From: Mangrovimonas xylaniphaga
Lineage (GTDB): Bacteria; Bacteroidota; Bacteroidia; Flavobacteriales; Flavobacteriaceae
DNA length: 64,000 nucleotides
Reading direction: 5' to 3'
Assembly: GCF_001280435.1 (NCBI RefSeq)
Contig: NZ_LBIP01000017.1
Span: 62,001 to 126,000 of the forward strand
Shown here: one piece after another, positions 1 to 64,000 of the stretch
Position numbering within the stretch: the stretch's first letter is position 1
How the letters are laid out: every line of letters starts with the position of its first letter
The notes under the pieces: generated by a model
What the model saw: only the letters and a program-made list of their open reading frames with translations
Told to the model about the DNA's origin: nothing
The model's database searches: none
Translations under genes and position numbers: made by a program

Positions 1-56
1 GGTTTTAAGTTTTTTCTCATAAATTTTAATTAAGTTTGTTACATAAATTACTTGAA

Positions 57-944
57 ATGGGGAGCTATTCAATGGCACAGGTGGTGTCAATTACGGGGAT
101 TAAATCGCATACATTACGCAAGTGGGAGAGTAGATATAGTTTTTTAACTCCCATGAGAACTGAGACGAATATTCGGTATTACACTGAAGAACAGTTGAAG
201 GCACTTTTGAATATTGGAATTTTAACCAGGAACGGATATAGAATTTCTCAAATAGACAAAATGTCGCCAGAGGCTATCTATGAAGCGGTTTCACAGACCA
301 TGACATCTGGTTCAAAGGAAGACGAAATAAACGCCTTGATTGTTGCCATGATTAATTTTAACGAAGCTGAGTTTGATAAGATATTCAAATCTGAGATTGT
401 TAAAGCAGGATTAGTTTCTACCATTACGAACTTAATTTACCCATTCCTTAGGCAGGTTGGAGTTTTGTGGGGCAGTAATAAAGTCATGCCCGCTCAGGAG
501 CATTTCATTTCAAATTTAATCCGTAGGAAGATGTTCCATTCTGTGGAACTCTTGGCTCCATGTAATAAGAACGCTCCCAAGATGGTCTTGTTTTTGTCGG
601 AAGGCGAATGTCATGAAATAGCTTTGTTATTGGCTTATTACATCACAAGAAGTTCTGGTTGGAATGTGTTTTATCTAGGGCAGAGTGTACCTTATGAAAA
701 CTTAGAAAAGGTGGTAAATGCTGTGAAGCCAGATTTGTTGATGACCATATATACTTCCAATGATTTGGAGAGAACAGAAGGCAGTATTCAAACCATCCTT
801 GAAATGACAGATATTCCTTTGGTGGTTTCTGGTGGTCCTGTGATTACAGAAAATCAGGTGGAAGCTTTAGGTCAAAATGCTTCGTATCTCAAGGGACCAG
901 GAGATTTAGTACAATTTTTACAAAACTTCCAGGTTGAAGCTTAA
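57..944 (+). CDS. MerR-family regulator with cobalamin-binding domains (CarH/LitR-like)
   Basis: Probable B12-dependent transcription factor. An N-terminal MerR winged helix (HTLRKWESRY, then RYYTEEQL) is followed by a helical B12-binding-2 domain and a Rossmann-type B12-binding domain. Numbered from the upstream TTG at 36, the protein has W145, nine residues, then E155-H156: the W-x9-EH adenosylcobalamin pocket signature of CarH. H193 in GECHEIA sits where the lower axial His ligand lies. In CarH/LitR proteins light breaks the Co-C bond and releases DNA, typically derepressing carotenoid genes; no carotenoid gene is in view, as the window starts here. The ATG at 57 is preferred to the TTG at 36 because it leaves the MerR domain intact and is the commoner start codon. 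The gene converges on the next one with a 6-nt gap. Family is confident; light sensing is inferred. Confidence 0.88.
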   Translation: MGSYSMAQVVSITGIKSHTLRKWESRYSFLTPMRTETNIRYYTEEQLKALLNIGILTRNGYRISQIDKMSPEAIYEAVSQTMTSGSKEDEINALIVAMINFNEAEFDKIFKSEIVKAGLVSTITNLIYPFLRQVGVLWGSNKVMPAQEHFISNLIRRKMFHSVELLAPCNKNAPKMVLFLSEGECHEIALLLAYYITRSSGWNVFYLGQSVPYENLEKVVNAVKPDLLMTIYTSNDLERTEGSIQTILEMTDIPLVVSGGPVITENQVEALGQNASYLKGPGDLVQFLQNFQVEA

Positions 945-950
945 TTCCTT

Positions 951-1394
951 CTAGTAGGTATATAATATTTGGTCTCCCGAATTAACAATATTGAGGTACA
1001 CTTGAGTACCTTCTACTTGAAGATCGGAAACATCGAAGGAAATTGTCTTGGAGATGACGGCATCGCAAAGCTCAAGGTTTAAAAGCGAAAGTCGAAGGTT
1101 TCTTTGAGGAGGATCGGATTCAAGGATGGCTCCTGAGTCAATAAGCTTAAGATCCCAAGTACTGCCATCGCATCCGCTAGAGTAAAAACTAATTTGCAAA
1201 CAAGCATTATCAATTTCTAAGCTCTCAATAATCAAAGGATCGGCCGCTGCGTTTACGAATTCATCAGAACTTAATATCGTTTCTTGGTCGCAATTGGAAG
1301 GTGTTTCACTATTGTCATCATCGTCATTGCAGTTGGAAATCATCCCAAATACAAAAACAAAAGAAAATAGGATTATCGAGAAATTACGTTTCAT
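951..1394 (-). CDS. Hypothetical lipoprotein
   Basis: A 147-residue protein of unknown function. It starts with a Lys/Arg n-region and a hydrophobic stretch ending in ISNC, a type II signal peptide lipobox with the lipidated Cys near residue 22. The Cys is followed by Asn and four Asp, an acidic stretch common on surface-exposed Bacteroidota lipoproteins. The mature part is acidic, with three further Cys and beta-rich character, and no catalytic motif that I recognise. It ends head-to-head against the MerR gene and is probably transcribed alone. The location (outer membrane, perhaps outward facing) is inferred from the lipobox and acidic stretch. Confidence 0.75.
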   Translation of the reverse strand: MKRNFSIILFSFVFVFGMISNCNDDDDNSETPSNCDQETILSSDEFVNAAADPLIIESLEIDNACLQISFYSSGCDGSTWDLKLIDSGAILESDPPQRNLRLSLLNLELCDAVISKTISFDVSDLQVEGTQVYLNIVNSGDQILYTY

Positions 1395-1448
1395 GATTCT
1401 TTTTGTTTAAGATGTAAACTTAGCTAATTGGTTGCGTTACTTTAATGC

Positions 1449-1997
1449 CTATTTTTTTAGCCTTTTATAATGATTTTGTGAAAGGCTATTGGTAAATCTT
1501 TTCGAGCTTAGGCATTCAAATTGTAAGGATTTGTCCAAGCTAGAAAATAAGGGGATGCCGTCTCCCAATAAAATTGGGATGGTTGTAATGATGAGCTCAT
1601 CAATTAAATCTTCTCTTAAAAAGCTTTGAATGAGTTTTCCGCCGTCTATGTAAAGACTGTGTATGTCTTTTTCATGGAGCTGCTTTAAGGCATCTTTCAC
1701 CGTACCCCGTAACAATTGAACATTCGTTTGGTATAACTTGGGAATGGCTTCTAAAGTATTACTGATTACAAATACAGGGACTTTATAGGGCCATGGAATA
1801 TCAAAACTGCAGACGGTATCAAAGGTATTTCGACCCATAACAATGGCATCGGTTTCGGCCATAAATGCTTCGTAGCCCATATCGTCGTTCTCGGGGTTCG
1901 GAATACTTTCCAACCATTCAATCCCTCCGTTTTTGTCGGCTATATAGCCATCCAAACTTGTGGCAATATAAACTCGGTTTTTTTTAGGTGTGTCCAT
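1449..1997 (-). CDS. Dihydrofolate reductase-family protein (RibD C-terminal fold)
   Basis: A 182-residue protein of the RibD C-terminal/DHFR-like superfamily. The N-terminus has the family pattern (VYIATSLDGYIA, then an acidic Gly loop), followed by DAIVMGRNTFD and later YIDGGKLIQSFL, LIDELIITTIPILLGDGIPLF and a C-terminal HYKRLK. These match the stand-alone NADPH-binding reductases often annotated as dihydrofolate reductase family protein. It is unlikely to be the essential FolA, which has a different substrate pocket; the substrate is unknown. It is a single gene, about 50 nt from the lipoprotein gene start, on the same strand. Confidence 0.85.
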   Translation of the reverse strand: MDTPKKNRVYIATSLDGYIADKNGGIEWLESIPNPENDDMGYEAFMAETDAIVMGRNTFDTVCSFDIPWPYKVPVFVISNTLEAIPKLYQTNVQLLRGTVKDALKQLHEKDIHSLYIDGGKLIQSFLREDLIDELIITTIPILLGDGIPLFSSLDKSLQFECLSSKRFTNSLSQNHYKRLKK

Positions 1998-2122
1998 TAT
2001 TGAAGTTTAATTTTCTGAAAGATATAGGATTTGGATGAATATGATGGTTGAAGGAAAGAACAATTGTTAACAAGTTGGTTTTAAAGTGTTGATTTTGAGT
2101 TATTTAAAGCGTTTAAAATCAA

Positions 2123-2130
2123 TACTTTTG
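2123..2130 (+). promoter_or_regulatory. Putative -7 element (TACTTTTG)
   Basis: A match to the Bacteroidota -7 consensus TAnnTTTG, 15-27 nt before the two candidate starts of the secreted protein. The nearest upstream TTTG (2094-2097) is 25 nt away, longer than ideal, so the -33 assignment is weak. Confidence 0.4.
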
Positions 2131-2156
2131 AAATTATTGATTGGATGGTGTGTGTT

Positions 2157-3368
2157 ATGGGATTTAAAAAGTTGATTAAATTAGCAATTGTTTTTTTATG
2201 GTTTGGACAGGTTTTCGGACAAACAGGTTGGACAGAACCGTTGGCTAATAATTATGATTCTGAAGCCATACAAAATGATGGCAGTTGTACTTATGATGAA
2301 ACTATTCTAATTCCTGAAAGTAGTGTCTCGTTGGAGGAGTCCATGAGAGAAACCTCTGGGTTGATATATTGGATGAATTCCTTATGGACGCATAATGATA
2401 GTGCCGATTCAAATTTGTATCAAATTAATCCCGCAAACGGTCATCTCTTATCAAGTGTCGCTTTAAATTCTGTTGAGAATATCGACTGGGAAGATATCGC
2501 TCAGGATGAAAATTATGTGTATTTGGGGGATTTTGGAAACAATCTACATGGTAACCGCACTGACCTTAGAATTATTAGGATTGAAAAGGCTTCTTTGGTA
2601 CGAAAGCTTCCCCAATTGGATTTTATTAATTTTTCCTATTCAGATCAAACTGATTTTACCTCGCAAGAATTTAATAACACCGACTACGATTGCGAGGCTT
2701 TAATTGTTTATGGCGATGCTATTTTTCTGTTCACCAAGGAATGGGTAAGTCATAGAACCAAACTTTATAAACTGCCCAAAACACCCGGTACTTATGTGGC
2801 ACAATTGGAAGATAGTTATGATGTACAAGGTATGATAACGGGTGCTGAAGTGAATGAAGATACCATTGTACTTTCGGGTTACAATGATTTGGTAATGCCT
2901 TTTCTGTTCCTGTTGTATGATTTTGATGAGGAAGACTTTTTTGGAGGCAATAAGCGTAAGTTGGAATTAAGTTTATTTTTACATCAGGTGGAGGGCATCG
3001 CAACTTCAAATGGCTTGAATTATTATATCACCAACGAGCAGGTTGCCATTTTGGGAATTGATCCACAGTTACATTCACTGGATCTTACACCTTACTTAGA
3101 AAATTCAACTTTGGGTTTGGATAGCCCTAATGTGAAAAACAATTTGGAGATTGTGCCCAATCCAGGAACGTCTAAAGTTGAAGTCATGGGGTTGGAAAAT
3201 GATTACCCCATCACATTCCAAATTGTAGATATGATGGGGCAAGTACTTCAAAAAGGAGAGTTGGAATTACAACAACCCTTTATTGATATTTCCGAATTGA
3301 GTGTGGGGGTCTACGTGCTAATGTTTCCTAAAGCAAATAACCAGTCCCTACTCTTGGTCAAGAAGTAG
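2157..3368 (+). CDS. Secreted protein with type IX secretion C-terminal sorting domain
   Basis: About 403 residues if read from the second ATG (2157), which gives a clean signal peptide (MGFKKLIKLAIVFLW... cleaved near FG-Q). The ATG at 2145 would prepend MVCV. Near the N-terminus there is an NNYDSEAIQNDGSCTY segment, the short DGSC motif repeated in many marine Bacteroidota exported proteins. The middle has a beta-propeller-like feel (W-T-H-N-D-S, then DWEDIAQD and YLGDFGNN) but I cannot name an enzyme. The last ~75 residues (starting near NLEIVPNPG, then MMGQVLQKGEL and GVYVLMF) are a type A T9SS sorting domain, so the protein should be exported across the outer membrane by the Por/Spr machinery. 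Its stop codon lies 4 nt from that of hutF, convergent. Confidence 0.85.
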   Translation: MGFKKLIKLAIVFLWFGQVFGQTGWTEPLANNYDSEAIQNDGSCTYDETILIPESSVSLEESMRETSGLIYWMNSLWTHNDSADSNLYQINPANGHLLSSVALNSVENIDWEDIAQDENYVYLGDFGNNLHGNRTDLRIIRIEKASLVRKLPQLDFINFSYSDQTDFTSQEFNNTDYDCEALIVYGDAIFLFTKEWVSHRTKLYKLPKTPGTYVAQLEDSYDVQGMITGAEVNEDTIVLSGYNDLVMPFLFLLYDFDEEDFFGGNKRKLELSLFLHQVEGIATSNGLNYYITNEQVAILGIDPQLHSLDLTPYLENSTLGLDSPNVKNNLEIVPNPGTSKVEVMGLENDYPITFQIVDMMGQVLQKGELELQQPFIDISELSVGVYVLMFPKANNQSLLLVKK

Positions 3369-3372
3369 TCAA

Positions 3373-4749
3373 TTATAATCTGGAGCCAAGTTCCTTCATG
3401 GTGTTGACAAAACTAGATGATATGTCTTCTAAATTGTTATGAATACCTTGTTTTGCAACCCATTTTCCATTGATGATCGTTCCTGAAATATTCGATACAT
3501 CACTTGTGTACACAAAGGTATTGCAAAGGTGTTTTGTTGAAGCCGTGGCGACTAATGGTGATTTTGCATCCATAACTACCGCATCAAAAGATTTCCCTAC
3601 TTTAAAAAAATTGTCTAGATGTTCTCCCATGGCTCTTTTTCCAGCTTTCCAAGCCATTTCAATAGCGTTAAATCCGCTATCTCCGGAATTGGGTTGGAAA
3701 TAGGTATTGCGTTTATGGGTGGTTAAACGTTGTCCATAGTCTAAAATACGGAGTTCCTCAAAGGGGTTCAATCCTACGTGGCTGTCGGTACCAATACTCC
3801 ATTGACCGTTCAAATTTTTAAAATCGTTGAATCGGAAAAGACCATCACCCAAATTGCCTTCCGTGGAAGGACAAAGTACTACATTGGCTTTTGTTTGGGC
3901 AATGCCGGCAACTTCACGATCGTTTAAATGCGTAGCATGTACCAAGTGGAAATTTTCGGTCATTGAGCAATTATCCAATAGCCATTCTACAGGGCGTTTT
4001 CCGTGAAATGCCATGCAATCCTCAATTTCTTTCAATTGCTCAGACACATGAATGTGAAAAGGCAAATCGTTGTTGTAATCTTTGCAAACACTTATAATAT
4101 CATTTGGGTCTACAGCTCTTAAGGAGTGAATGCCTATTCCTAAGGACGCATTTTTGTATGTTTTGGTAGCTTGGTTGGAGCTTTCCAAAAGTTTGTAATA
4201 GTCTTCAATAGTTGGAGAAATAAAGCGTTTTTGTTTGTCTTCAGCAGGTGTTCCAAAGCCACCTTTTTGATAAAACATTGGCACCAAAGTAATGTTGATG
4301 CCTGCTCTTTCGGCCGCAGCAATAAGTCGCTCACCATGTTCTGCCAAATTGGAATAAGGCATACCATTGATGTCGTGATGTAAATAGTGAAACTCTGCAA
4401 CGGCGGTATACCCGTGACGAACCATTTCGGCATACAACATCGCTGCAATATCTTCTAAATGTTGAGGGGACATACTTAGGGCCAAATTGTACATAGCCGT
4501 TCTCCAGCTCCAAAAATCGTCAGGGACTCCGGTGCCTTCATGGAGCTCGGCCAAACCCGCCATGGCATATTGAAAGGCGTGGGAGTGGGCGTTTTGAAAT
4601 CCAGGTAGGGCATAACCGTTCACGTTTTCTCCTTCTGCAGTAGCTTCGGAAGAAATGGATTCAATAATTCCTTGGTCATTAACCGTGACAGCTGCATTTT
4701 CAAGCCAACCTTCAATGGTCAATAATCCTTTAAAAATATATGTGGGCAT
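3373..4749 (-). CDS. hutF: Formimidoylglutamate deiminase
   Basis: A 458-residue amidohydrolase that converts N-formimidoyl-L-glutamate to N-formyl-L-glutamate and ammonia in the five-step histidine degradation route. The N-terminus carries the metal-binding HxH in NAHSHAFQ (H55, H57). A long FWSWRTAMY segment typical of HutF follows, then further metal-site motifs (HIHVSEQ; LVHATHL; GTDSHVGLNPFEELR). Length agrees with known HutF. Its ATG shares one base with the TAA of the upstream hutG (TAATG), so the two are translationally coupled and supply consecutive enzymes. The other hut genes (hutH, hutU, hutI) are not in this window. Confidence 0.93.
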   Translation of the reverse strand: MPTYIFKGLLTIEGWLENAAVTVNDQGIIESISSEATAEGENVNGYALPGFQNAHSHAFQYAMAGLAELHEGTGVPDDFWSWRTAMYNLALSMSPQHLEDIAAMLYAEMVRHGYTAVAEFHYLHHDINGMPYSNLAEHGERLIAAAERAGINITLVPMFYQKGGFGTPAEDKQKRFISPTIEDYYKLLESSNQATKTYKNASLGIGIHSLRAVDPNDIISVCKDYNNDLPFHIHVSEQLKEIEDCMAFHGKRPVEWLLDNCSMTENFHLVHATHLNDREVAGIAQTKANVVLCPSTEGNLGDGLFRFNDFKNLNGQWSIGTDSHVGLNPFEELRILDYGQRLTTHKRNTYFQPNSGDSGFNAIEMAWKAGKRAMGEHLDNFFKVGKSFDAVVMDAKSPLVATASTKHLCNTFVYTSDVSNISGTIINGKWVAKQGIHNNLEDISSSFVNTMKELGSRL

Positions 4750-5540
4750 TAGAGTGTGTTTATAAGATTTTCAAATAATAGTTTTAAGGTTGCTCTTGTG
4801 GCATTGGCGCGTTCTTCATGGTAAGCAGTTTCGCTATCGTCCATGTAGTTGGTCTTGGCCATTTCCAATTGAAGCGCGTGAATGTTATTGGCAGGATTTC
4901 CAAAGGAACGAGTAATGTGCCCACCTTTAAAAGGGTGGTTATGCTCCAAATCTTTATTGGCGGTTCTCAAGGCACTCATTGTAGCTTCTATGATAGTTTT
5001 GGAAGCTGAGGTTTCATCATTGTCACCCAAAATCAAATCGGGGAAAGCTTCTTTTCTGATTCCAGGAACCACTTTTCTGATGGAATGGGCATCAAATAAA
5101 AGGGCTCTTCCAAATTTTTGCTTCGTGTCTTCCAGTAAATCCGCTATTTTTTGATGATAAGGGCGATAGTAGTTTTCAATTCTATAGGCGATGTCTTCCT
5201 GTGTAGGTAATTCATCTCTGTATAGAGGATCTCCATTGAAATTGGTAGTGGTCACTAACCCCGTAATTACGCGGCCATCATTATAAAGCGGAATGCTTTC
5301 CGGTGTTCTGTTGAGGTCAATGACCCAACGACTGTAGTTGGCCGTAATCATGGTAATGCCCATGGCAGGAGCAAAGTCGTATAATTTGTCAATAAACCAA
5401 TCGGTATCATCTGGATTATTGACTTTTTCTGGATATAATTTTGAGGCAATAGCTTCTGGAAAAAATGTTCCGGAGTGTGGCGAACTAATGATGATAGGAA
5501 CCCGCTCCGCCGTAGGTTCAATAATATTATAAAGTGTCAT
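4749..5540 (-). CDS. hutG: N-formylglutamate amidohydrolase
   Basis: Hydrolyses N-formylglutamate to glutamate and formate, the step after HutF. The start at 5540 (MTLYNIIEP) gives 263 residues. A longer open frame reaches 5657 but would run through the divergent promoter region and begin with sequence unlike the family. Motifs: SSPHSGTFFP near residues 19-28, DDTDWFIDKLYD (44-55), LLFDAHSI (147-154) and HNHPFKGGHITR, all typical of the formylglutamate amidohydrolase fold. It is first in the hutG-hutF unit and divergent from era with 111 nt between starts. A TATTTTTG -7 match for this direction lies at 5570-5577. Confidence 0.92.
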   Translation of the reverse strand: MTLYNIIEPTAERVPIIISSPHSGTFFPEAIASKLYPEKVNNPDDTDWFIDKLYDFAPAMGITMITANYSRWVIDLNRTPESIPLYNDGRVITGLVTTTNFNGDPLYRDELPTQEDIAYRIENYYRPYHQKIADLLEDTKQKFGRALLFDAHSIRKVVPGIRKEAFPDLILGDNDETSASKTIIEATMSALRTANKDLEHNHPFKGGHITRSFGNPANNIHALQLEMAKTNYMDDSETAYHEERANATRATLKLLFENLINTL

Positions 5541-5569
5541 AAAAATGAGATCGTTGTCATTTGGAGATA

Positions 5570-5627
5570 CAAAAATACAAGTAATGGCGGAATTTGGCGA
5601 AATAAACAGTGGAAGGTCGTAACTTTG
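5570..5627. promoter_or_regulatory. Divergent promoter region hutG / era
   Basis: On the plus strand TAACTTTG (5620-5627) fits the TAnnTTTG -7 element for era, with a TTTG 23 nt upstream at 5593-5596. On the minus strand CAAAAATA (5570-5577) reads TATTTTTG for hutG. The two boxes are about 50 nt apart, back to back. Confidence 0.55.
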
Positions 5628-5651
5628 CCAAATAATTATTACATTGATAAG

Positions 5652-6533
5652 ATGCATAAAGCAGGTTTTGTAAATATCATAGGAAATCCAAATGTGGGGA
5701 AGTCTACCCTCATGAATGCCTTTATAGGAGAGAAATTGTCAATTATCACTTCCAAGGCGCAAACTACAAGACACCGTATTTTGGGGATTGTAAATGGGGA
5801 AGATTTTCAGGTGGTGTTGTCGGACACGCCGGGAATCATTAAACCTGCCTATGAGTTGCAGGAATCCATGATGGATTTTGTGAAGTCCGCTTTCGAAGAT
5901 GCCGATGTGCTTTTGTATATGGTGGAAATTGGAGAGCGCGAATTGAAGGATGAAGCGTTTTTCAAAAAAATTCAATCGTCAAGCATTCCTGTATTGTTAT
6001 TACTGAACAAAATCGATAAGTCCGATCAAGGGCAATTGGAAGAGCAGGTGCAATTGTGGGCCGAAAAGGTGCCAAATGCGGAAATCTATCCTATTTCGGC
6101 ATTGGAAGGTTTTCAGGTGAAGGAGGTCTTTGATCGTATCATTGAATTGTTGCCAGAATCACCACCGTTTTATCCAAAGGATCAGTTGACTGATAAGCCG
6201 GAACGTTTCTTTGTGAATGAAACCATTCGTGAGAAAATTTTACTTCACTATAAAAAAGAAGTGCCTTATGCCGTTGAAATTGATACAGAAGAATTCTTCG
6301 AAGATGAGGATATCATCAGGATGCGTTCTGTAATCATGGTAGAGCGCGATACCCAAAAAGGAATTATCATTGGGCATAAAGGATCGGCGCTTAAGCGAGT
6401 GGGTATAGAGGCAAGAAAGGATTTGGAGAAGTTTTTCGGGAAACAGGTACATCTGGAATTGTATGTGAAAGTGAATAAAAACTGGAGGACTAATCAAAAG
6501 CAGCTCAAGCGTTTTGGATATAATCAGAAATAA
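5652..6533 (+). CDS. era: GTPase Era
   Basis: 293 residues from the ATG at 5652; the open frame extends upstream to 5475 but that part lies over hutG and its promoter. G1 motif GNPNVGKST near the N-terminus, effector loop with TTRHRILG, G3 DTPGI, G4 NKID, then a C-terminal KH domain containing IIIGHKGSALKRVG and ending in KVNKNWRTN. Era binds the 3' end of 16S rRNA and assists 30S maturation. The anti-Shine-Dalgarno end it recognises is also the site affected by bS21 (rpsU, this window). It is followed by an intrinsic terminator and then der. Confidence 0.97.
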   Translation: MHKAGFVNIIGNPNVGKSTLMNAFIGEKLSIITSKAQTTRHRILGIVNGEDFQVVLSDTPGIIKPAYELQESMMDFVKSAFEDADVLLYMVEIGERELKDEAFFKKIQSSSIPVLLLLNKIDKSDQGQLEEQVQLWAEKVPNAEIYPISALEGFQVKEVFDRIIELLPESPPFYPKDQLTDKPERFFVNETIREKILLHYKKEVPYAVEIDTEEFFEDEDIIRMRSVIMVERDTQKGIIIGHKGSALKRVGIEARKDLEKFFGKQVHLELYVKVNKNWRTNQKQLKRFGYNQK

Positions 6534-6539
6534 ATAAAC

Positions 6540-6562
6540 AGCACTTTAGGGTGCTTTTTTTT
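6540..6562 (+). terminator. Intrinsic terminator of era
   Basis: Stem AGCAC (6540-6544) / GTGCT (6551-6555) with a 6-nt loop, followed by a run of seven T starting at 6556, directly after the era stop codon. Confidence 0.75.
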
Positions 6563-6613
6563 ATAGTTTTAAAAACCTACAAAATATCATAGCAAAAACT
6601 GTTAATTTAATAG

Positions 6614-6621
6614 TATCTTTG
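6614..6621 (+). promoter_or_regulatory. Putative der promoter -7 element
   Basis: TATCTTTG matches TAnnTTTG exactly and lies 19 nt before the der ATG, after the era terminator. I see no clear -33 TTG at the usual distance. Confidence 0.5.
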
Positions 6622-6640
6622 CAAACTTAAATTTTTACAA

Positions 6641-7948
6641 ATGAGTAATATAGTAGCCATAGTAGGACGTCCAAATGTTGGAAAATCAACGTTTTTTAAT
6701 CGTCTGATTCAGCGTAGAGAAGCTATTGTTGATGCCGTAAGTGGTGTGACAAGAGATAGGCATTATGGAAAAACGGATTGGAACGGTAGAGAGTTTTCGC
6801 TAATCGACACTGGTGGTTACGTTGTAGGGAGTGATGATATTTTTGAGGCTGAAATTGACAGACAGGTAGAATTGGCCATTGATGAGGCTGATGCTATCAT
6901 TTTCATGGTTGATGTAGAATCTGGAATTACGGGGATGGATGAAGACGTGGCCAATTTGTTGCGTCGTGTGGACAAGCCTGTGTTTTTAGCCGTAAATAAA
7001 GTTGATAATAACAAGCGCGCCGAAGATGCTGTTGAGTTTTATGCTCTAGGTTTAGGCGACTATTATACTATTGCCAGTATCAACGGTAGCGGAACTGGAG
7101 ATTTGTTGGATGCTGTTGTAGCAGCGCTTCCTGAAAAGGAAGAAGTGGTAGAGGAAAATGAGTTGCCGCGTTTTGCTGTGGTTGGAAGACCAAATGCGGG
7201 AAAGTCGTCGTTTATCAATGCTTTGATAGGCGAGGATCGTTATATCGTAACCGATATTGCTGGAACTACCAGAGATGCTATTGATACCAAATACAACCGT
7301 TTTGGTTTTGAATTTAACTTGGTGGATACCGCTGGTATTAGAAGAAAATCCAAGGTTAAGGAAGATTTGGAGTTTTATTCGGTGATGCGAAGTATTCGTG
7401 CTATTGAGCATTGCGATGTGTGTTTATTGGTATTGGATGCTACAAGAGGATTTGACGGGCAGGTGCAAAATATCTTTTGGTTGGCAGAACGCAACCGTAA
7501 AGGAATCGTGATCTTGGTTAACAAGTGGGATTTGGTTGAAAAGGACACTAAAACAGTCAAAGAATTTGAGCGTGTTATCAGAAAGGAAATAGAACCTTTT
7601 ACTGATGTGCCAATTGTGTTCATTTCTGTTTTGAACAAACAACGTATTTTTAAAGCCATTGAAACGGCGGTTGAGGTTTATAACAACCGCTCCAAAAAAA
7701 TCAAAACAAGTAAGCTGAATGAAGTGTTGTTGCCAATTATAGAGCACACACCACCTCCTGCTTACAAAGGAAAATATGTTAAGATTAAATACATCATGCA
7801 GTTGCCAACGCCGCAACCGCAATTTGCATTTTTCTGTAACTTACCGCAATATGTAAAGCCTCCTTACAAACGCTTTTTGGAAAATCAGCTGCGTGAGCAT
7901 TTCGATTTTCATGGGGTGCCGGTAACGGTTTACATGCGTAAAAAATAA
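6641..7948 (+). CDS. der: GTPase Der (EngA), double G-domain ribosome assembly factor
   Basis: 435 residues with two tandem GTPase domains. The first has GRPNVGKST at the N-terminus, DTGGY and NKVD; the second has [20 protein letters not shown] and NKWD. A C-terminal KH-like domain follows ([13 protein letters not shown] ... [15 protein letters not shown]). Der is needed for 50S subunit maturation. It lies next to era, a common pairing in this family, but the terminator between them and a separate -7 box suggest its own transcription. Length is as usual. Confidence 0.97.
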
Positions 7949-7970
7949 CAAGTTTTTAGCGTTATAGATT

Positions 7971-8003
7971 AATTTACACCGAATTAAGGTGTAAATTATT
8001 TTG
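7971..8003 (+). terminator. Probable der terminator
   Basis: Perfect 10-bp stem AATTTACACC (7971-7980) / GGTGTAAATT (7988-7997) with a 7-nt loop and a following ATTTT. It is AT-rich with a short T tract, so a moderate terminator. Confidence 0.55.
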
Positions 8004-8078
8004 GACTTAATGTCAATTATATTTTACTTTTTGATAAAAATAATTTACATTTATGATGTAATTTTAAATAATTAAGTC

Positions 8079-8552
8079 ATGGAAGCAAATTATTTATTGC
8101 CTCATCGGTTTAAAACCATAGGCTGGATCCTGTTAATTGTCGGCCTTATTATCGGGGCTGTGTTATTGTGGTTTGGATATGAATCAAATCTATTAACGGT
8201 CAAAGTACTTTCTATCTACAATGAGGATTCTATTCTTAATGAGACTAAAGGCTTTTTTAAATTGGTTGATAATAGTATTGTCGATGAATTGGCGGCATTA
8301 ATGATTATTGTCGGAGGCTTGTTTGTGGGCTTTTCAAGAGAAACGATTGAGGATGAATTCATCTATAAATTAAGAAGTGAATCTTTGGTATGGGCTGTTG
8401 TTTTTAATTTCGTCATCTTGATTCTTGCCATATTGTTTGTCTACAATTTTACTTTTTTTCACGTGCTGGTGTTCAATATGTTTACACCGCTAATCTTTTT
8501 TATTGTTCGCTTTAATTTCCTAAAGCATAAATCGGTGGATTATGAAGAATAA
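8079..8552 (+). CDS. Hypothetical four-helix membrane protein paired with HTH regulator
   Basis: A 157-residue protein with about four hydrophobic helices (roughly residues 13-30, 68-86, 103-122 and 126-146) and a basic tail. No catalytic motif is visible. Its last 11 nt overlap the start of an XRE-type regulator, the arrangement seen for DUF2975-like membrane protein/HTH pairs in Firmicutes and Bacteroidota. The regulator may control its own operon, with the membrane protein as partner or target; that is inference from the overlap. Confidence 0.7.
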   Translation: MEANYLLPHRFKTIGWILLIVGLIIGAVLLWFGYESNLLTVKVLSIYNEDSILNETKGFFKLVDNSIVDELAALMIIVGGLFVGFSRETIEDEFIYKLRSESLVWAVVFNFVILILAILFVYNFTFFHVLVFNMFTPLIFFIVRFNFLKHKSVDYEE

Positions 8553-8742
8553 CATCAAAGTAGAACGAGCAAGGCATAACATGACCCAATCCGATTTGGC
8601 TAGAGCCATAGGTGTGAGCAGGCAGTCTATTAATGCCATAGAGCAAAGTAAATATGTGCCTTCTGCGGTATTGGCCCTTAAAATTGCAAAACTGTTTAAA
8701 GTGCCTTTTGAGGAATTGTTCTTTTTGGAAGAAGGTGAATAG
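8542..8742 (+). CDS. XRE-family helix-turn-helix regulator
   Basis: 66 residues, essentially one HTH_3 domain. The recognition region is QSDLARAIGVSRQSINAIEQSKYVPS, typical of the small YozG-like regulators, with an acidic C-terminal tail (FEELFFLEEGE). It is out of frame with, and overlaps by 11 nt, the preceding membrane protein gene, so the two are probably translationally coupled. A convergent hairpin terminator follows. Confidence 0.88.
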   Translation: MKNNIKVERARHNMTQSDLARAIGVSRQSINAIEQSKYVPSAVLALKIAKLFKVPFEELFFLEEGE

Positions 8743-8765
8743 TTAATTCTGAACTAGAAACAAAC

Positions 8766-8793
8766 AAGCAGCCTTTTGGCTGCTTATTTTATT
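8766..8793. terminator. Bidirectional terminator between HTH gene and TPM gene
   Basis: Stem AAGCAGCC (8766-8773), TTTT loop, GGCTGCTT (8778-8785), then ATTTTATTT. Reading the other way the stem is followed by GTTTGTTTC. It lies between two convergent genes and can serve both. Confidence 0.7.
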
Positions 8794-8823
8794 TATAGTA
8801 AAAATGTTTTTATAATTGGAAAA

Positions 8824-9654
8824 CTACCAGCTACCTCCAGCACCACCTCCGGAGAAGCCTCCTCCTCCAAAACCGCCGCCAAAGCCACCGCCTCCTCCGA
8901 AGCCGCCACCACCAAAACCTCCTCCAGAACCAAAGCCACCACCGCCACGGTAATTGCCTCGACCCATTTGACTCAAGATAATGGCATCCCAAATATCAAA
9001 GCCGCCACGGTTGCCTGGACCACGTCCAGAGCCTCCGCCTCCCCGTCTGTTTTTTGAGATAGCAATCAAGAAAATGATAAAAATAAGAAGCATGAAAAGG
9101 ATAAAGCCAAAGGGAATTTCTTCACCTGTGTCCTGCTGTCGGGTACCTTTAAATTCCCCATTTAAGGCCATAAAAATGGCGTCGCTACCTTTATCAAGAC
9201 CACTGTAATAATCTCCTTTTTTGAATTCAGGGATAATGATGTTTCTCGTGATTTCTCCAACGACCCCTGCCGTTAGCATAGGCTCGACGCCATAGCCTGG
9301 GGAAATCCAAATTTTACGATCGTCACGTGCCAACAGAATAAATACCCCATTGTCCTCCTTCGCTTGTCCAATACCCCATTCATGACCCCATCTAGGAGCC
9401 AATAATCCAATGTTTTCTCCTTTGGTAGTAGCAATGATAGCGACGACTATTTGGGTGGATGTGGTGTCGGAATATTTGACGAGTTTACGTTCTAGGTTGC
9501 TTTTTTGATTAGGCGACAAAAGGTTGACATAATCATAGACACTGGTTTGAAACTCTGGCTTTGGAGGAATATCGAATTGAGCGAAGGTTGTTAAAGTACA
9601 AAATACACTCAATAATAGACCAAGGCTGATATGTTTGATTTTGAGAAGCTTCAC
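8824..9654 (-). CDS. TPM-domain protein with signal peptide and Gly-rich tail (YgcG-like)
   Basis: 276 residues starting at a GTG that shares its first base with the TAG of the upstream gene (TAGTG). Signal peptide to about TTFAQ, then a TPM (Psb32/YgcG) domain with DYVNLLS, TSTQIVVAII, GVFILLARDDRKIWISPGYGVE. One transmembrane helix (FGFILFMLLIFIIFLIAIS) follows, then a tail of about 60 residues of nearly pure Gly with Phe and Ser, ending GGSW. It is the last gene of the M23-MerR-LemA-TPM-TPM unit. TPM proteins are linked to membrane protein quality control and LemA; the exact role here is unknown. Confidence 0.88.
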   Translation of the reverse strand: MKLLKIKHISLGLLLSVFCTLTTFAQFDIPPKPEFQTSVYDYVNLLSPNQKSNLERKLVKYSDTTSTQIVVAIIATTKGENIGLLAPRWGHEWGIGQAKEDNGVFILLARDDRKIWISPGYGVEPMLTAGVVGEITRNIIIPEFKKGDYYSGLDKGSDAIFMALNGEFKGTRQQDTGEEIPFGFILFMLLIFIIFLIAISKNRRGGGGSGRGPGNRGGFDIWDAIILSQMGRGNYRGGGGFGSGGGFGGGGFGGGGGFGGGFGGGGFSGGGAGGSW

Positions 9655-10094
9655 TATCCTCGGGATATTTCGTTAGGTAATTCGTTAATATCATCGTCCT
9701 CAACCGGAAAGTGAACTTTCAGTTCGTGGCCGGCTTTTAGGATGCCATCTATAATTCCTTGCTTAAAATTTCCTTCTTTAAATCTGGATTGTATGGCGTC
9801 TCGTGTAGTGTCCCAAAAATTTTCGGGCACTACCGCATCAATGCCTTTATCTCCGCAAATAACGAAGTTGTGGTCGTCTACAGCAACATACAGAAGTACC
9901 CCGTTGCTTAGTTTGGTGTTGTCCATTTTTAGAAGGTGAAAGACTTCCTTGGCGCGTTCGAAAGGTGTTTCGTCCTTTGAACTACGTTCTATATGCACAC
10001 GGATTTCGCCCGAGGTATGGTCTTCAGCAGTCCTAATGGCCTCAATAATATCCTGTTCCTCTTCAGCACTAAGGAAATCTTCAATATTGGACAT
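9654..10094 (-). CDS. TPM-domain protein (short, soluble)
   Basis: 146 residues without a signal peptide: a single TPM domain (HTSGEIRVHIERS, FHLLKMDNTKLSNGVLLYVA, NFVICGDKGID, GIIDGILKAGHEL) and an acidic C-terminus. It lies 6 nt after lemA and its stop overlaps the GTG of the next, membrane-bound TPM gene, so LemA and the two TPM proteins are made together. The pairing of a soluble with a membrane TPM protein next to LemA is a recurring Bacteroidota arrangement. Confidence 0.87.
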   Translation of the reverse strand: MSNIEDFLSAEEEQDIIEAIRTAEDHTSGEIRVHIERSSKDETPFERAKEVFHLLKMDNTKLSNGVLLYVAVDDHNFVICGDKGIDAVVPENFWDTTRDAIQSRFKEGNFKQGIIDGILKAGHELKVHFPVEDDDINELPNEISRG

Positions 10095-10100
10095 AGCGAT

Positions 10101-10700
10101 TTATTTAAAGTCGAATTCTACATCCACTGGCTTTTCAGCACCTGGTTCGGCGTCAAAGTATGGCTTGCCTTCAAAGTTAAACCAACCAGCCAAGATGGAA
10201 TTTGGGAATTTCTTTACGTGGTTGTTATAAGGCTTAATGGCTTCATTATAGCGTGTCCTTGCCGTTTGAATGGTGTTTTCAGTACTGGCCAATTCGTCCT
10301 GTAACTTCAGGAAGTTTTGGTTGGCTTTCAAGTCTGGATAGCGTTCAACCGCCACCAATAATCGTGAAAGGGCACTGCTCAAGCCTCCTTGGGCTGCATT
10401 GAACTGCTCCAATTGCTCAGGTGTAATGTTGGTAGGGTCAATGGTTGTTGAGGTTGCCTTGGCACGTGCCTCAATAACATCTGTAAGGGTTCCTCGTTCA
10501 AAATCGGCAGCACCCTGTACTGTTTTTACCAAATTGCCAATAAGGTCATTTCGACGTTGATAGGCTGTTTGTACATTTCCCCAGGCTTCAGCTACATTTT
10601 CGTTAAGTTGTATGGCAGTATTGTTAAATCCTACTGCCCAATTGTAAAGGCCAAAACCAATTACGGCTATAATAATTACCGGAATAAGCCACTTTTTCAT
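10101..10700 (-). CDS. lemA: LemA family protein
   Basis: 199 residues: N-terminal membrane anchor (MKKWLIPVIIIAVIGFGLY), then the helical LemA domain with the conserved AWGNVQTAYQRRNDLIGNLVKTV segment, a central LSRLLVAVERYPDLKANQNF segment and a C-terminal YNEAIKPYNN...FPNSILAGWFNF. This is the full usual length. LemA proteins are anchored with the helical bundle outside the cytoplasmic membrane; the function is poorly defined. It is the third gene of the minus-strand unit, 11 nt after the MerR gene. Confidence 0.95.
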   Translation of the reverse strand: MKKWLIPVIIIAVIGFGLYNWAVGFNNTAIQLNENVAEAWGNVQTAYQRRNDLIGNLVKTVQGAADFERGTLTDVIEARAKATSTTIDPTNITPEQLEQFNAAQGGLSSALSRLLVAVERYPDLKANQNFLKLQDELASTENTIQTARTRYNEAIKPYNNHVKKFPNSILAGWFNFEGKPYFDAEPGAEKPVDVEFDFK

Positions 10701-10711
10701 AATAGTGTGTT

Positions 10712-11041
10712 TTAAAGTTGATTTTTGATTTTTATTAGTTGGGCTTTGATACCCTCTAATTTACTAATTATTTCAAAGGTACTCAGGGATTTTTGACGTT
10801 CTTCTTTCAAATGGGTTTTGGCGCCTTCCAATGTAAAGCCGCGTTCTTTCACCAAATGGTAGATAAACTTGAGGTTATTGATGTCTTCAGGGGTGAATTT
10901 ACGGTTGCCCTTGGCATTCTTTTTAGGCTTAATAACATCGAATTCCTTTTCCCAAAATCTAATTAAAGAGGCATTTACATTGAAAGCTTTGGCGACTTCA
11001 CCTATACTGTAGTAGCGCTTTTCAGGAAGATTGATATGCAT
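10712..11041 (-). CDS. MerR-family transcriptional regulator (short)
   Basis: 109 residues. MerR winged helix: YYSIGEVAKAFNVNASLIRFWEKEFD, then a wing with KGNRKFTPEDINNLKFIYHLVKERG, then a short C-terminal helix with no effector domain. The gene sits 6 nt after the M23 peptidase and 11 nt before lemA. Bacteroidota commonly have this peptidase-MerR-LemA order. The target is unknown; local autoregulation is plausible. Confidence 0.92.
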   Translation of the reverse strand: MHINLPEKRYYSIGEVAKAFNVNASLIRFWEKEFDVIKPKKNAKGNRKFTPEDINNLKFIYHLVKERGFTLEGAKTHLKEERQKSLSTFEIISKLEGIKAQLIKIKNQL

Positions 11042-11047
11042 AATATA

Positions 11048-12019
11048 TTAATCTAAAGATTGGTTTTCCAAAGAGGCTTTCTCCAGAAGTTTGTTGTATT
11101 CTTCTGCAGACAAGTTACCATAATAGAAGTTGATAGGGTTGATACGGTCATCATCCTTAAACACTTCATAATGTAGGTGGGGCGCTTCAGACCTTCCGGT
11201 ACTTCCCACAAATCCTATCAAATCACCACGTTTTACCTTTTGGTTTTTGCGAACGTTGTATTTGTAAAGGTGGGCATATAGGCTTACATAGCCATAGCCG
11301 TGGTCTATTCTAATATGGTTTCCATATCCGGTTGAGCGGTTATCCGCACGTATTACAACACCATCTCCCGCAGCATAAATAGGAGTTCCTCTAGGAGCGG
11401 TAAAGTCCATTCCAAAGTGGAACTTACGCACTTTGGTAAAAGGATCGGTACGATAACCGTAACCTGAGGCCATACGCGTTAAATCGGAATTGTTGATAGG
11501 TTGTATGGCAGGAATAGAAGCTAAAAGCTTTTCTTTATCGGCCGCCAATTCGGCAATTTCATCCAAAGACTTTGATTGTACTACGATCCGCTTTTGAAGC
11601 ATATCCATGCGTTGACTGGTTTCTTTTATCAACTTGGAATTGTCAAAACCTTCAAGGCCTTTATAGCGGTTGACCCCTCCAAAACCTGCTTTGCGCTGTT
11701 CATCCGGGATTGGGTTGGCTTCAAAATATAAGCGGTAAATGGTATTGTCGCGCTCTTCAACATTGGCAAGTACCTTTTCGGTTTCGTCCATTTTTTTGTT
11801 CAGAAGCTGAAATTGTAACTGCATATTTTGCAATTCGCGGGTAAGCGCACGTTCCTTTGGCGATTGAAAAAATTGGGAAGCGATAAAGTTTGAGATGAAT
11901 CCAAAAAGGCCAGCAGCCAAAAGAAACACAAGGGCGTACTTAAAGGTTGTACGTTTTTTGCGCTCTATCTTACGGTACGAAAGGGTTTCTGGATCGTAAT
12001 AATATTTTACCTTACTCAT
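11048..12019 (-). CDS. M23 family metallopeptidase (cell-wall endopeptidase)
   Basis: 323 residues from the ATG at 12019 (MSKVKYYYDPETLSYRKIER), the usual start for the family in Bacteroidota; the open frame extends to 12070 but with unrelated sequence. A basic cytoplasmic stretch precedes one membrane helix (FKYALVFLLAAGLFGFISNF), then a coiled coil of about 100 residues. The LytM/M23 domain has FHFGMDFTAPRGTP, YGNHIRIDHG and HLHYEVF, which supply the zinc ligands, so it should be an active D,D-endopeptidase. It heads the five-gene unit, with a TATTTTTG -7 match on the minus strand at 12096-12103. Confidence 0.93.
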   Translation of the reverse strand: MSKVKYYYDPETLSYRKIERKKRTTFKYALVFLLAAGLFGFISNFIASQFFQSPKERALTRELQNMQLQFQLLNKKMDETEKVLANVEERDNTIYRLYFEANPIPDEQRKAGFGGVNRYKGLEGFDNSKLIKETSQRMDMLQKRIVVQSKSLDEIAELAADKEKLLASIPAIQPINNSDLTRMASGYGYRTDPFTKVRKFHFGMDFTAPRGTPIYAAGDGVVIRADNRSTGYGNHIRIDHGYGYVSLYAHLYKYNVRKNQKVKRGDLIGFVGSTGRSEAPHLHYEVFKDDDRINPINFYYGNLSAEEYNKLLEKASLENQSLD

Positions 12020-12095
12020 GTCGCAATTTATAGTATTTTTGCAGTTGAAAAATGCCCCTTCATGGAGCATTTTTATTAAGGAACGAACAAACCTA

Positions 12096-12183
12096 CAAAA
12101 ATATTTCCATTGTAAAATTATAAAAACAATTGCGAATATTTTCAGACGGTGAGCCTCAGGGCCTTAATTTAACAATATATTTG
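12096..12183. promoter_or_regulatory. Divergent promoter region M23 peptidase / alaS
   Basis: Plus strand: TATATTTG at 12176-12183, about 66 nt before the alaS ATG. Minus strand: CAAAAATA at 12096-12103 reads TATTTTTG for the M23 unit, about 76 nt before its ATG. Both fit TAnnTTTG; -33 elements are not obvious. Confidence 0.45.
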
Positions 12184-12249
12184 CAAGTAGTGTCACGGCC
12201 ATTTTGTGGGCTGGACTGAATTAAAAAATAAGATTATCAATTTACATAC

Positions 12250-14862
12250 ATGAAATCTCAAGATATCCGTTCGAAGTTTTTAAGTTTTTTCGAAAATAAA
12301 CAACATGCCATCGTGCCCTCTGCTCCCATGGTTTTAAAGGATGACCCTACCTTGATGTTTGTCAATGCCGGAATGGTGCCTTTTAAGGAATACTTTTTGG
12401 GAAATGCCAAAGTGAAGGAGTCCCGTATAGCCGATTCGCAAAAATGTTTACGTGTATCTGGTAAACACAACGATTTGGAAGAGGTAGGATACGATACGTA
12501 TCACCATACCTTGTTTGAAATGTTGGGAAACTGGAGTTTTGGAGATTATTTCAAGAAAGAAGCCATTGCTTGGGCTTGGGAACTGCTTACAGAGGAATTT
12601 GGGGTTGATAAGGACATCTTGTATGTAACCGTTTTTGAAGGAAGCGAGGACGACAATTTGCCGATGGACCAGGAAGCTTACGATTTCTGGAAAGCCATTG
12701 TTCCTGAAGACCGCATTTTAATGGGGAATAAAAAGGATAATTTCTGGGAAATGGGAGATCAAGGGCCATGCGGACCTTGTAGTGAAATCCATGTTGATAT
12801 TCGTTCGGCAGAAGAGAAAGCAAAAGTGTCAGGAAGAGACTTAGTGAATATGGACCATCCACAAGTGGTGGAAATCTGGAACCTGGTGTTCATGCAGTAC
12901 AACCGTAAGGCCAATGGTAGCTTGGAAAACTTGCCGAACAAACACATCGATACGGGAATGGGCTTTGAGCGTTTGTGTATGGTATTGCAAAACGTACAGT
13001 CCAATTACGATACTGATGTGTTCACTCCAATAATTAAAGAGATTGAAACGGTTACAGATAAAGCTTATGGTAAAGATGAAAAGATAGATGTTGCTATTCG
13101 TGTGATTGCCGATCACGTGAGAGCCGTGGCCTTTTCCATTGCCGATGGACAGTTGCCTAGCAATACAGGAGCAGGGTATGTAATTAGAAGAATTTTACGT
13201 CGTGCTATTCGCTACGGATTCACCTTTTTAGAGCAGAAAGAACCATTTATATATAAATTGGCCGAAACGTTGAGCCATCAAATGGGAGAGGCTTTCCCAG
13301 AAATTAAGGCTCAAAAACAACTGGTTTACAACGTGATTCGTGAGGAAGAACAATCTTTCTTAAGAACTTTGGAGCAAGGATTATTGCTGTTGGATAAGGT
13401 TGTAGAAGAAACCAAAGGAGATGTGGTGTCAGGAGCTAAAGCTTTTGAATTGTATGATACCTTTGGATTTCCATTGGATTTAACCCAATTGATTGCCCGT
13501 GAAAAGGGATATAGCATTGATGAGGCTGGTTTTGCCGCCGAAATGGAAAAACAAAAAAGTCGTTCCAGAGCCGCTTCTACAGTAGAGGCTTCAGATTGGG
13601 TGATTTTATTGGAAGACGAAGCTGAGGAGTTCATTGGATATGATACGCTGAGTGCTGATGTAAGATTGACGCGTTATAGAAAAGTTACTACCAAAAAAGA
13701 TGGAGAGCAATACCAATTGGTATTCAATATGACGCCGTTTTATCCAGAAGGAGGAGGTCAAGTTGGAGATCAAGGATATATTGAAACTCCTAATGGTGAT
13801 GTTATTTACGTAACCGATACCAAAAAGGAAAATAGCTTAATTATCCATTACGCAAAGACGCTTCCAAAGCATTTAGATGCCACTTTTAAAGCGGTTGTAG
13901 ATGCAGAATTGAGACAGCTATCTGCTTCCAATCACACAGCAACTCACTTGCTGCACCAAGCATTGCGTACTGTGTTGGGAACTCATGTAGAGCAAAAAGG
14001 GTCTTTGGTAAGCCCAAAATATTTACGATTCGACTTTTCGCATTTTGCGAAGGTAGACAGAGAGCAGTTGGATGCTATTGAAGAATTTGTAAACGCGCGT
14101 ATTCAGGAGAATCTTAAGTTAGAAGAAAAACGAAACATTCCAATGCAGCAGGCTATCGATGAAGGAGCTATTGCCTTATTTGGTGAAAAGTATGGTGATG
14201 CCGTACGTGCCATTCGTTTTGGGAAATCTATGGAGCTTTGTGGTGGTACGCACGTAGCGCAAACAGGCGATATTTGGTATTTCAAGATTAATTCGGAAAG
14301 CGCTGTAGCGGCAGGTGTACGTCGTATTGAGGCGATTACCAATGTAGCGGTGAAAAACTATTTTGTGGATGTGGATAAGGATTTTGATACCTTAAAGCAA
14401 ACACTTAAAAATCCGAAGTCAACGGTGAAAGCTGTAGAAGGTTTGTTGGAAGAAAATACTGCCCTTAAAAAACAGATTGAACAATTACTAAAAGATAAAG
14501 CCAAGAACCTAAAAGGAGATTTGATGAATGAGCTTAAAGAGGTGAATGGTATTCAGTTTCTGGCTAAGGAAGTTGATTTGGATGCAGCCGGAATTAAGGA
14601 TGTGTCTTTTGAATTAGGTGGGCAATTTGATAATTTGTTCCTATTGTTTGCAACAAAACAGGAGGGTAAAGCCTTATTGTCTTGCTATATTTCCAAGGAA
14701 ATCGTTGCCGATAAAGGCTTAAACGCAGGGCAAATTGTTAGAGAACTTGGAAAGCATATCCAAGGTGGTGGTGGTGGACAACCATTTTTTGCTACTGCGG
14801 GAGGAAAGAATCCTGATGGTATTGCAGCAGCTTTGGAAGCTGCCGCGGAGTACCTGAACTAG
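12250..14862 (+). CDS. alaS: Alanyl-tRNA synthetase
   Basis: 870 residues, close to the usual ~875. It charges tRNA-Ala and edits Ser/Gly mischarging. The N-terminal class II core has [26 protein letters not shown] and [21 protein letters not shown]. The editing domain has the HxxxH metal motif H562-T-A-T-H566 and the second pair C664/H668 in CGGTH. The C-terminal DHHA1 domain contains a GGGGGQP run. The stop is 4 nt before the GSCFA gene, so they are co-transcribed. A clean TATATTTG box precedes the gene. Confidence 0.98.
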
Positions 14863-14866
14863 ATAT

Positions 14867-15817
14867 ATGAAACTACAAACAGAAATACCTTTAAAACCCC
14901 AACAGCACAATCTGATAGATTACAACTCTAGATTGATTCTGTTGGGGTCTTGTTTTGTTGAAAATATAGGGGAGAAGTTAGCGTATTATAAATTCCAGAA
15001 TTCCTTAAATCCTTTTGGAATTCTGTTCCATCCTTTGGCAATTGAAAGTTTGCTGCTCAACGCTATTAATGACAAAGAATACACAGATGAAGATGTGTTT
15101 TTTCATAATGAGCAATGGCATTGTTATGCAGCACATTCCAAATTGAGTGCCTCTTCAAAGGACGATTTGTTACAAAATTTGAACCTAGCTATTCAACAAA
15201 CAAAACAAGCTCTTGAAGTATCCTCTCATATTGTCATTACACTTGGAACCGCTTGGGTATACCGCTTGATAGAAAGTGATGAAGTGGTAGTCAATTGCCA
15301 TAAGGTACCTCAAAAGAAATTTAGTAAAGAATTATTGTCAATAGATGCTATTGCTGAATCGTTGCAGGCAATGGTGGCTTTGGCTAAAAGTGTGAATCCA
15401 AAAGTGTCCGTTATTTTTACAGTGTCCCCTGTAAGACATTTAAAGGATGGCTTTGTAGAAAATACTCAAAGTAAGGCGCATTTGATAAGTGCGGTGCATC
15501 AAGTGGTAGAGCCAAGAAGGCAGACCTGCTATTTTCCTTCATATGAAATTTTGATGGATGAATTGCGCGATTACCGATTTTATGCAGAAGATATGGTGCA
15601 TCCTAATCCTACAGCTATCAACTATGTGTGGGAGCGGTTTAAGAAGGTGTGGTTGGATGACAGTACAGGAGCCACAATGAAGACTGTAGATACGGTTCAA
15701 AAAGGAATGTTGCACCGGCCTTTCAATCCAAATTCGGAAGCACATCAAGGGTTTTTAAAGGTTCTTAAAGAAAAAAAGGAAGAACTTGTGGCTCAGTATC
15801 CTTTTATGGAATTTTAA
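14867..15817 (+). CDS. GSCFA domain protein
   Basis: 316 residues of the GSCFA family, named from the motif seen here as LGSCFVENIG at residues 26-35. The family has an SGNH/GDSL-hydrolase-like fold: the Gly-Ser-Cys block holds the candidate nucleophile, TLGTAWVY resembles an oxyanion block, and DMVHPNPTA near the C-terminus supplies the Asp-x-x-His pair. An esterase/acyltransferase activity is inferred; the substrate is unknown. It is encoded directly after alaS and followed by a strong terminator. Confidence 0.9.
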   Translation: MKLQTEIPLKPQQHNLIDYNSRLILLGSCFVENIGEKLAYYKFQNSLNPFGILFHPLAIESLLLNAINDKEYTDEDVFFHNEQWHCYAAHSKLSASSKDDLLQNLNLAIQQTKQALEVSSHIVITLGTAWVYRLIESDEVVVNCHKVPQKKFSKELLSIDAIAESLQAMVALAKSVNPKVSVIFTVSPVRHLKDGFVENTQSKAHLISAVHQVVEPRRQTCYFPSYEILMDELRDYRFYAEDMVHPNPTAINYVWERFKKVWLDDSTGATMKTVDTVQKGMLHRPFNPNSEAHQGFLKVLKEKKEELVAQYPFMEF

Positions 15818-15844
15818 ATGGTTTTGAAAAATACATAATAAAAA

Positions 15845-15875
15845 AAAGCCCGAGTCAATCATCCCTCGGGCTTTT
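15845..15875 (+). terminator. Intrinsic terminator of alaS-GSCFA
   Basis: Stem AAAGCCCGAG (15845-15854) / CTCGGGCTTT (15865-15874) with a 10-nt loop. The A/T flanks let it work in both directions, also for the convergent rhodanese gene. Confidence 0.85.
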
Positions 15876-15924
15876 CCATCAATCAAAATCATTTATCAAA
15901 CATGTAATCAATCAAGTTTTCTTT

Positions 15925-16239
15925 TTATACAAGGTCCAATTTTCTGCTCAAGTTCAACCAGCCTCCACCGTTGACAACTTCAATACCATGACTTTTTAAA
16001 ACACTTGCCGCAGAACCAGAACGCATACCACTAGCGCAACAGGTAATAATTGGTTTGTTTAGTTTTTTGATGTCCTTAACTTTGGTAGCTATTTGAGGTA
16101 GCGGGATGTTTTTAGATCCTGGAATGGCACCGCCATTGTATTCTCCAACGCTTCTTACATCAATAATTATTGCTCCATTTTCATAAAGCGATTTTAATTC
16201 ATCAGATTTATTTCCGAATAGCATATCTAGTATTCCCAT
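15925..16239 (-). CDS. Single-domain rhodanese-like protein
   Basis: About 104 residues from MGILDMLFGNK (ATG at 16239). An ATG at 16245 and a TTG at 16260 are in frame, but the TTG overlaps a near-consensus -7 box (16258-16265 on the minus strand), so the shorter starts are more likely. Motifs: IIDVRSVGEYNGGAIPGSKNIPL and the active loop CCASGMRSG, with the second Cys as persulfide nucleophile. A thiosulfate sulfurtransferase or sulfur-carrier role is inferred from the family. Confidence 0.88.
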   Translation of the reverse strand: MGILDMLFGNKSDELKSLYENGAIIIDVRSVGEYNGGAIPGSKNIPLPQIATKVKDIKKLNKPIITCCASGMRSGSAASVLKSHGIEVVNGGGWLNLSRKLDLV

Positions 16240-16641
16240 AATCATATTTGTTTTGTGCAAAGTAACGCATAGTTTTTCATCGAGAAGGTAACTAAGGTTA
16301 CATCAGTTGCTTGAAAATGAAAATATTACAAGATGCGTTTTGATGTGTAATATTCTCTTATCGAGAGAATTGTATGGCTTTTAAAATGCGTTTATTGGGA
16401 GAATTAACCAATTTTATCGGTGAACTGCAATATTCGATTTGTAGGATTACGCTTAATCTTTTTTAATTGCTTCTCGTCGAAAAAACTTAAGGTTGAGGGG
16501 ATTATGTTATATATTAGTATTGCTATTAATCAATTTTTTAAAAAGGCGTCAGTTATACTTTTTGCGTGGCAAGAATGATCTGATGCTTTTTTTTGTTCCA
16601 AATCCAAAACCAACCAGCTAAATTTTTTTAAGTGTATTTGG
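16240..16641. other. Gene-poor stretch of about 0.4 kb
   Basis: No convincing gene on either strand. It holds the upstream region of the rhodanese gene (near-consensus -7 at 16258-16265, minus), a small inverted repeat GTAAC-TAAG-GTTAC near 16289-16302, and a 7-bp hairpin ATTCTCT-TATCG-AGAGAAT at 16352-16370. A 30-codon open frame at 16374-16466 has no recognisable product. TACTTTTTGC near 16555 is one T too long for a -7 box. It could hide a small RNA, but nothing proves it. Confidence 0.4.
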
Positions 16642-17097
16642 TTACTTCAGTTTCACGCTGTCTGGTACCAAAACTGTGTAATCTCCATGATTTCTAATGA
16701 CGTCTCTTACAATAGATGAAGAGATGAAGGAGGTTCTTGCCGAAGTAAGTAAAAATACCGTTTCTATTCTCGAAAGTTTTCTATTGGTATGGGCAATGGC
16801 CTTTTCAAATTCAAAATCGGCTGGGTTGCGAAGGCCTCTCAAAATAAATTGCGCATCTATTTCTTTTGAAAAATCAATCGTGAGACCTTCATAGGTAACT
16901 ACTTTTACTTTTGGCTCGTCTTTAAAAGCTTCCTCAATAAACTGCTTGCGTTCTTCCAGTGAAAACATATAGGACTTATCGGAATTGATTCCTATGGCTA
17001 CGACTACTTCGTCAAAAAGTTTGACACCTCTTAGAATAATGTCGTAGTGTCCAAGGGTAATTGGATCAAAAGAACCAGGGAAAATTGCGCGTCTCAT
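16642..17097 (-). CDS. coaD: Phosphopantetheine adenylyltransferase
   Basis: 151 residues; transfers AMP from ATP to 4'-phosphopantetheine, the penultimate step of coenzyme A synthesis. The N-terminal nucleotidyltransferase signature FPGSFDPITLGHYDII carries the (T/H)xGH motif, and the C-terminal ISSSIVRD motif is the second ATP-binding block. RGLRNPADFEFE is typical of CoaD. It follows ddl on the same strand with a 42-nt gap and is probably co-transcribed with it. Confidence 0.97.
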   Translation of the reverse strand: MRRAIFPGSFDPITLGHYDIILRGVKLFDEVVVAIGINSDKSYMFSLEERKQFIEEAFKDEPKVKVVTYEGLTIDFSKEIDAQFILRGLRNPADFEFEKAIAHTNRKLSRIETVFLLTSARTSFISSSIVRDVIRNHGDYTVLVPDSVKLK

Positions 17098-17139
17098 TAC
17101 AGTTGTTAAGCGGTTACAGCATCAAAGATACTTAATAAT

Positions 17140-18126
17140 TTAAGAGTGTTGGGTTTTAAGGCTTTCCTCAATGGCATTTTCAAACAGTTCGCCTAAGCTG
17201 ATACCTGCGACAGCGGCTTGTTGCGGCAAGATACTGGCTTTGGTAAGGCCTGGCACTGTGTTGACTTCCAAAAGGTGTGGTTCTCCGTCTTTAAAGATAT
17301 ATTCACTTCGACTAAAGCCTTTCATCTTCAGAATTTCGTATACTTTTTTGGCTAGGGTTCGTACTTTTTCGGCCTGTTCTTCCGATAGGCGGGCCGGGGT
17401 AATTTCCTGAGATTCGCCAAGATATTTGGCTTTGTAGTCAAAAAAGTCGTTGTTGCTAACTATTTCGGTAATAGGAAGTACGGTAACCTCACCTTTATAG
17501 GTAATCACTCCAACAGATACTTCAGTACCATCCAAAAAGGATTCAATGATAACTTCATCATCTTCCTTAAAGGCAACTTCAAGCGCGTTTTGGAATTCCT
17601 TTTTTTTGTACACTTTGCTCACCCCAAAGCTACTACCTGCTTTATTGGCCTTTACAAAGCAGGGAAGCCCAACCTTGGCTATTATTTCATCTTCATTTAC
17701 AGAGTCTCCTTGATTGAGGTAATAGGAGGTGGCGGTTTTAATTCCGTAAGGTTTTAGGGTGCTAAGGCAGTCTCGTTTGTTAAAGGTAAGGGCTGCTTGG
17801 TACATGCCACAACTTGTATGTGGAATTTTCAACAACTCCAAATACCCTTGCATATAGCCATCTTCTCCAGGGGTGCCATGAATGGCATTGAACACACAAT
17901 CAAACTGGATTTTTTTTCCTTCAACCATTATGCTGAAGTCATTTTTATCCACAGGAAATTCCGTGTTGTTTTCGTCAACATACATCCATTTGTCCTTAAA
18001 GATGTGGATGCGGTAAGCCGTGTAAAGTTCTGGGTTCAAGGTTTCGTAAACCACTTGACCACTCTTAAGGGATATTTCATATTCGCTGGAATATCCGCCC
18101 ATTATAATGGCAATATGTTTCTTCAT
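17140..18126 (-). CDS. ddl: D-alanine--D-alanine ligase
   Basis: 328 residues of the ATP-grasp ligase family making the D-Ala-D-Ala dipeptide of peptidoglycan. N-terminal IAIIMGGYSSEYEISLKSG, then FNAIHGTPGEDGYMQGYLEL, PCFVKANKAGSSFGVSKV (ATP binding), DGTEVSVGVI and the C-terminal LLEVNTVPGLTKASILPQQA with metal-binding Glu/Asn. It is divergent from the PASTA-rluD pair, a conserved Bacteroidota neighbourhood that joins cell-wall synthesis with a PASTA (peptidoglycan-sensing fold) protein. Confidence 0.97.
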   Translation of the reverse strand: MKKHIAIIMGGYSSEYEISLKSGQVVYETLNPELYTAYRIHIFKDKWMYVDENNTEFPVDKNDFSIMVEGKKIQFDCVFNAIHGTPGEDGYMQGYLELLKIPHTSCGMYQAALTFNKRDCLSTLKPYGIKTATSYYLNQGDSVNEDEIIAKVGLPCFVKANKAGSSFGVSKVYKKKEFQNALEVAFKEDDEVIIESFLDGTEVSVGVITYKGEVTVLPITEIVSNNDFFDYKAKYLGESQEITPARLSEEQAEKVRTLAKKVYEILKMKGFSRSEYIFKDGEPHLLEVNTVPGLTKASILPQQAAVAGISLGELFENAIEESLKTQHS

Positions 18127-18247
18127 GATAGTACCCCGAAGGGAAGGAAATTCTTTATAAATAATCTTTAAACGCTCATAGAACGTATGTAATATTAGGA
18201 AAGCTAAATTAGCATATTAAAGGAAAAGAAAAAACCTTTGAGTTTTA

Positions 18248-18255
18248 TATATTTG
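18248..18255 (+). promoter_or_regulatory. Putative -7 element of PASTA-rluD
   Basis: TATATTTG, an exact TAnnTTTG match, 20 nt before the ATG of the PASTA protein gene in the ddl/PASTA divergent region. Confidence 0.5.
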
Positions 18256-18275
18256 CCCTAACTTAAAATCATTAC

Positions 18276-18833
18276 ATGAGTCTTGTAAAGTTTCTTACCA
18301 GTAAAGTTTTTTTAAAACAATTAGCACTAGCCTTAGCCGTAATATTTTTGATGTGTTTTTTAATCTTGCAATGGTTGAAAAGTACCACCAATCACGGTGA
18401 ATTTATTGAAGTACCTGAGTTGAAGGGGAAAACTTTGGAGACTGTTGAGATCCAATTGAATGATCGCAGTTTGCGTATGGAAATTCAGGATTCGGCCAAT
18501 TACAATCCAGATTACCCAAAATATTCGGTAATTGAACAATATCCATTGGCAGGTACACAGGTAAAGGAAAACCGAAAGATTTATGTAATATTGAACCCAT
18601 CTGGTTACCGTAAGGTCGCTGTGCCGGATATTGTAAGACGTACGTTTCGTCAAGCCAAACCTACTTTGGAAGCTTTAGGGTTTGAAGTTGGAAAGATTAG
18701 GTATGTGGACGATTTGGGTAAAGATGAAGTAATTGATGTAGAATTTGAGGGACAACCTCTTAAAGCAGGAGACATGTTGCCATTGACTTCCAAGATTGAC
18801 TTGGTGTTGGGTAACGGAAACAGGGCAGAATAA
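18276..18833 (+). CDS. Membrane-anchored PASTA-domain protein
   Basis: 185 residues. One N-terminal membrane helix (residues about 13-31) and a periplasmic part with two PASTA repeats: the first around EVPELKGKTLETVEIQLNDRSL and SVIEQYPLAGTQVKENRKIYV, the second around VAVPDIVRRTFRQAKPTLEALGF and EFEGQPLKAGDMLPLTSKIDLVLG. There is no kinase or penicillin-binding domain, so it is the stand-alone Bacteroidota form. It probably binds cell-wall structures or a wall enzyme (inference). It is 6 nt before rluD and divergent from ddl. Confidence 0.9.
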   Translation: MSLVKFLTSKVFLKQLALALAVIFLMCFLILQWLKSTTNHGEFIEVPELKGKTLETVEIQLNDRSLRMEIQDSANYNPDYPKYSVIEQYPLAGTQVKENRKIYVILNPSGYRKVAVPDIVRRTFRQAKPTLEALGFEVGKIRYVDDLGKDEVIDVEFEGQPLKAGDMLPLTSKIDLVLGNGNRAE

Positions 18834-18839
18834 AAGATT

Positions 18840-19886
18840 ATGACAGACCAATATACGCCTATAGACGAGAATGATGATGAGTTGTATGAGCACCACGCGT
18901 TTACTGTAAAAACTGGCCAACAACCTCTTCGCATCGATAAATATTTGATGAATTTTATTGAGAATGCCACTCGTAATAAAATTCAATCTGCCGCGAAAAA
19001 TGGGAATATTCACGTCAACGATGTGCCTGTAAAAGCCAATTACAAAGTGAAGCCTTTAGATAGGATTCGTGTGTTGTTTGAGTATCCTCCCTATGAGGAA
19101 CTTTTAACACCAGAGAACATTCCTTTGGATATTGTATTTGAAGACGATCAGCTGTTGGTTGTCAATAAACCTGCTGGTTTGGTAGTGCATCCTGGGCATG
19201 GGAATTATTCGGGGACTTTAATCAATGCCCTTATTTATCATTTTGAAAACTTGCCAAACAATTCCAGTAACCGTCCTGGATTGGTTCACCGCATCGATAA
19301 AGACACCAGTGGTTTGTTGGTCGTGGCCAAGACAGAAGAGGCTATGGCTCATTTAACGAAGCAATTTTTTGACAAAACCAGTGAGCGTGAATATGTCGCT
19401 TTGGTTTGGGGAAATGTGGAAGAAGATGAAGGCACTATTGAGGGTAATATTGGTAGACATCCGAAAAACCGTTTACAGAATACAGTTTTTGAAGGAGAGG
19501 ATGAAGACAAGGGAAAACCAGCGGTAACCCATTATAAAGTGTTGGAGCGTTTCGGCTATGTAACCTTGATTTCCTGTAAGTTGGAAACAGGCCGTACTCA
19601 CCAAATTCGTGTGCATATGAAACACATTGGGCACACCCTTTTTAATGACGAACGCTATGGTGGCGAACGTATTTTGAAAGGGACTACATTCACAAAATAC
19701 AAACAGTTTGTAGAAAACTGTTTTAAGGTGCTTCCTAGGCAGGCTTTGCATGCTAAAACGCTGGGTTTTAGTCATCCAACGACTGGGGAGTTCATGCATT
19801 TCAATGCTGAAACTCCAGAAGATATGCTTCAATGTATTGAAAAATGGAGGGTTTATGCCAAACACCAAAATTTGGATATTGAATAG
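18840..19886 (+). CDS. rluD: RluA/RluD-family 23S rRNA pseudouridine synthase
   Basis: 348 residues. An N-terminal S4 RNA-binding domain (LRIDKYLMNFIENATRNKIQSAAKNG) precedes the catalytic RluA domain with GLVHRIDKDTSGLLVVAK, which carries the catalytic Asp, and LETGRTHQIRVHM. Domain order and length fit RluD, which modifies helix 69 of 23S rRNA; a related RluA-type specificity cannot be excluded from sequence alone. Co-transcribed with the PASTA gene. Confidence 0.92.
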   Translation: MTDQYTPIDENDDELYEHHAFTVKTGQQPLRIDKYLMNFIENATRNKIQSAAKNGNIHVNDVPVKANYKVKPLDRIRVLFEYPPYEELLTPENIPLDIVFEDDQLLVVNKPAGLVVHPGHGNYSGTLINALIYHFENLPNNSSNRPGLVHRIDKDTSGLLVVAKTEEAMAHLTKQFFDKTSEREYVALVWGNVEEDEGTIEGNIGRHPKNRLQNTVFEGEDEDKGKPAVTHYKVLERFGYVTLISCKLETGRTHQIRVHMKHIGHTLFNDERYGGERILKGTTFTKYKQFVENCFKVLPRQALHAKTLGFSHPTTGEFMHFNAETPEDMLQCIEKWRVYAKHQNLDIE

Positions 19887-19952
19887 GTTCCTTCGGTAAA
19901 TTAATAGATCTTTTTTAGTAAATTCATAGGGTAATTCAAACCAATTATCCGT

Positions 19953-20321
19953 ATGAAATTGTATAACCTTGTGCCAATGCTGTATACTGAAGATGTGGAA
20001 GCCACAATTCAGTTTTATACAAGTCAATTGGGCTTTGTTTGTGATGCCTTTGACGAGGCCACAAAATGGGCCTCCATACACCGGGACGGTGTAGAATTGA
20101 TTCTTACCAAACCAAATGATATGGTGCCCTTCAATAAAGCTGAGTTTACGGGGTCTTTTTACATAAGGACGGTAAACGTAGATACACTTTGGCAAACGGT
20201 TAAAGACAATGTAGAGGTATGCTATCCCATAGATAATTTCCAGTGCAGTATGCGCGAATTTGCCATTTACGACAACAACGGTTATGTATTGCAGTTTGGG
20301 GAGGAATTGACACTAAACTAA
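19953..20321 (+). CDS. VOC-superfamily (glyoxalase/bleomycin-resistance fold) protein
   Basis: 122 residues with one vicinal-oxygen-chelate fold: LVPMLYTEDVEATIQFYTSQLGF at the start, WASIHRDGVELILTKP in the middle and a closing REFAIYDNNGYVLQFGEEL that ends with the usual metal-site Glu. Such small VOC proteins include antibiotic-binding proteins and lyases; the substrate cannot be told. Single gene. Confidence 0.85.
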   Translation: MKLYNLVPMLYTEDVEATIQFYTSQLGFVCDAFDEATKWASIHRDGVELILTKPNDMVPFNKAEFTGSFYIRTVNVDTLWQTVKDNVEVCYPIDNFQCSMREFAIYDNNGYVLQFGEELTLN

Positions 20322-20366
20322 TGCTTATAATTACTTTTGCTTATACTATTATAGAAAATATAAAAT

Positions 20367-20406
20367 CCCAAAATTGAAAAATAGATATGGTAATTGTAAT
20401 TTTGGG
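20367..20406 (+). promoter_or_regulatory. yaaA promoter embedded in an inverted repeat
   Basis: TTG (20374-20376), 20 nt, then TAATTTTG (20397-20404) forms a good flavobacterial promoter 19 nt before the yaaA ATG. A 9-bp inverted repeat CCCAAAATT (20367-20375) / AATTTTGGG (20398-20406) overlaps both elements, which could be an operator. Confidence 0.5.
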
Positions 20407-20423
20407 ACAACAAAAACCAAAGC

Positions 20424-21182
20424 ATGAAATTAGTTATATCACCTGCAAAATCATTAGACCTTGAAAGTCAACTGCCTACGCGACAATTCACAGAAGCCTG
20501 TTTCCTGAAACAAGCAGAACGCCTAAACAAATTATTGAAGAAGAAATCGGCTAAAAGCTTATCTCAGCTGATGAAGATTTCCGATAATTTAGGTCAGTTG
20601 AATTATGAGCGTAACCAAGAATGGGAATTACCGTTTACAGTTGAGAACGCAAGACCGTCGGTGTATGCTTTTAGCGGTGATGTATACAGAGGATTGGATG
20701 CCTATACCATTCCTCAGGATAAAATAGAAAAACTTCAAAATACGGTTCGCATTCTTTCGGGATTGTACGGAATTTTAAAGCCTTTGGATTTAATGCAGCC
20801 TTATCGTTTGGAGATGGGTACAAAATTTCCTGTAGGTAAGAACAAAAACCTATACGAATTCTGGAAGAAGGAAATCACTCAAGCTTTGAATGATGAATTA
20901 GAAGAGGGTGAATTGTTTGTAAATCTTGCCAGCAACGAATATTTTAAGGCCATTGATACCAAAGCTCTAAAAGTGCCTGTAATTACTTGTACATTCAAGG
21001 ATTTCAAAAATGGAGAATACAAAATGATCATGACCTTTGCAAAATTGGCCAGAGGGTACATGACGCGTTACATTATCGATACCGATGCCAAGACCTTGGA
21101 TGATTTAAAAGGCTTCAATTATGAAGGCTATGGGTATAGTGAAGCCATGTCATTTGAAACTGAATTGGTATTCACCAGATAG
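20424..21182 (+). CDS. yaaA: Peroxide stress protein YaaA (DUF328)
   Basis: 252 residues, the full YaaA length. It begins MKLVISPAKSLD, followed by FSGDVYRGLDAYTI, LSGLYGILKPLDLMQPYRLEMG, NLASNEYFKAI and a C-terminal KLARGYMTRYIID. In E. coli YaaA lowers free intracellular iron under hydrogen peroxide stress and belongs to the OxyR regulon. A strong promoter with an overlapping inverted repeat lies upstream, so the gene may be regulated. Confidence 0.95.
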   Translation: MKLVISPAKSLDLESQLPTRQFTEACFLKQAERLNKLLKKKSAKSLSQLMKISDNLGQLNYERNQEWELPFTVENARPSVYAFSGDVYRGLDAYTIPQDKIEKLQNTVRILSGLYGILKPLDLMQPYRLEMGTKFPVGKNKNLYEFWKKEITQALNDELEEGELFVNLASNEYFKAIDTKALKVPVITCTFKDFKNGEYKMIMTFAKLARGYMTRYIIDTDAKTLDDLKGFNYEGYGYSEAMSFETELVFTR

Positions 21183-21183
21183 G

Positions 21184-21315
21184 CTAACCCCTGGCTTTTT
21201 TGTTTACATTGATTTTATCCTCGGTTTTTTGACGTTTCTTGATTTTAGGACGCAGGACACCGTGGGTGCCTCGATGGATTTTGCCTCGTTTGGTTTTCAG
21301 GTCACCTTTTCCCAT
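21184..21315 (-). CDS. 30S ribosomal protein bTHX (RPS31-like), 43 aa
   Basis: A small gene between yaaA and the UDG-like gene, running opposite to both. The translation starts MGKGDLKTKRGKIHRGTHG, continues VLRPKIKKRQKTEDKINVN and ends KKARG. The MGKGD-K-T-RGKI...GT-G...RPK pattern is that of bTHX/plastid-type S31 proteins, which sit at the head of the 30S subunit and occur across Bacteroidota. It has ATG at 21315, TAG at 21184-21186 and 17 Lys/Arg in 43 residues. It ends 1 nt from the yaaA stop, convergent. No classical -7 box is visible upstream. Confidence 0.88.
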   Translation of the reverse strand: MGKGDLKTKRGKIHRGTHGVLRPKIKKRQKTEDKINVNKKARG

Positions 21316-21381
21316 AATATTCAGATTTTAAGGTTAATGGATTTTCTTTTATATTACAATAAAAACCTCTGAAAAGCAAAT

Positions 21382-22050
21382 TTGTTTCTGCACCAGCATC
21401 CATACCCACCGTTCATTTTCGAAGATACTACCAAGCTCATTGTAGGCACGTTGCCGCCACCACGCTTTTCCATGGGTGAGTTGTTGGAAAAGGATGTTGA
21501 TTTTTGTTACGGCAGTTATTACAACTCTTTGTGGTTGTATATAGATGCGATTCATAATTTGAATCTTCGTTATGACAATTCCCGTGCAGCTGTAGAAGAG
21601 CGCAAGCAGTTCTTGCATAAACACAAAATAGGGGTTTGCGATATAGTGGAAAGTGCCCAACGGGAAAAAATAGACGCTTCAGATTTGGGTATGACCAATA
21701 TCAAATTGAGGGATGTAATTGGCTATCTACAAAAATATCCCAATATCAACACATTATTGTTTACAGGAGGCAATAGCAAGAACGGCCCAGAATATTTCTT
21801 CAGAAGGCATTGCAAGGAATACGGTATTAAACTACAGCCTGTAGAAACCGAAGTGCCACGCATCCATTCATTTCAATTAAAAGATAAAAATGAAGAAGTT
21901 CGGGAGATTAAGACGGTTTCCTTGACTTCAGCATCGGGATCGGCCAACAGAGCTATTGGGAGTATGCCTCTTTATCAACAACTCAAAGCTAAAAATCCAG
22001 ACTTTACCACTTTCGATTTTAGGGTGCTGCAGTATCGCGAGTTTTTTTAG
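21382..22050 (+). CDS. Uracil-DNA glycosylase superfamily protein
   Basis: 222 residues from a TTG start at 21382. An in-frame TGA lies 12 nt upstream and the next ATG would remove the first motif, so TTG is the only sensible start. LIVGTLPPPRF resembles the first active-site block of UDG-fold proteins, and VSLTSASGSANRAIGS near the C-terminus takes the place of the HPSP-type DNA-insertion loop. LLFTGGNSKNGPEYFF lies between. Divergent from bTHX with 66 nt. Role in repair is inferred from fold only. Confidence 0.75.
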   Translation: MFLHQHPYPPFIFEDTTKLIVGTLPPPRFSMGELLEKDVDFCYGSYYNSLWLYIDAIHNLNLRYDNSRAAVEERKQFLHKHKIGVCDIVESAQREKIDASDLGMTNIKLRDVIGYLQKYPNINTLLFTGGNSKNGPEYFFRRHCKEYGIKLQPVETEVPRIHSFQLKDKNEEVREIKTVSLTSASGSANRAIGSMPLYQQLKAKNPDFTTFDFRVLQYREFF

Positions 22051-22104
22051 GATTTATATTCTTTACCAAATTCTTGTAGAGGAATAGCATTGTAAAAATT
22101 AGCG

Positions 22105-22112
22105 TACCTTTG
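22105..22112 (+). promoter_or_regulatory. Putative rhlE promoter -7 element
   Basis: TACCTTTG, an exact TAnnTTTG match followed by CGG, 56 nt before the helicase ATG. No TTG at the best distance. Confidence 0.45.
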
Positions 22113-22168
22113 CGGCTTGTTAAAAAGAATGACGCTACACTATAGATTGTCATTTCCAAACAATTTAT

Positions 22169-23473
22169 ATGTCATTTAAAGCACTCGGGCTAACAGAAGC
22201 CATCTTAAAAGCGGTAGATAAAAAAGGGTATACCGAACCGTCTCCAATTCAACAAAAAGCAATTCCATCCATTTTAGAAGGGAAAGATGTCTTGGCATCG
22301 GCACAAACCGGAACCGGAAAAACCGCAGGGTTTACTTTGCCAATGTTACACTTATTGTCTCAAGAGGCTCCTTTAAGAAATCGCCCAATTCGTGCCTTGG
22401 TGTTGACGCCTACGCGGGAATTGGCGGCTCAAGTACATGACAACGTGAAGGAGTATAGCACGTTTCTTGATATTAAATCTGCAGTTATTTTTGGAGGGGT
22501 TAACCAAAATCCACAAGTGGCAACCTTAAGAAAAGGAGTTGACGTATTGATTGCTACTCCAGGGAGATTGATGGACTTGCACAATCAAAAGTTGTTGTCT
22601 TTGGCTAAAGTGGAATTCTTTGTATTGGATGAAGCTGACCGAATGTTGGACATGGGGTTTTTACGCGATATTGAAAAAATCATGAAAATGATTCCTGCCA
22701 AGCGTCAAAACTTATTGTTTTCGGCTACCTTTTCCAAGGACATCAAAAAGCTGGCCCATAGTATTTTGAGCCATCCTGTTCAAGTGGAGGCAACCCCTGA
22801 AAATTCAACAGCCGAAGCGATTAATCAAAAAGTCTATCGCGTTGCCAAAGGCAAAAAAACAGGCTTGATCATAAAGTTGATTAGTGAAGGCAACTGGAAA
22901 CAGGTCTTGGTCTTTACTCGTACCAAGCATGGCGCCAACAAACTTACCAAAAAGATGATCTCTAGTGGCATTACGGCAGCGGCAATCCACGGCAATAAAA
23001 GTCAAGGTGCCCGTACCAAAGCTTTGGCAGGCTTTAAGGATGGAAGCATCAATGTGTTGGTGGCAACGGATATTGCTGCCCGCGGATTGGACATTCCTTT
23101 ATTGCCGCATGTGGTGAATTTTGAACTGCCCAACATTTCTGAAGATTATGTACATCGTATAGGAAGAACTGGTAGAGCTGGTGCTAGTGGTGAAGCCATT
23201 TCTTTGGTAAGCGCCGATGAAACCACCTATTTGAAGGATATAGAAAAGTTGGTGGGAGAGAAGATTCCTGTGGAAATATTGGAAGGCTTCGAGCCTGATC
23301 CCAATGCGTCTACAGAGCCCATAAAACCAGGGCAAGGGAATAGAAATCAGAAATCACGCCGACCAAAAACTGGCCAAGCGAATTCTAAAAGTGAAGGATC
23401 AAAGAATACCACATCCAAAAATAAAAAGCCAAAACGTTATAGAGGAAGACGATCTAACGAGCCTCGTAACTAA
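22169..23473 (+). CDS. rhlE: DEAD-box ATP-dependent RNA helicase, RhlE type
   Basis: 434 residues. Q motif [10 protein letters not shown], motif I AQTGTGKT, Ia PTRELA, Ib TPGR, II DEAD, III SAT, and C-terminal motifs including [10 protein letters not shown] and [10 protein letters not shown]. After the core comes a basic, Asn/Lys/Arg-rich tail of about 60 residues that should help RNA binding. RhlE helicases act in ribosome assembly, RNA decay and cold adaptation. A 5' leader of about 50 nt after the -7 box leaves room for post-transcriptional control, which cold-induced helicases often have. Confidence 0.95.
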
Positions 23474-23484
23474 TTTTTGAAATC

Positions 23485-23706
23485 ATGGAGCAGCCCAATA
23501 ACCCATTACACGGCATCACCTTAAAACAAATGGTGACTGAACTTCACGAACATTATGGTTGGGAGTACATGGGGTATATGGTCAATATTCGCTGCTTTAC
23601 ACATAATCCTTCCATTAAATCCAGTTTGACATTCCTTAGACGAACACCTTGGGCTAGGACTAAAGTGGAGGAATTGTATTTGGAAATGTTGCAGAATAGG
23701 AGATAA
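23485..23706 (+). CDS. VF530-family (DUF2132) small DNA-binding-fold protein
   Basis: 73 residues matching the VF530/DUF2132 family: [46 protein letters not shown] and VEELYLEML. The family is known from a solution structure of a Vibrio protein with a double-stranded-DNA-binding-like fold. It is 12 nt after rhlE and probably co-transcribed. Function unknown. Confidence 0.88.
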
Positions 23707-23720
23707 AGCTTTGAATATGA

Positions 23721-24419
23721 TTACAGGCTAAGCCTTGCCAAATAATCAAAGTGGGCTCCTTCCTTTACGAGTTCACATTTTAGTCCAACAGAAGTGCAGG
23801 CAGTGTAGAGCGTATTGAAGTCAAGGTACAGCCATTTCATTGGAAGTTCTTCTTCTCCTTTATAGCTTAAAAAGTAATCCAGTTCGCCGTAATAATTGGC
23901 ATTGGTGTCAATCCACAAACCACCATCTTCGTCTTCATACATGTATTTGATATCTGAAGAGTCGATTAAAATTTGCCCATTTGGATTCAATAGGGACTTT
24001 AAATGGTTTAGGTAGGTAGCTACTTGGGAAAGTTCTTGGAAGATTCCAGTGCCGTTCATCAAAAGCAAAATGGTATCGAATGTTTGGGCTTCTTCCAGAA
24101 CGGGAAGAACTTCAGCATTTATAACACCTCTATCTTTGGCAACGGTAACGGCTCCTTCAGAAATATCGATGGCTTTAACTTTTAGTCCTTTTTCCTGTAA
24201 ATACAGACTATGGCTGCCTGCACCGCAACCTACATCCAAGACCTTTCCTTTGGCAAGTTGAAGTGCCTTTTGTTCCAATTTGGGCATGTCCTTATAACTT
24301 CTAAAAAGATAGGGAAGCGGCAGTTCATCTTCCTCCGAAATATTGGTAGAGGTTTTCAAATCTTCCGTGTAATTACCTTGGTGGTAATCCAAAAGGGCTT
24401 GTCCAAATAAATCTTTCAT
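23721..24419 (-). CDS. Class I SAM-dependent methyltransferase
   Basis: 232 residues. Glycine-rich SAM-binding motif I VLDVGCGAGSHSLYLQ, motif II KVKAIDIS, then FDTILLLMNGTGIF and LLNPNGQILIDSSD. No further domain reveals the substrate. Convergent with the VF530 gene and divergent from the YkgJ gene. Confidence 0.88.
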   Translation of the reverse strand: MKDLFGQALLDYHQGNYTEDLKTSTNISEEDELPLPYLFRSYKDMPKLEQKALQLAKGKVLDVGCGAGSHSLYLQEKGLKVKAIDISEGAVTVAKDRGVINAEVLPVLEEAQTFDTILLLMNGTGIFQELSQVATYLNHLKSLLNPNGQILIDSSDIKYMYEDEDGGLWIDTNANYYGELDYFLSYKGEEELPMKWLYLDFNTLYTACTSVGLKCELVKEGAHFDYLARLSL

Positions 24420-24444
24420 GGCAGTACTGTTAATAGTTGGGTGC

Positions 24445-24478
24445 TTGGTGATGGTATCTTAGGAGTTTCTTATTTTTG
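24445..24478 (+). promoter_or_regulatory. Promoter of the YkgJ-type gene, possibly leaderless
   Basis: TTG (24445-24447), 23 nt, then TATTTTTG (24471-24478). The best ATG is only 4 nt after the -7 box, close to where transcription would begin, so the mRNA may have no leader. Confidence 0.5.
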
Positions 24479-24482
24479 CAGC

Positions 24483-24977
24483 ATGGAAGACATCATCAAA
24501 AATCTACCAAAACAGGCCAAAGATAAACATAAGGAAAACAAAACCTTCTTTGCCAAGCTTAAAAAAAAACCACCTAAGCAATTGGACTATATCATGCAGG
24601 AGTTGCACGAGGAAGAGTTTCAGCGTACCAATTGTTTGGAATGTGCCAATTGCTGCAAAACTACGGGACCTTTGTTTACGGATAAGGATGTGGATAGGAT
24701 TGCAAAGCATTTCCGTATGAAACCATCCAAATTTATCGATGAATTTTTAAGGGTAGATGAGGATAATGACTACGTGTTGCAAAGTGTGCCTTGTACGTTT
24801 TTGGGAGCAGACAATTATTGTTCGATTTATGAAGTAAGGCCCAAAGCTTGCAGGGAATATCCTCATACCGATAGAAAAAAGTTTCAGCAAATCTCCAATC
24901 TCACGTTAAAGAACGTGGCCATTTGCCCAGCGGCTTTCAATATTGTGGAAGAAATGAAAAAGCGTATTAAGCTTTAG
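24483..24977 (+). CDS. YkgJ-family cysteine cluster protein
   Basis: 164 residues from the ATG at 24483 (MEDIIKNLPKQAKDK). The open frame extends to 24441, but that part would be upstream of the probable transcription start. The conserved cysteines form a metal site: NCLECANCCKTTG, then VPCTF, NYCSIYEVRPKACREYP and a last ICPAAF. YkgJ (Fli B/CxxCx-CC) proteins bind iron or zinc; the function is not well established. Confidence 0.88.
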   Translation: MEDIIKNLPKQAKDKHKENKTFFAKLKKKPPKQLDYIMQELHEEEFQRTNCLECANCCKTTGPLFTDKDVDRIAKHFRMKPSKFIDEFLRVDEDNDYVLQSVPCTFLGADNYCSIYEVRPKACREYPHTDRKKFQQISNLTLKNVAICPAAFNIVEEMKKRIKL

Positions 24978-25043
24978 GCGATTCTCAACAAAAGGAAGTT
25001 TAGGAGAACGCATTTTTAGTATCTTTAGTCAAAACTTTTCTCC

Positions 25044-25889
25044 TTGGAATCTATTATTGATTACTTCGAAACCATCCCTTCGCTCCACCGAAGCATTATT
25101 TTGGTTGGAGGGATTGCCTTTTTTTGGATGTTGGAGGGCGCTGCGCCTTTATTTCAATTCAAGTACCACAAATGGCGACATGCCATCCCCAATTTGTTTT
25201 TTACGTTAACTACGGCTTTGGTCAATTTATTTTTGGCCTTTTTGTTGTTCAAAACAGCCAATTGGGTCCAAGAGCATAACTTCGGAATTCTGAATTGGCT
25301 GCCAGAGATGCCGCTTTGGTTGTATGCGCTTTTGGGAGTGTTGTTGCTGGATTTCTTTGGTGCCTATTTGGCTCATTATGTAGAACACAAAGTAAAACCC
25401 TTGTGGATGGTGCATCTCGTTCACCACACCGACCATAATGTTGATACCACTACGGCCAACCGTCACCATCCCATAGAAAGTGTCATTCGGTTTGTGTTTA
25501 CCTTGTTTGGGGTGGTGGTCATTGGTACTCCCATTGCTTTGGTGTTTATTTACCAATCGCTTTCGGTGGTGTTTACCCAATGGACACATGCTAATATTAA
25601 AATGCCCAAACGTTTGGATACATTCTTAAGTTATTTTTTTGTGTCTCCAGATATGCATAAGGTCCACCACCATTATATGTTGCCTTATACGGATTCCAAT
25701 TATGGAAATATTTTTTCTATTTGGGACCGTTTGTTAGGGACTTATATGGAGTTGGATAGAGATAAATTGGTGTACGGCGTGGATGTATTTCCAAATGAAG
25801 AGGAGAATGGCAATTTGGGAAATTTGTTGACACAACCTTTTCAGAAATATAAAAAGCCCACAATTTTACCAGTCAATGAAGATTTATAA
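25044..25889 (+). CDS. Fatty acid hydroxylase / sterol desaturase family membrane protein
   Basis: 281 residues from a TTG start (an in-frame TAG lies 18 nt upstream). Four or more hydrophobic helices and the histidine clusters of a di-iron membrane hydroxylase: HYVEH, HLVHHTDHN, RHHPIE and the late HKVHHHYMLPYTDSNYG. The family oxidises lipid chains or carotenoid/sterol-like rings; the substrate is open. The last 14 nt overlap the GDPD gene, so both are co-translated, perhaps in lipid turnover. Confidence 0.87.
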   Translation: MESIIDYFETIPSLHRSIILVGGIAFFWMLEGAAPLFQFKYHKWRHAIPNLFFTLTTALVNLFLAFLLFKTANWVQEHNFGILNWLPEMPLWLYALLGVLLLDFFGAYLAHYVEHKVKPLWMVHLVHHTDHNVDTTTANRHHPIESVIRFVFTLFGVVVIGTPIALVFIYQSLSVVFTQWTHANIKMPKRLDTFLSYFFVSPDMHKVHHHYMLPYTDSNYGNIFSIWDRLLGTYMELDRDKLVYGVDVFPNEEENGNLGNLLTQPFQKYKKPTILPVNEDL

Positions 25890-26754
25890 AGCCGCATGTT
25901 ATTTCTTACTTATCGCAATTATGACCAATTGTAATTCCAAACAGTTTATCTGGGTGCAGGGCCACAGAGGCTGCAGGGGGATGCTTCCCGAAAATTCACT
26001 GCCAGCATTTCAAAGAGCCGTAGAGGTTGGTGTGCAAACTTTGGAAATGGATGTGGTGGTGTCCAAGGACCGAAAGGTCGTGGTGTCCCATGAGCCTTTT
26101 ATCAGTAGGTTTTATTGTTTGGATCCCTTTAGCAATGAAATTCCCCTTGTAGATGATATGGCATATAACCTTTATGAAATGACCTATGATTCCATAAGGC
26201 AATTCGATTGTGGGAGCAAACAACATCCAAGATTTCCGGAGCAACAAAATATGCGAACTTTTAAGCCGCTTATGACAGAAGTGTTTGATTTGGCGGATAG
26301 TTTAAATAAGCATATTGCCTATAATATTGAGTTGAAAGCAAGACCGGATTATGATGTGCTGTACACTCCAGAGCCAGCAGATTTTGTGCAATTGGTGTTG
26401 ACGGATATTGAAGAAAAGCAGGTGTTTGAGCGTTGCAACTTACAGTCCTTTGACGTGAGAATTCTAGAAGAAGTGAAAAAACAAGCGCCCGAAATGTCCG
26501 TCGCGCTTTTGGTAGATGAAACGGAATCCATTGAAGAGAAACTTAAAGAACTCAGTTTTCAACCAGAAATCATCAGTCCGTATTTTGAACTTCTTTCAGC
26601 GGAAACTGTAGCTAATTATCAAGCTTTGGGCTATAAAATCATTCCGTGGACGGTTAATGAAACCGCCCACATCCAAAGAATGATTGATTATAGGGTCAAC
26701 AGTATTATTACTGATTATCCGTTACGTGCGCTTCAACTTTTAAATCGGGAATAG
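25876..26754 (+). CDS. Glycerophosphodiester phosphodiesterase, lipoprotein
   Basis: 292 residues. Lipoprotein signal ending MTNC (Cys near residue 19), then the GDPD barrel: GHRGCRGMLPENSLPAF with the first catalytic His and Arg, LEMDVVVSKD with metal-binding Glu/Asp, and VVVSHEP with the second catalytic His. The C-terminal IPWTVNE is also typical. It splits glycerophosphodiesters to glycerol-3-phosphate and an alcohol, here outside the cytoplasm. Translation is coupled by overlap to the hydroxylase gene. Confidence 0.93.
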   Translation: MKIYKAACYFLLIAIMTNCNSKQFIWVQGHRGCRGMLPENSLPAFQRAVEVGVQTLEMDVVVSKDRKVVVSHEPFISRFYCLDPFSNEIPLVDDMAYNLYEMTYDSIRQFDCGSKQHPRFPEQQNMRTFKPLMTEVFDLADSLNKHIAYNIELKARPDYDVLYTPEPADFVQLVLTDIEEKQVFERCNLQSFDVRILEEVKKQAPEMSVALLVDETESIEEKLKELSFQPEIISPYFELLSAETVANYQALGYKIIPWTVNETAHIQRMIDYRVNSIITDYPLRALQLLNRE

Positions 26755-26757
26755 TCC

Positions 26758-28005
26758 TTACTTATAAATAAGATAAGGCTGGCGCATTTGGTCGTAGGCT
26801 TTTAGACCACGCACCCAAGTTTTTTTGATTTCGTCTGCCGTGTGGCGCTTTTCAATTTGCTTTTGTAAGGTTTTGGTTCCTGCCAATTTGGTGAAAAAGT
26901 CGTTGAAAAAGATAGGTTTATCTATCGTGTTTTGGTAGGCATTAATCAAATAATTCAAATCTAAACGCGCTAAGGTTGGAGAGTCACTTAGGTTTTCCCC
27001 ATAGCATAACATCCCTTTATGCTTAGGTTGTTTGGAGCCAGCATTGGGTTGTGGTAAAAACTTAAATGTGTATATGCTTTTATCTAAATATGGACTTCCG
27101 TAGATTTCGAATGGTTTAGGAGTCCCACGTCCAGCACTTACATTGGTGCCCTCAAAAAAGCAAAGACTAGGGTATAGGTTAATGGCTTTATCGGAAGGTA
27201 AGTTTGGAGACGGCGCAATGGGAAGACTATAGCTTCTTTGATGGGCATAATTCTGAACCGGAATTACCGCCAAATCACACGTAACTCCATTGTCCAGCCA
27301 ATGTTCGCCATTGATCATTTTGGCATATTCCCCAATGGTCATTCCGTGTACCACCGGTACAGGGTGCATGCCTACAAAACTTTTGTATTCCTTTTCTAAA
27401 ATAGGGCCGTCTATATAATGTCCGTTAGGGTTAGGGCGATCCAAAATCAGCACAGGGATGTTTTGTTCGGCACAAGCTTCCATGACATAATGTAAGGTTG
27501 AGATGTAGGTGTAAAAGCGAGCCCCCACATCTTGGATGTCAAATATCACTAAATCTAAACCTTCCAATTGAGTTGCTGATGGCTTTTTGTTGCTTCCATA
27601 AAGAGAAATGATTGGTAATTTGGTTTTGGAATCGATGCCGTCTTTTACATGTTCTCCGGCATCGGCAGTGCCTCTAAAACCATGCTCGGGTGCAAATACT
27701 TTTACAACATTTGTTTTTAAGGCAACTAAAGAATCCACCAAATGGGTGTAACCTTTTTTATGAAAGATCACAGAGGTTTGATTGGCCACAATCCCAATTT
27801 TTTTTCCTTGTAATAAAGGTAAGTAGGCTTCGGTTTGGTTGGCGCCAACTGCAATGGGAGCATCAAGGTCAACTTCCTTGGAGGTATAACTAAAGTCTGA
27901 AAAATTGGAAGCGTTGGCACCAGCTTCGGAAGTGGCAATGTTTCCACATGAAAACGCTATTAAAACAAATAATAAAACTGTATTTTTGAAAACGGTTAAT
28001 CGCAT
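26758..28005 (-). CDS. namZ: DUF1343 / NamZ-type exo-beta-N-acetylmuramidase, lipoprotein
   Basis: 415 residues. Lipoprotein signal ending AFSC, then the DUF1343 domain: GIVANQTSV, FAPEHGFRG, LPIISLYG, LVIFDIQDVGARFYTYISTLHYVMEA, LILDRPNP and FVGMHPVPVVHGMTIGEYA. NamZ of Bacillus and Tannerella (family GH171) removes terminal N-acetylmuramic acid from peptidoglycan fragments, so wall recycling is the likely role. It converges on the GDPD gene (3 nt apart). Its start is 9 nt from that of the divergent permease gene. Confidence 0.87.
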   Translation of the reverse strand: MRLTVFKNTVLLFVLIAFSCGNIATSEAGANASNFSDFSYTSKEVDLDAPIAVGANQTEAYLPLLQGKKIGIVANQTSVIFHKKGYTHLVDSLVALKTNVVKVFAPEHGFRGTADAGEHVKDGIDSKTKLPIISLYGSNKKPSATQLEGLDLVIFDIQDVGARFYTYISTLHYVMEACAEQNIPVLILDRPNPNGHYIDGPILEKEYKSFVGMHPVPVVHGMTIGEYAKMINGEHWLDNGVTCDLAVIPVQNYAHQRSYSLPIAPSPNLPSDKAINLYPSLCFFEGTNVSAGRGTPKPFEIYGSPYLDKSIYTFKFLPQPNAGSKQPKHKGMLCYGENLSDSPTLARLDLNYLINAYQNTIDKPIFFNDFFTKLAGTKTLQKQIEKRHTADEIKKTWVRGLKAYDQMRQPYLIYK

Positions 28006-28014
28006 AAAAGTATT

Positions 28015-29253
28015 TTGAATTACGAATTTTTCTTAGCTAAACGCATTATTGGCAGTAAAGCGTATAAAAGTAGTGTTTCGGCCCCAATTATAAAAATTGG
28101 CATTACCGCCATAGCCATAGGAATAATAGTTATGCTTATTGCCGTGGCCACTGGGTTGGGCCTTCAAAAAAAGATACGCGATAAAGTTGTGGCCTTTAAT
28201 GGGCACGTCACCATTTCCAACTATGATACCAATGTCTCTGATGAGTCAGAAATACCGGTATCTTTAAATCAAGAGTTTTATCCCGAATTTAAAGGAATAG
28301 AGGGCATTTCGCATGTACAAGGCGTGGCCAAGAAGTTTGGGGTCATCCGCACCGAAACCGATTTTGAAGGGGTGGTGTTGAAAGGTGTAGGGCAGGATTA
28401 CAATTGGAAATATATCCAGGATTTTTTAGTTGAAGGACGTTTGCCAGAATTTGGTGAGCAGATGGGGAATGAGGTGTTGATATCTCAATACATTGCCAAT
28501 AGGTTAAAGTTTGAGGTAGGAGATTCTTTTCAGATGGTGTTTGGAAAGGAGGATGCCAATCAAATTCCAAATATCAGAAAGTTTACGGTGGTAGGAATTT
28601 ATAATTCCGGGTTTCAGGATTTTGACAAGACCTTTATTATTGGTGACTTGAAGCAGGTTCAAAGGCTTAACAAATGGCAATCAGATCAAGTTGGAAATTT
28701 TGAGGTATTTATTGATGATTTTGATAAAATTGAAGAAAAGGGACTAGAGATTTATGAGGCAACACCTTCCAACCTTAATGCGGAAACCATTACCGAGAAA
28801 TACATTTCAATTTTTGAATGGATAAATATTTTCGACAATAATACCTATGGGGTTATTGGAATCATGATTATCGTGGCGGGGATCAATATGATTACGGCGC
28901 TCTTGGTATTGATTTTGGAACGTACTCAAATGATAGGTATTCTAAAAGCTTTAGGAAGTTCCAATTGGAGCATTCGAAAAGTGTTTCTCTACAACGCTAC
29001 ATACCTAGTAGGTTTGGGATTATTCTGGGGAAATTTAATTGGGCTGTCACTTTTGGCTATCCAATATTATTTTGGTGTTTTGCAATTCCCAAACCCTGAA
29101 CAATACTATATGACGACCATTCCAGTTTACGTGAGTTTTAAAAATATATTGTTGTTGAATATAGGTTGCTTCTTGGCCTGTATGCTCATGTTGTTGGTGC
29201 CTTCATATATTGTTACTAGAATTTCTCCAGTCAAAGCCATCAGGTTCGAATAA
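28015..29253 (+). CDS. ABC transporter permease, FtsX/LolC-like
   Basis: 412 residues from a TTG start: an in-frame TAA lies just upstream, and MNYEFFLAKRI is the standard start of Bacteroidota FtsX-like permeases. Helix 1 at about residues 25-48, a large periplasmic domain, then three C-terminal helices with NMITALLVLILERTQMIGILKALG, the coupling segment of MacB/LolC proteins. The ATPase partner is not adjacent. A role in lipoprotein release is possible but unproven. A -7 match TATTTTTG at 27981-27988 lies inside the namZ coding region. Confidence 0.9.
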   Translation: MNYEFFLAKRIIGSKAYKSSVSAPIIKIGITAIAIGIIVMLIAVATGLGLQKKIRDKVVAFNGHVTISNYDTNVSDESEIPVSLNQEFYPEFKGIEGISHVQGVAKKFGVIRTETDFEGVVLKGVGQDYNWKYIQDFLVEGRLPEFGEQMGNEVLISQYIANRLKFEVGDSFQMVFGKEDANQIPNIRKFTVVGIYNSGFQDFDKTFIIGDLKQVQRLNKWQSDQVGNFEVFIDDFDKIEEKGLEIYEATPSNLNAETITEKYISIFEWINIFDNNTYGVIGIMIIVAGINMITALLVLILERTQMIGILKALGSSNWSIRKVFLYNATYLVGLGLFWGNLIGLSLLAIQYYFGVLQFPNPEQYYMTTIPVYVSFKNILLLNIGCFLACMLMLLVPSYIVTRISPVKAIRFE

Positions 29254-29312
29254 TTAGAAGAAGGTGACATCTTTAACTTTTGCCATTTGTTTATTTATGG
29301 TAATTTTAAAGC

Positions 29313-30293
29313 ATGGACTACGCAGAAAATATCTTAGGAACCATTGGGAACACCCCTATGGTGAAACTCAATAAACTTACCGCAGAATTGCCTTGTTTGG
29401 TATTGGCGAAATACGAAACATTCAACCCGGGAAATTCTGTAAAGGACCGAATGGCCTTAACGATGATAGAAGATGCCGAAGCAGATGGAAGACTGCAGCC
29501 TGGAGGCACTATTATTGAAGGAACTTCCGGAAATACAGGAATGGGATTGGCACTAGCAGCCATTGTAAAAGGTTACAAATGTATTTTTGTCATCAACGAC
29601 AAACAGTCCAAGGAAAAAATGGATGTACTTAGGGCGATGGGAGCAGAAGTAGTAGTGTGCCCAACAGCTGTGGCTCCTGACGATCCCCAAAGTTATTATT
29701 CCGTAGCGAAGAGGTTGGCAAAGGAAATTCCAAATTCGTGGTATGTCAATCAATATGATAATCCTAGTAATACCAAAGCACATTACGAAAGTACAGGACC
29801 TGAAATCTGGAAACAGACGGATGGGAAAGTAACCCATTTTGTGGTGGGAGTAGGTACTGGAGGAACAATCTCAGGTGTAGGGCGTTATTTAAAGGAGCAA
29901 AATCCCAATATTAAGGTCTGGGGAATTGATACCTATGGCAGTGTTTTTAAAAAATATCATGAAACGGGTATTTTTGATGAGAAGGAAATCTATCCTTACG
30001 TCACAGAAGGAATAGGGGAAGATATTCTACCAAAAAATGTAGACTTTAGTATTATTGATGGATTTACCAAAGTCACCGATAAGGATGCAGCCATTTACAC
30101 CCAATTATTGGCAAAAGAAGAAGGAATGTTTCTCGGGAATTCTGCTGGAGCAGCCGTAAAAGGACTGCTACAGTTGAAGGAGCATTTTACCAAGGATGAT
30201 GTGGTAGTGGTACTGTTTCATGACCATGGAAGCCGCTATGTGGGGAAAATGTACAATAATGACTGGATGAGGAAAATGGGGTATATTGAGTAA
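29313..30293 (+). CDS. PLP-dependent cysteine synthase / cystathionine beta-synthase-like enzyme
   Basis: 326 residues of fold-type II. The PLP lysine is K44 in NPGNSVKDRMA, the phosphate loop GTSGNTG is at residues 70-76 and VGVGTGGTISGVGRYL follows. The C-terminus, LFHDHGSRYVGKMYNNDWM, resembles cystathionine beta-synthase cores (DxGSRY...W) more than CysK. It may thus use serine or O-acetylserine with sulfide or homocysteine; the sequence does not decide. No CBS-pair regulatory domain is present. Confidence 0.9.
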   Translation: MDYAENILGTIGNTPMVKLNKLTAELPCLVLAKYETFNPGNSVKDRMALTMIEDAEADGRLQPGGTIIEGTSGNTGMGLALAAIVKGYKCIFVINDKQSKEKMDVLRAMGAEVVVCPTAVAPDDPQSYYSVAKRLAKEIPNSWYVNQYDNPSNTKAHYESTGPEIWKQTDGKVTHFVVGVGTGGTISGVGRYLKEQNPNIKVWGIDTYGSVFKKYHETGIFDEKEIYPYVTEGIGEDILPKNVDFSIIDGFTKVTDKDAAIYTQLLAKEEGMFLGNSAGAAVKGLLQLKEHFTKDDVVVVLFHDHGSRYVGKMYNNDWMRKMGYIE

Positions 30294-30364
30294 AGAATGT
30301 AAGATTATTTTCTTGTGTTTGTTTTTCAGAGTGTTGCGTTGTAAATATTTCTTATTTTTAAGAG

Positions 30365-31636
30365 ATGCAAGAAGATTTTCTACATTATCTCTGGAAATAT
30401 AAAATCCGCAAGGCACAGAACCTGAAAATCACTTCCGGGGAAACTGTGGCCCCATTGCATGTAGGGCAGCATAATACAGATTCCGGCCCCGATTTTTTCA
30501 ATGCACAGATTAAAATTGGGGAGCAGTTGTGGGCGGGTAATGTTGAGGTGCATGTAAAATCTTCCGATTGGTATGTACATGGACATGAACAGGACCAAGC
30601 TTACGACAATGTGATTTTACATGTGGTATGGGAACATGATACCGAAATTTTCAGAAAAGATAATTCCGAAATTCCCACTTTGCAATTAAAGGACACAGTA
30701 GACAAAATGTTGCTGAACACCTATTCCGAACTATATTCCAAAGGGAATAAATGGATTTATTGTGAAGACAATCTGTCCAAAATTGATCGGTTTGTTTTAA
30801 ACAATTGGTTGGAGCGTCTATATATAGAACGTTTGGAGCAGAAGCACCAAACTATTGAGAAATTGCTTTCAAATTCCAAAAATGATTGGGAGGCTGTATT
30901 GTTCAAAATGTTGGCCAAAAACTTTGGATTGAAAGTCAATGGCGACGCATTTTTCAGTTTGGCACTGTCAGTTGATTTTTCCGTAGTCAGAAAATTGCAG
31001 AGCAACCAATTTGGATTGGAAGCACTTTTCTTTGGGCAGTGCGGTTGGTTGGACAGTGAATTGGAAGATGTTTACTATTTGAAACTTCAAAATGAGTATG
31101 GATTTCTGAAGCGGAAATTTCAGCTTTCCAATGTGTCTGTTTTAGCACCGCAATTTTTTAGGTTGCGGCCACCAAATTTTCCGACTATCAGATTATCGCA
31201 GTTGGCAAGTCTATATGCAAATGAAAAGCAATTGTTTTCAAAACTTATGGAACTCAACTCCCTTGAAGATTATTATAAGGTTTTGGATTGTGAAACGTCA
31301 CTGTATTGGGAAACCCACTATTCTTTTGGCAAAAGCTCCAAGCCGTCTAAAAAACGATTGACCAAAACCTTCGTCGACTTACTTCTTATCAATACTATTA
31401 TCCCAATAAAATTTGCCCATTGCAAAGCCAATGGAAAGGAGATTGATAATGTGGTGCAATTGGCGCAACAGATTCATGCAGAAAGTAATAGTTTGCTTTC
31501 TGCCTTTGCCAATTTGGGGATAAAATGTCAAAACGCGCTACAATCCCAAGCCTTAATTCAGTTAAAGAGGAACTATTGTGAAAGGCAAAAGTGTCTTGAC
31601 TGTGCGATTGGCGCCAATATTCTACAGTTGGTCTAA
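30365..31636 (+). CDS. DUF2851 family protein
   Basis: 423 residues. The N-terminal half carries the family block SGPDFFNAQIKIGEQLWAGNVEVHVKSSDWYVHGHEQD, then NVILHVVWEHD. The C-terminal half is helical with a terminal Cys pair (YCERQKCLDCAIG). The N-terminal D...E-V-H pattern hints at a nuclease-like fold, but that is only an impression. DUF2851 is nearly confined to Bacteroidota and has no known role. Confidence 0.9.
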   Translation: MQEDFLHYLWKYKIRKAQNLKITSGETVAPLHVGQHNTDSGPDFFNAQIKIGEQLWAGNVEVHVKSSDWYVHGHEQDQAYDNVILHVVWEHDTEIFRKDNSEIPTLQLKDTVDKMLLNTYSELYSKGNKWIYCEDNLSKIDRFVLNNWLERLYIERLEQKHQTIEKLLSNSKNDWEAVLFKMLAKNFGLKVNGDAFFSLALSVDFSVVRKLQSNQFGLEALFFGQCGWLDSELEDVYYLKLQNEYGFLKRKFQLSNVSVLAPQFFRLRPPNFPTIRLSQLASLYANEKQLFSKLMELNSLEDYYKVLDCETSLYWETHYSFGKSSKPSKKRLTKTFVDLLLINTIIPIKFAHCKANGKEIDNVVQLAQQIHAESNSLLSAFANLGIKCQNALQSQALIQLKRNYCERQKCLDCAIGANILQLV

Positions 31637-31732
31637 TAGCTTAATGTTTTAAGAATTTATTTTCTTCGTTTTCGGCTTAAAAATTTAAATTGTTAAATAA
31701 ATTAACATTTGAATGAATAAAAATTAAAAAAG

Positions 31733-32959
31733 ATGGAGCTAAAATCAATTATTAAGTATTCTTTAATGGGGACTTTAGGTTTGACAATTTTTAATTGTCA
31801 ACCAGATTCAACCGATCAAGTAGATGAAGAAATAGAAACGGTGTCTTTTATGGAGTCAAAAGTGATTCCTGGAAGTTATATTGTAGTGTATAATAACGCC
31901 AACCAAAGAATGGCACCTTTGCCAAAGGTGAAAACACTTCAGGAATATACCTCGCAAATGAATGGGTTAAAACGTTCGTTTTTAAATGAGTTTGAAGCAA
32001 TAGGGTTGGAGGATTCCAATATTACTGCAACCTTTGGCCATGCTGTAAATGGTTTTGCTGCCAATTTATCTGAAGCCCAATTACAAAATTTACAGAACGA
32101 TCCAAGAGTTTTGAGGATTGAGCAAAATTTCACCATGAGCATTTCTCCCTATAAAGGAAAACCAGGAGGAGGAAATACAGGGACTAGCGATACACAACAA
32201 ATACCTTACGGAACTACTAGAGTTGGTGGTGGAAACACAGCTTCAAGCCATACGGCATGGGTTATTGATTCGGGTATAGATTTGGACCATCCCGATTTGA
32301 ACGTGGATGTTTCTAGAAGTGTCTCGTTCTTATCTGGTTCTGGGGCAAACAGTGCCGATGATCAAAATGGTCATGGAACCCATGTGGCAGGAACCATTGC
32401 AGCTTTGGATAATAATTTTGGTTCTGTAGGTGTTGCACCTGGGACAACGGTTGTGGCGGTTCGTGTATTGGACCGTCGCGGAAGTGGCAGTTTGTCAGGA
32501 GTTATTGCGGGTGTGGATTATGTTAAGGCTGAAGGAGAAGCAGGTGATGTTGCCAATATGAGTTTGGGCGGAGGTGTATCTCAGATTTTGGATAATGCGG
32601 TTATTGCGGCAGCAGCAGAATCGGGTGTGAAGTTTGTGTTGGCGGCAGGAAATGAATCAAACAATGCCGATAGTCATTCACCAGCAAGAGCCAATGGAGC
32701 TAATATCTATACCATTTCGGCTATGGATTCTGATGATAATTGGGCGTACTTTTCAAACTACGGCAATCCTCCAGTAGATTATTGTGCGCCTGGAGTAGGT
32801 GTTTATTCTACATGGAAAAATGGTGGTTATAATAGCATAAGCGGAACTTCCATGGCGGCACCACATGCAGCAGGAGTTTTATTGTTAGGTAATCCTTCCG
32901 CAGATGGAACCGTTAACGGTGATCCAGATGGGAATGCAGATGCTATAATTCATCTCTAA
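31733..32959 (+). CDS. S8 family serine peptidase, lipoprotein with I9-type propeptide
   Basis: 408 residues. Lipoprotein signal with lipobox IFNC (Cys22), an inhibitor-I9-like prodomain at about residues 45-135 (PGSYIVVYN ... NDPRVLRIEQNF), then the subtilisin domain. Catalytic residues: D179 in VIDSGIDLDHPDL, H214 in NGHGTHVAGTIA, oxyanion N307 in AAGNES and S373 in SGTSMAAPHAAG. All are present, so it should be active. The protein ends soon after the Ser helix with no C-terminal domain; the strong terminator downstream argues that this end is natural. Confidence 0.93.
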   Translation: MELKSIIKYSLMGTLGLTIFNCQPDSTDQVDEEIETVSFMESKVIPGSYIVVYNNANQRMAPLPKVKTLQEYTSQMNGLKRSFLNEFEAIGLEDSNITATFGHAVNGFAANLSEAQLQNLQNDPRVLRIEQNFTMSISPYKGKPGGGNTGTSDTQQIPYGTTRVGGGNTASSHTAWVIDSGIDLDHPDLNVDVSRSVSFLSGSGANSADDQNGHGTHVAGTIAALDNNFGSVGVAPGTTVVAVRVLDRRGSGSLSGVIAGVDYVKAEGEAGDVANMSLGGGVSQILDNAVIAAAAESGVKFVLAAGNESNNADSHSPARANGANIYTISAMDSDDNWAYFSNYGNPPVDYCAPGVGVYSTWKNGGYNSISGTSMAAPHAAGVLLLGNPSADGTVNGDPDGNADAIIHL

Positions 32960-32980
32960 ACGGAATATATAGTTTTAAAA

Positions 32981-33009
32981 AGCCACTTTTTCGAAAGTGG
33001 CTTTTTTTT
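32981..33009 (+). terminator. Intrinsic terminator of the S8 protease gene
   Basis: Stem AGCCACTTT (32981-32989), TTCG loop, AAAGTGGCT (32994-33002), then a T tract to 33009. A TTCG tetraloop on a 9-bp stem is very stable. Confidence 0.9.
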
Positions 33010-33037
33010 GTAATTTAAAATCATCAAATTTGTTTTA

Positions 33038-33265
33038 ATGAATATATTCTACAAGATATTACTGCATTTTCAGAAACACGGCTATTATGTGTGTCAACGT
33101 ATTGCCGACCGTTTGGGGATTAGGGCCAAAGTGGTAAGGACGTCCTTTATTTACTTGACCTTTGTAACCCTTGGTTTTGGTTTTGCCCTGTATTTGATTC
33201 TTTCCTTTTTAATGCGTGTCAAGGACTTACTCTATACCAAACGTTCTTCGGTTTTTGATCTATAA
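33038..33265 (+). CDS. PspC-domain small membrane protein
   Basis: 75 residues with the PspC pattern: YYVCQRIADRLGIRAKVVRTSFIYLTF, then a hydrophobic helix (LGFGFALYLILSFLM). PspC proteins sense or damp envelope stress in other bacteria; the short single-domain form here has no known role. It ends 3 nt before the potassium channel gene, so the two form an operon. Confidence 0.85.
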   Translation: MNIFYKILLHFQKHGYYVCQRIADRLGIRAKVVRTSFIYLTFVTLGFGFALYLILSFLMRVKDLLYTKRSSVFDL

Positions 33266-33268
33266 TAT

Positions 33269-34291
33269 ATGAACAGCACCTTACTTCGTCTTTCCAAATC
33301 CAAAACAACCATCGCTATATTGCTGTTGGCTTTTTTGGTCTTTTCGGGAATGATTGGGTTTAGAATCATTTCTGGTTATAATTGGATTGATGCCCTCTAC
33401 ATGACGGTTATTACCATTACTACGGTGGGGTTTGGAGAGGTGCGTCCGTTGGATGATCAATCCAAAATTTTTACGGTGTTTTTGATTTTGACGAGCATAG
33501 TAATTGTGGGGTATGTAATAAGTGTATTGACAGAGTATTTGCTAAGCCAAAATAGTTTTGAAGAATTAAAACAAAAGAATATGCAAAAGCGAATTGACCA
33601 ACTTCAGGACCATATCATTATATGTGGGTATGGCCGAAACGGGACACAGGCGGCCAAAAAGTTGATAGCGTACAATAAGCCATTTGTAGTCGTTGAGCAG
33701 AATAAGGAACTTATTGATAAGTTTGAAAGTGAACTGGTAAATTTCATTCACGGGAATGCCAATGAAGATGAGGTGCTCCACAGGGCAGGTATTAATAGAG
33801 CAAGCACGTTGATTTCGGCGTTGCCAAATGATGCCGATAATTTGTTTGTGGTACTTTCCGCGAGGCAAATTAATAAGAACTTGAGAATCATTAGTAGGGC
33901 TTCACAGGAGACAACCTATAATAAATTGAAATTGGCAGGGGCAGACAATGTCATTCTTCCCGATAAAATTGGAGGGGACCATATGGCTTCCTTGGTCGTG
34001 GTTCCAGATTTGATTGAGTTTATAGACAACCTTTCCATCGTAGGAAGGTCGCATGTGAATATTGAAGAAATTGAAGTGGCAAAGCTTTGCAGTGATGCCG
34101 ATGAAAAGACCATTCGAGATTTGGATTTGCGCAATAAAACGGGATGCAATATCATCGGGTTTAAAAATGGCGCCGGGGAATATATTGTAAATCCAGAGGC
34201 TGAAATGAAGTTGGGAGTTAACTCCAAGATCATTGTTTTAGGGCGTCCGGAGCAGATTCAAAAACTGAATTCGGTCTACAATATCAGGTAG
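33269..34291 (+). CDS. Potassium channel with RCK (TrkA-N/TrkA-C) domains
   Basis: 340 residues. Two transmembrane helices flank a pore with the selectivity filter TVGFG (residues 52-56). A cytoplasmic RCK domain follows with the Rossmann motif IIICGYGRNGTQAAKKL and a TrkA-C domain (VAKLCSDADEKTIRDLDLRNKTGCNIIGF). MthK-type architecture, thus a ligand-gated K+ channel. Its filter has F in the fourth position (GFG in place of the more usual GYG), which is known in other prokaryotic channels. Confidence 0.93.
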   Translation: MNSTLLRLSKSKTTIAILLLAFLVFSGMIGFRIISGYNWIDALYMTVITITTVGFGEVRPLDDQSKIFTVFLILTSIVIVGYVISVLTEYLLSQNSFEELKQKNMQKRIDQLQDHIIICGYGRNGTQAAKKLIAYNKPFVVVEQNKELIDKFESELVNFIHGNANEDEVLHRAGINRASTLISALPNDADNLFVVLSARQINKNLRIISRASQETTYNKLKLAGADNVILPDKIGGDHMASLVVVPDLIEFIDNLSIVGRSHVNIEEIEVAKLCSDADEKTIRDLDLRNKTGCNIIGFKNGAGEYIVNPEAEMKLGVNSKIIVLGRPEQIQKLNSVYNIR

Positions 34292-34397
34292 TTAATTTTT
34301 GATTTTAACAACCAAGGCTTTATTAGTTCAATTTTTTTTAGCATCTTGGCGACCCTAACAATAATTAATTAAGAAATAACTAAATTTAAAATTCCAT

Positions 34398-36023
34398 ATG
34401 AAGAAATATCTTCTATCGTTACTTTCAGTTTTATTACCAATTTTAACTTTTGCCCAAGAGTCAACTTCCGAAAAAATCGATGCCTTTTTTAAGGACTATA
34501 CCGGATGGTTTGTAGAGTGGATTTTCAAGGAAATTCCCTTTTCAGAGACCTACAGTATTCCGTGGGTGCTTATTGTGTTGATAGGAGGTGCTATATATTT
34601 TACCGTTTATTTCAAATTCATAAATATTACAGGTTTCCGTACGGCAATTAGAGTGGTACAGGGGAAATATGAAGATATCGAAAAGCATGGAGCCGATACT
34701 TTGTATGGGGATGTGACGCCTAACGATCATGAAAATATCATTGAAACCTTAAGGGATGATAGTGCGGAAGGAGAAGTGTCCCACTTCCAGGCCCTTACAG
34801 CTGCACTTTCTGCCACTGTAGGTTTGGGAAATATTGCTGGTGTGGCCGTAGCCTTGTCTATCGGTGGTCCAGGGGCAACCTTTTGGATGATTATGGCTGG
34901 ACTTTTAGGGATGGCTTCTAAATTTGCAGAATGTACCTTAGGGGTGAAGTATAGAGACGTTGGAAAAGATGGAACCGTTTACGGAGGACCAATGTACTAC
35001 TTGACGAAAGGTCTTAAGGAAAAAGGAATGGCTGGCTTTGGAAAGATATTGGCAGTTTTATTTGCTGTATTTGTAATTGGTGGTTCTTTTGGAGGAGGAA
35101 ACATGTTCCAAGCCAATCAAGCGGCAGCTCAATTTATTAAGTTGTTTGAATTGCAAGACGTTTCCAATGCTGGTATGTACTTTGGTATTGTAATGGCGGT
35201 TATTGTAGCCGTAGTGATTATTGGAGGAATCAAAAGAATTGCTTCTGTAACGGAAAAAATTGTACCGTTCATGGCTGGGATTTATGTGTTGGCAGCCTTG
35301 ATTATTTTAGGAGCTAACTTCACACTTATCGATGATGCTTTTGCGTTGATTTATGATGGAGCCTTTTCAGGACTGGGAATCGCGGGAGGTCTTGTAGGAG
35401 TGATGATCCAAGGGATTCGTCGTGGTGCATTTTCCAATGAAGCAGGTGTTGGTTCGGCAGCTATTGCTCACTCGGCAGTAAGAACTAAGTATCCAGCCTC
35501 TGAAGGAATTGTAGCGCTTTTGGAACCATTTGTAGATACCGTGGTTATCTGTACTATGACTGCTTTGGTGATTGTAATTACTAATTTCAATGGGCAATTT
35601 ATGGAATACGGAGTGCCAATTAAGGAAGGTGTAGAGTTAACAGCCATTGCGTTTGACTCTGTGATTCCTCATTTCTCTGTTGTGTTGACCTTAGCAGTAA
35701 TCCTATTTGCATTTTCTACTATGATTTCTTGGTCTTACTACGGAATGCAAGGTTGGGTGTTTTTGTTTGGGAAAGGAAAAACATCAGATTTAGTATATAA
35801 GATTTTATTCTTGTTTTTTGTGGTTGTAGGATCGTCCATCAGCCTTGGAGCTGTTATTGATTTCTCCGACGCCATGATTTTTGCCATGGTAGTACCAAAC
35901 ATTATTGGTGTGGTAATCTTGGCTCCAATTATTCGTAGAGAGCTAGGGAAATATATGGAAGCCATCGAGGTGAAACATGATGCATTGGAAGAAGGTGCAA
36001 AGGATTTGACCGAGCATATGTAA
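34398..36023 (+). CDS. Alanine/glycine:cation symporter (AGCS family)
   Basis: 541 residues with about ten hydrophobic helices. N-terminal signal-like helix ending TFAQ, then an amphipathic segment before the transporter core. AGCS hallmarks: ALSATVGLGNIAGVAVALSIGGPGATFWM, KFAECTLGVKYR, GPMYYLTKGL and RRGAFSNEAGVGSAAIAHS, with EPFVDTVVICTMTALVI near the end. It should carry Na+ with alanine or glycine. The extra N-terminal signal sequence is common in Bacteroidota members. Confidence 0.93.
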   Translation: MKKYLLSLLSVLLPILTFAQESTSEKIDAFFKDYTGWFVEWIFKEIPFSETYSIPWVLIVLIGGAIYFTVYFKFINITGFRTAIRVVQGKYEDIEKHGADTLYGDVTPNDHENIIETLRDDSAEGEVSHFQALTAALSATVGLGNIAGVAVALSIGGPGATFWMIMAGLLGMASKFAECTLGVKYRDVGKDGTVYGGPMYYLTKGLKEKGMAGFGKILAVLFAVFVIGGSFGGGNMFQANQAAAQFIKLFELQDVSNAGMYFGIVMAVIVAVVIIGGIKRIASVTEKIVPFMAGIYVLAALIILGANFTLIDDAFALIYDGAFSGLGIAGGLVGVMIQGIRRGAFSNEAGVGSAAIAHSAVRTKYPASEGIVALLEPFVDTVVICTMTALVIVITNFNGQFMEYGVPIKEGVELTAIAFDSVIPHFSVVLTLAVILFAFSTMISWSYYGMQGWVFLFGKGKTSDLVYKILFLFFVVVGSSISLGAVIDFSDAMIFAMVVPNIIGVVILAPIIRRELGKYMEAIEVKHDALEEGAKDLTEHM

Positions 36024-36034
36024 AAACAAATCAA

Positions 36035-36901
36035 ATGAAAAATATAAAATCCCATTTCGTGTTTACCAAACAACAACGGAATGGGATTTTGTCTTTATTG
36101 AGCCTAATTGTTATTCTTCAATTGGTGTATTTCTTTGTAGATTTTCCAAGGAAGGAAATTGATTTTGACAATGAAAGTCTTGAGAAATTTCAAAAGGAGA
36201 TCGATTTTCTTAAAGCTGTTGAAATCGAAAAACGCCAACCAAAAATCTTTCCATTCAACCCAAACTTTATTACGGATTACAAAGGCTATACTTTAGGGAT
36301 GAGCAATGAAGAAATTGACAGATTACTTCATTTTAGGGAACAAGGGAAATGGGTGAATTCCAAAGAGGAATTCCAACAGGTCACAATGGTTTCAGATTCA
36401 TTGTTGAATGCTATGGCGCCTTATTTTAAATTCCCAGATTGGGTGACGAATACTTCTGAAGCAAAACCGAAATCCAATAAAGTAAATTCTCCAATAACAA
36501 AAATAGATTTAAATAAGGCGAGTCAAGAGGATTTAAGGAAAGTGAACGGTATTGGAGAAGTGCTTTCCAAACGGATCATGGATTATAGAAAAACATTGTC
36601 TTCAGGCTTTATATCGATGGTACAGTTGCAGGAGGTATATGGTCTGTCACCTGAGGTCATCGAGCGCATGTCCGAACTATTTTTTGTGAAGGAACCGGAG
36701 AATTTAAGTAAGGTAAAGTTGAACACAGCTTCCCGAGATGAGCTGGTGACCATTAAGTATATTGACTATGAAATTGCCCATAAAATCATTGAAGAACGGA
36801 CGCTTCGAGAGGGGTTTAAATCGCTGGAGGAATTAACAAAAGTAAAAGACTTTCCGGTTCATCGGTTTGAGATAATTAAGCTATATTTGACGCTTAATTA
36901 A
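36035..36901 (+). CDS. Helix-hairpin-helix protein (ComEA-like, membrane anchored)
   Basis: 288 residues. One N-terminal membrane helix (GILSLLSLIVILQLVYFFV), then three HhH-type repeats: around KGYTLGMSNEEIDRLLHFR, then KIDLNKASQEDLRKVNGIG (the clearest HhH, with GIGEVLSKRIMDYR) and VKLNTASRDELVTIKYI. ComEA binds DNA during uptake; in Bacteroidota this longer form is widespread and the link to competence is unproven. It is 11 nt after the symporter gene and 18 nt before the acyl-CoA dehydrogenase gene. Confidence 0.88.
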   Translation: MKNIKSHFVFTKQQRNGILSLLSLIVILQLVYFFVDFPRKEIDFDNESLEKFQKEIDFLKAVEIEKRQPKIFPFNPNFITDYKGYTLGMSNEEIDRLLHFREQGKWVNSKEEFQQVTMVSDSLLNAMAPYFKFPDWVTNTSEAKPKSNKVNSPITKIDLNKASQEDLRKVNGIGEVLSKRIMDYRKTLSSGFISMVQLQEVYGLSPEVIERMSELFFVKEPENLSKVKLNTASRDELVTIKYIDYEIAHKIIEERTLREGFKSLEELTKVKDFPVHRFEIIKLYLTLN

Positions 36902-36919
36902 CTCTAGAATACTATATTT

Positions 36920-38086
36920 ATGAATAGCATGTACTTCACTGAAGAACATCAGCTTTTTCGCGAAAGCCTTAAGGAATTTTTAAAAAAAGAAGTCGTACCA
37001 CATATAGATAAATGGGAAAAAACCGGAACTATAGAACGGTTTATTTGGGAGAAGTTTGGCGAGATGGGATACCTTGGATTGCCTTATCCTGAGGCCTATG
37101 GAGGACTTGATTTAGATTTGTTTTATACCGTGATTCTTTTGGAAGAATTACAGAAAGTGAATTCAGGAGGATTTGCTGCAGCCATTTGGGCGCACACCTA
37201 TTTGGCCATGACGCATTTGAATAAAGAAGGCAACCACGATATTAAAAAGAGATATTTGGAACCTAGTATTGCTGGAACCAAAATTGGAGCCCTTTGTGTA
37301 AGTGAGCCTTTTGGAGGAAGTGATGTGGCAGGAATGCGAACTACAGCGGTTAAAGAAGGAGATTCTTATGTAATTAACGGCTCAAAAACATTTATCACCA
37401 ATGGTTATTACTGTGACTATATGGTGGTGGCTGCCAAGACAAACCCAGAATTGGGGAATAAAGGTATTAGTATGTTTGTGATTGATAAGGATACCCCAGG
37501 AATCTCTGCTTCTAAATTGGATAAATTGGGATGGAGAGCTTCAGATACTGCGGAAATTGCTTTTGACAATGTGGTGGTGCCAGCTTCTAATTTAATGGGA
37601 GAAGAAGGTAAAGGATTCCCTTATATCATGCAGCACTTTGCTTTGGAAAGATTGATTATGGGAGTGAACGCCCACGCTAGAGCAGAGTATGCTTTGGAGT
37701 ATGCGCTTCAATATATGTCTGAAAGAAAAACTTTCGGTAAATCCATAGATCAATACCAAGCCTTAAGACACAAGTATGCCGATATGTACAGTTTTATGGA
37801 ATTGTGCAAGGAGTACAATTATTCTGTAGCCAATAGACTGAATAAAGGAGAGTATGTGGTTAAGGAAGCGACCATTTCCAAACTGCAATCTACCAAGATG
37901 GCGGATGAGGTAATCTATGGTTGTTTGCAGTTTTTAGGTGGGTATGGTTATATGGAAGATTATCCACTGGCTCGCCTGTTAAGAGATAGTAGGCTAGGGC
38001 CTATTGGAGGAGGTACTTCCGAAATTCTTCGTGAGATCATTTCCAAAATGGTAATCGATAAAAAAGATTATAAACCAGCAACTTAA
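36920..38086 (+). CDS. Acyl-CoA dehydrogenase (IVD/LCAD-type catalytic base)
   Basis: 388 residues with all three ACAD domains. FAD-linked motifs ALCVSEPFGGSDVAGM and FITNG; C-terminal LGGYGYMEDYPLARLLRD and GPIGGGTSEI. The usual catalytic Glu of the YEGT block is replaced by Gly364 (GGGT), as in isovaleryl- and long-chain-acyl-CoA dehydrogenases, and E243 in ALERLIMG is the likely alternative base. A second ATG lies three codons in. The substrate is probably branched-chain or long-chain acyl-CoA, inferred from this. Confidence 0.92.
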   Translation: MNSMYFTEEHQLFRESLKEFLKKEVVPHIDKWEKTGTIERFIWEKFGEMGYLGLPYPEAYGGLDLDLFYTVILLEELQKVNSGGFAAAIWAHTYLAMTHLNKEGNHDIKKRYLEPSIAGTKIGALCVSEPFGGSDVAGMRTTAVKEGDSYVINGSKTFITNGYYCDYMVVAAKTNPELGNKGISMFVIDKDTPGISASKLDKLGWRASDTAEIAFDNVVVPASNLMGEEGKGFPYIMQHFALERLIMGVNAHARAEYALEYALQYMSERKTFGKSIDQYQALRHKYADMYSFMELCKEYNYSVANRLNKGEYVVKEATISKLQSTKMADEVIYGCLQFLGGYGYMEDYPLARLLRDSRLGPIGGGTSEILREIISKMVIDKKDYKPAT

Positions 38087-38092
38087 TATTTT

Positions 38093-39511
38093 ATGAGAAG
38101 TCCCCATTTTAAGGTTCTATTTGCTATGGCTATCGGCTTTTGTGTTATGCCTTCCTTTGCGCAAAAGGAGCTCAAAAATAAAATTGTGGATTTTGCAACA
38201 TTGATGCCTGTAGAAAGTGCCAGTATCTATGTTCAAAACACAACAATTGGTACGGTAAGTAACGCCGATGGAAAGTTTGTCCTTTTGGTTCCTAACGAGT
38301 TTGCAAAGGACACCTTGGTAATATCTTCCATTGGGTATAAGAGTTATAAAGTGCCAGTTGGTGAATTTGACAACAGCATGGAAATTTATTTGGAGGAAGA
38401 TATTGCTTCCTTGGATGAGATTCTTTTGGTGGCTGAAACAAGACCAGAAACAGGAAACGAAATTGTGGAGCGGGCCTTGGAGAAATTGGGGGACAATTTC
38501 CCTGAGGAACCATATGTTCAAAAAGGTTTTTTAAGACATAAGGAACGAAACAAAAAGGAATTCAAGTGGCTCATAGAAAGCGCTATTACCCTGTACGATT
38601 CCAGTTTTACTTCCGATGCCGACGTAAACTTAAAGATTAATGTAGATGAAATGCGCAAGAGTTATGATTTGCGCGATGTAGATAGTTTGTTGGCCTATAC
38701 AGCTTATTTGAAGCAGGAAAAGAAGCTTAGAAACCTAAGGGCTAAAAACCTAAGACGCGATACCATTGCAACGGCTTCCTTGGTTAAAGCTATAAAATGG
38801 AATGATAGAAGGACCAATGGTTTGGAGCATTTGTTTCAGGGGAAATTGAATTTACTTAGAAACACTAATTCCAATAAAGCACTTTTTGGTGATCACATGT
38901 TAGAAAACCATCAATTTGAATTGGATACTGTTTTGGTGGATAATGGTAGAAAGATTTATAAAATTAAGATTGATGCTAGTACCGATTTTGTGAATCTGGA
39001 AACACCTGGAATTTATAACGACGGTTATGTGGCCAATGGTTGGATTTACATTTATTGGGACAATTACGCGGTGAAGAAAATAGAATACGAATTGGTAGCG
39101 TCTTCCCCTCAGCAAAAGAGTAGAAGTAAAAATTTGTTCGGGACACAGGTAAACCATAAGTTGGTAATGACCTATATGGAGTATAATGATAAAATGTATC
39201 CTAGTTACATTTATTATGAAACTCCAAAATTGGTCAATGTGGGCGCAAAGGTTTCTTCCAAAGATGAAAATGAAGCTTACGATCCAAATGAACGCTATTA
39301 TTATTCGGTACAGGAAATCCTATTTACGGAGATTATTGTAGATCCAGAAGCGATTGCATTGGAAGTTCAGAAGGATTGGAATCCGGATATCTTTTCTGTG
39401 AAACAATATAACAAGGAATTTTGGAAAACCTATAACACCTTGTTGGAGAGTGAAGAAGATGAACAATTGATTCAGGATTTAACGAAAAGGTCGTCTTTAT
39501 ATAAGGAGTAA
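38093..39511 (+). CDS. Secreted carboxypeptidase-like regulatory-domain protein
   Basis: 472 residues. Signal peptide to about PSFAQ, then a CarbopepD_reg_2 domain (KIVDFATLMPVESASIYVQN, GTVSNADGKFVL, LVISSIGYKSYKV), then about 370 residues with no recognised domain. The first domain is the N-terminal extension seen in TonB-dependent receptors, but no plug or barrel follows. Probably periplasmic or outer-membrane associated. 6 nt after the dehydrogenase gene. Confidence 0.85.
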   Translation: MRSPHFKVLFAMAIGFCVMPSFAQKELKNKIVDFATLMPVESASIYVQNTTIGTVSNADGKFVLLVPNEFAKDTLVISSIGYKSYKVPVGEFDNSMEIYLEEDIASLDEILLVAETRPETGNEIVERALEKLGDNFPEEPYVQKGFLRHKERNKKEFKWLIESAITLYDSSFTSDADVNLKINVDEMRKSYDLRDVDSLLAYTAYLKQEKKLRNLRAKNLRRDTIATASLVKAIKWNDRRTNGLEHLFQGKLNLLRNTNSNKALFGDHMLENHQFELDTVLVDNGRKIYKIKIDASTDFVNLETPGIYNDGYVANGWIYIYWDNYAVKKIEYELVASSPQQKSRSKNLFGTQVNHKLVMTYMEYNDKMYPSYIYYETPKLVNVGAKVSSKDENEAYDPNERYYYSVQEILFTEIIVDPEAIALEVQKDWNPDIFSVKQYNKEFWKTYNTLLESEEDEQLIQDLTKRSSLYKE

Positions 39512-39530
39512 ATATTTTTTTTCATTTTAG

Positions 39531-39560
39531 TTGCAATTAATGGATTACTTCTTATATTTG
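39531..39560 (+). promoter_or_regulatory. rpsU promoter
   Basis: TTG (39531-39533), 19 nt, TATATTTG (39553-39560): an ideal flavobacterial promoter. A leader of about 35 nt with a strong Shine-Dalgarno follows. Confidence 0.7.
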
Positions 39561-39581
39561 CCAACCGAAAAATTCTAAAAG

Positions 39582-39590
39582 AGAGGAGGT
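39582..39590 (+). promoter_or_regulatory. Strong Shine-Dalgarno of rpsU
   Basis: AGAGGAGGT, with GGAGG ending 10 nt before the ATG. Other ribosomal and polymerase genes of the window start in A/T-rich leaders without any such site. bS21 of Flavobacterium johnsoniae is reported to cover the anti-Shine-Dalgarno of 16S rRNA, and rpsU translation is reported to be autoregulated through its own site. Confidence 0.85.
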
Positions 39591-39599
39591 TAAGACACT

Positions 39600-39794
39600 A
39601 TGTTAATTATACCAATTAAAGAAGGAGAAAATATAGATAGAGCGCTAAAACGTTACAAGCGTAAATTTGATAAAACAGGTACAAAGCGTGCATTGCAAAC
39701 TAGAAAGCAGTTTACTAAGCCATCAGTAGAGCGTAGAGCTCAAATTCAAAAAGCTCAATATATCCAGACTCTTAGAGATCTAGAAAACATCTAA
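39600..39794 (+). CDS. rpsU: 30S ribosomal protein bS21
   Basis: 64 residues: MLIIPIKEGENIDRALKRYKRKF, then KRALQTRKQFTKPSVERRAQIQKAQY, the full Bacteroidota bS21. It has its own promoter and terminator, so it is monocistronic. In this phylum bS21 helps hide the anti-SD end of 16S rRNA on the 30S platform, which explains why most genes lack SD sites. The strong SD before rpsU fits a feedback loop in which ribosomes without bS21 favour rpsU translation (known mechanism; its presence here is inferred from the site). Confidence 0.97.
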   Translation: MLIIPIKEGENIDRALKRYKRKFDKTGTKRALQTRKQFTKPSVERRAQIQKAQYIQTLRDLENI

Positions 39795-39817
39795 GAATTA
39801 ATATATTCTTAATTAAA

Positions 39818-39843
39818 ATCCTGCAATCGCAGGATTTTTTTTT
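39818..39843 (+). terminator. rpsU terminator
   Basis: Stem ATCCTGC (39818-39824), AATC loop, GCAGGAT (39829-39835), then nine T. Confidence 0.9.
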
Positions 39844-39901
39844 GCCGTTACTTAAGTAAATAATACTTTGTAATTTTAATGATATTCATTCCATAGAGAA
39901 T

Positions 39902-40798
39902 ATGTCCATAATAGCTTTTACAGATTACCTACTGCACGAAAAGAAATATGCCCTACTTACTATAAAGGCATATTCTAAAGATTTGGGAGACTTTCAAGAA
40001 TTTATCGCTTCGGAATACGGAGAACAGTCGTTACAGGATTTAGAGTATCGACAAATACGAACCTGGATTGTTTTCTTGGTAGAAAAGGGAATAAGTAACC
40101 GCAGTATCAATAGAAAGGTATCGTCCTTGAATTCCTATTATAAGTTTATGGTGAAGATAGGGGAGATGGAAAGTAATCCATTGGCTAAACATAAGGCGCT
40201 AAAAGCTCCAAAAAAGGTACAGGTTCCTTTTTCCGAAGACGAGATGAATTCGGTAATCACGGCACTGCAATGCGAAACCGATTTTGAAGGTCTGCGTGAC
40301 CGTTTGATCATAGAGCTGTTTTATGCAACTGGTGTAAGGAGGATTGAATTGGTACAGTTGAAGGTGGCTGATTTGGATTTAGCTAATAAAACGTTAAAAG
40401 TTCTAGGGAAGCGAAATAAAGAGCGTATCATCCCGTTAATAGATTCTGTGGTGCAAACAACCAAGCAGTACCTTGAGGTAAGAAGTTCTTTAGATAATAT
40501 TGTGGATGAAACGTTTCTTTTTTTGACAAAAAAAGGTGTGAAAATTTACGAAACTCTTGTTTACAGAATTATAAATGATTATTTTAGTAGGGCATCTACA
40601 AAAGTAAAAAGGAGCCCTCACATATTGCGGCACTCGTTTGCCACACATTTACTAAGTCAAGGTGCAAATATGAATGCAGTAAAAGAACTTCTTGGGCATT
40701 CCAGTCTTGCAGCAACACAGGTTTATACCCACAACAGTATAAACGAGTTGAAAAAGGTGTATTCAAACGCACATCCAAGAAGTAAAAAACACGAATAG
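39902..40798 (+). CDS. xerC: Tyrosine recombinase XerC/XerD type
   Basis: 298 residues. N-terminal SAM-like core-binding domain, C-terminal catalytic domain with R146 (TGVRRIEL), K170 (LGKRNKERIIP), H240-x-x-R243 (HILRHSFATH), H266 (LLGHSSL) and the nucleophile Y275 (TQVYTH). All catalytic residues are intact. The neighbourhood (rpsU before, hpf and the tRNA-tuf operon after) is a conserved chromosomal site, so this is the housekeeping dimer-resolution recombinase rather than a phage integrase. Assignment to XerC versus XerD is by context only. Confidence 0.92.
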   Translation: MSIIAFTDYLLHEKKYALLTIKAYSKDLGDFQEFIASEYGEQSLQDLEYRQIRTWIVFLVEKGISNRSINRKVSSLNSYYKFMVKIGEMESNPLAKHKALKAPKKVQVPFSEDEMNSVITALQCETDFEGLRDRLIIELFYATGVRRIELVQLKVADLDLANKTLKVLGKRNKERIIPLIDSVVQTTKQYLEVRSSLDNIVDETFLFLTKKGVKIYETLVYRIINDYFSRASTKVKRSPHILRHSFATHLLSQGANMNAVKELLGHSSLAATQVYTHNSINELKKVYSNAHPRSKKHE

Positions 40799-40939
40799 AT
40801 AATTGTTCAATGTCTAACCATTAAGAATGAAGGATTGCATCCATACCTATAGCAGAATTTAATTTTTTAAATAGGAATTTGAAAAATTAAATTTTTTTTA
40901 TGGGCAGCGGTCTTACATTCTTTTTAAATTTTTAAACAT

Positions 40940-41242
40940 ATGAAAGTAAACACACAGTCAGTCAACTTTAATGCAGACAAAAAGTTGATAGCGTTTATCC
41001 AAAAGAGAATGGATAAATTAGATTTATTTTATGACAGGGTTATCCAGTCTGACGTATTTCTGAAAGTGGAAAATACTAGTGCTAAGGAGAATAAAATCTT
41101 CGAGGCCAGGGTAAGTGTTCCCGGAGATAGTCTTGTCGTTAAAAAACAATGCAAGACATTTGAAGAAGGGGCCGATAGTGCCGTTTCATCCTTGGAGCGC
41201 CAACTCAAAAAGCGAAAAGAAAAATTAAGAACACATATATGA
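40940..41242 (+). CDS. hpf: Short ribosome hibernation promoting factor (HPF/RaiA)
   Basis: 100 residues of the S30AE/HPF family: VNFNADKKLIAFIQKRMDKLDLFYDRVIQSDVFLKVE, then FEARVSVPGDSLVVKKQCKTFEEGADSAVSSLERQLKKRKEKL. It has only the ribosome-binding domain, so it is a short HPF or RaiA type that blocks the A/P sites of resting 30S. It lies between xerC and the tRNA-tuf operon. No clear -7 box precedes it. Confidence 0.92.
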   Translation: MKVNTQSVNFNADKKLIAFIQKRMDKLDLFYDRVIQSDVFLKVENTSAKENKIFEARVSVPGDSLVVKKQCKTFEEGADSAVSSLERQLKKRKEKLRTHI

Positions 41243-41262
41243 CAAAATTTTTCAAAAAATGT

Positions 41263-41292
41263 TTTGAATAAAGAAATAAATATATACATTTG
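41263..41292 (+). promoter_or_regulatory. Promoter of the tRNA-tuf operon
   Basis: TTTG (41263-41266), 18 nt, TACATTTG (41285-41292), the strongest-looking flavobacterial promoter in the window. It is followed at once by a terminator-like hairpin. Confidence 0.75.
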
Positions 41293-41293
41293 C

Positions 41294-41320
41294 AGTCCGT
41301 TAGAAATAGCGGACTTTTTT
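41294..41320 (+). terminator. Terminator-like hairpin at the tRNA-tuf promoter
   Basis: AGTCCGTTA (41294-41302), GAAA tetraloop, TAGCGGACT (41307-41315; one G-T pair), then T to 41320. It begins 2 nt after the -7 box, so it either ends hpf transcription or sits at the very 5' end of the tRNA-tuf transcript. Confidence 0.6.
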
Positions 41321-41342
41321 GTTGTACAAAAAGGCATCAAAA

Positions 41343-41416
41343 GCCGATATAGCTCAGCTGGCTAGAGCAGCTGATTTGTAATCAGCAGGTCGTGGGTTCG
41401 AGTCCCTCTATCGGCT
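41343..41416 (+). tRNA. tRNA-Thr(TGT)
   Basis: 74 nt. Acceptor GCCGATA pairs with TATCGGC, discriminator T, anticodon loop TTTGTAA gives TGT, T-arm with GTTCGAGTC. CCA is not encoded. An identical copy lies at 59413-59486. First tRNA of the tuf operon. Confidence 0.95.
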
Positions 41417-41460
41417 CAAGTTCTTTAAGAGAAATGATCTAAAATATTGTAAAAACCATT

Positions 41461-41542
<82 letters not shown>

Positions 41543-41571
41543 CTTTTTTACTCTATTTAAATTTTTAAAAA

Positions 41572-41644
41572 GCGGGAGTAGCTCAGTTGGTAGAGCGTCA
41601 GCCTTCCAAGCTGAATGTCGCCGGTTCGAACCCGGTCTCCCGCT
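41572..41644 (+). tRNA. tRNA-Gly(TCC)
   Basis: 73 nt. Acceptor GCGGGAG / CTCCCGC, discriminator T, anticodon loop CTTCCAA gives TCC. CCA is not encoded. Confidence 0.95.
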
Positions 41645-41655
41645 CTTTTTAAAAA

Positions 41656-41727
41656 GCCGGTGTAGCTCAGGGGTAGAGCGTTTCCTTGGTAAGGAAGAGG
41701 TCACGGGTTCAAATCCCGTCATTGGCT
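41656..41727 (+). tRNA. tRNA-Thr(GGT)
   Basis: 72 nt. Acceptor GCCGGTG / CATTGGC with two G-T pairs, discriminator T, anticodon loop TTGGTAA gives GGT. CCA is not encoded. It is 58 nt before tuf. Confidence 0.94.
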
Positions 41728-41785
41728 CATATTACAGTGAATTAAATTTGAACACTAATATAAATTAAGATTAAATAAATTAAAC

Positions 41786-42973
41786 ATGGCAAAGGGAACT
41801 TTTGATCGTTCGAAACCACACTTAAACATTGGTACTATCGGACACGTAGATCACGGTAAAACAACTTTAACTGCCGCTATTACAAAAGTATTAGCTGATG
41901 CGGGTTTATCTGAAGCAAGATCATTCGATCAAATTGATAACGCTCCGGAAGAGAAGGAAAGAGGTATTACAATTAATACATCTCACGTAGAGTATCAGAC
42001 TGCAAATCGTCACTACGCACACGTAGATTGTCCTGGTCACGCCGATTACGTAAAGAACATGGTAACTGGTGCTGCGCAAATGGATGGTGCTATCTTGGTG
42101 GTTGCTGCAACAGATGGTCCTATGCCTCAAACTCGTGAGCACATCCTTTTAGGTCGTCAGGTAGGTATTCCTCGTATCGTTGTTTTCATGAACAAAGTTG
42201 ATATGGTTGATGATGAGGAGCTTTTAGAGTTAGTAGAAATGGAAATCAGAGATTTGTTGTCTTTCTATGAGTATGATGGAGATAACGGTCCTGTAATTGC
42301 TGGTTCTGCTCTTGGTGCACTTAACGGTGAGCAAAAGTGGGTTGATACAGTAATGGAATTGATGGAAGCTGTTGATGCTTGGATTGAAGAGCCAGTACGT
42401 GATATGGATAAGCCATTCTTGATGCCTATCGAAGACGTATTCTCTATTACAGGTCGTGGTACTGTTGCAACTGGACGTATCGAAACTGGTGTTGCTAAAA
42501 CTGGAGATCCTGTAGAGATCATCGGTATGGGAGCTGAGAAATTGACTTCTACTATTACTGGTATCGAGATGTTCCGTCAAATCTTGGATAGAGGTGAGGC
42601 TGGAGATAACGCAGGTATCTTATTAAGAGGTATCGATAAAAACCAAATCTCTAGAGGTATGGTAATCGTTAAGCCAGGTTCTGTAACTCCACATAAAAAA
42701 TTCAAAGCTGAGGTTTATATCCTTAAGAAAGAAGAAGGTGGACGTCACACTCCATTCCACAACAACTACCGTCCACAGTTCTACGTACGTACAACTGACG
42801 TAACAGGAAACATTAGCCTTCCTGATGGAGTTGAGATGGTAATGCCTGGAGATAACCTTACTATTACTGTAGAATTGATCCAACCAATCGCGATGAACGT
42901 AGGTTTACGTTTCGCTATCCGTGAAGGTGGACGTACAGTAGGTGCTGGTCAGGTAACTGAAATCTTAGACTAA
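41786..42973 (+). CDS. tuf: Elongation factor Tu
   Basis: 395 residues. It delivers aminoacyl-tRNA to the ribosome. G1 [15 protein letters not shown], switch I with [13 protein letters not shown]3 [13 protein letters not shown]4 NKVDMVD, then the two beta-barrel domains ([33 protein letters not shown]). Codon use is strongly biased to a few codons, as expected for a very highly expressed gene. Transcribed with the four upstream tRNAs. Confidence 0.99.
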
Positions 42974-42995
42974 TAATATTTATAGTTTATAAATT

Positions 42996-43027
42996 AAGGT
43001 GTCTTGTACATTTTAGCAAGACGCCTT
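42996..43027 (+). promoter_or_regulatory. Hairpin between tuf and tRNA-Trp
   Basis: An 11-bp stem AAGGTGTCTTG (42996-43006) / CAAGACGCCTT (43017-43027) with one G-T pair and a 10-nt loop. The following GATTTATATTT is a poor T tract, so it may be a leaky terminator or a processing site. Confidence 0.5.
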
Positions 43028-43038
43028 GATTTATATTT

Positions 43039-43111
43039 ACGGGTTTAGCTCAGTTGGTAGAGCACTGGTCTCCAAAACCAGGTGTCGTGAGTTCGAGTCT
43101 CGCAACCCGTG
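43039..43111 (+). tRNA. tRNA-Trp(CCA)
   Basis: 73 nt. Acceptor ACGGGTT / AACCCGT, discriminator G as expected for Trp, anticodon loop CTCCAAA gives CCA. The 3' CCA is not encoded. Located between tuf and secE. Confidence 0.95.
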
Positions 43112-43180
43112 CAAATTTTTAGATTACATTTTTTTAACGTAAGTTGCGAGTTTGTAATCTGATAAAAACTTTTAAGTCAA

Positions 43181-43375
43181 ATGGCAGGAATTGTTAATTA
43201 TATAAAGGAATCCTTTGAGGAATTAAAGAATAATGTGTCATGGCCTACTTGGGCAGAAGCGCAAAGCTTAACTGTTCTTGTGGCTGTTTTCTCTATTGTT
43301 TTTGCATTGGCTATTTGGGGAGTGGATACTGTTTTTAGTAAAGTTATTAAACAATATTTTGATTTAATCAGCTAA
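43181..43375 (+). CDS. secE: Preprotein translocase subunit SecE
   Basis: 64 residues, the short bacterial form: an amphipathic helix (NYIKESFEELKNNVSWPTWAEAQ) with the typical VSWPT, then one transmembrane helix (LTVLVAVFSIVFALAIWGV). It clamps SecY in the translocon. Located 11 nt before nusG in the classical secE-nusG-rplK order. Confidence 0.96.
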   Translation: MAGIVNYIKESFEELKNNVSWPTWAEAQSLTVLVAVFSIVFALAIWGVDTVFSKVIKQYFDLIS

Positions 43376-43386
43376 AACACTTTTGA

Positions 43387-43944
43387 ATGTCTGAGACAAA
43401 CACAAATAAGAAATGGTACGTTGTTAGAGCCGTAAGTGGTCAAGAAAACAAAATCAAAACCTACATCGAGAATGAAATTACGAGATTGGGTCTTGAGGAT
43501 TTTGTTGACCAAGTATTGGTTCCTACAGAAAAGGTGATTCAAATACGTAACGGGAAAAAGATACACAAGGAACGTGTGTATTTTCCTGGTTATATAATGA
43601 TTCAAGCTAATTTAAGTGGAGAAATTCCACACATCATCAAATCCATTACCAACGTAATTGGATTTTTAGGTGAAACAAAGGGAGGTGATCCGGTGCCTTT
43701 AAGGCAATCTGAGGTAAACAGAATGTTAGGTAAAGTGGATGAGCTTACGGTAGATGCCGATGCTAATGTAGCAATCCCTTACACCATTGGTGAGACAGTA
43801 AAAGTAATTGACGGTCCATTTAATGGATTTGATGGTACTATCGAAAAGATCAATGAAGAGAAGCGTAAACTTGAGGTTATGGTGCGAATTTTTGGAAGAA
43901 AAACACCATTGGAGTTGAGTTATATGCAAGTGGAAAAAGTTTAA
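43387..43944 (+). CDS. nusG: Transcription termination/antitermination factor NusG
   Basis: 185 residues: NGN domain (KWYVVRAVSGQENKIKTYIE, FPGYIMIQANL, IGFLGETKGGDPVPL) and C-terminal KOW domain (IGETVKVIDGPFNGFDGTIEKIN). NusG binds the polymerase clamp and couples transcription with translation or Rho. It lies in the operon that also encodes beta and beta'. Confidence 0.97.
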   Translation: MSETNTNKKWYVVRAVSGQENKIKTYIENEITRLGLEDFVDQVLVPTEKVIQIRNGKKIHKERVYFPGYIMIQANLSGEIPHIIKSITNVIGFLGETKGGDPVPLRQSEVNRMLGKVDELTVDADANVAIPYTIGETVKVIDGPFNGFDGTIEKINEEKRKLEVMVRIFGRKTPLELSYMQVEKV

Positions 43945-44016
43945 TAATTGTTACCAGATATATCGTATGTCTTTTTGCTTCCATATTAAGAGACATGCAA
44001 AACTAAATTTATTAAA

Positions 44017-44457
44017 ATGGCAAAAGAATTAAGTAAAGTAGTTAAATTACAAGTTCGGGGAGGTGCTGCGAATCCGTCGCCACCAGTTGGACCCGCTTTA
44101 GGTGCTGCTGGAGTTAATATCATGGAGTTCTGTAAGCAATTTAATGCGAGAACCCAAGATAAAGCTGGTAAAGTATTACCAGTAGTTATCTCTGTTTACA
44201 AAGACAAATCTTTTGATTTTGTAATCAAAACTCCTCCAGCTGCTGTACAATTAATGGAAGCGGCCAAAGTAAAAAAAGGATCTGGAGAACCGAACAGAAA
44301 GAAAGTAGCTAAAATAACTTGGGATCAAGTTAGAGCTATTGCAGAGGACAAAATGCAAGACTTGAATGCATTTACAATTGAGTCTGCTATGACAATGGTT
44401 GCAGGTACTGCAAGATCAATGGGAATCACTGTTAAAGGCGGGGAAGCTCCTAACTAA
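44017..44457 (+). CDS. rplK: 50S ribosomal protein uL11
   Basis: 146 residues: [39 protein letters not shown], then [24 protein letters not shown] and a C-terminal [12 protein letters not shown]. It binds the GTPase-associated region of 23S rRNA. A 72-nt leader after nusG contains an imperfect hairpin (about 43967-43995) that might be an L1 regulatory site. Confidence 0.98.
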
Positions 44458-44468
44458 AAATTTTTGAA

Positions 44469-45158
44469 ATGGCAAGATTAACAAGAAAGCAAAAAGAAGC
44501 AAGAGCTAAAGTTGAGAAAAACAAACTTTATTCTCTTGAGGAAGCTTCAAACTTATTAAAGGAAATTACTTATACTAAATTTGATGCTTCTGTAGATATC
44601 GCTGTTCGTTTAGGAGTAGACCCACGTAAAGCTAACCAAATGGTTAGAGGTGTAGTTTCTCTTCCTCACGGAACAGGTAAAGATATGAAAGTATTGGCCT
44701 TGGTAACTCCTGACAAAGAAGCTGAAGCTAAAGAAGCTGGAGCTGATTATGTAGGTTTAGACGAGTACCTACAAAAGATCAAGGACGGTTGGACAGACGT
44801 AGACGTTATCGTTACAATGCCTAGCATTATGGGTAAATTAGGTCCATTAGGTAGAATTTTGGGACCTAGAGGTTTAATGCCTAACCCTAAAACTGGTACC
44901 GTAACTATGGATGTGGCTAAAGCTGTTAGTGAAGTAAAAGCAGGTAAGATTGATTTCAAAGTAGACAAAACTGGTATCGTTCACGCTCCAATCGGGAAGG
45001 CGTCTTTTAGCGCTGACAAATTGGTAGGTAACGCACAGGAATTACTTTCTACATTGATGAAATTGAAGCCTACTGCAGCTAAAGGTACTTACGTGAAAAG
45101 TATTTTCATTTCTAGTACTATGAGTCCAAGTATTGCAGTAGATACAAAAATAAACTAA
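44469..45158 (+). CDS. rplA: 50S ribosomal protein uL1
   Basis: 229 residues: [45 protein letters not shown], then [19 protein letters not shown]. Forms the L1 stalk of the 50S subunit. In E. coli it represses translation of rplK-rplA; the same gene order is kept here, 11 nt apart. Confidence 0.98.
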
Positions 45159-45177
45159 GTAGTTAAACTTTTATATT

Positions 45178-45699
45178 ATGACAAGAGAAGAAAAATCACA
45201 AGTTATTGAAGAGTTGACTGCTCAGTTAGCAGAGAATCCAAATATTTATTTAGCAGATATTTCTGGATTAAATGCAGGAAACACTTCAGAGTTACGTCGT
45301 GCATGTTTTAAAGCAAACGTACAATTAGCTGTAGTAAAGAATACATTATTGGCTAAAGCCATGGAAGCTTCTGAGAAAGATTTTGGAGAGCTGCCAGGTG
45401 TACTTAAAGGAAATACGTCAATTTTGTTTTCTGAAACAGGAAACGCGCCAGCAAAGGTTATTAAAGCCTTCCGTAAAAAATCTGAAAAGCCGTTGCTTAA
45501 AGGAGCTTTTATTGAAGAAGCAATTTATGTTGGGGACGATCAATTAGATGCATTGGTTGACATCAAATCTAGAGAAGAGCTTATTGGGGATATCGTGGCA
45601 TTGCTACAATCGCCAGCTAAGAACGTTGTGTCAGCTCTTAAGTCTGGAGGCGGTACATTGGCCGGTATCATCAAGACGTTATCCGAGAAAGAAGGATAA
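45178..45699 (+). CDS. rplJ: 50S ribosomal protein uL10
   Basis: 173 residues: MTREEKSQVIEELTAQLAENPNIYLADISGL, then a central RRACFKANVQLAVVKNTLLAKAME and a C-terminal helix that anchors bL12 dimers. Only 19 nt separate it from rplA, so there is no space for an E. coli-like long L10 leader before the gene. Confidence 0.98.
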   Translation: MTREEKSQVIEELTAQLAENPNIYLADISGLNAGNTSELRRACFKANVQLAVVKNTLLAKAMEASEKDFGELPGVLKGNTSILFSETGNAPAKVIKAFRKKSEKPLLKGAFIEEAIYVGDDQLDALVDIKSREELIGDIVALLQSPAKNVVSALKSGGGTLAGIIKTLSEKEG

Positions 45700-45759
45700 T
45701 CCAAATAAGTACGCACTTAAACAAATATATTTTTAAAAATTTTATTAAAACGATAGAAA

Positions 45760-46137
45760 ATGGCAGATTTAAAAGATTTCGCAGAACAATTAGTTAATTT
45801 AACAGTTAAAGAAGTAAACGAATTAGCTACAATATTAAAAGACGAGTACGGTATTGAGCCAGCTGCTGCTGCTGTAGCAGTTGCTGCAGGTGGAGCTGCT
45901 GCAGGTGGAGACGCTGCAGAAGAGCAAACTGAATTCGACGTAATCCTTAAAGCAGCTGGTGCTTCTAAATTAGCAGTTGTTAAATTGGTTAAAGAATTAA
46001 CTGGTTTAGGATTGAAAGAAGCTAAAGAATTAGTTGACGGTGCACCTAGCACAGTTAAAGAAGCTGTATCTAAAGATGAAGCAGAAGCTTTAAAAGCTTC
46101 ATTGGAAGAAGCTGGAGCTGAGGTTGAGCTTAAGTAA
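45760..46137 (+). CDS. rplL: 50S ribosomal protein bL12
   Basis: 125 residues: N-terminal dimer domain ([29 protein letters not shown]), Ala/Gly-rich hinge, and C-terminal factor-binding domain ([39 protein letters not shown]). Present in several copies per ribosome, so higher expression than rpoBC is needed; the hairpins after the gene probably serve that. Confidence 0.98.
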
Positions 46138-46159
46138 GCTTAACTAACCTACAAAATAT

Positions 46160-46195
46160 GGTTTAGGTCTAGAGGTAACCTCTAAGACCTAAACC
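46160..46195 (+). promoter_or_regulatory. rplL-rpoB hairpin 1 (attenuator/processing site)
   Basis: GGTTTAGGTCT (46160-46170) pairs with AGACCTAAACC (46185-46195) and AGAGG (46171-46175) with CCTCT (46179-46183). This gives 16 bp with one bulged A at 46184 and a TAA loop. It is followed by CTTTTG, a weak T tract that allows read-through. Confidence 0.8.
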
Positions 46196-46201
46196 CTTTT
46201 G

Positions 46202-46222
46202 TGTATATAACTGTTATATACA
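46202..46222 (+). promoter_or_regulatory. rplL-rpoB hairpin 2
   Basis: A 9-bp stem TGTATATAA (46202-46210), CTG loop, TTATATACA (46214-46222), 6 nt after hairpin 1. AT-rich and without T tract. Confidence 0.65.
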
Positions 46223-46259
46223 TCCTTTATATTATTTTTAATCAAAATCTCGTTCATCG

Positions 46260-49200
46260 ATGTTAGCAAAAACAGCTGAAAGATTAAATTTCTCTTCTAT
46301 TGTAAATAGAACGGAATATCCCGATTTCTTGGATATTCAAATAAAGTCCTTTCAGGATTTTTTCCAGTTAGAAACAAAATCGGAAGAAAGAGGGAATGAA
46401 GGTCTATACAACACCTTCATGGAAAATTTCCCAATCACAGACACGCGAAACCAATTCGTCTTGGAATTTTTGGATTATTTTATCGATCCACCAAGATACA
46501 CAATTGAGGAATGTATTGAAAGAGGTTTAACATACAGTGTACCATTAAAGGCAAGGCTTAAATTGTACTGTACAGACCCTGAACATGAGGATTTCGAGAC
46601 CATTGTCCAGGATGTGTACTTAGGAACTATTCCTTACATGACACCTAGTGGTACCTTTTGTATAAACGGTGCTGAACGTGTTGTAGTTTCTCAATTACAC
46701 CGTTCTCCTGGTGTATTCTTCAGCCAATCTTTCCATGCAAATGGAACCAAATTATATTCAGCAAGAGTTATTCCATTTAAAGGATCATGGATTGAATTTG
46801 CTACAGATATCAATCAAGTAATGTATGCCTACATTGATAGGAAGAAAAAATTACCTGTAACCACATTGTTTAGAGCTATTGGTTTTGAACGAGACAAAGA
46901 TATTCTTGAAATATTTGACCTTGCTGAAGAGGTTAAAGTTTCCAAATCAGGTTTAAAGAAAGTTTTAGGACGTAAGTTAGCCGCTCGTGTATTGAATACT
47001 TGGCACGAAGATTTCGTAGATGAGGATACAGGAGAGGTGGTATCTATCGAGCGTAACGAAATAGTATTGGATCGTGACACTATTATCGATAAGGATAACA
47101 TTGAGGAAATCCTTGATGCAGGTGTTAAGACCGTACTTTTACACAAAGAAAATGCACAGCAAGGAGATTATGCCATTATTCATAATACCCTTCAAAAAGA
47201 CCCTACAAACTCTGAAAAAGAAGCTGTAGAACATATCTATCGTCAATTACGTAATGCCGAGCCGCCAGATGAGGAAACTGCTAGAGGTATTATTGAAAAA
47301 TTGTTCTTTAGTGACCAACGTTACTCTTTAGGAGAAGTTGGACGTTATAGAATGAATAAAAAATTAGGTTTGGATATTGGAATGGACAAGCAAGTGCTTA
47401 CCAAAGAAGATATCATTACCATTATTAAATATTTAATCGAGCTTATCAACTCTAAAGCAGAGATTGATGATATCGATCACTTGTCTAACCGTCGTGTGCG
47501 TACGGTAGGAGAGCAGTTGTCAGCCCAATTTGGTGTTGGTTTGGCGCGTATGGCTCGTACTATCCGTGAGCGTATGAACGTTAGGGACAATGAGGTATTT
47601 ACCCCTATCGATTTGATCAACGCGAAGACTTTATCTTCTGTAATCAACTCGTTCTTTGGTACAAACCAGTTGTCTCAATTTATGGACCAAACCAACCCAT
47701 TGGCAGAGATCACGCATAAGCGTCGTCTTTCGGCATTAGGGCCCGGTGGTCTTTCTAGAGAGCGTGCCGGATTCGAGGTTCGTGACGTTCACTACACGCA
47801 TTATGGACGTCTTTGTCCTATTGAAACTCCAGAAGGGCCAAACATTGGTTTGATTTCTTCATTGTCAGTTTACGCCAAGGTAAACTCCATGGGATTCATC
47901 GAAACTCCTTACCGCGAGGTTAAAGAAGGTTTGGTGGACATCAAAGGAGAGCCAATCTATTTAAGTGCGGAGGAAGAAGAAGAGAAATTGATTGCTCAGG
48001 CAACTGTTAAGGTGGATGACGAAGGAAAGATTTTACACGATAAGGTAATTGCCAGAATGGAAGGTGATTTCCCTGTAATTGAACCGGAAAATGTACACTA
48101 TACAGACGTAGCGCCTAACCAAATTGCATCTATTTCTGCATCTTTAATTCCATTCTTGGAGCATGATGATGCGAACCGTGCCTTGATGGGATCTAACATG
48201 ATGCGTCAAGCAGTACCATTATTACGTCCTCAAGCACCTATTGTTGGAACTGGATTAGAGCGTCAAGTAGCTTCAGATTCTAGGGTATTGATCAATGCAG
48301 AAGGAGCTGGTACAGTTGAGTATGTAGATGCCAATGAAATCGTAATCAGATACGAGCGTACTGAAGAAGAAGCTATGGTAAGTTTTGATAGCGATACTAA
48401 AACTTATCCATTAATTAAATTTAGAAAAACTAACCAAGGTACATCTATTAACCTTAAGCCAATTGTAACTAAAGGAGACAAGGTTAAGAAAGGACAAGTA
48501 CTTTGTGAAGGATATGCAACAGAAAATGGAGAGCTTGCATTAGGTAGAAATATGAAAGTGGCCTTCATGCCATGGAAAGGGTACAACTTCGAGGATGCGA
48601 TTGTGATTTCTGAGAAAGTAGTACGCGATGATATTTTTACATCTATCCACATCGATGAGTATTCGTTGGAAGTTAGAGATACCAAATTGGGTAACGAAGA
48701 GTTGACCAATGATATCCCTAACGTATCGGAAGAGGCTACTAAAGACCTTGACGAAAACGGTATGATTCGTATTGGTGCAGAGATCAAGCCAGGAGATATT
48801 CTTATTGGTAAGATTACACCAAAAGGAGAAAGCGATCCTACTCCAGAAGAAAAATTATTGAGAGCAATCTTTGGTGACAAAGCTGGAGATGTTAAAGATG
48901 CATCTTTGAAAGCTTCACCTTCGTTACATGGTGTTGTTATCGACAAGAAGTTGTTCTCTAGAGCTATAAAAGACAAACGTAAGAGAGCTAAGGACAAGGA
49001 GGATATCGATGCACTAGAAAGCGTTTACTACAGAAAGTTCGATGAACTTAAAGATGTATTGGTTGAAAAATTATTCAACATTGTAAACGGAAAAACTGCA
49101 CAAGGTATCTTTAATGATCTTGGTGAAGAAATTATTCCTAAAGGGAAAAAGTATACCCTTAAGATGTTAAATGCTGTAGACGACTATACGCACTTAACTT

Positions 49201-50072
49201 CAGGAACATGGACTACAGATGATCACTTAAATGAACTTGTAGCGGATTTGATCCACAATTACAAAATCAAAGAAAATGATTTACAAGGATCTTTACGTCG
49301 CGAGAAATTTACAATCTCTGTTGGAGATGAGTTACCATCTGGTATCATAAAACTAGCTAAGGTTTATGTTGCTAAAAAACGTAAACTTAAAGTAGGTGAT
49401 AAAATGGCGGGACGTCACGGTAACAAAGGTATTGTTGCACGTATCGTTCGTCAGGAAGATATGCCATTCTTGGAAGACGGAACTCCAGTTGATATCGTGT
49501 TGAACCCACTAGGGGTACCATCACGTATGAACATCGGGCAGATTTATGAAACGGTTCTTGGATGGGCTGGTCAAAAATTAGGTCGTACTTATGCAACCCC
49601 TATTTTTGACGGTGCAACTCTAGACCAGATCAATGAACTTACCGATGAGGCGGGAATCCCAAGATTTGGACACACTTACTTATATGATGGTGGAACAGGA
49701 GATCGTTTTGACCAACCTGCAACTGTAGGGGTTATCTACATGATCAAACTAGGCCACATGATCGACGATAAGATGCACGCACGTTCTATCGGGCCATACT
49801 CATTGATTACGCAACAGCCACTTGGAGGTAAGGCTCAGTTTGGAGGTCAGCGTTTCGGAGAGATGGAGGTATGGGCACTTGAGGCTTATGGAGCATCAAG
49901 CACACTACGTGAAATCTTAACAGTAAAATCTGATGACGTTATAGGTAGAGCTAAAACTTACGAGGCAATCGTAAAAGGAGAGCCGATGCCAGAACCAGGA
50001 CTACCTGAATCTTTCAACGTATTAATGCACGAATTGAAAGGATTAGGTTTAGATATTAGATTAGAAGAATAA
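46260..50072 (+). CDS. rpoB: RNA polymerase subunit beta
   Basis: 1270 residues, as in other Bacteroidota. It starts [16 protein letters not shown] and continues [16 protein letters not shown]. The rifampicin region reads [19 protein letters not shown], then [14 protein letters not shown], with the key Ser at residue 491 (TCG at 47730-47732) in the sensitive form. Other blocks: [37 protein letters not shown] and a C-terminal [24 protein letters not shown]. Preceded by two hairpins, 66 nt before rpoC. Confidence 0.99.
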
Positions 50073-50081
50073 AAAAGTTTA

Positions 50082-50119
50082 CAGTATTCCGGTAAGTGAG
50101 TATCACTTACCGGAAACTG
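50082..50119 (+). promoter_or_regulatory. rpoB-rpoC intergenic hairpin
   Basis: A perfect 13-bp stem TTCCGGTAAGTGA (50087-50099), GTA loop, TCACTTACCGGAA (50103-50115). It is extended by CAGT (50082-50085) / ACTG (50116-50119) across one bulged A at 50086. No T tract follows, so it is not a terminator; RNase III site or mRNA stabiliser is likely. Confidence 0.8.
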
Positions 50120-50138
50120 ATAAAGACTACAAAGTATT

Positions 50139-53100
50139 ATGGCTAGAAAACAAGATAAGAATACAGTACAGAGATTTAATAAAATCTCGATTGGTTTAGC
50201 ATCGCCAGAGTCTATATTGGCGGCATCTCGTGGTGAGGTTCTGAAACCTGAAACTATTAATTATCGAACTCATAAACCAGAAAGAGATGGTTTATTCTGT
50301 GAGCGTATTTTTGGTCCCGTTAAGGATTTTGAATGTGCTTGTGGTAAATATAAAAGAATCCGTTACAAAGGAATTGTTTGTGATAGATGTGGTGTTGAAG
50401 TAACAGAAAAGAAAGTACGTAGAGATAGAGTAGGACACATTAACCTTGTTGTGCCAGTAGCACATATTTGGTATTTCCGTTCTCTTCCAAATAAAATTGG
50501 TTACCTATTAGGATTGCCATCCAAGAAATTGGACATGATCATCTATTACGAGCGTTATGTGGTAATTCAACCAGGTAATGCAAAAGGAGTAGAAGGTGAC
50601 CCATTACAAAAATTGGATTTCTTGACAGAAGAGGAATACTTAACCATTTTGGAATCCCTTCCACAAGAAAACCAATATTTGGACGATACAGATCCTAACA
50701 AATTCATCGCTAAAATGGGAGCCGAGTGTTTGATCGAGCTTTTAGCGAGAATTGATTTGGATGAATTGTCTTATGACCTACGTCACAAAGCCAACAACGA
50801 AACTTCTAAACAACGTAAAACCGAAGCGTTAAAACGTTTACAGGTTGTTGAGGCGTTTAGAGATTCCAATGCTAACCGTGAAAACAGACCAGAGTGGATG
50901 ATCATGAAGGCTATTCCTGTTATTCCACCAGAATTACGTCCATTGGTGCCATTGGATGGAGGTCGTTTTGCAACGTCAGATTTGAATGATTTGTACCGTC
51001 GTGTAATCATCCGTAACAACCGTTTGAAGAGATTGGTAGAAATCAAGGCTCCAGAAGTAATCTTACGTAATGAAAAACGTATGTTACAAGAGTCTGTAGA
51101 TTCATTGTTCGATAACACACGTAAGTCGTCTGCTGTGAAAACAGATTCTAACAGACCACTTAAGTCATTGTCTGATTCCTTAAAAGGTAAGCAAGGACGT
51201 TTCCGTCAAAACTTACTTGGTAAGCGTGTTGATTACTCTGCACGTTCGGTAATTGTTGTTGGACCAGAATTGAAATTATTCGAATGTGGATTGCCAAAGA
51301 ACATGGCAGCGGAATTATACAAGCCTTTTATCATCAGAAAATTGATTGAAAGAGGTATTGTTAAGACTGTAAAATCTGCTAAGAAAATTATAGATAGAAA
51401 AGAGCCAGTTGTGTGGGACATCTTGGAAAACGTATTAAAAGGACATCCAGTACTTTTGAACCGTGCTCCTACGCTTCACAGACTTGGTATCCAAGCTTTC
51501 CAGCCTAAGTTGATCGAAGGTAAAGCTATCCAGTTACACCCATTGGTATGTACGGCGTTTAACGCGGATTTCGATGGTGACCAGATGGCGGTACACTTAC
51601 CATTAGGACCAGAGGCTATTTTGGAAGCGCAATTGTTGATGTTGGCATCACACAATATCTTGAACCCTGCTAACGGATCTCCGGTAACCGTACCTTCTCA
51701 GGATATGGTACTTGGTCTTTACTACATGACCAAGGAGCGTTTAACTACCGAAGATGTAACGGTTAAAGGTGAAGGATTGACATTCTACTCTCCAGACGAG
51801 GTAACTATCGCTTACAACGAGAAAAGAGTAGACTTGAATGCCCGTATCAAGGTAAGAACAAAAGACTTTAATGAGGCAGGTGAATTGACCACCCAAATCA
51901 TTCAAACTACTGTTGGACGTGTACTTTTCAACGAAAAAGTACCAGCTGCAGCAGGGTATATTAACCAAGTTTTGACTAAGAAATCGCTTAGAGATATTAT
52001 TGGTAACATTCTTAAAGTTACTAGTGTACCTGAAACAGCAGCTTTCTTGGACGACATCAAAGGTTTAGGATATAGGTTCGCATTCCAAGGAGGATTGTCT
52101 TTCAGTTTAGGTGATATTATTATCCCTGCTGAAAAACACAGCATGATCGATAAAGCCAATACTTTGGTAGATGGTATCATGGCCAACTATAACATGGGAC
52201 TTATTACTAACAACGAACGTTACAACCAGGTAATTGATATTTGGACGTCTACGAATGCTGAATTGACAGAGTTGTCTATGAAGCGGATCCGTGAGGACCA
52301 ACAAGGATTTAACTCTGTGTACATGATGCTTGATTCTGGAGCTCGTGGATCGAAAGAGCAGATTCGTCAGTTGACCGGTATGCGTGGTTTGATGGCAAAA
52401 CCTAAGAAATCCAATGCTGGAGGTGGTGAAATTATTGAAAACCCAATTCTTTCTAACTTTAAGGAAGGACTTTCAATTTTGGAATACTTTATCTCTACGC
52501 ACGGTGCTCGTAAAGGTCTTGCGGATACCGCTCTTAAAACGGCCGATGCGGGTTACTTGACGCGTCGTTTGGTAGACGTTTCTCAAGATGTTATCATTTA
52601 CAGTGAAGACTGTGGTACATTAAGAGGTATTGAAGTAGCGGCCTTGAAGAAAAACGAGGAGGTTGTTGAGAAACTTGAAGATAGAATTGTTGGTCGTACT
52701 TCATTGAACGATGTTTACGATCCTATTACAGAAGAATTATTGGTAAAAGCTGGAGAGCATATCGATGAGCCTATCGCTAGAGCAATCGAGAACTCTGCGC
52801 TTGAAACTATAGAAGTACGTTCACCATTAAGTTGTGAGGCTAAACAAGGAATTTGTGCTAAGTGTTACGGTAGAAACCTTGCCACTGGTAAAATTGTACA
52901 AAGAGGTGAAGCCGTTGGTGTTGTAGCAGCGCAGTCTATTGGAGAGCCTGGTACACAGTTAACATTGCGTACCTTCCACGTAGGGGGTATTGCAGGTAAC
53001 ATCTCTGAGGAGAACAAGTTAATCGTGAAGTACGACGGTATTGCAGAAATCGAAGATTTAAAAACTGTTAAGACCGTTGATAATGAAGGTAAGGAAGTAG

Positions 53101-54440
53101 ATGTTGTTATTTCCAGAACTTCAGAAATGAAACTTGTAGATGCCAAAACAGGTATCACTTTAAGTACAAACAACATTCCTTACGGATCGTTTGTATATGT
53201 AAACAGTGGAGATGCTGTTAAGAAAGGTGATGTAATCTGTTCTTGGGACCCTTATAACGGTGTAATTATTTCAGAATTTGCCGGTAAGGTACGTTATGAA
53301 AACATCGAGCAAGGTATGACTTATCAAGTTGAGATCGATGAGCAAACAGGATTCCAAGAAAAAGTAATTTCTGAATCTAGAAACAAGAAATTGATTCCAA
53401 CACTTCATATTGAAGATTCAAAAGGTGAAACTATCCGTTCATACAACTTACCGGTAGGTGCTCACTTGATGATTGACAATGGAGAGAAGATTAGTGTAGG
53501 TAAGATTTTGGTTAAGATTCCTCGTAAATCTGCTAAGGCAGGGGATATTACAGGAGGTCTTCCACGTGTAACCGAGTTGTTCGAAGCTCGTAACCCGTCT
53601 AACCCAGCTGTAGTAACTGAGATTGATGGTGTGGTATCCTTCGGTAAGATTAAGAGAGGTAACCGTGAAATCATTATCGAGTCTAAACTTGGAGAGGTTA
53701 AGAAATACTTAGTGAAGTTATCTAACCAAATCCTTGTTCAGGAGAACGATTACGTTAAAGCTGGTATGCCATTGTCTGACGGATCGATCACGCCTACAGA
53801 TATCTTGAACATTAAAGGACCATCTGCAGTACAACAATACTTGGTGAACGAAGTTCAGGAAGTATACCGTTTACAAGGGGTGAAAATCAACGATAAGCAC
53901 TTTGAGGTGGTCGTAAGACAAATGATGCGTAAAGTTCAGATTATTGATTCTGGAGATACTATCTTCTTAGAAAACCAATTGGTACACAAATCTGACTTTA
54001 TTGAAGAAAACGACAAGATCTTCGGAATGAAAGTAGTAGAGGACGCAGGAGATTCTGCGAAATTGAAGGCAGGTCAAATCGTGACGCTTCGTCAGTTAAG
54101 AGATGAAAATTCTATCTTGAGAAGAGAGGATAAAGCTTTAGTATCGGCTAGAGATGCTAGTCCAGCTACAGCTACTCCAATCCTACAAGGTATTACGAGA
54201 GCCTCTCTACAGACTAAGTCATTTATCTCTGCGGCATCGTTCCAGGAAACTACAAAAGTTCTTAACGAAGCAGCAGTAAGTGCAAAAATTGATGCTCTTG
54301 AAGGCTTGAAAGAAAACGTAATTGTTGGACATAGAATTCCAGCCGGTACAGGTGTTAGACGATACGATAGTATTATCGTAGGATCTAAAGAGGAGTTCAA
54401 TGAAATGATGAAAGCCAAAGAAGAAATGAATTATAACTAA
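50139..54440 (+). CDS. rpoC: RNA polymerase subunit beta'
   Basis: 1433 residues. N-terminal zinc site [20 protein letters not shown], the catalytic NADFDGDQM with D477, D479 and D481 holding the active Mg2+, bridge/trigger-loop region around [22 protein letters not shown], second zinc site ([17 protein letters not shown]) and [16 protein letters not shown]. The beta'-specific insert near the C-terminus is long, as in other Bacteroidota. Last large gene of the operon, followed by a terminator. Confidence 0.99.
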
Positions 54441-54442
54441 AA

Positions 54443-54472
54443 AGAATTCCCGCGTAAGCGGGATTCTTTTTT
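54443..54472 (+). terminator. Terminator of the rpoBC operon
   Basis: Stem AGAATTCCCGC / GCGGGATTCT with one extra T on the 5' side and a GTAA loop, then a T tract (54467 on), 3 nt after the rpoC stop. Confidence 0.85.
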
Positions 54473-54497
54473 TACATTAATTTGAATAACATAACAT

Positions 54498-54815
54498 ATG
54501 GCAGACGAAGAAAAGAAAAGGAAACAAGGACAGATCAATATTGAATTGGATGAAAAAATTGCTGAAGGAACTTATTCCAACTTGGCAATCATTAACCATT
54601 CAGTTTCAGAATTTGTTGTTGATTTTGTTAGTATAATGCCTGGAACTCCAAAAAGTAAGGTGAAGTCTAGAATTATTTTGACTCCACAGCACGCCAAAAG
54701 ACTATTAAAGGCATTGGGGGATAATGTTCATAGATTTGAGCAAGCTCATGGTGAGATAAAAGATTATGAGCAACCACCAATTCCATTAAATTTTGGACCA
54801 ACGGGACAAGCATAA
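54498..54815 (+). CDS. DUF3467 domain protein
   Basis: 105 residues: an acidic/basic start (MADEEKKRKQGQINIELDEKIAEGTYSNLAII), then NHSVSEFVVDFVSIMPGTPKSKVKSRIILTPQHAKRLLKALGDNV. The DUF3467 family is small, cytoplasmic and without known role. In Bacteroidota it regularly follows rpoC, which may suggest a link to transcription, but that is only context. It has terminators on both sides. Confidence 0.9.
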   Translation: MADEEKKRKQGQINIELDEKIAEGTYSNLAIINHSVSEFVVDFVSIMPGTPKSKVKSRIILTPQHAKRLLKALGDNVHRFEQAHGEIKDYEQPPIPLNFGPTGQA

Positions 54816-54820
54816 AAGAA

Positions 54821-54852
54821 AAAGCCTTTGATGATTATCAAAGGCTTTTTTT
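54821..54852 (+). terminator. Terminator of DUF3467 gene
   Basis: Stem AAAGCCTTTGAT (54821-54832), GATT loop, ATCAAAGGCTTT (54837-54848), T tract to 54852. Flanking A and T runs make it bidirectional, so it can also stop the convergent ferredoxin gene. Confidence 0.92.
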
Positions 54853-54874
54853 ATGGTATTGAATTGAAAGTTTT

Positions 54875-55105
54875 TTAAGCAAACTCTGCAACTTTTGCTT
54901 TATAGCTTAAGGCCCCAGAAGGACACTTTTCAATTTGTTTAATGATTTTTTCACTTGGAGCTCCATCCAAATCAACCCAAGGAATAACAGAATGCCTGAA
55001 GACACTTGAAAGTTCTTTGGCACATCGTTCTGAGTTGATACATTGGCAAGGATCGAAAGATACAGTAATGTCTCCATTACTGAATTGGTTAGCTTGGATT
55101 TTCAT
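54875..55105 (-). CDS. Divergent [4Fe-4S] ferredoxin-like protein (Fer4_19)
   Basis: 76 residues: VSFDPCQCINSERCAKELSSVFR, PWVDLDGAPSEKIIKQIEKCPSGALSY. The Cys pattern (C-x-C-x5-C ... C-P-S-G-A-L) matches the Fer4_19 family of single-cluster proteins, related to YjdI. Partner unknown. Downstream of prfC on the same strand with 149 nt between. Confidence 0.88.
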   Translation of the reverse strand: MKIQANQFSNGDITVSFDPCQCINSERCAKELSSVFRHSVIPWVDLDGAPSEKIIKQIEKCPSGALSYKAKVAEFA

Positions 55106-55254
55106 AAGTAGACGATTTTGGGGTTATCTTCACAGGTTGAAATTATCAAAATGCCGAATCTTTCAACAATATTTTCGATAAGCGACAACAAATAAGTGGC
55201 AAACCCTTTCGTTTGTATTTAATTTCTTACTAAAACGATTGAAATGTTAATTTA

Positions 55255-56844
55255 TTACTTGAATTCTGAAGTAAAGTGGAACTTAATTGACGGGTACTTT
55301 TGCTGTGTCATTTGCAATGAAAATGCTGAATCAGCCAAAAATACAAGTTGTCCTTGCTTGTCTTTAGCCAAGTAGCGTTGCTTCACACGTAAAAATTCTT
55401 TGTACTCTTCATTTTTGACATCTTCAGGATCTACCCAACAAGCCTTAAAAACATTTAGGTTTTCGTAGGTACATTTGGCTCCGTATTCGTGCTCTAATCT
55501 GTATTGGATTACTTCATATTGAAGGGCTCCAACAGTACCGATTACTTTACGTCCATTGAGTTCCAGTGTAAATAACTGAGCAACCCCTTCGTCCATCAAT
55601 TGGTCAATTCCTTTGAATAATTGTTTCGACTTTAATGGGTCTGCATTATTGATGTATCTAAAGTGTTCCGGAGAGAAACTTGGAATTCCTTTGTAATTGA
55701 TGGTTTCACCTTCGGTAAGCGTATCTCCAATTTTAAAGTTACCCGTATCATGAAGTCCAACAATATCACCAGGGTAGGAGATATCTACGATTTCCTTTTT
55801 CTCTGCAAAAAAGGCATTTGGACTTGAGAATTTCAATTTCTTGTTATTTCTAACGTGAAGATAAGGCGCATTACGTTTAAATTCTCCGGATACAATTTTA
55901 ATGAATGCCAAACGGTCACGGTGGTTGGGGTCCATATTGGCATGGATTTTAAATACAAAACCGGTAAATTTTGATTCATCTGGATTTACCAAACGCTCTT
56001 CACTTTGTTTTGGTCTTGGAGAAGGCGCTATATCCACAAAGCAATCCAACAATTCCCTTACTCCAAAATTGTTCAAGGCAGAACCAAAGAATACAGGTTG
56101 TTGTTGACCACTTAAATAATCCTCCTTACTGAATTCAGGATAGATACCCTGTACCAATTCTATTTCCTCTCTAAGGGTATCCGCTGCTTTATCACCTACC
56201 AATTTGTTCAGTTCTGGCGATTCCAAATCGGAAATCTCGATAGTTTCCTCAATATTCTTTCTGCTATCGCCGCTAAATAGGTTGATGTTCTTTTCCCAAA
56301 TGTTGTAGATACCTTTAAAGTCATACCCCATACCAATTGGGAAACTCAATGGTACTACACTTAAGCCTAATTTTTGTTCGATTTCATCCAAAAGATCGAA
56401 GGCATCTTTTCCTTCACGGTCCAATTTATTGATAAACACAATCATTGGAATGTTTCGCATTCTACAAACCTCTACCAGTTTTTCGGTTTGCTCCTCAACT
56501 CCTTTGGCTACATCAACTACAACAATAACACTATCCACAGCGGTCAAGGTTCTAAAAGTGTCTTCGGCAAAGTCCTTGTGACCTGGTGTATCCAAGATAT
56601 TCACTTTTATACCATTGTACTCAAAAGCAAGTACAGAAGTAGCTACAGAAATCCCTCTTTGGCGTTCAATTTCCATAAAGTCACTAGTAGCTCCTTTTTT
56701 TATTTTATTGCTTTTTACGGCACCGGCCTCTTGAATGGCCCCACCAAAAAGCAAGAGTTTTTCTGTTAAAGTAGTCTTTCCGGCATCAGGGTGAGAAATG
56801 ATACCAAACGTACGTCTTCTTTTGATTTCGTCTTTAAAATTCAT
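55255..56844 (-). CDS. prfC: Peptide chain release factor 3
   Basis: 529 residues. GTPase that recycles RF1/RF2 after peptide release. G1 [19 protein letters not shown], switch I with [35 protein letters not shown], then RF3-specific blocks ([50 protein letters not shown]). Length is as usual. Its promoter is well formed (56862-56892). Confidence 0.97.
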
Positions 56845-56861
56845 GCGCTTAAATTGGACGG

Positions 56862-56892
56862 CAAATATACGTCTTCTTCAGGCATGTTACAA
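56862..56892 (-). promoter_or_regulatory. prfC promoter
   Basis: Read on the minus strand: TTG (56890-56892), 20 nt, TATATTTG (56862-56869), about 18 nt before the prfC ATG. Confidence 0.65.
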
Positions 56893-57081
56893 TTAAGGAT
56901 TCCACTTTTTAAACGCTTCACTTGCAGAGGATATAGTATAAACGTTACTTTTTGATGACTTATGTATAATTAACTTTAATCAATTTCACTTAAAAGTATT
57001 CAACTTTGTTTTTGTGATTTTTCAGGCAACAATTAGGGTAAGGATTATGTTCATTTGAAATTTGATTGGTATTTTTACGGT

Positions 57082-57606
57082 ATGATTGAAGAACAAGTCA
57101 TTTTAGTTAATGAAAACGATGAGCAAATTGGTACAATGGCCAAGATGGAAGCTCACGAAAAAGCATTGTTGCACAGGGCATTTTCTGTGTTTGTGTTCAA
57201 TGATAAAAATGAATTGATGGTGCAGCAACGTGCACTTCATAAATATCACTCACCAGGGTTGTGGACCAATACCTGCTGCAGTCACCAACGTGTTGGGGAA
57301 ACCAATATTCAAGCGGGGAAAAGACGATTGCAGGAGGAAATGGGCTTTGTAACTGATTTGAAAGATACCATTTCCTTCATTTATAAAGCACCTTTTGACA
57401 ATGGGCTTACAGAACATGAATATGACCATATATTGGTGGGACATTACAATGAAGAACCTGAAATAAACCCAGACGAAGTAGCTGCTTGGAAATGGATGGG
57501 ATTGGAAGAAGTAAAGACCGATATGGTCACACACCCAGAAGTTTATACGGCGTGGTTTAAGATTATTTTTGAAAAATTCTACCAACATATAAATATTTCA
57601 AAATGA
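57082..57606 (+). CDS. idi: Isopentenyl-diphosphate delta-isomerase (type 1)
   Basis: 174 residues from the ATG at 57082 (MIEEQVILVNENDEQIGT); a TTG at 57055 would add nine residues unlike the family. Nudix-fold motifs: HRAFSVFVFNDKNELMVQQRA, the catalytic Cys in WTNTCCSHQR, GKRRLQEEMGF and the catalytic Glu in TEHEYDHILVG. It converts IPP to DMAPP for isoprenoids such as menaquinone and carotenoids. It overlaps the next gene (ATGA). TATTTTTA at 57070-57077 is a weak -7 candidate only 4 nt before the start. Confidence 0.95.
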   Translation: MIEEQVILVNENDEQIGTMAKMEAHEKALLHRAFSVFVFNDKNELMVQQRALHKYHSPGLWTNTCCSHQRVGETNIQAGKRRLQEEMGFVTDLKDTISFIYKAPFDNGLTEHEYDHILVGHYNEEPEINPDEVAAWKWMGLEEVKTDMVTHPEVYTAWFKIIFEKFYQHINISK

Positions 57607-58013
57607 TAGTCACTGTAAGTAGGAGGGCCCATTTTAATGCGGCACATCGGCTTTATCGGAAAGATTGGTCGGACGAGCAAAACTTAGAGGTATTTGGAAA
57701 ATGCAGTAATCCCAATTACCATGGTCACAACTACGAATTATCAGTGAGCGTCACGGGACGGATCGATAAAGAAACAGGCTATGTTATAGACCTTAGGGTC
57801 TTAAAGAATATTATTAGGGAAGAAGTGGAGGAACCTTTTGATCATAAAAACTTGAATTTGGAGGTCGAAGAATTTAAGGACCTAAATCCCACTGCCGAAA
57901 ATATTGTGGTGGTGATCTATAACAAACTCAAGGCCCGATTGGACTCCAAACTCGATTTGGAAGTTACCTTATATGAAACGCAACGAAATTATGTAACCTA
58001 CTCAGGACAGTAA
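57603..58013 (+). CDS. 6-pyruvoyl-tetrahydropterin synthase / 6-carboxytetrahydropterin synthase family
   Basis: 136 residues. Zinc ligands H15 (FNAAHRLY), H40 and H42 (YHGHNY), catalytic C34 in FGKCSNPN, D80-H81 in PFDHKNL and E125 in LYETQ. The FGKC-x-NPN-x-HGHNY block and HRLY, DHKNL and YET-x-x-N-x-V-x-Y segments are those of animal-type PTPS rather than the shorter E. coli QueD block. The product may thus be 6-pyruvoyl-tetrahydropterin (biopterin route) or the QueD product on the way to queuosine. Start overlaps idi by 4 nt. Confidence 0.9.
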   Translation: MIVTVSRRAHFNAAHRLYRKDWSDEQNLEVFGKCSNPNYHGHNYELSVSVTGRIDKETGYVIDLRVLKNIIREEVEEPFDHKNLNLEVEEFKDLNPTAENIVVVIYNKLKARLDSKLDLEVTLYETQRNYVTYSGQ

Positions 58014-58016
58014 GGC

Positions 58017-58988
58017 ATGAACGAATTATTATACCCCATAAAATTTGACCCCATTTTGAAAGATAAAATTTGGGGAGGTGAAAAACTTAAAAAAGTACTG
58101 CATAAAAAAGGAACTTCAAAAAATGTAGGTGAGAGCTGGGAAATTAGTGATGTGGAAGGAGACACTTCAGTAGTGGCTAATGGAGCCTTAAAAAGTAAAA
58201 CCTTAAAGCAATTATTACATACTTACAAGGATAAGCTTATAGGGCTAAACAATTATAAAATCTTTGGTGATAAATTTCCCTTGCTTATCAAGTTCATCGA
58301 TGCCAGGGAAGATTTGTCCATCCAATTGCACCCCAATGATGAATTGGCTCTAAAGCGCCATAATTCATTCGGTAAAACCGAAATGTGGTATGTCATGCAG
58401 GCAGATCAAGGCGCTAATCTTATTGTTGGTTTCAACCAAAAGGTAACTCCAGAGATGTACTTAAAGCATCTAGAAAAAAAGACCTTGACCAAAATATTGA
58501 ACTTCGATAGAGTAGGCACAGGAGATACTTATTTTATTGAAGTAGGGCGTTTACATGCCATTGGGGCAGGGGTGCTTTTGGCAGAAATACAACAAACCAG
58601 CGATGTTACTTATCGGGTGTATGATTGGGATAGGGTAGACAGCAATGGTAACGGAAGGGAGTTGCACAACGATTTGGCAATTGATGCGATAGATTTTGAT
58701 ATGCCAGACAACTTTAGGGTAGAGTATCCTACTGATGCAAACAAATCTAATGAAATGGTAAGCTGCCCATATTTTACTACCAATTATTTAAAAGTAGATT
58801 CCAAACTTGAAAAGAAGAACACTCACGATTCTTTTATTATTTACATGTGTGTGGAAGGAAAAGCTACCATAGAAACTGAAGGGGCTAAGGAAACCTTGGT
58901 GAAAGGTGAAACCGTATTGATGCCATATGCTATTGATACGTTTACTATAGATGCCAAGGATGCCACACTTTTGGAAGTTTACGTTTAA
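58017..58988 (+). CDS. manA: Mannose-6-phosphate isomerase, class I
   Basis: 323 residues, cupin-fold zinc enzyme interconverting mannose-6-phosphate and fructose-6-phosphate. It starts with LYPIKFDPILKDKIWGGEKL, then GESWEISDVEG, FPLLIKFIDAREDLSIQLHPND with zinc-binding Gln/His, KTEMWYVM and VGRLHAIGAGVLLAEIQQTSDVTYRVYDWDR. Short bacterial form. It starts 3 nt after the PTPS gene, so idi, PTPS and manA share one transcript. Confidence 0.95.
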   Translation: MNELLYPIKFDPILKDKIWGGEKLKKVLHKKGTSKNVGESWEISDVEGDTSVVANGALKSKTLKQLLHTYKDKLIGLNNYKIFGDKFPLLIKFIDAREDLSIQLHPNDELALKRHNSFGKTEMWYVMQADQGANLIVGFNQKVTPEMYLKHLEKKTLTKILNFDRVGTGDTYFIEVGRLHAIGAGVLLAEIQQTSDVTYRVYDWDRVDSNGNGRELHNDLAIDAIDFDMPDNFRVEYPTDANKSNEMVSCPYFTTNYLKVDSKLEKKNTHDSFIIYMCVEGKATIETEGAKETLVKGETVLMPYAIDTFTIDAKDATLLEVYV

Positions 58989-58993
58989 AACTG

Positions 58994-59014
58994 CAAAGCC
59001 TTTACTAAGCTTTG
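58994..59014 (+). terminator. Weak terminator after manA
   Basis: Stem CAAAGC (58994-58999) / GCTTTG (59009-59014), 9-nt loop, followed by TATTTAG. Short stem and poor T tract. Confidence 0.35.
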
Positions 59015-59054
59015 TATTTAGAGGAAGGACCTCACTTTATTTCAATTAATTACT

Positions 59055-59062
59055 TACTTTTG
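59055..59062 (+). promoter_or_regulatory. Putative -7 element of the 89-aa protein gene
   Basis: TACTTTTG, exact TAnnTTTG match, 22 nt before the ATG. Confidence 0.5.
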
Positions 59063-59084
59063 TAGCAAATTAAAATTACAAATT

Positions 59085-59354
59085 ATGGCAAATGTTAGAA
59101 ACCTAAAAAAGGACATTAACTACGTTTTAGGTGATATTATTGAGGCTGTGTATGTATGGGAATATAACAATACAGACAAGGACACAAAGAAGAGCGAAGC
59201 AATTATTGACGAAGCAATTGAAAAATTTGATGCTTTAATTGCAAAGGTGAATGACAAGAATGTAGAAGACAAAAAAGCTCATTTTAAGTCGATTAACCAA
59301 GAGCTGGAAGAAAGCGCAGAAACACTGATTGAAAAAATTAACGCTTTAGGATAA
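59085..59354 (+). CDS. Hypothetical small helical protein
   Basis: 89 residues, nearly all predicted helix and strongly charged: LKKDINYVLGDIIEAVYVWEYNN, KKSEAIIDEAIEKFDALIAKVND, HFKSINQELEESAETLIEKINAL. No Cys and no signal peptide, so cytoplasmic. I do not know a named family. It looks like a compact helical bundle and has its own promoter. Directly followed by a tRNA-Thr gene. Confidence 0.8.
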   Translation: MANVRNLKKDINYVLGDIIEAVYVWEYNNTDKDTKKSEAIIDEAIEKFDALIAKVNDKNVEDKKAHFKSINQELEESAETLIEKINALG

Positions 59355-59371
59355 TTTCTTTTAAAAAAATG

Positions 59372-59402
59372 TTTGCAAATATAGTTTTCAGGATTATATT
59401 TG
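59372..59402 (+). promoter_or_regulatory. Promoter of the second tRNA-Thr
   Basis: TTTG (59372-59375), 19 nt, TATATTTG (59395-59402). 10 nt before the tRNA. Confidence 0.7.
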
Positions 59403-59412
59403 CACTCGCTTT

Positions 59413-59486
59413 GCCGATATAGCTCAGCTGGCTAGAGCAGCTGATTTGTAATCAGCAGGTCGTGGGTTCGAGTCCCTCTATCGGCT
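59413..59486 (+). tRNA. tRNA-Thr(TGT), second copy
   Basis: 74 nt, identical base for base to 41343-41416. It has its own promoter and terminator, so it is a single-gene unit. Confidence 0.95.
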
Positions 59487-59490
59487 CTAA

Positions 59491-59520
59491 AAAGCCTCTC
59501 AGTTTTGAGAGGCTTTTTTT
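59491..59520. terminator. Terminator after second tRNA-Thr
   Basis: Stem AAAGCCTCTCA (59491-59501), GTTT loop, TGAGAGGCTTT (59506-59516), T tract to 59520. Also able to serve the convergent PBP gene. Confidence 0.92.
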
Positions 59521-59531
59521 ATGCTTTTTAA

Positions 59532-61841
59532 TTAATTATCCTTTTTGCGCTTCAGCCATGAAAAAATCCCTTTTTTCTTTTTCTTCTTAAATTCTCTTTG
59601 GTCCTTTTTGTTGCCAAGTAAACGTTGTAAAAAGTTGTCTTCTTGGACAGGTGGACAATCTAAACTCGCCAAGACCTCAAAGGAAGGAGATTCAAAGCGA
59701 GCTCTGGTATAACGGTTGAACCTAGAATCTTGGTTAAGCAGTTTTAAGTAATTGGCAAAAATGGGTAATGCCGAATTGGCGCCTTGACCCATTCGGGTAC
59801 TTTGAAACCCAATTTGCTGGTTGTCGTTTCCAACCCAGGTAATGGTGACCAAGTTTGGCATTAGGCCAACAAACCAACCGTCCTTATTGTCCTGGGTGGT
59901 TCCGGTTTTTCCTGCTAAATCATTTCTGAATTTATAAGAAGTGCGCAAGCGCTGTGCAGTACCTTCGTTAACCGTAGCTTTCAAGAATTCCAACATGATT
60001 TGTCTAGTATTGTCGCTAAAGGCCTTATCTGCAGTTTTTGGACTTTTATAGAGGTCTTCGTAACTGGCAATGACATTACCATTCTTATCTTCAATTTTAG
60101 TGATAAATATGGGCGTTGACGGTAGGCTATTGTTGACATAACTGGAATAGGCTTTGGCCAGTTCCAATAATCTAAGATTTGAAGAACCCAAGGCAATGGA
60201 AGGCACATTTTCAATTTCAGAAGCAATTCCCATTTTATGGGCCATGGAGATCACATGATCGATACCCGTTTCGTACAATACTTTTACGGCAATGGTGTTG
60301 ACAGAATTGCTTAAAGCCTTTTGAAGCGAATAGTTAAGGTTTTCGTCTTCTTCTTTTGAGGCGTTTGTAGGCGTCCAATTGTCCACATCGGTATAGGTAA
60401 TGGCTTTTAAAGGGAAATAAGTACATGGAACCATACCGTTTTCAAGTGCGGCCGTATAGACAATAGGTTTAAAAGTAGAACCAACCTGCCGTTTACTTTG
60501 GGCCACGTGGTCGTACTTAAAAAAACTATAATCGATTCCTCCTACATAAGCCTTGATAGCTCCTGTTTTTGCTTCTACAGAAACCATTCCTGTGTTTAGA
60601 AATTTGGAGAAGTATTCTAAACTATCCAATGTGGATAGAGAGACAATACTGTTGTCATTCCATGAAAAAAGTTCCGTGGATTTTTTCTTGTTTAAAGAGT
60701 CTTGAATAGCTTTTTCATCCAAACCTAAATTTTTTAAACGCTTGTAAGTTGGTAACCTTTTTTTGGCAGCAAGAAAAGCAGATTTGTTCTTTAACCAAGG
60801 AGCATTGTTCCCATAAGCTTTTTCAAATTGCTTCTGAAGGTTTTTCATATGCTCTTTCATGGCTCTTTCAGCATATTGTTGCATGGTATTGTCCAAAGTA
60901 GTATACACCTTAAGGCCGTCATGGAAAATATTATAGGGTTCTCCATTGGAGTTTCTAAACTGTTTTTGTTTGAGAATAAAGTCCAACTGTTTTTTTACTT
61001 CAGCCCTAAAATAGGGAGCTAAACCTTGATTGGGAGCGTAATACTGATAATCTAAGTTAATGGGAGTTTCAGTAATGTTGTCAACGCTAGATTGTGGAAG
61101 ATAGTCGTATTTTACCATCTGGTTGAGCACAACATTCCTTCTTTCCATCGAATTTTCAGGGAATAACCTAGGGTTATAGCTGTTATTTGCTTTTAAAGAA
61201 CCAATAAGTGTAGCTGCTTCCAAAAGGTTTAAATCCTTGGCGTGTTTATTAAAGAATTTTTGAGAGGCACTTTCAATACCATAAGTATTGTCCGGAAAGG
61301 GAACAGTGTTAAGGTACAGTGTCAGGATTTCCTCTTTGGAATATAGATCCTCAATTCTTTTGGCCACGATACTTTCCCTTATTTTATTTACCACAATACT
61401 TATGGCGCCATAATCTTGTCTCCCAAACAAATTTTTAGCCAATTGTAAAGTGATGGTACTACCGCCTCCCGAAGATTTATCGGCCATTAGAATGGTTTTG
61501 AAAAAGACTCTTAAAAGACTTTTGTTGTCAATTCCATGATGCTCGTAAAACCTTGAATCCTCTGTAGCGATGAGGGCATCGATAAGGTGTTGCGGAAATT
61601 CGGTAAAAGGAATGGATTGCCTGTCGTACACATATAACTTGCCAATAAGTTTGTTGTTGCTGTCAAGTAGCTGAGTTGCTTGGCTTTGTTTGAGACTAGA
61701 GAGTTTATTTTTGCTTGGAATTTCTCCCCAAGCACCAAAGTAAATACTGTAATAAAAGCAAATTAGAAGAGCTGTTAGAAGTAGTAGACCATAACCAATT
61801 CGTTTTCCCCATTTTCGTAAGCGTTCCTTGTTCAAAATCAT
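59532..61841 (-). CDS. Class A penicillin-binding protein (PBP1A-like)
   Basis: 769 residues; bifunctional peptidoglycan synthase. Short cytoplasmic N-terminus, membrane helix (about 17-33), GT51 glycosyltransferase domain with catalytic E94 in ATEDSRFYEHHG and GGGSTITLQLAKNL. The transpeptidase domain has the active serine S455 in STFK, S513-V-N515 and K645-T-G. The C-terminus is very basic (KKKKKKG and WLKRKKDN). All catalytic motifs are present. Transcribed after the DUF4369 gene, separated by a hairpin. Confidence 0.96.
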   Translation of the reverse strand: MILNKERLRKWGKRIGYGLLLLTALLICFYYSIYFGAWGEIPSKNKLSSLKQSQATQLLDSNNKLIGKLYVYDRQSIPFTEFPQHLIDALIATEDSRFYEHHGIDNKSLLRVFFKTILMADKSSGGGSTITLQLAKNLFGRQDYGAISIVVNKIRESIVAKRIEDLYSKEEILTLYLNTVPFPDNTYGIESASQKFFNKHAKDLNLLEAATLIGSLKANNSYNPRLFPENSMERRNVVLNQMVKYDYLPQSSVDNITETPINLDYQYYAPNQGLAPYFRAEVKKQLDFILKQKQFRNSNGEPYNIFHDGLKVYTTLDNTMQQYAERAMKEHMKNLQKQFEKAYGNNAPWLKNKSAFLAAKKRLPTYKRLKNLGLDEKAIQDSLNKKKSTELFSWNDNSIVSLSTLDSLEYFSKFLNTGMVSVEAKTGAIKAYVGGIDYSFFKYDHVAQSKRQVGSTFKPIVYTAALENGMVPCTYFPLKAITYTDVDNWTPTNASKEEDENLNYSLQKALSNSVNTIAVKVLYETGIDHVISMAHKMGIASEIENVPSIALGSSNLRLLELAKAYSSYVNNSLPSTPIFITKIEDKNGNVIASYEDLYKSPKTADKAFSDNTRQIMLEFLKATVNEGTAQRLRTSYKFRNDLAGKTGTTQDNKDGWFVGLMPNLVTITWVGNDNQQIGFQSTRMGQGANSALPIFANYLKLLNQDSRFNRYTRARFESPSFEVLASLDCPPVQEDNFLQRLLGNKKDQREFKKKKKKGIFSWLKRKKDN

Positions 61842-61906
61842 AAAATTAACTTCTCTACAAGGTAACGAAATTATTACAGAAGTATTATGTCATTACTGTA
61901 AACAAG

Positions 61907-61932
61907 AAAGCCAGCATATTGCTGGCTTTTTT
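61907..61932. terminator. Hairpin terminator between DUF4369 and PBP genes
   Basis: Stem AAAGCCAGCA (61907-61916), TAT loop, TGCTGGCTTT (61920-61929). Read in the minus direction of both genes the tail is CTTGTTT; the better T tract (61927-61932) is on the plus strand. Confidence 0.65.
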
Positions 61933-61952
61933 GTTGATGATAGATTCGAAAT

Positions 61953-62681
61953 TTATTGTTGAGCGTTTTCTGTATCTGTAGTAACAGTTGTGGAATCTGC
62001 TTTTCTAACTTCTATTTTAGCTTTTAATTTTTTACCATAAAGAGATGTTTTGATGTTATCATTTAGAGCATCGTAAATGGTTTCTAAGTATTTAACCGAT
62101 GTATTTGGGATTTCCGTTAGGGCTAAATATGGAGATACTTCACTGTCTTTATGGTTTACAGCAAAGTTAATCGTATACAAATATTTACGTTTTATAAGCG
62201 TGTTGTATTGAGTTTCGAAATCAAAGCTGGTAGAATCATTGCTTTTTTCCGATTCGAAATGTTCTTTGATCAAATCCAAATTCTTGTTATTGAACTTAGA
62301 CATCATCAATAGGTATTCCTCCAAAACCTCCTGTTGTTTCGATCCCTTGATAGAGGCATCAAAATTAAAGTTCTTTAGGGTTGTGTTGATTTCAGTAATA
62401 CCCTTGTCCGCAAAAAAAGAAATGTAACGATCGTCATTGTCATTTTTGTTCAGTTTTATTGACAAAACTTGAGGTTCATTTAAGCTGCTGTGCAACTGAA
62501 ATTCGGGATTGCCATTTACGACAACCGAATCTACAACTACAAAAGTTGAATCCTGCTGCTGCTCAAGGTAAACGGTTCCTTTTTTTAAACCGTCAACACG
62601 AACTTTAACTGTTAAATCGTGAGAATCCGTTCCACAGGAAATTGCCAAAAAGGCAAGGGCTACTATTAATGCGTTCTTCAT
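61953..62681 (-). CDS. DUF4369-domain lipoprotein
   Basis: 242 residues. Lipoprotein signal ending AISC (Cys near 16), then a DUF4369-like domain (LTVKVRVDGLKKGTVYLEQQQDSTFVVVDSVVVNGNPEFQL, ISFFADKGITEINTTLKNF). In Bacteroidota this domain usually stands in front of a TlpA/thioredoxin domain; here the second part is helical and has no CxxC, so the protein is a stand-alone form. Role unknown. Confidence 0.83.
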   Translation of the reverse strand: MKNALIVALAFLAISCGTDSHDLTVKVRVDGLKKGTVYLEQQQDSTFVVVDSVVVNGNPEFQLHSSLNEPQVLSIKLNKNDNDDRYISFFADKGITEINTTLKNFNFDASIKGSKQQEVLEEYLLMMSKFNNKNLDLIKEHFESEKSNDSTSFDFETQYNTLIKRKYLYTINFAVNHKDSEVSPYLALTEIPNTSVKYLETIYDALNDNIKTSLYGKKLKAKIEVRKADSTTVTTDTENAQQ

Positions 62682-62729
62682 TTTAAAAAATTATTGGATG
62701 GCAAATATCTTATAAAAAAAAATTAAAAA

Positions 62730-64000
62730 CTAACCGGCCGAAGCGATTCTCATCAACTCGGCACATAGGAGGGCTCCATAGGTTCCCACCACATAACCAA
62801 ATACTGCTAAAAGGGCACCAACCGTTGCAAGGGAAGGGTGGAAAGCAGCGGCCACAACAGGCGCCGATGCGGCACCTCCAACATTCGCTTGGCTTCCAAC
62901 AGCCATGAAAAAGTAAGGAGCTCTAATAAGTTTGGCAACTAAAATAAGCAGGCCAGCATGGATGGTCATCCAAACCAAACCAATTAAAATTAATCCTGGA
63001 TTTTCAAAAATTTTGCCAAGGTCCATTTTCATTCCGATAGTGGCTACCAAAACGTAGATGAATACACTTCCTATTTTGCTGGCACCAGCACCTTCGTAAT
63101 TCTTAGCTTTGGTAAATGACAATAAAATACCAATTAATGTAGCTATGGAAATCAACCAGAAAAACTGACTTCCAAAAGAGGAAAGGGCACTTTTTGGGTT
63201 GCTTACAGCTTCAAAATTGTCTGATAAAAACGTCGAAATTTTATCCGCAGAAAAATGAGCAATTCCAACTGCTGTAAAGGCAAACATCAAAATAACGATT
63301 AGGTCTGTGAGTGTTGGGTTTCTGGTAATCTTTTCACTGAAATTTTGAACTTTTTCCTGTAGTTTGTCAATGGCGCTGTTATCAGCTTTTAGCCAATTGT
63401 CAATTTTGTTTCGCTTGCCAATTCCCAATAACAGGACTGCCATCCAAATATTGGCCACAACAATATCTACCAATACCATACCTCCGTAAAGTTCTTGGTT
63501 GAATTCATAGATTTCCAACATAGCTGCCTGGTTAGCACCACCCCCAATCCAGCTTCCGGCCAAAGTGGCTAAACCTCTCCAAACCGCATCGTGGCCAACG
63601 CCACCAACTGTTTCTGGAGAGAAGGTAGAAATAATTAAAATAGCAATTGGACCACCAATTACAATACCAATGGTACCCGTAAAGAACATCATCAAAGCTT
63701 TCCAACCTAAATTGAAAACGGCTTTAAGGTCAATGCTAATGGTCAATAAAACTAAGGACGCTGGCAGTAAATAGCGACTGGCTACATAATAAGTTTTGGA
63801 AACGTCGGCAGAGATTAATCCGAAGGAGTTGAAGACTGCAGGAATAAGATAACACATTAACAAGCCTGGGACATATTTATAAAATACTGGCCAGAATCCC
63901 TTTTTTTGCGATTCGGTGTAGAACACAAATCCTAGTGCTAACATTAGTAATCCCAATACAATGGCGTCATTTTTAAACAATACAAATTTATTGACGGTAC
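62730..64000 (-). CDS. DUF819 family membrane protein (5' end cut by window)
   Basis: At least 416 residues with about ten or more hydrophobic helices. Motifs: LASFNLGWK-like cytoplasmic turns, TLAGSWIGGGANQAAMLEIYEF and VGSQANVGGAASAPVVAAAFHP, two Gly-rich half-helix repeats like those of secondary transporters with an inverted-repeat fold. The frame stays open from a TTG at 63980 to the window edge, and the residues before it (NKFVLFKNDAIVLG) fit the family, so the true start is outside. The substrate is unknown. Confidence 0.85.
   Translation of the reverse strand, partial: TVNKFVLFKNDAIVLGLLMLALGFVFYTESQKKGFWPVFYKYVPGLLMCYLIPAVFNSFGLISADVSKTYYVASRYLLPASLVLLTISIDLKAVFNLGWKALMMFFTGTIGIVIGGPIAILIISTFSPETVGGVGHDAVWRGLATLAGSWIGGGANQAAMLEIYEFNQELYGGMVLVDIVVANIWMAVLLLGIGKRNKIDNWLKADNSAIDKLQEKVQNFSEKITRNPTLTDLIVILMFAFTAVGIAHFSADKISTFLSDNFEAVSNPKSALSSFGSQFFWLISIATLIGILLSFTKAKNYEGAGASKIGSVFIYVLVATIGMKMDLGKIFENPGLILIGLVWMTIHAGLLILVAKLIRAPYFFMAVGSQANVGGAASAPVVAAAFHPSLATVGALLAVFGYVVGTYGALLCAELMRIASAG

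Follow-up and report, generated by a model that had tools for sequence, protein, structure and literature searches.

Autoregulation of the ribosomal protein bS21 has been described for Flavobacterium johnsoniae. Ribosomes without bS21 expose the anti-Shine-Dalgarno (anti-SD) sequence and translate rpsU better, and an extended Shine-Dalgarno sequence (SD) is needed for the effect (McNutt 2023, PMC9976891). According to the same study, Bacteroidia ribosomes make no use of SDs, either in vivo or in vitro, SD reporters go up upon mutation or depletion of bS21, and Tyr54 of bS21, stacking on A1534, steers the 16S tail into its pocket. Strong, top-ranking rpsU SDs were reported there for about 80 % of the Flavobacteriales. 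One criterion for an SD-autoregulated rpsU is that its leader pairs with the rRNA at less than -13 kcal/mol; others are the top rank among ribosomal protein genes, an intact anti-SD (CCUCC), Tyr54 and conserved pocket residues in bS18 and bS6. Two further publications (PMC8710568, PMC10783764) agree with this account of bS21/SD autoregulation. PMC9976891 refers to a single rpsU for F. johnsoniae; its discussion mentions three bS21 paralogs in Francisella tularensis, and the paralog-bearing taxa named in that discussion include none from the Bacteroidota. No report of a pairing of one SD-bearing with one SD-less bS21 copy was found in open-licence full texts.

The rpsU gene in the window, i.e., in the whole stretch of 64,000 nucleotides that was analysed, is taken alone an ordinary case of the published mechanism, expected and not new. 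A search of the genome with the Pfam model revealed two bS21 genes, the window copy and a second one elsewhere. The features are as follows.

39531..39560, plus strand: Bacteroidota-type promoter TTG-N19-TATATTTG, read from the sequence, with TTG at 39531 and TATATTTG at 39553-39560
39580..39590, plus strand: extended Shine-Dalgarno sequence AGAGAGGAGGT, 11 bp with the 16S 3' tail of relatives, one of them G-U
39600..39794, plus strand: rpsU (class A), ribosomal protein bS21 of 64 aa, identified by TIGR00030, the genome search with PF01165 and the translation
39815..39838, plus strand: intrinsic terminator, a 10-bp stem followed by a T run, from scan and fold
G000:C11:81396-81587 (L002 1468-1662), minus strand in L002: second bS21 gene (class B), PF01165 with 56 bits at a cut-off of 27

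The rpsU product scored 51.9 bits against TIGR00030 (cut-off 28.95), and its translation contains Tyr54. The assembly yielded no match in a search for 16S rRNA, thus the anti-SD tail was taken from relatives. Among 12 16S loci of relatives, ten contained ...AACACCTCCTTTCT...; these ten come from six genomes, one of the same genus. The two loci without the searched string were partial 16S matches. The CCUCC core was seen in the congener as well as in the five other relatives. With the tail ACACCUCCUUUCU, the rpsU SD formed 11 bp at -17.6 kcal/mol (calculated with RNAduplex, not with free_scan), below the published threshold, and the distance from AGAGAGGAGGT to the ATG was 9 nt. The gene resembles F. 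johnsoniae rpsU in the extended SD, its near-uniqueness in the genome, the anti-SD core as known from relatives and Tyr54; it differs in having an SD-less bS21 gene beside it in the genome. The promoter assignment follows what we take to be the Bacteroidota consensus; a scan for E. coli-type promoters found 3 at an expectation of 3.0. The terminator scan found 1 at an expectation of 0.3, and the region 39795-39850 folded with -14.2 kcal/mol (z -4.3). Folding of the leader gave nothing notable (z +1.1), thus a riboswitch-like structure is not suggested, and only tRNAs reached Rfam gathering scores in the window. Directly 3' of rpsU (39902-41242) lie a XerC-like recombinase and a ribosome hibernation factor, followed by tRNAs and tuf. 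Two tRNA-Thr genes of the window, at 41343-41417 and 59413-59487, both have the anticodon TGT.

The original prediction had read this locus as autoregulation of the F. johnsoniae type. As the mechanism was already published, this was a correct recognition: the signature of extended SD, own promoter, short leader and own terminator stands, but the reading has to be amended by the second, SD-less bS21 gene and loses its proposed tie to era. The era gene, brought up for acting on the same 16S 3' end, lies 33 kb away at 5652-6533 and has no SD (+0.7 kcal/mol); sharing a 64-kb window is no evidence, and the link is a coincidence.

The assumption that rpsU is the only gene with a strong SD was borne out. 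Pairing energies of -1.3 to +1.6 kcal/mol were obtained for tuf, alaS, rplK, rpoB and the ORFs at the positions of rplA, rplJ, rplL and rpoC, all of which had been described as lacking an SD. The 14 other starts checked beside rpsU were all between -1.3 and +2.0 kcal/mol, and among the window ORFs only rpsU had a strong pairing at the first ATG. A larger sample of 344 kb, the window and 14 other stretches of the genome, comprised 318 ORFs; a first-ATG SD of -13 kcal/mol or lower was found for rpsU alone, though a mock region gives one as well. Taking the best of many possible starts per ORF, six ORFs including rpsU reached -13 kcal/mol, the other five at GTG codons (four) or at an internal ATG (one) and none at the first ATG. 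Both strands of the 344 kb together contained 158 sites at or below -13 kcal/mol, a number that would allow a chance match before rpsU. The rpsU SD, however, is the strongest of the 158, is suitably spaced from the start codon and recurs before every one of the 107 class A genes described below; this conservation rules a chance match out, and its probability is practically nil.

A genome-wide scan, proposed earlier as a check for equally strong genes, led to the same result. The pattern RAGGAGGT-N4-10-ATG occurred at 35 sites and was rarer than its reversed control with 54. All 35 sites were inspected: 33 fall within open frames that run for 267 codons or more from stop to stop, those in frame with a long ORF appearing internal on closer reading, and the remaining two are rpsU and a non-coding site preceding just 10 codons. 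Hence rpsU is the only convincing gene start in the scan. The non-coding site, GAGGAGGTTATGATG with its 10-codon ORF (L346, about position 1500, minus strand; G000:C5:702344-702358), lies ahead of a sugar-kinase-like gene, the kinase being recognised by eye. The shorter pattern GGAGG-N3-11-ATG was commoner than its control and not depleted (1013 versus 682, taken as plain pattern counts). The top rank of the rpsU SD refers to the ribosomal protein genes of the window, the sampled ORFs and the pattern scan. Several candidates for further SD genes were rejected. The strong site in L351 sits within a lipoprotein-like signal peptide (by eye), those in L336, L352, L353, L358 and L361 are in frame inside longer ORFs with upstream start codons, and that in L354 is followed by an ORF of 88 codons, out of frame with the 286-codon open frame around it. 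The ORF at L244:4328 had a first-ATG pairing of -12.6 kcal/mol, a value nearly matched in two mock regions (two of -12 kcal/mol or lower). As an extended SD is carried by few other genes, if any, SD use is a clean reporter in this lineage.

In many other bacteria strong SDs cause high initiation. The rpsU SD might likewise do no more than drive high expression in this species, with no regulatory switch. This explanation is improbable in our view: tuf, rplK and rpoB have no SD in this genome, and PMC9976891 reports both that SDs go unused by the ribosomes of Bacteroidia and that mutation or depletion of bS21 raises the output of SD reporters.

The protein encoded by the second bS21 gene is 59 % identical to the window bS21 and identical to its counterpart in Mangrovimonas sp. 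TPBH4. No SD was found in its leader, and upstream only a poor promoter-like match was seen by eye. Its neighbours are a DUF2797 gene and an AsmA-like gene whose match falls short of the Pfam cut-off. Since an SD-less second bS21 gene exists, autoregulation of rpsU need not be the sole control of the bS21 supply. From the sequences we regard it as probable that two genes together supply bS21, with the window rpsU as the autoregulated, SD-bearing copy that acts as a top-up sensor over an SD-less baseline. As in F. johnsoniae, in replete ribosomes the 16S tail would be hidden in the bS21-bS18-bS6 pocket and initiation on rpsU would be poor; in ribosomes short of bS21 the exposed anti-SD would pair with the extended SD, and bS21 would be made until the pocket is filled. 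The second gene encodes a bS21 with the pocket residue Tyr54 and, having no SD, could be translated by ordinary ribosomes at whatever bS21 level. The model assumes that the class B protein is incorporated into ribosomes. If so, this protein should occupy the same pocket and lower the output of the window rpsU; the SD-less copy would supply bS21 independently of the shortage signal, bypassing and probably repressing the SD copy. Such an arrangement offers a natural experiment on the purpose of bS21 autoregulation. Like Francisella tularensis, the genome has more than one bS21 gene and mixed ribosomes are possible, but in the present case there is a systematic difference in SD status between the copies, and the lineage is one whose SD signals a shortage of bS21.

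A survey of the family placed the two genes in a wider context. In the following, class A denotes the type of the window rpsU and class B that of the second gene. bS21 was found in 287 of 299 sampled genomes, drawn by the search tool and not by phylogeny, and two or three bS21 genes were present in 112 of the 299 (hand count from the survey table). At least two copies were measured in 107 of these 112 genomes; G027, G041, G165, G232 and G263 were not fully measured owing to a weak or stop-containing second match, a cut by the contig end or an unfetched sequence. Exactly one copy at or below -13 kcal/mol was observed in 106 of the 107 measured multi-copy genomes and none in one (G290). A subset of 32 further multi-copy genomes, three of them also among the 78 carrying both classes, had mostly paralogs unlike class B; 31 showed exactly one copy at or below -13 kcal/mol, G290 none. 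Dozens of related species pair an SD copy with an SD-less copy, and a few seem to keep only the SD-less one.

The two classes were sharply separated. All 107 class A genes had an SD of -17.2 kcal/mol or lower. They were not sampled at random: 78 come from genomes also having class B, and the other 29 belong to the top 30 Pfam loci by score in the search of the family. Class B comprised 88 genes, of which 83 reach 73 % identity or more with the copy of the present genome and five (G022, G042, G053, G085, G098) are more divergent; none of the 88 was below -13 and one was below -8 kcal/mol. TANNTTTG was present within 110 nt upstream of 107/107 class A versus 16/88 class B genes. In class A it lay 30-39 nt before the ATG in 100 of 107 cases, accompanied by TTG at N17-23 in 76 of 107. 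Tyr54 was kept in both classes without exception (107/107 and 88/88). One class A gene was left out of the 107, as it has ACG where ATG is expected, behind AGAGGAGGT (L060, identical with L514, genome G205); the ACG is either an SD-helped non-standard start or a sequencing error.

The term SD-less is not absolute, since weaker SDs were found in one class B copy (G154, -9.8 kcal/mol) and in two extra copies of G117 and G196 (-10.2 and -12.0 kcal/mol). Outside class B, 40 extra copies had an SD above -13 kcal/mol; position 54 was His in six of them (L470, L472, L474, L487, L493, L510) and Phe in two (L491, L504), the His54 copies L472 and L474 being the two with intermediate SDs. With eight of 40 extra copies lacking Tyr54, the paralogs may differ in how they fill the pocket.

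In a quick tree of these short proteins (about 64 residues), class B formed one branch with an SH-aLRT value of 99, while class A was unresolved as a branch; a divergent single-copy bS21 of the same family (C_L408) fell inside the class B branch. In Escherichia coli, the macromolecular synthesis operon has the order rpsU-dnaG-rpoD. The relatives studied here share with this operon a bS21 gene near a primary sigma factor gene, but in them an rpoD-like ORF is followed directly by the class B rpsU, the SD-less copy. In the 500 nt before the class B start, 46 of 88 cases showed an RpoD-like ORF, and in 39 of these no more than 41 nt separate the two genes; for a sample upstream ORF, RpoD models remained below their curated cut-offs and the general sigma-70 model exceeded its own. 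Phages carry bS21 genes, and the second gene could be phage-derived, a remnant of ribosome hijacking; four phage records match it with 49-55 % identity. These matches are only distant and led us to reject a phage origin as very unlikely, as class B-level scores occurred in 3 of 395 genomes of the host's taxonomic class, all in its own family, an rpoD-like ORF stands before 46 of the 88 class B genes and the copy of the present genome sits beside the AsmA-like and DUF2797 genes.

A more serious objection to the two-gene model is that the window rpsU is autoregulated as published and the second gene is a tolerated paralog of low expression without cross-talk. The poor promoter-like match before the second gene and the presence of TANNTTTG in just 16 of 88 class B leaders fit this reading. 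Against it, class B is conserved: among three congeners, its genes differed per pair in 2-3 synonymous and no non-synonymous codons, those of class A in 4-6 synonymous and 0-1 non-synonymous codons. Tyr54 in all 88 class B proteins and the close position behind an rpoD-like gene in many genomes (gap of at most 41 nt, 39/88) also speak against a mere paralog. Furthermore, class B was the only bS21 match in seven genomes rated 99 % complete, thus it probably suffices there. Judged from these genomes, class A seems dispensable in some lineages, fitting class B as a working bS21, although contig gaps could hide a class A copy and gene loss is not a proof of function. In a scan of class B-only genomes for ARAGGAGGT-N4-11-ATG, all 12 sites inspected in G193, G091 and G294 were internal to open frames of 137 codons or more; the sites of G138, G157, G195 and G296 were left out. 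Altogether we consider the tolerated paralog unlikely.

The two-gene model is supported by the strength and uniqueness of the rpsU SD, the sharp split between the classes, the 106 of 107 genomes with one SD copy, the kept Tyr54, the conservation among congeners, the single class B branch, the seven class B-only genomes and the mechanism of PMC9976891. The missing 16S sequence of the genome, the intermediate SDs, the His54 and Phe54 copies and G290 without an SD copy count against it. As a tentative extension, which we regard as possible, a one-sensor rule may hold in Flavobacteriaceae with several bS21 genes: one SD copy would be combined with one or two SD-blind baseline copies, one class of them often behind rpoD. 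Swapping the copies would give two kinds of ribosomes, and paralogs without Tyr54 would keep the anti-SD accessible and activate the sensor copy. If true, this would be a built-in switch of ribosome composition rather than a plain feedback. The question of specialised bacterial ribosomes becomes testable in this lineage.

Class B leaders showed further peculiarities. A TTTAGGATAATCCTAAAA-like palindrome lies 20-40 nt before class B rpsU (e.g., L068, L074, L153), often overlapping the rpoD stop. Considering the last 70 nt of each leader, 30 of 88 class B genes had the pattern GGR-N2-5-YCC versus 0.85 % of mononucleotide shuffles, an excess that is not all regulatory because part of it is coding. 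In L067 and L070, class B stands behind an AsmA-like gene and the leaders are by eye still similar to an rpoD end, as if the gene had been moved.
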